13,081 nt of DNA, taken from positions 1-13,081 of the forward strand of contig JAGAMQ010000101.1 in the NCBI GenBank assembly GCA_017624645.1, read 5' to 3'. Under the pieces are notes generated by a model. The model was given only the letters and a program-made list of their open reading frames with translations, made no database searches and was not told the DNA's origin. Each line of letters starts with the position of its first letter. The first letter of the stretch is position 1. This document shows, one piece after another, positions 1 to 13,081 of this stretch. The DNA is from Oscillospiraceae bacterium. Its GTDB lineage: Bacteria > Bacillota > Clostridia > Oscillospirales > Oscillospiraceae. The translations under genes and the position numbers were made by a program.

Positions 1-1
1 G

Positions 2-508
2 ATCACCGCTGTTCAGGGCAAGCTTCTGAAGCTTCGTATGGATGTGGAGGGGTTGCAGGTGGAAAACACCGACCAAGCCGGTGCGCTGACCCGGGTGGAG
101 GCAGATCTGCAGGGAATCCGGGGACAGGTAAGTACCCAGTCTACCCAGCTTCAGAATGTACAGACCCAAATGACCCAGGTGAGCCAAACGGCTCAAAGCC
201 TGCAGATCACCGTGGACAAGATCCAAAGCGACGGTGTCAATAAGATCAAGACCCAGATGGGCTATACCTTTGACGATGCCGGATTGCAGATCGCCCGGGA
301 GGGTCAGCAGATGAAGAATCTTCTGGACAATACAGGTATGTATGTGACCCGAGACGGACAGACCGTGCTGCAGGCAAATGCTGCCGGTGTGGTGGCAACC
401 GATGTGCAGGTACATAATTTCCTGATCGTAGGCGACCATGCCCGGTTTGAAGATTATACAGACGGTCTAGACGCCCTTCGTACCGCCTGTTTCTGGTTGG
501 GAGGATAG
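2..508 (+). CDS. Phage tail-tip / minor structural protein, C-terminal part (5' end outside window)
   Basis: The reading frame is open from the first complete codon at base 2 and has no start codon with a ribosome binding site, so this is the C-terminal ~168 residues of a longer gene that begins upstream; the first ATG, at 38, has no Shine-Dalgarno sequence. The visible part is a Gln/Thr/Val-rich stretch with heptad-like spacing (about residues 45-80), predicted to be a trimeric coiled coil. It is followed by a compact end containing the segment GYTFDDAGLQIAREGQQ and the ending RTACFWLGG. This layout is familiar from the C-termini of siphovirus tail endopeptidase/tail-associated lysin proteins of Firmicutes phages, which sit at the tail tip and contact the cell surface. 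The position just before a DUF859-type gene and other tail genes agrees. The exact family cannot be settled because the N-terminal domains are missing. Confidence 0.75.
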   Translation: MTAVQGKLLKLRMDVEGLQVENTDQAGALTRVEADLQGIRGQVSTQSTQLQNVQTQMTQVSQTAQSLQITVDKIQSDGVNKIKTQMGYTFDDAGLQIAREGQQMKNLLDNTGMYVTRDGQTVLQANAAGVVATDVQVHNFLIVGDHARFEDYTDGLDALRTACFWLGG

Positions 509-512
509 AGAG

Positions 513-2156
513 ATGGCAAAGAGCTTTTCACTCACCAGCGCCGCCTACAGCGGGCGGTATCTAAAGCTGGAATGTACCCAGACCCCCAATGTAGCGGGGA
601 ATTATTCGGATATTGCCTGGACCTTGACGGTCACAGGCGGCTCATCCAACTATTACAGCACCGGTCCCACCCAAGTGACCATCGGCGGCAACACGGTGTA
701 TTCCTGCGCAAGAAAGGCATACTCCACCAAGACCTTCCCGGCGGCAAAGGGCTCCACCGGCGGGACCCTGCGGGTCTATCACAACGATGCCGATGGCACC
801 TGCACCGTAGCGGTGAGCCTTTCCACGGCGATCTACACAGCGTCTGTGTCAACGGTCAGCGGCAACTGGACATTGGACAGCATTGCCCGGGCATCGGAGA
901 TCTCGGCAACGGATGCCAACATCGAAAGTGCTTCCACGGTGGTGATCACCCGGAAGAATTCGGCATTTACTCATTCCATCGCCTATCAATTCGGCAGGCT
1001 TAGCGGATATGTCAGCAGCAGCGGCAAGGCAGTGAGCGCGGAGGAAAAATTCAGCGCCACTACGGTGAATTTTACTTTGCCGGAAAGTTTCTATAGTCAG
1101 ATACCCAACAGTAAAACCGGCACAGGAAGCCTTACCTGCCGTACGTATTCGGGCAACACCCTCATCGACACCAAAACCTGCAGCTTTACTGCCACAGCTG
1201 CGGAAAGCCGCTGTGCACCCTTGCTGGATGCATGGGTGGAGGATGTGAATTCGGCGGCGCTTGCTTTGACCGGAGATAAAAGCAAGTTGATCCGCTATGT
1301 TTCCACCGCCCGGTGCCATGTCACCGCTGTAGCACGAAAAAGCGCCACCATTGTATGGAAGAATACGGATGGAGGTACGTTAACCGGTGATTACATCGAT
1401 TATCCTCAAACGGAACGGGCAGAGTATCATACCTACACCAAGGACAGCCGGGGGTATCAGGCTTGGCACAATGTGTCTTGTGAGCTGATCCCCTATGTGG
1501 TGCTCACCGCCAACGTGTCCCTGTCCCGTCCGGAGCCTACCGGCAGTAATGTCCGGCTGGCGGTGGAAGGAAACTGCTACCGGGGAAGCTTCGGCGGGGT
1601 GGAGAATACTTTGCAGGTGCAGTGCCGGCTGGCAGGGCAGGTGCTGGATTTGGAGCCTCAATGGACCGGCAGCAACCGTTACCGTGCCGAGGTTATGCTA
1701 ACAGACTTGGATTATACCCAGACCCATCCGGTGGAGGTGACGGTGACCGATGCCGTAAACACCGTTGCCAAAAATGTCACCGTTCAGCCGGGATTGCCGG
1801 TGTTTGATTGGGGAAAGAATGATTTTGCCTTTCATGTACCGGTGACAGCACCCAGTGTCAGCGGAGTATCTCTTGGTACCCGGCGGGTGTGGAAGGAGAG
1901 CAGCTTCTCCTTCCAATCCAAGTACACTGGGTGGGACTCCGGCGGCAACCGCCAGTCCCTTTTCCTGTTCGGTAACGCCAACGGCACGCCGGTGTGGGGT
2001 GTCATCGGCATCGAAAGCAATGGAACTGTCTGGTGGAGCGGCACCGACGGAGTGAGCGTGACAGCGGAGACTGCCGGCAGGGTCCGGGTGGATCTGGGAA
2101 GGACAGTGTATGACGATTTTACCTTGCTTTCGGCAGAACAGTTCAGTCCGGAATAA
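513..2156 (+). CDS. DUF859-type siphovirus tail/baseplate protein
   Basis: This 547-residue protein starts 4 bases after the preceding stop, with a GGGAGG site at 499-504. It is rich in Ser, Thr, Val, Gly and aromatic residues, has no signal peptide or membrane segment, and reads as a string of beta-sandwich modules. The opening, with SLTSAAYSGRYLKLECTQT followed by alternating beta strands and a TVTIGG-like segment, is typical of the Siphovirus DUF859 family. These are minor structural proteins encoded next to the tail tip gene. The segment PVFDWGKNDFAFHVPV (residues 429-444) is a recurrent hinge in phage tail and baseplate proteins, placed just before a C-terminal head domain (about 450-547). 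Within the virion it probably forms part of the distal tail or baseplate and may take part in host recognition. Assignment to the family is by recognition of sequence style; the biochemical function of the family is not established. Confidence 0.78.
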   Translation: MAKSFSLTSAAYSGRYLKLECTQTPNVAGNYSDIAWTLTVTGGSSNYYSTGPTQVTIGGNTVYSCARKAYSTKTFPAAKGSTGGTLRVYHNDADGTCTVAVSLSTAIYTASVSTVSGNWTLDSIARASEISATDANIESASTVVITRKNSAFTHSIAYQFGRLSGYVSSSGKAVSAEEKFSATTVNFTLPESFYSQIPNSKTGTGSLTCRTYSGNTLIDTKTCSFTATAAESRCAPLLDAWVEDVNSAALALTGDKSKLIRYVSTARCHVTAVARKSATIVWKNTDGGTLTGDYIDYPQTERAEYHTYTKDSRGYQAWHNVSCELIPYVVLTANVSLSRPEPTGSNVRLAVEGNCYRGSFGGVENTLQVQCRLAGQVLDLEPQWTGSNRYRAEVMLTDLDYTQTHPVEVTVTDAVNTVAKNVTVQPGLPVFDWGKNDFAFHVPVTAPSVSGVSLGTRRVWKESSFSFQSKYTGWDSGGNRQSLFLFGNANGTPVWGVIGIESNGTVWWSGTDGVSVTAETAGRVRVDLGRTVYDDFTLLSAEQFSPE

Positions 2157-2180
2157 AGGGAAAAGAACAGGAGGAAACCA

Positions 2181-3455
2181 ATGAAAAAGATCAAAATACT
2201 GACGGTAGGAGGAGAATCCTACCAGATCACCGACCCGGAGGCTGCCCGGATCGATGACGGTGTCATGGATGAGGTCCACACCTGGTCCGGCAAGGAAATC
2301 ATTGACCGTCTGTGTCCCGGGTTCACGAAAACCGGTGAGCTTGTGGCCTGCGATCCTGTGGAGGGTTATCCACTGAAAGTGGTCAGCGCCATCGAACCGG
2401 TGCAGGAGGGGAGCGGCGATCCCAGCCCGGACAATGTCCGCCCCCTCACTGGTCATACGGCGGTTAGGCTGTGGCGCGGTGGGAAGAATCTTATCGACCC
2501 AGTGGAGTATATGAAGGATGTTTATAACACCACTTTGGATGGGGATGTGTTTACATCTGATTTTCAAAACGGTGGCTTATATGTCAACACCGGATATGGC
2601 AACAAAAAGACGCATCCCAAAGGCACATACACGGCGACCTTTTTCCCGGTAACGGAGGGGGCAACCTGTTCGTTTTTTGTATATTCTGCCGCTACCAAAG
2701 CACAGATAGCAGTAAAATATGGCTTAAAAGCTGGCAATGCAAGTTTCACGTTTACCATAAACGAAGAATTTTATTTATCTGTCGGTGGTGGCAAACCTTA
2801 TGGGATGCAATCTTACAAATTGCAACTGGAAGCCGGTTCCGTCGCATCCGAATACGAACCCTACCGGGGCGAGGAATTCACTATGGAGTTGGGTCAAACC
2901 GTCTATGGCGGCAGCCTGAACTGGCAAACCGGTGTGCTAACGGTGGATAAACACTGGCGCATATTCACCGGCGACGAAGCATGGTTTTGGACTGGTGATG
3001 CGAACAACAACTATAACGGAAATTACAGACCGCTGTTATACATCACAGACAGTGCCCTCTTTGCCAAGGATAGAACGGTGCCGTGTTGGTCCTCTCATTT
3101 CAAGTACGAAACACTCGTTGCTATCAATGGGGGCACAAATATTGGATGTTATGTGAATAACGATTTGATTGGAATCCGTCCCGGTCTTGGTGAGCAAGTT
3201 ACAACGATCGAGGAATGGAAAGAATGGCTTGCTGACCAAAATGCCGCTGGAACACCGGTTCAATTTTGTTATGAACTCGCCAACCCCATCACGGTCCAAC
3301 TGACACCCCGGGTGATTCCTGCGTTGCCCGGTGTCAATACCCTCTGGGCGGATACTGGCAACATCACCGTCACCGGCAGAGCAGATCCTGTGGCGGAAAA
3401 CGCAATGCTGAAATCCCGACTGGCAGCTCTGGAAGCTGCTCTCATCAACACATAA
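2181..3455 (+). CDS. Phage tail fibre / receptor-binding protein
   Basis: A 424-residue protein with an AGGAGG site at 2169-2174. Its N-terminal ~100 residues include a segment (IEPVQEGSGDPSPDNVRPL) common in Firmicutes phage receptor-binding proteins. Residues about 101-228 look like a jelly-roll sugar-binding module, opening with GGKNLIDP and ending with LQLEAGSVASEYEPY. A second module follows the GQTVYGGSLNWQTG segment, and residues near 376-395 carry PGVNTLWADTGNI, seen at the distal end of many such proteins. The last ~20 residues (AENAMLKSRLAALEAAL) form a short coiled coil, probably for trimerisation. The likely role is adsorption to a cell-wall sugar at the tail tip. Two stretches of the gene (about 2521-2820 and 3001-3240) are markedly AT-richer than the rest, suggesting exchange of the binding modules. 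Confidence 0.78.
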   Translation: MKKIKILTVGGESYQITDPEAARIDDGVMDEVHTWSGKEIIDRLCPGFTKTGELVACDPVEGYPLKVVSAIEPVQEGSGDPSPDNVRPLTGHTAVRLWRGGKNLIDPVEYMKDVYNTTLDGDVFTSDFQNGGLYVNTGYGNKKTHPKGTYTATFFPVTEGATCSFFVYSAATKAQIAVKYGLKAGNASFTFTINEEFYLSVGGGKPYGMQSYKLQLEAGSVASEYEPYRGEEFTMELGQTVYGGSLNWQTGVLTVDKHWRIFTGDEAWFWTGDANNNYNGNYRPLLYITDSALFAKDRTVPCWSSHFKYETLVAINGGTNIGCYVNNDLIGIRPGLGEQVTTIEEWKEWLADQNAAGTPVQFCYELANPITVQLTPRVIPALPGVNTLWADTGNITVTGRADPVAENAMLKSRLAALEAALINT

Positions 3456-3468
3456 GGAGGAATGAACT

Positions 3469-3870
3469 ATGTACGATATTATCCATCGTGTCATCCGCGC
3501 AGGGGGCTATAAGCTGTCCAAGGTGCTGCAGAAGATCGATTCTGTATGGGTAGATGGTGACTTGACCGACCAGCAGCGACAGCAGCTGCGTCAGCTGGCA
3601 CAGGACGGGGCATCCGTGTCCGGCGAGGTGGATATTCTTCAGCGCGTGCTGGATCTGGAGCAGCGTGTCCGCATCCTTGAGGCGGCACAGAACCCGGAGG
3701 AAGCTCCCGAGGAGTATCCTCCCTTTGTGGAGGGTAAGTGGTACTATGCCGGTGACAAGTGCTGCGAAAGCGGCAAGGACTATGTTTGCATTGCTCCGGC
3801 AGATGTTGTATGTGTATGGAGTCCCAGCGTGTATCCTGCCTATTGGGAAGAGGTGAACAGCAATGGTTAA
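3469..3870 (+). CDS. Small phage protein with coiled coil and CBM5/12-like C-terminus
   Basis: A 133-residue protein whose AAGGAGG site (3454-3460) overlaps the stop codon of the preceding gene. The N-terminal part (MYDIIHRVIRAGGYKLSK) resembles short XkdX-like proteins found after tail fibre genes, and residues about 45-75 include a predicted coiled coil (VDILQRVLDLEQRVRILEA). The end, residues about 84-130, has the spacing of carbohydrate-binding module family 5/12: an initial W in KWYYAGD, a GKDYVC core, then VWSP and a final W in YWEEV. These modules bind chitin-like or peptidoglycan-like N-acetylated sugars. Four Cys residues in this module are unusual for a cytoplasmic phage product and may be structural. 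Its role is probably accessory cell-surface binding by the virion, but a structural location is inferred from gene order only. Confidence 0.62.
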   Translation: MYDIIHRVIRAGGYKLSKVLQKIDSVWVDGDLTDQQRQQLRQLAQDGASVSGEVDILQRVLDLEQRVRILEAAQNPEEAPEEYPPFVEGKWYYAGDKCCESGKDYVCIAPADVVCVWSPSVYPAYWEEVNSNG

Positions 3871-4693
3871 AATCGCATTGGATGCCGGACATGGGCTTAA
3901 TACTGCAGGCAAGCGTACCCCCGATGGTATTCGGGAATGGTCACTGAATGACAAGGTTAGAGATAAGGTGGTGGATCTGCTCCGGGATTACGATGTGGCT
4001 TTCATCCACACCGACGGCAATGAGGGGCAAACGGACGAAGTCCTGTCCCAGCGTGTTGCCACGTATCTGGAAGCCGGCGCGGCATCTCTGGTGTCTGTGC
4101 ACCACAATGCCTTTACAGGCGATTGGAACACTGCCACCGGCGTAGAGGTATATGTGGACAGAAATTGCACCGATGCAGATCTTCGCCTGGCAAACCTTAT
4201 TTATACCCGGTTGGTCGCCTATACCGGGCTGAAGGGGCGGGGCGTGAAGCGTGCCAATTTCCAGATCATAAACCAGAACAAGATCCCGGCAGTCCTGTGT
4301 GAGGGCGGCTTCATGGATGGCACCGAGGACTATAAGTATATCACCTCCGATGCCGGACAGAGCGCCTATGCTCGGGCAATCGCGGAAGCGCTCATCGAGT
4401 TCCATGGATTGAAGAAGAAAAGCGCTTCTGCAACGATCACAAATAAACCTACTACAAAAACGGAGGTATGTACTGTGGAAATCAAGGTGTTAAAAAAAGG
4501 TGCCAAGGGCGATACCGTCAAGGCAATGCAGACCCTGCTGATCGGCTACGGCTTCAGCTGTGGTGGAAAGGGTGCAGACGGCAGCTTTGGCGGTGCCACC
4601 GACAAGGCGCTGCGGGCGTACCAGAAGGATAAGGGACTGTCCCCCGACGGCTCCTGCGGTCCCAAGACCTGGGCGGCCCTGCTGGGCGTTTAA
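3863..4693 (+). CDS. Endolysin: N-acetylmuramoyl-L-alanine amidase (Amidase_3) with peptidoglycan-binding domain
   Basis: A 276-residue lysin that overlaps the preceding gene by 8 bases, with a GAGG site at 3850-3853. The N-terminal catalytic domain (about 1-185) has the zinc amidase signature of the Amidase_3 family. Candidate zinc ligands are His10 (DAGHG), Glu25 (REWSLN) and His80 (SVHHNAF), and the catalytic Glu is Glu147 (VLCEGGFMD). It would cut the bond between N-acetylmuramic acid and L-alanine to release progeny phage. A linker at about 186-208 leads to a C-terminal PG_binding_1 domain (about 209-276: LKKGAKGDTVKAMQ, DGSFGGAT, PDGSCGPKTW). There is no signal peptide, so export would depend on the holin encoded downstream. 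The gene also contains an in-frame internal ribosome binding site and GTG codon ahead of the binding domain (listed separately), as reported for some clostridial and enterococcal phage endolysins. Confidence 0.93.
   Translation: MVKIALDAGHGLNTAGKRTPDGIREWSLNDKVRDKVVDLLRDYDVAFIHTDGNEGQTDEVLSQRVATYLEAGAASLVSVHHNAFTGDWNTATGVEVYVDRNCTDADLRLANLIYTRLVAYTGLKGRGVKRANFQIINQNKIPAVLCEGGFMDGTEDYKYITSDAGQSAYARAIAEALIEFHGLKKKSASATITNKPTTKTEVCTVEIKVLKKGAKGDTVKAMQTLLIGYGFSCGGKGADGSFGGATDKALRAYQKDKGLSPDGSCGPKTWAALLGV
4462..4477 (+). promoter_or_regulatory. Internal ribosome binding site and GTG start inside the endolysin gene
   Basis: GGAGG at 4462-4466 is followed after 8 bases by GTG at 4475-4477, which is codon 205 of the amidase and in the same frame. 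Translation from here would give a 72-residue product starting MEIKVLKKGAKGD and containing only the PG_binding_1 domain, ending at the same stop (4693). The spacing and the purine run equal those of true gene starts in this window. An ATG at 4468 is one base from the GGAGG and out of frame, so it is not the start. Established precedent: clostridial endolysins CTP1L and CD27L and the enterococcal Lys170 make such secondary products, which associate with the full-length enzyme. Whether this site is used is an inference. Confidence 0.6.
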
Positions 4694-4707
4694 GGAGGTC
4701 TGTACCA

Positions 4708-4965
4708 ATGAGTGAAGCCATCCTTGTGGCACTGATCACCGGGGGCGTGTCCCTTGCGGGTGTGGTCATAACCTGTATGGCAACGGCGAAAAAGACCGAA
4801 AAAGCCACGGCGGTGGCCCAGGCAATCACAGATACCAAGATCGACGAGCTGACCCGGGAGGTCAGGCTTCATAACGGCTTCGCCCAGCGTGTGCCTGTGG
4901 TGGAGGAGCAGATCAAGGTCATCAACCACCGGATCGCGGATCTGGAAAACGATCAAAAGCATTAG
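4708..4965 (+). CDS. XhlA-like phage membrane coiled-coil protein (putative lysis accessory)
   Basis: An 85-residue protein starting 15 bases after the endolysin stop, with GGAGG at 4694-4698. Residues about 4-25 (AILVALITGGVSLAGVVITCMA) form one membrane helix. The rest is charged and heptad-patterned; TDTKIDELTREVRLHN and the end VVEEQIKVINHRIADLE are typical of small proteins in Firmicutes phage lysis modules. These resemble the XhlA/haemolysin group, with a helix in the membrane and a coiled coil on one side. Such proteins often sit beside the holin and endolysin and are thought to help or regulate lysis. Orientation of the membrane helix is not clear from the sequence. It could alternatively be a holin regulator (antiholin-like) rather than a lysis effector. 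Confidence 0.65.
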   Translation: MSEAILVALITGGVSLAGVVITCMATAKKTEKATAVAQAITDTKIDELTREVRLHNGFAQRVPVVEEQIKVINHRIADLENDQKH

Positions 4966-4976
4966 GAGGAAATGAT

Positions 4977-5159
4977 ATGGAAATCTTGAAGAGCATCGCA
5001 GCCTTGATCAAGGTTAAGACCATCGTCACCTTGGTGGTCATTGGTGTGTTTGCCTATCTTGCGCTGACCGGCAGCCTTGCGCCGGACAATGTGATGATCA
5101 TCATCTCCATGGTGGTCAGCTTTTACTTCGGGACGCAGCACGAAAAGCAGCCCAAATAA
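4977..5159 (+). CDS. Small phage membrane protein, putative holin
   Basis: A 60-residue protein 11 bases after the previous gene, with AGGAGG at 4964-4969. Two hydrophobic segments are visible: about residues 14-31 (VKTIVTLVVIGVFAYLAL) and 36-52 (PDNVMIIISMVVSFYFG), joined by a short turn, with a charged tail (TQHEKQPK). This hairpin layout and the FYFGTQ ending recur in short proteins at the end of clostridial phage lysis modules and would suit a class II holin that opens the membrane for the amidase. The position, last gene before the terminator and next to the endolysin, supports a lysis role. There is no direct proof of pore formation and the family name is uncertain. Confidence 0.6.
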   Translation: MEILKSIAALIKVKTIVTLVVIGVFAYLALTGSLAPDNVMIIISMVVSFYFGTQHEKQPK

Positions 5160-5165
5160 AAACTA

Positions 5166-5202
5166 CCGGACCTTGCAGCTGTTGCAAGGTCCGGCATCTT
5201 AT
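5166..5202 (+). terminator. Rho-independent terminator closing the phage late operon
   Basis: A perfect 12-bp stem (CCGGACCTTGCA at 5166-5177 pairing with TGCAAGGTCCGG at 5183-5194) with a 5-base loop begins 7 bases after the holin stop. The following run (CATCTTATTCCTTTT) is only moderately T-rich. The hairpin is nearly symmetrical and could act in both directions. It marks the end of the phage transcription unit. Confidence 0.85.
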
Positions 5203-5303
5203 TCCTTTTCGCCTTGTTTCCGCTGTCCGAAAATGTAGATCACCGGGGAGGTGGCAGCATTTGGCTGGAATGGAGAAACCGGAAAATGCAAGGCTGCTAT
5301 CTC

Positions 5304-5332
5304 TTGCGGAAGAGGGGAGGATGTGCTATAAT
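5304..5332 (+). promoter_or_regulatory. Sigma-A promoter of the M42 peptidase gene
   Basis: TTGCGG (5304-5309) and TATAAT (5327-5332) are separated by 17 bases, and TG one base upstream of the -10 makes an extended -10 box. The peptidase ATG is 33 bases downstream of the -10. The stretch 5195-5303 between the phage terminator and this promoter contains no convincing gene. Confidence 0.75.
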
Positions 5333-5364
5333 TTTTCATATAGTGAACACAAGGAGCGATTGCT

Positions 5365-6399
5365 ATGAATGAAAAATATACACAGCTGGCATGGGAGCAA
5401 ACCAGCCGGCTTCTTGAAATCGATTCCCCCAGCGGCTTTACGGACCGGGCGGCACGGTGGGTGCAGGAGCAGTTTCAGTCCATGGGCTTTTCCGCAACCC
5501 TTACCGCCAAGGGCGGCGTGCTGGCGGACCTGGGGGGCAGGGATGAAAATGACGCGCTGCTCCTTGCTGCCCATACGGACACCTTGGGCGGCATGGTTGC
5601 CGAGATCAAAGGAAACGGCAGACTGCGTCTGACAGCGCTGGGAGGCATGAGTGCCTGCAACGGCGAAGCGGAGAACGTCCGGGTCTATACCCGTCAGGGA
5701 AAGGTTATTGAGGGAACCCTGCAGCTTTGTAATGCGTCTTTGCATGTGAACAAGGATTACTCCGACGCAAAGCGCAGCTTTGATACTACCGAGGTGGTGC
5801 TGGATGAGCCGGTTGCCGATGCCCCGGGCACCAGAGCCTTGGGGATCCAGGTGGGAGACATTGTATGCTTCGATCCCCGGACCCGCCGCACGGAAAGCGG
5901 CTACCTTAAGAGCCGTTTTTTGGACGATAAGCTTTCCGTGGGCATCCTCCTTGCCTATGCCCGGTATTTGGCGGACAACCGTATCGTGCCCCGGCGGCGG
6001 GTGTATGTCCATGTCACCGTCTATGAAGAGGTGGGACACGGCGGCTGCGCATCAGTGCCTGCCGGAGTCACGGAGGCCATCTCCGTGGATATGGGCTGCG
6101 TAGGGGACGGGGTGCAGTGTACCGAGCGGCAGGCGTCCATCTGTGCCAAGGATTCCGGCGGTCCTTACAGCTATCAGCTGGTGGGCAGGCTCATAGATGC
6201 GGCAAAGGCAGCCGGTGCGGACTATGCAGTGGATGTCTACCCCTTCTACGGCTCCGACGTGGAAACTACCCTGCGTAGCGGCTACGATATCCGCCACGGC
6301 CTTATCGGCCCCGGTGTTTACGCCAGCCACGGCTATGAACGCAGCCACATGGACGGTATTGCCAACACCCTGAAGCTGCTCAAAGCCTTTATTGAATAA
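5365..6399 (+). CDS. M42 family metallo-aminopeptidase
   Basis: A 344-residue cytoplasmic protein with AAGGAG at 5351-5356 and its own promoter. It has the binuclear zinc/cobalt site of M42 (glutamyl aminopeptidase/tetrahedral aminopeptidase) enzymes: His70 and Asp72 in AAHTDT, the bridging Asp187 in SRFLDDKLS, the catalytic pair Glu221-Glu222 in VYEEVGHGG, Asp242 in SVDMG, and His328 in ERSHMDG. A beta-rich dimerisation domain lies between about residues 75 and 165, as is usual. These enzymes form large TET-like dodecamers and trim N-terminal residues from peptides. Members are often annotated as endoglucanase or cellulase M, which is a historic error. The gene stands alone on the + strand with a terminator just after it. 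An opp importer lies ~900 bases further on, which fits a peptide-using metabolism but they do not share a transcript. Confidence 0.92.
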   Translation: MNEKYTQLAWEQTSRLLEIDSPSGFTDRAARWVQEQFQSMGFSATLTAKGGVLADLGGRDENDALLLAAHTDTLGGMVAEIKGNGRLRLTALGGMSACNGEAENVRVYTRQGKVIEGTLQLCNASLHVNKDYSDAKRSFDTTEVVLDEPVADAPGTRALGIQVGDIVCFDPRTRRTESGYLKSRFLDDKLSVGILLAYARYLADNRIVPRRRVYVHVTVYEEVGHGGCASVPAGVTEAISVDMGCVGDGVQCTERQASICAKDSGGPYSYQLVGRLIDAAKAAGADYAVDVYPFYGSDVETTLRSGYDIRHGLIGPGVYASHGYERSHMDGIANTLKLLKAFIE

Positions 6400-6400
6400 A

Positions 6401-6437
6401 GAAAAACCGGGACAGTCTTTGCTGACTGCCCCGGTTT
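6401..6437 (-). terminator. Terminator between the convergent M42 peptidase and hpt genes
   Basis: AACCGGGACAGTC (6405-6417) pairs with GACTGCCCCGGTT (6424-6436) around a 6-base loop, with one position that is A-C on the + strand but G-U on the - strand. Read on the - strand the stem is followed by TTTTTCTTTATT, so it is a good terminator for hpt, whose stop codon is 2 bases away. On the + strand the T-run is weak, yet it may still serve the peptidase gene, whose stop is 5 bases upstream. Confidence 0.85.
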
Positions 6438-6438
6438 G

Positions 6439-6993
6439 TTAGCCTTCGGGATCGTATTCGGCGATGTAGGGAAGTCCCCGGTACTGCTCGGCGCAGTCCA
6501 GACCGTAGCCGATGACGAAGAAATCGTCAATGGTGAACAGTGTCATGTCTGCGTTGAACTCCACTTTCCGGCGGGAAGGCTTGTCCAGCAGGGTGACCAC
6601 CTTCAGAGACAGGGGATTCCGTGCCTTCAGCAGCTCCACCACATCCTTAAGGGTCCTGCCGGTATCGATGATGTCCTCTACGATGATCACATGATAATTG
6701 CTTACATCCTGGTCAAGGTCCATGGTGATGTTCACAACACCGGAAGAGGTGGTGCCTGCGTGATAGCTTTTGGCACACATAAAGCCGATCTCACAGGGAT
6801 GGGATACGGCACGGCACAGATCTGCCAAAAAAACGAAAGCACCTTTCAGGATGCTCACCAGAAGAACTGGCTTGCCGTCGGTATACATTTCGTCGATTTT
6901 TTTGCCTGCCTCTGCCACGGCGGCGGCGATTTCCTCCCGGGTAATGATCACCCGCTTGATCCTGCGCTGATACTGACTGATTGGATTATCCAT
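6439..6993 (-). CDS. hpt: Hypoxanthine phosphoribosyltransferase
   Basis: A 184-residue purine-salvage enzyme that joins hypoxanthine or guanine to PRPP to give IMP or GMP in the cytoplasm. The PRPP-binding motif is VIIVEDIIDTGRTL (residues 102-115), with the acidic pair Glu107-Asp108. The PPi loop is at LKG (49-51), the mobile active-site loop at KSYHAGTTSSG (75-85), Lys138 in LLDK contacts the base, and the C-terminal signature is VIGYGLDCAEQYRGLP. The ATG at 6993 is chosen because AAAAGAGGT lies 8 bases upstream, it gives the family's usual length, and the hpt promoter is at 7025-7053. An in-frame ATG at 7053 would lie within the -35 box, and one at 7023 within a base or two of the -10, so neither can be translated from this promoter. 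Confidence 0.95.
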   Translation of the reverse strand: MDNPISQYQRRIKRVIITREEIAAAVAEAGKKIDEMYTDGKPVLLVSILKGAFVFLADLCRAVSHPCEIGFMCAKSYHAGTTSSGVVNITMDLDQDVSNYHVIIVEDIIDTGRTLKDVVELLKARNPLSLKVVTLLDKPSRRKVEFNADMTLFTIDDFFVIGYGLDCAEQYRGLPYIAEYDPEG

Positions 6994-7024
6994 AAAATCG
7001 ACCTCTTTTCTCTTTTCTGACATT

Positions 7025-7053
7025 AATATACCATTTCTTGTAAGATTTAGCAA
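7025..7053 (-). promoter_or_regulatory. hpt promoter
   Basis: On the - strand TTGCTA (7053-7048) and TATATT (7030-7025) are separated by 17 bases, with TG one base before the -10 (extended -10 box). The expected start near 7018 gives a leader of about 25 bases before the ATG at 6993. Placement supports the short start of hpt. Confidence 0.7.
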
Positions 7054-7114
7054 GGTGCTTTTGCTTGTTTTGTGAAGGAGTACAAATGTCCGTGGGCAAT
7101 GTGTACAAAAGCAC

Positions 7115-7210
7115 TGGAAGCGGTGACAGGTTTTTCTAGTGAAAATTAAGTTGCAAACAAAAAAACCTTGTGGTATAATGCAACGTAGACTTACTGTATA
7201 ACCGCTTCCA
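7115..7210. repeat. 10-bp inverted repeat flanking the opp promoter
   Basis: TGGAAGCGGT at 7115-7124 and its exact reverse complement ACCGCTTCCA at 7201-7210 stand on either side of the opp promoter (7151-7179), with their centres 86 bases apart. The downstream arm would be near the beginning of the opp transcript. The pair could be an operator pair for DNA looping, or chance. No other structured element is obvious in the ~290-base gap between hpt and oppB apart from the two promoters. Confidence 0.45.
7151..7179 (+). promoter_or_regulatory. Promoter of the opp operon
   Basis: TTGCAA (7151-7156) and TATAAT (7174-7179) are separated by 17 bases and preceded by TG for an extended -10. Transcription should start near 7186, leaving an untranslated leader of ~100 bases before oppB. 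The leader has AACCGC at 7200-7205 that can pair with GCGGTT at 7254-7259, a weak possible structure. Confidence 0.8.
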
Positions 7211-7286
7211 TACCCTTTTTGAGGAATGAACGGAATCCCATATTTTCGTACCGGCGGTTTTAGCTAATAAAGAAAGGAACATTTGC

Positions 7287-8216
7287 ATGAATTCCAAAAC
7301 CTTGCTTTATATTCTAAAGCGAATCTTTCTGGCCGCGTTGACAGTTTGGATCGTTATTACCATCACTTTCTTCGTGACCCGTGCAGTGCCCGGCGGTCCC
7401 TTCCTGGGAGAAAAGGCGCTGTCTGCAGAGGCGGAAGCCGCCCTGAACGCCAAATACGGTCTGGATAAGCCTGTATTTGAGCAGTATACCACCTATTTGA
7501 GTGATATTCTTTTCCGTTTTGATTTCGGCCCCAGCCTGAAGGACCGCGGCCGGGATGTGGTGGACATTATCACTAACGGCATGAAGGTCTCCATCAAGCT
7601 GGGTGTGTGTGCTGCTGCTATTGCCACTGTGGTTGGCGTTGTGCTGGGCGCTGTGGCTGCTTTGCGCCGTAACAAGCTGGTGGATAAGATCATCATGGTG
7701 GTTACCACTGCCTTTGTTTCCATGCCCTCTTTCATTATGGGTACACTGCTTTTGCTACTGTTTGCCCAGGTACTGAAGTGGGTGCCTGCCAACGGTGCCA
7801 CAGCGGGCGGTCTTATTATGCCTGTCATCACGCTGGCACTGTATCCCGCGGCTTATATCACCCGTCTGACCCGGTCCTCCATGCTGGATGTGCTGGGACA
7901 GGATTATATCCGTACCGCCCGGGCAAAGGGTGTTTCCCCGGTGAAGGTTATCTTTGGCCATGCCCTGAAGAACTCCCTGATCCCCGTTATTACCTATCTG
8001 GGCCCCATGCTCGCGTACATCGTCACCGGTTCTCTGGTGGTGGAGCAGATCTTTGCGGTTCCCGGTATCGGCAGAGATTTTGTCAATAGTATCACAAACC
8101 GTGACTATCCCCTGATTATGGGCACCACCATCGTGCTGGCAACCCTGATCGTTGTGATGAATCTGGTCAGCGACATTATGTATAAGGTCGTTGATCCCAG
8201 AATTACCTTGGAGTAA
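7287..8216 (+). CDS. oppB: Oligopeptide ABC transporter permease OppB
   Basis: A 309-residue inner-membrane permease, first gene of the operon, with AAAGGA at 7273-7278. Helix 1 (about residues 9-30) is preceded by basic residues as usual in the BPD_transp_1 OppB/DppB family. A long external segment (31-98) contains the family's KYGLDKPVFEQYTTYL motif. Five further hydrophobic stretches follow. The cytoplasmic coupling helix, the EAA motif, is at about 205-228 (QDYIRTARAKGVSPVKVIF) and contacts the ATPases. The end SDIMYKVVDPRI (295-306) is typical of OppB. Together with OppC it forms the channel through which OppA-delivered peptides pass. The length equals that of most family members. Confidence 0.95.
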   Translation: MNSKTLLYILKRIFLAALTVWIVITITFFVTRAVPGGPFLGEKALSAEAEAALNAKYGLDKPVFEQYTTYLSDILFRFDFGPSLKDRGRDVVDIITNGMKVSIKLGVCAAAIATVVGVVLGAVAALRRNKLVDKIIMVVTTAFVSMPSFIMGTLLLLLFAQVLKWVPANGATAGGLIMPVITLALYPAAYITRLTRSSMLDVLGQDYIRTARAKGVSPVKVIFGHALKNSLIPVITYLGPMLAYIVTGSLVVEQIFAVPGIGRDFVNSITNRDYPLIMGTTIVLATLIVVMNLVSDIMYKVVDPRITLE

Positions 8217-8229
8217 GGAGGTGGCAGCG

Positions 8230-9288
8230 TTGAAAAAGAACCCCTTTAGCTTGCATGTGAACATGGATGATTTTATCCCTGCCACTGCGGAAGAAAAAGA
8301 ATATATGGTGCAGATGCGCCCCTCCACCACCTTCTTTAAGGACGGTGTGAAGCGCCTGCTGAAAAACAAGGTGGCAACTGTCAGCTTTGTTTTGATCGTG
8401 CTTATCACCCTAACTTCCATTTTTCTGCCCATGCTGTGGCCCTACGGCTACGATCAGCAGCTGGGTCAGGTGTGGGGCCGTCCCATGGATCCTTCCTACA
8501 ATAATCTTGCCCCCTTTGAGTACGGCACCACCGAACAGGCACGGATCGCCGCCGGTGAAAGCATTTTCCCCCACATTTTCGGTACCGATTCCCAGGGCCG
8601 TGACTACTTTATCCGGGTGGTCTATGGTGCCCGGATCTCTTTGGGTGTTGGCTTCTTTGCCAGTATCATCGTTCTGATCATCGGCATGACTGTGGGTTCC
8701 ATCGCCGGATATATCGGCGGCAAGGTGGATATCATTATCATGCGGATCGTGGATATTATTTATTCTCTGCCGGACACCCTTATGGTTATTCTGTTGGCTT
8801 CTGTGATGAAGGTAAGCCTGGGCGCGCTGATCGAAGGAACGGTCCTTGCCAAGCTGGGCAGTAACATGATCAGTTTGTTTGTGGTCTTTGCCCTTTTGTA
8901 CTGGGTGAGCATGTCCCGTTTGATCCGCGGACAGATCCTGAGCCTTCGCGAGCAGGAGTATGTCCTGGCTTCCAAGGCTGCCGGTGCCAAGTCCGGTTGG
9001 GTCATCAAGAAGCATCTGATCCCCAACTGCATCAGCGTGGTGATCATTTCCACCGCTTTGCAGATTCCCAACGCTATCTTCACCGAGAGCTATCTGAGCT
9101 TCTTGGGCCTGGGCGTCAACGCCCCCATGCCCAGCCTAGGCTCTCTGGCGTCCGATGCCCTGAACGGCATCTCCTCCTATCCCCACCGTCTGGTGATCCC
9201 TGCTGTGGTCATCAGCCTGATCGTGCTGTCTCTGAACCTGTTTGGTGACGGCCTGCGGGATGCTTTCGATCCCAAGCTGAAGAATTAA
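8230..9288 (+). CDS. oppC: Oligopeptide ABC transporter permease OppC
   Basis: A 352-residue permease pairing with OppB. The TTG start at 8230 is chosen because AAGGAGG (8215-8221) stands 8 bases before it and the start clears the oppB stop; the frame could be opened further upstream at 8191, but that would sit within oppB without a ribosome binding site. The cytoplasmic N-terminus is long (about 48 residues), then helix 1 (about 50-69), an extracytoplasmic segment with HIFGTDSQGRD (115-125), a conserved OppC/DppC motif, four or five more helices, and the EAA motif at about 242-265 (EYVLASKAAGAKSGWVIKK). FLGLGVNAPMPSLG (291-304) and the ending LRDAFDPKL are family hallmarks. It is about 50 residues longer than E. 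coli OppC, mainly in the N-terminus and first external loop. Confidence 0.93.
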   Translation: MKKNPFSLHVNMDDFIPATAEEKEYMVQMRPSTTFFKDGVKRLLKNKVATVSFVLIVLITLTSIFLPMLWPYGYDQQLGQVWGRPMDPSYNNLAPFEYGTTEQARIAAGESIFPHIFGTDSQGRDYFIRVVYGARISLGVGFFASIIVLIIGMTVGSIAGYIGGKVDIIIMRIVDIIYSLPDTLMVILLASVMKVSLGALIEGTVLAKLGSNMISLFVVFALLYWVSMSRLIRGQILSLREQEYVLASKAAGAKSGWVIKKHLIPNCISVVIISTALQIPNAIFTESYLSFLGLGVNAPMPSLGSLASDALNGISSYPHRLVIPAVVISLIVLSLNLFGDGLRDAFDPKLKN

Positions 9289-9305
9289 GAAAGGAACGTT
9301 AAGTT

Positions 9306-10304
9306 ATGGCATTACTTGAAGTACGTGACCTGCATACGGCGTTTACCACTCCCGCAGGCACTGTCAATGCGGTAAACGGCGTGTCCTTTAATCTGGAACG
9401 GGGCAAGGTGCTGGGCATCGTTGGTGAGTCCGGCTCCGGTAAGTCCGTTACCGCTTATTCCATTATGCAGATTCTGGAGAAGAACGGCAAGATCGTCTCC
9501 GGCTCCGTGAAGATCGACGGTCAGGAGCTGGTGGGTGCCGGGGAGAAGGTCATGAAGACCGTTCGCGGCAACAAGATCTCCATTATCTTCCAGGACCCTA
9601 TGACCTCTCTGAACCCCACCTATACCGTGGGCCATCAGCTGACAGAGGCCATTCTGCTGCACACCAACCGCAACAAGAAGCAGGCCTATGACCGGGCTGT
9701 GGAAATGCTTCGTCTGGTGAATATCAATGAGCCGCATAAGCGTATGAAGCAGTATCCCTACGAGTTCTCCGGCGGTATGCGTCAGCGTATTATGATTGCA
9801 ATGGCACTGGCCTGTGAGCCGGATATCCTCATTGCCGACGAGCCTACCACCGCACTGGACGTGACCATTCAGGCGCAGATTCTGGAGCTGATGAAGTCTC
9901 TGCAGGAAGAGCTGGGCATGGCAATCATTATGATTACCCATGATCTGGGTGTTGTGGCGCAGATGTGTGACGAAGTGATCGTCATGTATGCTGGCTCCAT
10001 TTGTGAGCAGGGCACCGCTGACGAGATCTTCTACAACCCCCGCCACGAGTACACCAAGGGCCTGATGCACTCCATCCCCACCGTGAACAACGATGACGAA
10101 AAGCTGGAGCCCATCTCCGGCACGCCCATCGACCTTTTGAATATGCCCAAGGGTTGCCCCTTTGCACCCAGGTGCGATGCAGCTATGAAGATCTGTCTCC
10201 GGGAGCGCTGCCAGCGCATGGAGATCAATGAGGATCATGCAGCAGCCTGCTGGATGAATGTGAAAGAGCAGATGGAGCAAGAGGAAGGCGGTGAGGAAGC
10301 ATGA
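9306..10304 (+). CDS. oppD: Oligopeptide ABC transporter ATPase OppD
   Basis: A 332-residue cytoplasmic ATPase with AAGGAA at 9291-9296. Walker A is GESGSGKS (40-47), Q-loop Gln96, the ABC signature FSGGMRQ (154-160), Walker B ILIADEP (174-180) and the switch His212 in MITHDLG. After the nucleotide-binding domain comes the oligopeptide/dipeptide C-terminal extension with GCPFAPRC and further cysteines (284, 290, 297, 302, 315). In some DppD/OppD proteins such cysteines bind a [4Fe-4S] cluster; the same may hold here. It forms a heterodimer with OppF and powers transport through OppBC. The gene overlaps oppF by 4 bases (ATGA), indicating translational coupling. Confidence 0.95.
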
Positions 10305-11281
10305 GCAATATGGAAAATCTCGTTGAAGTCAAGAACCTGAAGGAATACTTCAATATCACCACCGGTATGTTCCAGTCCAAGCCTTTGAAGGCTGTGGACG
10401 ATGTTTCCTTCGCCATCCGCAAGGGTGAAACTTTGGGTCTCGTAGGCGAGTCCGGCTGCGGCAAGACCACCGTGGGCCGTACCATTTTGCACCTTTACAA
10501 GCCCACTGCCGGTGAGATCTGGTTCAAGGGCAAGAAGATCGAGACCAAGGCAGATATCATGGAATACCGTAAGAAGTCTGCCATGGTGTTCCAGGATCCC
10601 TATTCCTCTCTGAACCCCCGTATGACTGTTTCCGATATCATCGGTGAGCCTCTGGACATCCACAAGATGTATGCCGATAAGGCAGAGCGTCAGGAAAAGA
10701 TCCTGGAGCTGATGAACCGGGTGGGACTGAACTCTGAGCATGCCAGCCGGTACGCCCATGAGTTCTCCGGCGGTCAGCGTCAGCGTATCGGCATTGCCCG
10801 GGCGCTGGCAACGAGCCCCGAGTTCGTGGTGTGTGACGAGCCTGTTTCCGCACTGGACGTTTCCATTCAGGCACAGGTCATCAATATGTTTGATGAGCTG
10901 CAGGATCAGATGGATCTGACCTACCTGTTCATTGCCCATGACCTTTTGGTTGTGCGTCACATTTCCGACCGGATCGCCGTTATGTATCTGGGCAAGATGG
11001 TGGAGCTGGCAGATGCCAAGGAGATCTATGACCATCCCCTGCATCCCTACTCCAAGAGCCTGATGTCCGCGGTTCCCGTGCCGGATCCCAAAATCGCCAG
11101 AGCCAACCAGCGTGTGGTCCTCACCGGCGATATCCCCAGCCCCCTCAATGCGCCCTCCGGCTGCCCCTTCCGCACCCGCTGCCCCTACGCCTGCGACGCC
11201 TGTGCCGAAGCCATGCCCGAGCTGAAGGAAGTGTCCCCCGGTCACTTCGTTGCCTGCCACAGAGTGGCAGAGATCAACTAA
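10301..11281 (+). CDS. oppF: Oligopeptide ABC transporter ATPase OppF
   Basis: A 326-residue cytoplasmic ATPase, partner of OppD, whose ATG overlaps the oppD stop. Walker A GESGCGKT (49-56), Q-loop Gln98, signature FSGGQRQ (155-161), Walker B VVCDEP (176-181), and His213 in IAHDLLVV are all intact, so both nucleotide sites of the OppDF pair should be competent. The C-terminal extension again carries a cysteine cluster (288, 294, 298, 301, 319) with [12 protein letters not shown]. The variant [23 protein letters not shown] at the N-terminus is of the OppF type. The next gene, oppA, begins after a gap of 114 bases, which holds a hairpin. Confidence 0.95.
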
Positions 11282-11310
11282 GGCGCATATATCATTTTTG
11301 TCTCCTTGTT

Positions 11311-11338
11311 CTGCTGGCAGCTTGCCGTGCGCCGGCAG
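11311..11338 (+). other. Hairpin between oppF and oppA
   Basis: CTGCTGGC (11311-11318) can pair with GCCGGCAG (11331-11338), 8 bp with one G-U, around a 12-base loop. No T-run follows, so it is not a standard terminator. It could protect or process the oppF-oppA transcript, allowing more binding protein than transporter to be made. A weak -10-like TATATT at 11347-11352 lies downstream but has no clear -35. Confidence 0.4.
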
Positions 11339-11395
11339 GATTTGGATATATTGAAACGCAAATTCCCCATTTTATTTGAGAAAGGAAAATGCAAC

Positions 11396-13081
11396 ATGAA
11401 GAAACTCTTTGCTCTGCTTCTGGCAGTTGTGTTGGTGTTTGGTCTGGTCGCTTGCGGCGCTCCCGCTCAGCAGGCTGGCAATCCCAATGCTTCCACCGCT
11501 ACCGTGAAGCCCACTACCCCCGAAGAGATCGAAGCTGCTCAGGCTGAGATCCGTTACGCTGTCGGCCTGCTGCTGGACCGCAACTACATCGTTGAGTCCG
11601 TCTCCCAGGCTGGCGAGAAGCCCGCTAACTCCTTCGTTGCTGACGGCATGGCCGACCTGAACGGCGGTAACTTTGCTGCCAATGCCAATGGTGGTAAGGG
11701 CTACTACAGCGTCGACAAGGCCCAGTTCCAGGCCAACTTTGACGAGGCAGTTACCATTCTGAAGAAGTACTACGACTTTGACGGCACAAAGTTCGTCGGC
11801 TTCCCCACCCTGAACTACATCTACAACACCAACGACGGCCACAAGGCAATCGCTGAGTACATTCAGGGCGCTCTGAGCAATGTCGGCATCAGCATGAACC
11901 TGGAGAACCAGGAGTGGAACACCTTCCTGAACACCCGTAAGGAAGGCAACTACTCTGTTGCCCGTAACGGCTGGGTTGCTGACTACACCGATCCCATCTG
12001 CTTCCTGGATATGTGGGTCACCGCTTCCGGTAACAACGATGTGCAGTTCGGCAAGGGCGCACACGCTGACCTGAAGATCTACGATCTGGACCTGACCAAG
12101 TGGGGTTACGAGACCAAGGTCGAGAAGGGCACCTGGGCTGAGACCTACGACGTGCTGATCTCCACCATCAAGGCTTGCACCGATGATGAGACCCGTTTCG
12201 AGCTGATGCACCTGGCAGAGGATATGCTGATGGCTACCGGCTGCCTGACCCCCGTCTACTACTACACTGATCTGTACATGATCAACCCCGCTGTGAAGGG
12301 CTTCTACTCCATCCCCTTGGGCTACAAGTACTTCCAGAACACCACTGTTGAGGGCAAGACCTCTCTGCCCGTGTGCCTGGCTTCCGAGCCCGACACCATC
12401 GACCCCGCTCTGAACTCCGCTGTTGACGGCGCTACCATGCTGACCCACCTGTTCGCAGGTCTGGCAAAGTGGGCACAGGCCGAGGACGGCACTCTGTCCG
12501 TGGTTGCTGACTGCGCTGAGGAGCTGGTTGAGGGTGTTACCAACGACGACGGCACCGTGACCTACACCTATACCCTGCGTGACGGCCTGAAGTGGTCCGA
12601 CGGCAAGGCTATGTCCGCTAAGGACTTCGAGTTCGCGTGGAAGCGCGCTGCCTCCACTGAGCTGGGCGCTGACTACGGCTACATGTTCGAGGTCATTAAG
12701 GGCTACGGCACCGACAACAAGGACGACCTGGCTGTTAAGGCTATCGACGACAAGACCCTGGAGGTCACCCTGAGCAACGCTGTTGCTTACTGGAACGAGC
12801 TGCTGGCATTCCCCACCTACTTCCCCGTCCGCGAGGATGTGGTTGCTGATGAGAAGTGGGCTACCGAGGCTGCTACCTACGTCTGCAACGGCGCTTACAC
12901 CATCTCCGCTTGGGAGCATGACTCCGTCATCACCATGACCAAGAACGAGGCTTACTATGATGCCGCTAACGTCACCATGCCTGAGCTGAAGTTCTACCTG
13001 TCCGATGACGCCAACAACATGCTGACCAACTACAAGAACGGCGACTGGCTGCTCATCGACGACGTTCCCACCAACGAGATC
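11396..13081 (+). CDS. oppA: Oligopeptide-binding lipoprotein OppA-like, apparently circularly permuted (3' end outside window)
   Basis: 562 codons are visible without a stop; the start ATG follows AAAGGA (11381-11386). A lipoprotein signal peptide is clear (KK then a hydrophobic run, lipobox Leu17-Val18-Ala19-Cys20), so it is anchored outside the membrane, where it would capture peptides for OppBCDF. A polar linker (21-41) follows. Residues ~43-317 then match the C-terminal half of the SBP_bac_5/OppA family: IRYAVGLLLDRNYIVESV, YNTNDGHKAIAEYI, NLENQEWNTFLNTRKEG (168-184), GWVADYTDP, LMHLAEDMLM, PVYYYTDLYM, and the family's usual C-terminal end LGYKYFQ. From residue ~324 the sequence is the normal N-terminal half: LASEPDTIDPALNSAVDGAT, TLRDGLKWSDGK, NGAYTISAWEHDS, DDVPTNEI. 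The order is thus reversed relative to E. coli OppA. Codon use is strongly biased (GCT, GAC, AAC, ATC), as in highly expressed genes. Function as a peptide-binding protein is inferred from its place as the last gene of the opp operon. Confidence 0.9.
   Translation, partial: MKKLFALLLAVVLVFGLVACGAPAQQAGNPNASTATVKPTTPEEIEAAQAEIRYAVGLLLDRNYIVESVSQAGEKPANSFVADGMADLNGGNFAANANGGKGYYSVDKAQFQANFDEAVTILKKYYDFDGTKFVGFPTLNYIYNTNDGHKAIAEYIQGALSNVGISMNLENQEWNTFLNTRKEGNYSVARNGWVADYTDPICFLDMWVTASGNNDVQFGKGAHADLKIYDLDLTKWGYETKVEKGTWAETYDVLISTIKACTDDETRFELMHLAEDMLMATGCLTPVYYYTDLYMINPAVKGFYSIPLGYKYFQNTTVEGKTSLPVCLASEPDTIDPALNSAVDGATMLTHLFAGLAKWAQAEDGTLSVVADCAEELVEGVTNDDGTVTYTYTLRDGLKWSDGKAMSAKDFEFAWKRAASTELGADYGYMFEVIKGYGTDNKDDLAVKAIDDKTLEVTLSNAVAYWNELLAFPTYFPVREDVVADEKWATEAATYVCNGAYTISAWEHDSVITMTKNEAYYDAANVTMPELKFYLSDDANNMLTNYKNGDWLLIDDVPTNEI

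Follow-up and report, generated by a model that had tools for sequence, protein, structure and literature searches.

A circularly permuted OppA homolog in an intact opp operon, and relatives cut at three different loops

The oppA gene of an intact oppBCDF-oppA operon encodes, in our reading (probability about 0.9), a circularly permuted oligopeptide-binding lipoprotein with a canonical-like fold, and belongs to a family that has been re-cut at three loops, with several changes of topology. The gene lies at the end of the window, that is, the whole 13,081-nucleotide stretch of DNA analysed here, which is the entire contig C85 of a fragmented metagenome-assembled genome (MAG; 68% complete, 190 contigs). 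Hundreds of permuted protein pairs are known; the intermediates and the causes are mostly lost. The relatives described below, cut at three places or uncut, amount to a natural experiment on the ways and causes of circular permutation: as close orthologs of unlike topology share one operon position, comparing them can test origin, reversibility and selection.

Segment order of the window protein

The ORF at 11396-13081 is a single open frame with no stop up to the contig end. In HMMER comparisons with solved structures, query residues 319-551 pair with residues 17-250 of B. subtilis OppA (8are) and query residues 50-216 with residues 295-450, so the segment order of the window ORF is inverted; DppE (8ay0) pairs with the protein in three stretches, likewise in inverted order. 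The homology to solved OppA and DppE spans both halves. Pfam SBP_bac_5 (PF00496) matches in two stretches (E 4.8e-55; 187.6 bits against a gathering score of 32.4), and both the Pfam and the NCBIfam matches have the halves swapped. The ORF scores 1970 when aligned to a doubled normal reference and 1020 against a single one; because of this difference, and of the gap across 207 ORFs reported below, the permuted order is not a matter of chance. The sequence-only reading had claimed swapped halves after a signal peptide and linker, as these comparisons confirm, and a link of about nine residues between the halves, found here as the stretch NTTVEGKTS (Table 1).

Residues 44-314, C-terminal in canonical OppA, carry the helix IRYAVGLLLDRNYIV and the motifs NLENQEWNTFL, GWVADYTDP, PVYYYTDLY and GYKYFQ. 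The N-terminal-type segment that follows is cut by the contig end and lacks the last 33 codons present in the nearest full-length relative, L038. In complete relatives each segment occurs once, the cyclic order is changed and the old ends are joined, as in a natural circular permutation; the last ~33 codons of the window gene would lie beyond the contig end. The N-to-C segment order that is usual in SBP_bac_5, and stands outside the Pfam definition, is not found in the window protein, where it is rotated. On its sequence, we file the protein as a permuted homolog of the SBP_bac_5/OppA family and not as a canonical member. Its score against the NCBIfam OppA equivalog NF011684 is 194.4 bits, below the curated cut-off of 947; since the canonical relative L110 also falls under that cut-off (223 bits), the failure reflects distance, not topology.

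Table 1. Coordinates of the oppA segments and of the upstream opp genes in the window
Feature	Coordinates	Strand	Basis
Signal peptide, lipobox LVAC, expected lipidation at Cys20	11396..11455	+	read directly from sequence
Tether linker, about 20-23 residues	11456..11524	+	direct reading; P1 median to first aligned residue 20 (lipobox found in 43 of 46)
Segment C-terminal in canonical OppA, residues 44-314	11525..12337	+	pairs with 8ay0 291-512; begins at reference position 275
Junction of the former C and N termini, NTTVEGKTS, about 9 residues	12338..12364	+	junctions compared, 14 per permuted class
Segment N-terminal in canonical OppA, residues 324-562	12365..13081	+	residues 376-559 match Pfam profile positions 5-179; structure matches
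oppB permease	7287..8216	+	Pfam BPD_transp_1
oppC permease	8191..9288	+	Pfam OppC_N, BPD_transp_1
oppD ATPase	9306..10304	+	Pfam ABC_tran, oligo_HPY
oppF ATPase	10301..11281	+	Pfam ABC_tran, oligo_HPY

Four chain topologies among relatives

A search for proteins of the same order, which had been proposed from the sequence alone, found them in genomes of the same genus and in many records from other projects. Across the 99 genomes searched, the window's own included, 14 others of its genus encode a near-full-length match in the same order (44-81% identity), and five genomes (G049, G009, G052, G030 and G051) encode both halves in canonical order (58-75% identity). The genome collection yielded 487 related stretches, and the best 80 of them were retained.

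Family ORFs were aligned to a doubled copy of the canonical reference L110 (557 residues). Among 207 near-full-length ORFs, the gain from doubling was at most 10 points in 108 and at least 146 in 99, with none between. The relatives, mostly at the same position in the oppBCDF-oppA operon, have either the canonical order (N) or one of three circular permutations, each opened at a loop of its own: P1 is the cut of the window, P2 lies ~95 residues later and P3 ~210 later. The filtered set of 198 proteins holds 100 N, 46 P1, 29 P2 and 23 P3, counts that come from query-led searches over limited loci and not from a random sample. Identical cores, aligned spans below 480, identities below 0.40 and canonical alignments starting past position 40 were dropped before counting; near-identical rows may persist among the 198. 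In reference coordinates these proteins start at 250-282 (P1), 366-375 (P2) and 445-488 (P3); the extremes at 250 (two rows), 445 and 448 (one each) are possibly over-extended local alignments, and the others fall at 266-282 (P1) and 481-488 (P3). The permuted relatives are clean circles. The relatives show a family re-cut at the three loops P1, P2 and P3, the topology of which appears to have changed several times, and sequence comparison confirms the window oppA as a simple circular permutation that recurs in many independent assemblies.

The classes also meet within single genera and genomes. Within the window's family P3 occurs in several genera; it is also present in two genomes that share the class but not the order of the window (L256, L257). 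Genome G048, in the same genus as the window, encodes one OppA of P1 and one of P3 type, L112 (G048:C181) and L016 (G048:C153), which are 41% identical after rotation, and in G469 a P3 gene is accompanied by a second gene that opens in canonical order and is truncated at a contig end. In the genus around a P2 genome, one of two genomes was matched. Orthologs of differing topology in one operon place reach 88% identity over a half (L097 versus G790). The motif GWxxDY, which we take to be involved in binding peptides, does not vary across 22 P1 and 16 P2 rows; C20 is near-invariant across the 22 P1 rows, and a lipobox pattern is present in 185 of the 198 classified proteins.

A few records stand apart. 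MAGs titled Coriobacteriaceae (L061, L062, L065, L067) carry a P1 oppA, either through a mislabelled record or through transfer, and in L062, L065 and L067 a second, distant family-5 binding protein is encoded downstream. L015 / L117 (G057:C6) is a P1-type ORF without the first ~130 residues of the match that starts with an unrelated stretch, a truncation or a chimera. L271 / L151 (G394:C103) is a canonical-order oppA, similar to L272, in which an in-frame TAG separates two ORFs; this may reflect decay, assembly error or readthrough.

The opp operon and its neighbourhood

Pfam identifies oppB, oppC, oppD and oppF, the partner genes of an Opp importer, directly upstream of the window oppA, in agreement with the earlier description of an otherwise intact operon. 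The listed oppC ORF starts at TTG, and its true start is probably later. Among 300 unfiltered rows (150 N, 90 P1, 37 P2 and 23 P3, at loci that overlap), 272 are preceded on their own strand by one or more of oppB, C, D and F (140 N, 73 P1, 37 P2, 22 P3). The 28 rows without an upstream opp gene divide into 20 with fewer than 900 bases upstream and eight (six P1, two N) with at least 900. Possible orphan or moved oppA genes, with at least 900 bases upstream in the stretch examined and no oppBCDF gene among them, are L113, L137, L146, L051 and L057 (P1) and L202 and L226 (N); L017 is the same gene as L113.

Ahead of the window operon lies a phage-like module (1-4965) with a DUF859 tail protein (513-2156), an endolysin with Amidase_3 and PG_binding_1 domains (3863-4693) and a small PHROG of unassigned function (4708-4965). 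Between this module and the operon are an M42 peptidase (5365-6399, + strand) and a phosphoribosyltransferase (6439-7053, - strand).

Probable recurrence of the permutations

Our boldest reading, tentative and at less than even odds, is that oppA of gut Clostridia has been re-cut repeatedly, perhaps both from canonical to permuted order and in reverse, at three preferred loops, with its sequence and operon staying put. In the rival account, which we regard as rather unlikely, every topology had a single, ancient origin, after which oppA alone passed between operons by transfer or recombination, so that recurrence is only apparent. Both the operon tree and the trees of OppA itself bear on the choice.

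For the tree of OppB, C, D and F, 148 usable operons were reduced to 134 by duplicate removal and to 114 by thinning. Topology has to change 10 times on the 114-row tree (P1 6, N 9, P3 3, P2 1), and the starred branches alone force N 8, P1 5 and P3 3; the changes fall to eight without L272 and L277, the place of which is unsure, and to seven without L097 as well. A single P1 clade is rejected on this tree, L097 included, at a cost of 336 log-likelihood units (p 1.7e-34). P2, as a single origin followed by transfer would have it, is one clade; one-clade P3, also in line with that account, is not rejected (p 0.56), and the tree held to it scores 6.9 units better than the free one. Since the held tree scores better, the 10 changes come from an imperfect quick tree. 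Alternatives for the ancestral order within the inner clade are one step apart.

Canonical L114 and L116, counted on the side of recurrence, sit inside a P1 operon clade (starred branches of 98 and 100), and their OppA halves are nearest other canonical ones. The operons of canonical L272 and L277 fall with P3 (100, starred), beside or inside the P3 clade, and both of their OppA halves are nearest P3 proteins (the halves of L272 are 67% and 62% identical to L254). Some mismatches in topology could stem from oppA having moved from one operon to another.

OppA sequences were rotated to canonical order before the tree tests. A 73-row OppA tree left out L017, rows below 0.58 identity and rows at least 78% alike, with named rows and outgroups exempt; under a mixture model, one-clade P1 is not rejected on it (p 0.136), as expected from a single origin with later transfer. 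Against that account, 35 analyst-chosen OppA rows reject one-clade P1 (p 0.0004 on codon positions 1+2, p 0.004 on protein); without L097 the same 35-row test no longer does so (p 0.21 on codon positions). The OppA data support at least two P1 histories, by way of one gene, L097.

L097 is P1, yet its four transporter genes and both its OppA halves are nearest canonical loci (for the halves L179/L280, then L109, L110, L111 and L180), which speaks against a single origin with transfer. It is one metagenome contig, the last kilobase of which holds an odd OppA fragment: positions 6742-7386 encode a C-terminal fragment of another OppA, and a T-rich stretch with an inverted repeat directly precedes it at the contig end. 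The idea that this fragment is left over from a tandem duplication was set aside, since its identity to the reference is about 41% and the contig ends there. In a search for a sister of L097, five of 32 genomes in the genus of its nearest relative were matched (E 1e-60), with no P1 order among the segments listed.

Route of permutation

Each change of topology would most likely have proceeded by tandem duplication in place, followed by loss of the redundant ends. In the accessible text of PMC3320104, circular permutation has two main models, duplication and fission-fusion. No duplication intermediate was found among 222 family ORFs: their 198 unaligned ends of at least 30 residues were aligned again to two references, with no score above 70. 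This would also fit fission into two genes and re-fusion in another order, a route that we consider unlikely: 13 of the 222 ORFs are shorter than 450 residues, eight of them are truncated where a contig or stretch ends, and the remaining five, made up of the pieces on either side of a single stop (L150, L151), L023 and the L097 fragment, contain no pair of complete halves.

The window stops short of any stop codon, and its frame might in principle run on beyond 13081 into a second C-terminal half, making a C-N-C partial duplication. We give this very little credence. In L038, 89% identical to the window protein, the stop comes 33 codons beyond the window's last residue and no half is duplicated; the complete P1 relatives listed end about 31-35 residues beyond the corresponding point, and a repeated segment appears in none of the re-searched ends (at least 30 residues) of the 222 family ORFs. 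The sequence-only reading had predicted a simple permutation with a stop 40-50 codons on: the permutation holds, and the distance, judged from L038, is shorter. An assembly artefact from collapsed tandem oppA copies, to which the position of the gene at a contig end of a MAG in 190 pieces might have pointed, is scarcely credible given the same order, with both joins in frame, in 14 other same-genus genomes of the 99 searched, the same cut points in many records from other projects, and a dN/dS well under 1.

Fold, selection and proposed function

Both halves are under purifying selection: dN/dS between the window gene and four P1 relatives is 0.107, 0.275, 0.241 and 0.287. A decayed gene was judged unlikely on the same ground, these values being well under 1.

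The structure prediction suggested in the sequence-only reading gave a P1 model, and superposition by sequential aligners covered only parts of it. AF2, which recovers known folds readily, returned pLDDT 83.0 and pTM 0.79 for P1 and pLDDT 77.7 and pTM 0.71 for P2. Residues 319-588 of the P1 model superpose on residues 1-274 of 1ola; Foldseek covers only about half of the model (TMq 0.38), and as a sequential aligner it is unable to show a whole permuted superposition. The canonical OppA fold would be kept, because a short turn joins the old ends and the new ends would lie in the surface crossover between lobes I and III.

We propose that the protein is exported and lipidated at Cys20, and that it would bind peptides between its lobes and hand them to OppBC. 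The main physical change would be a membrane tether on lobe III, formerly on lobe I; the window protein is likely an ordinary peptide receptor with its lipid anchor so shifted. Median tether linkers in the 198 classified proteins are 21 (N), 20 (P1), 9 (P2) and 34.5 (P3) residues, with wide and overlapping ranges. Such a shift bears on how lipid-tethered binding proteins dock on their importers, as the tether would move between lobes and the binding residues would stay. If the family has indeed been re-cut repeatedly, chain topology would be a fast-evolving character of one ortholog, and position and length of the lipid tether would be the selected trait. Annotation that reports a family-5 match without segment order would miss the permutation.

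Comparison with known systems

The OppA/DppE-type family 5 binding proteins, presumably 'cluster C', are the closest known system (SBP_bac_5; 8are, 8ay0 and E. coli OppA 1ola). With them the window protein shares homology in both halves, a lipoprotein signal and the oppBCDF operon; unlike in canonical OppA and DppE, its segments are rotated and its tether would sit at the lobe III end. A literature search, with most subscription journals outside its coverage, returned no report of a circularly permuted OppA-type protein.

The accessible text of PMC4990184 describes TpMglB-2 (Tp0684) of Treponema pallidum, 'Type Ic / Cluster Bc', as a natural circularly permuted, membrane-tethered substrate-binding protein, with structure and glucose binding demonstrated and with anchoring suggested by its authors as a possible reason. 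On that description it resembles the window protein in being both permuted and membrane-tethered. It differs from OppA in having a Type I / Cluster B sugar-binder fold, in the poor conservation of its permuted part and in the single topology described there (PMC4990184). The listed sequence and fold matches of the window protein are OppA/DppE-type proteins.

Circularly permuted DNA methyltransferases are presented in the accessible text of PMC3320104 as a family with documented intermediates. As far as that text goes, they have permuted orders within one family, as OppA does here; unlike them, the OppA forms are orthologs in one operon place, with the high identity over a half given above.
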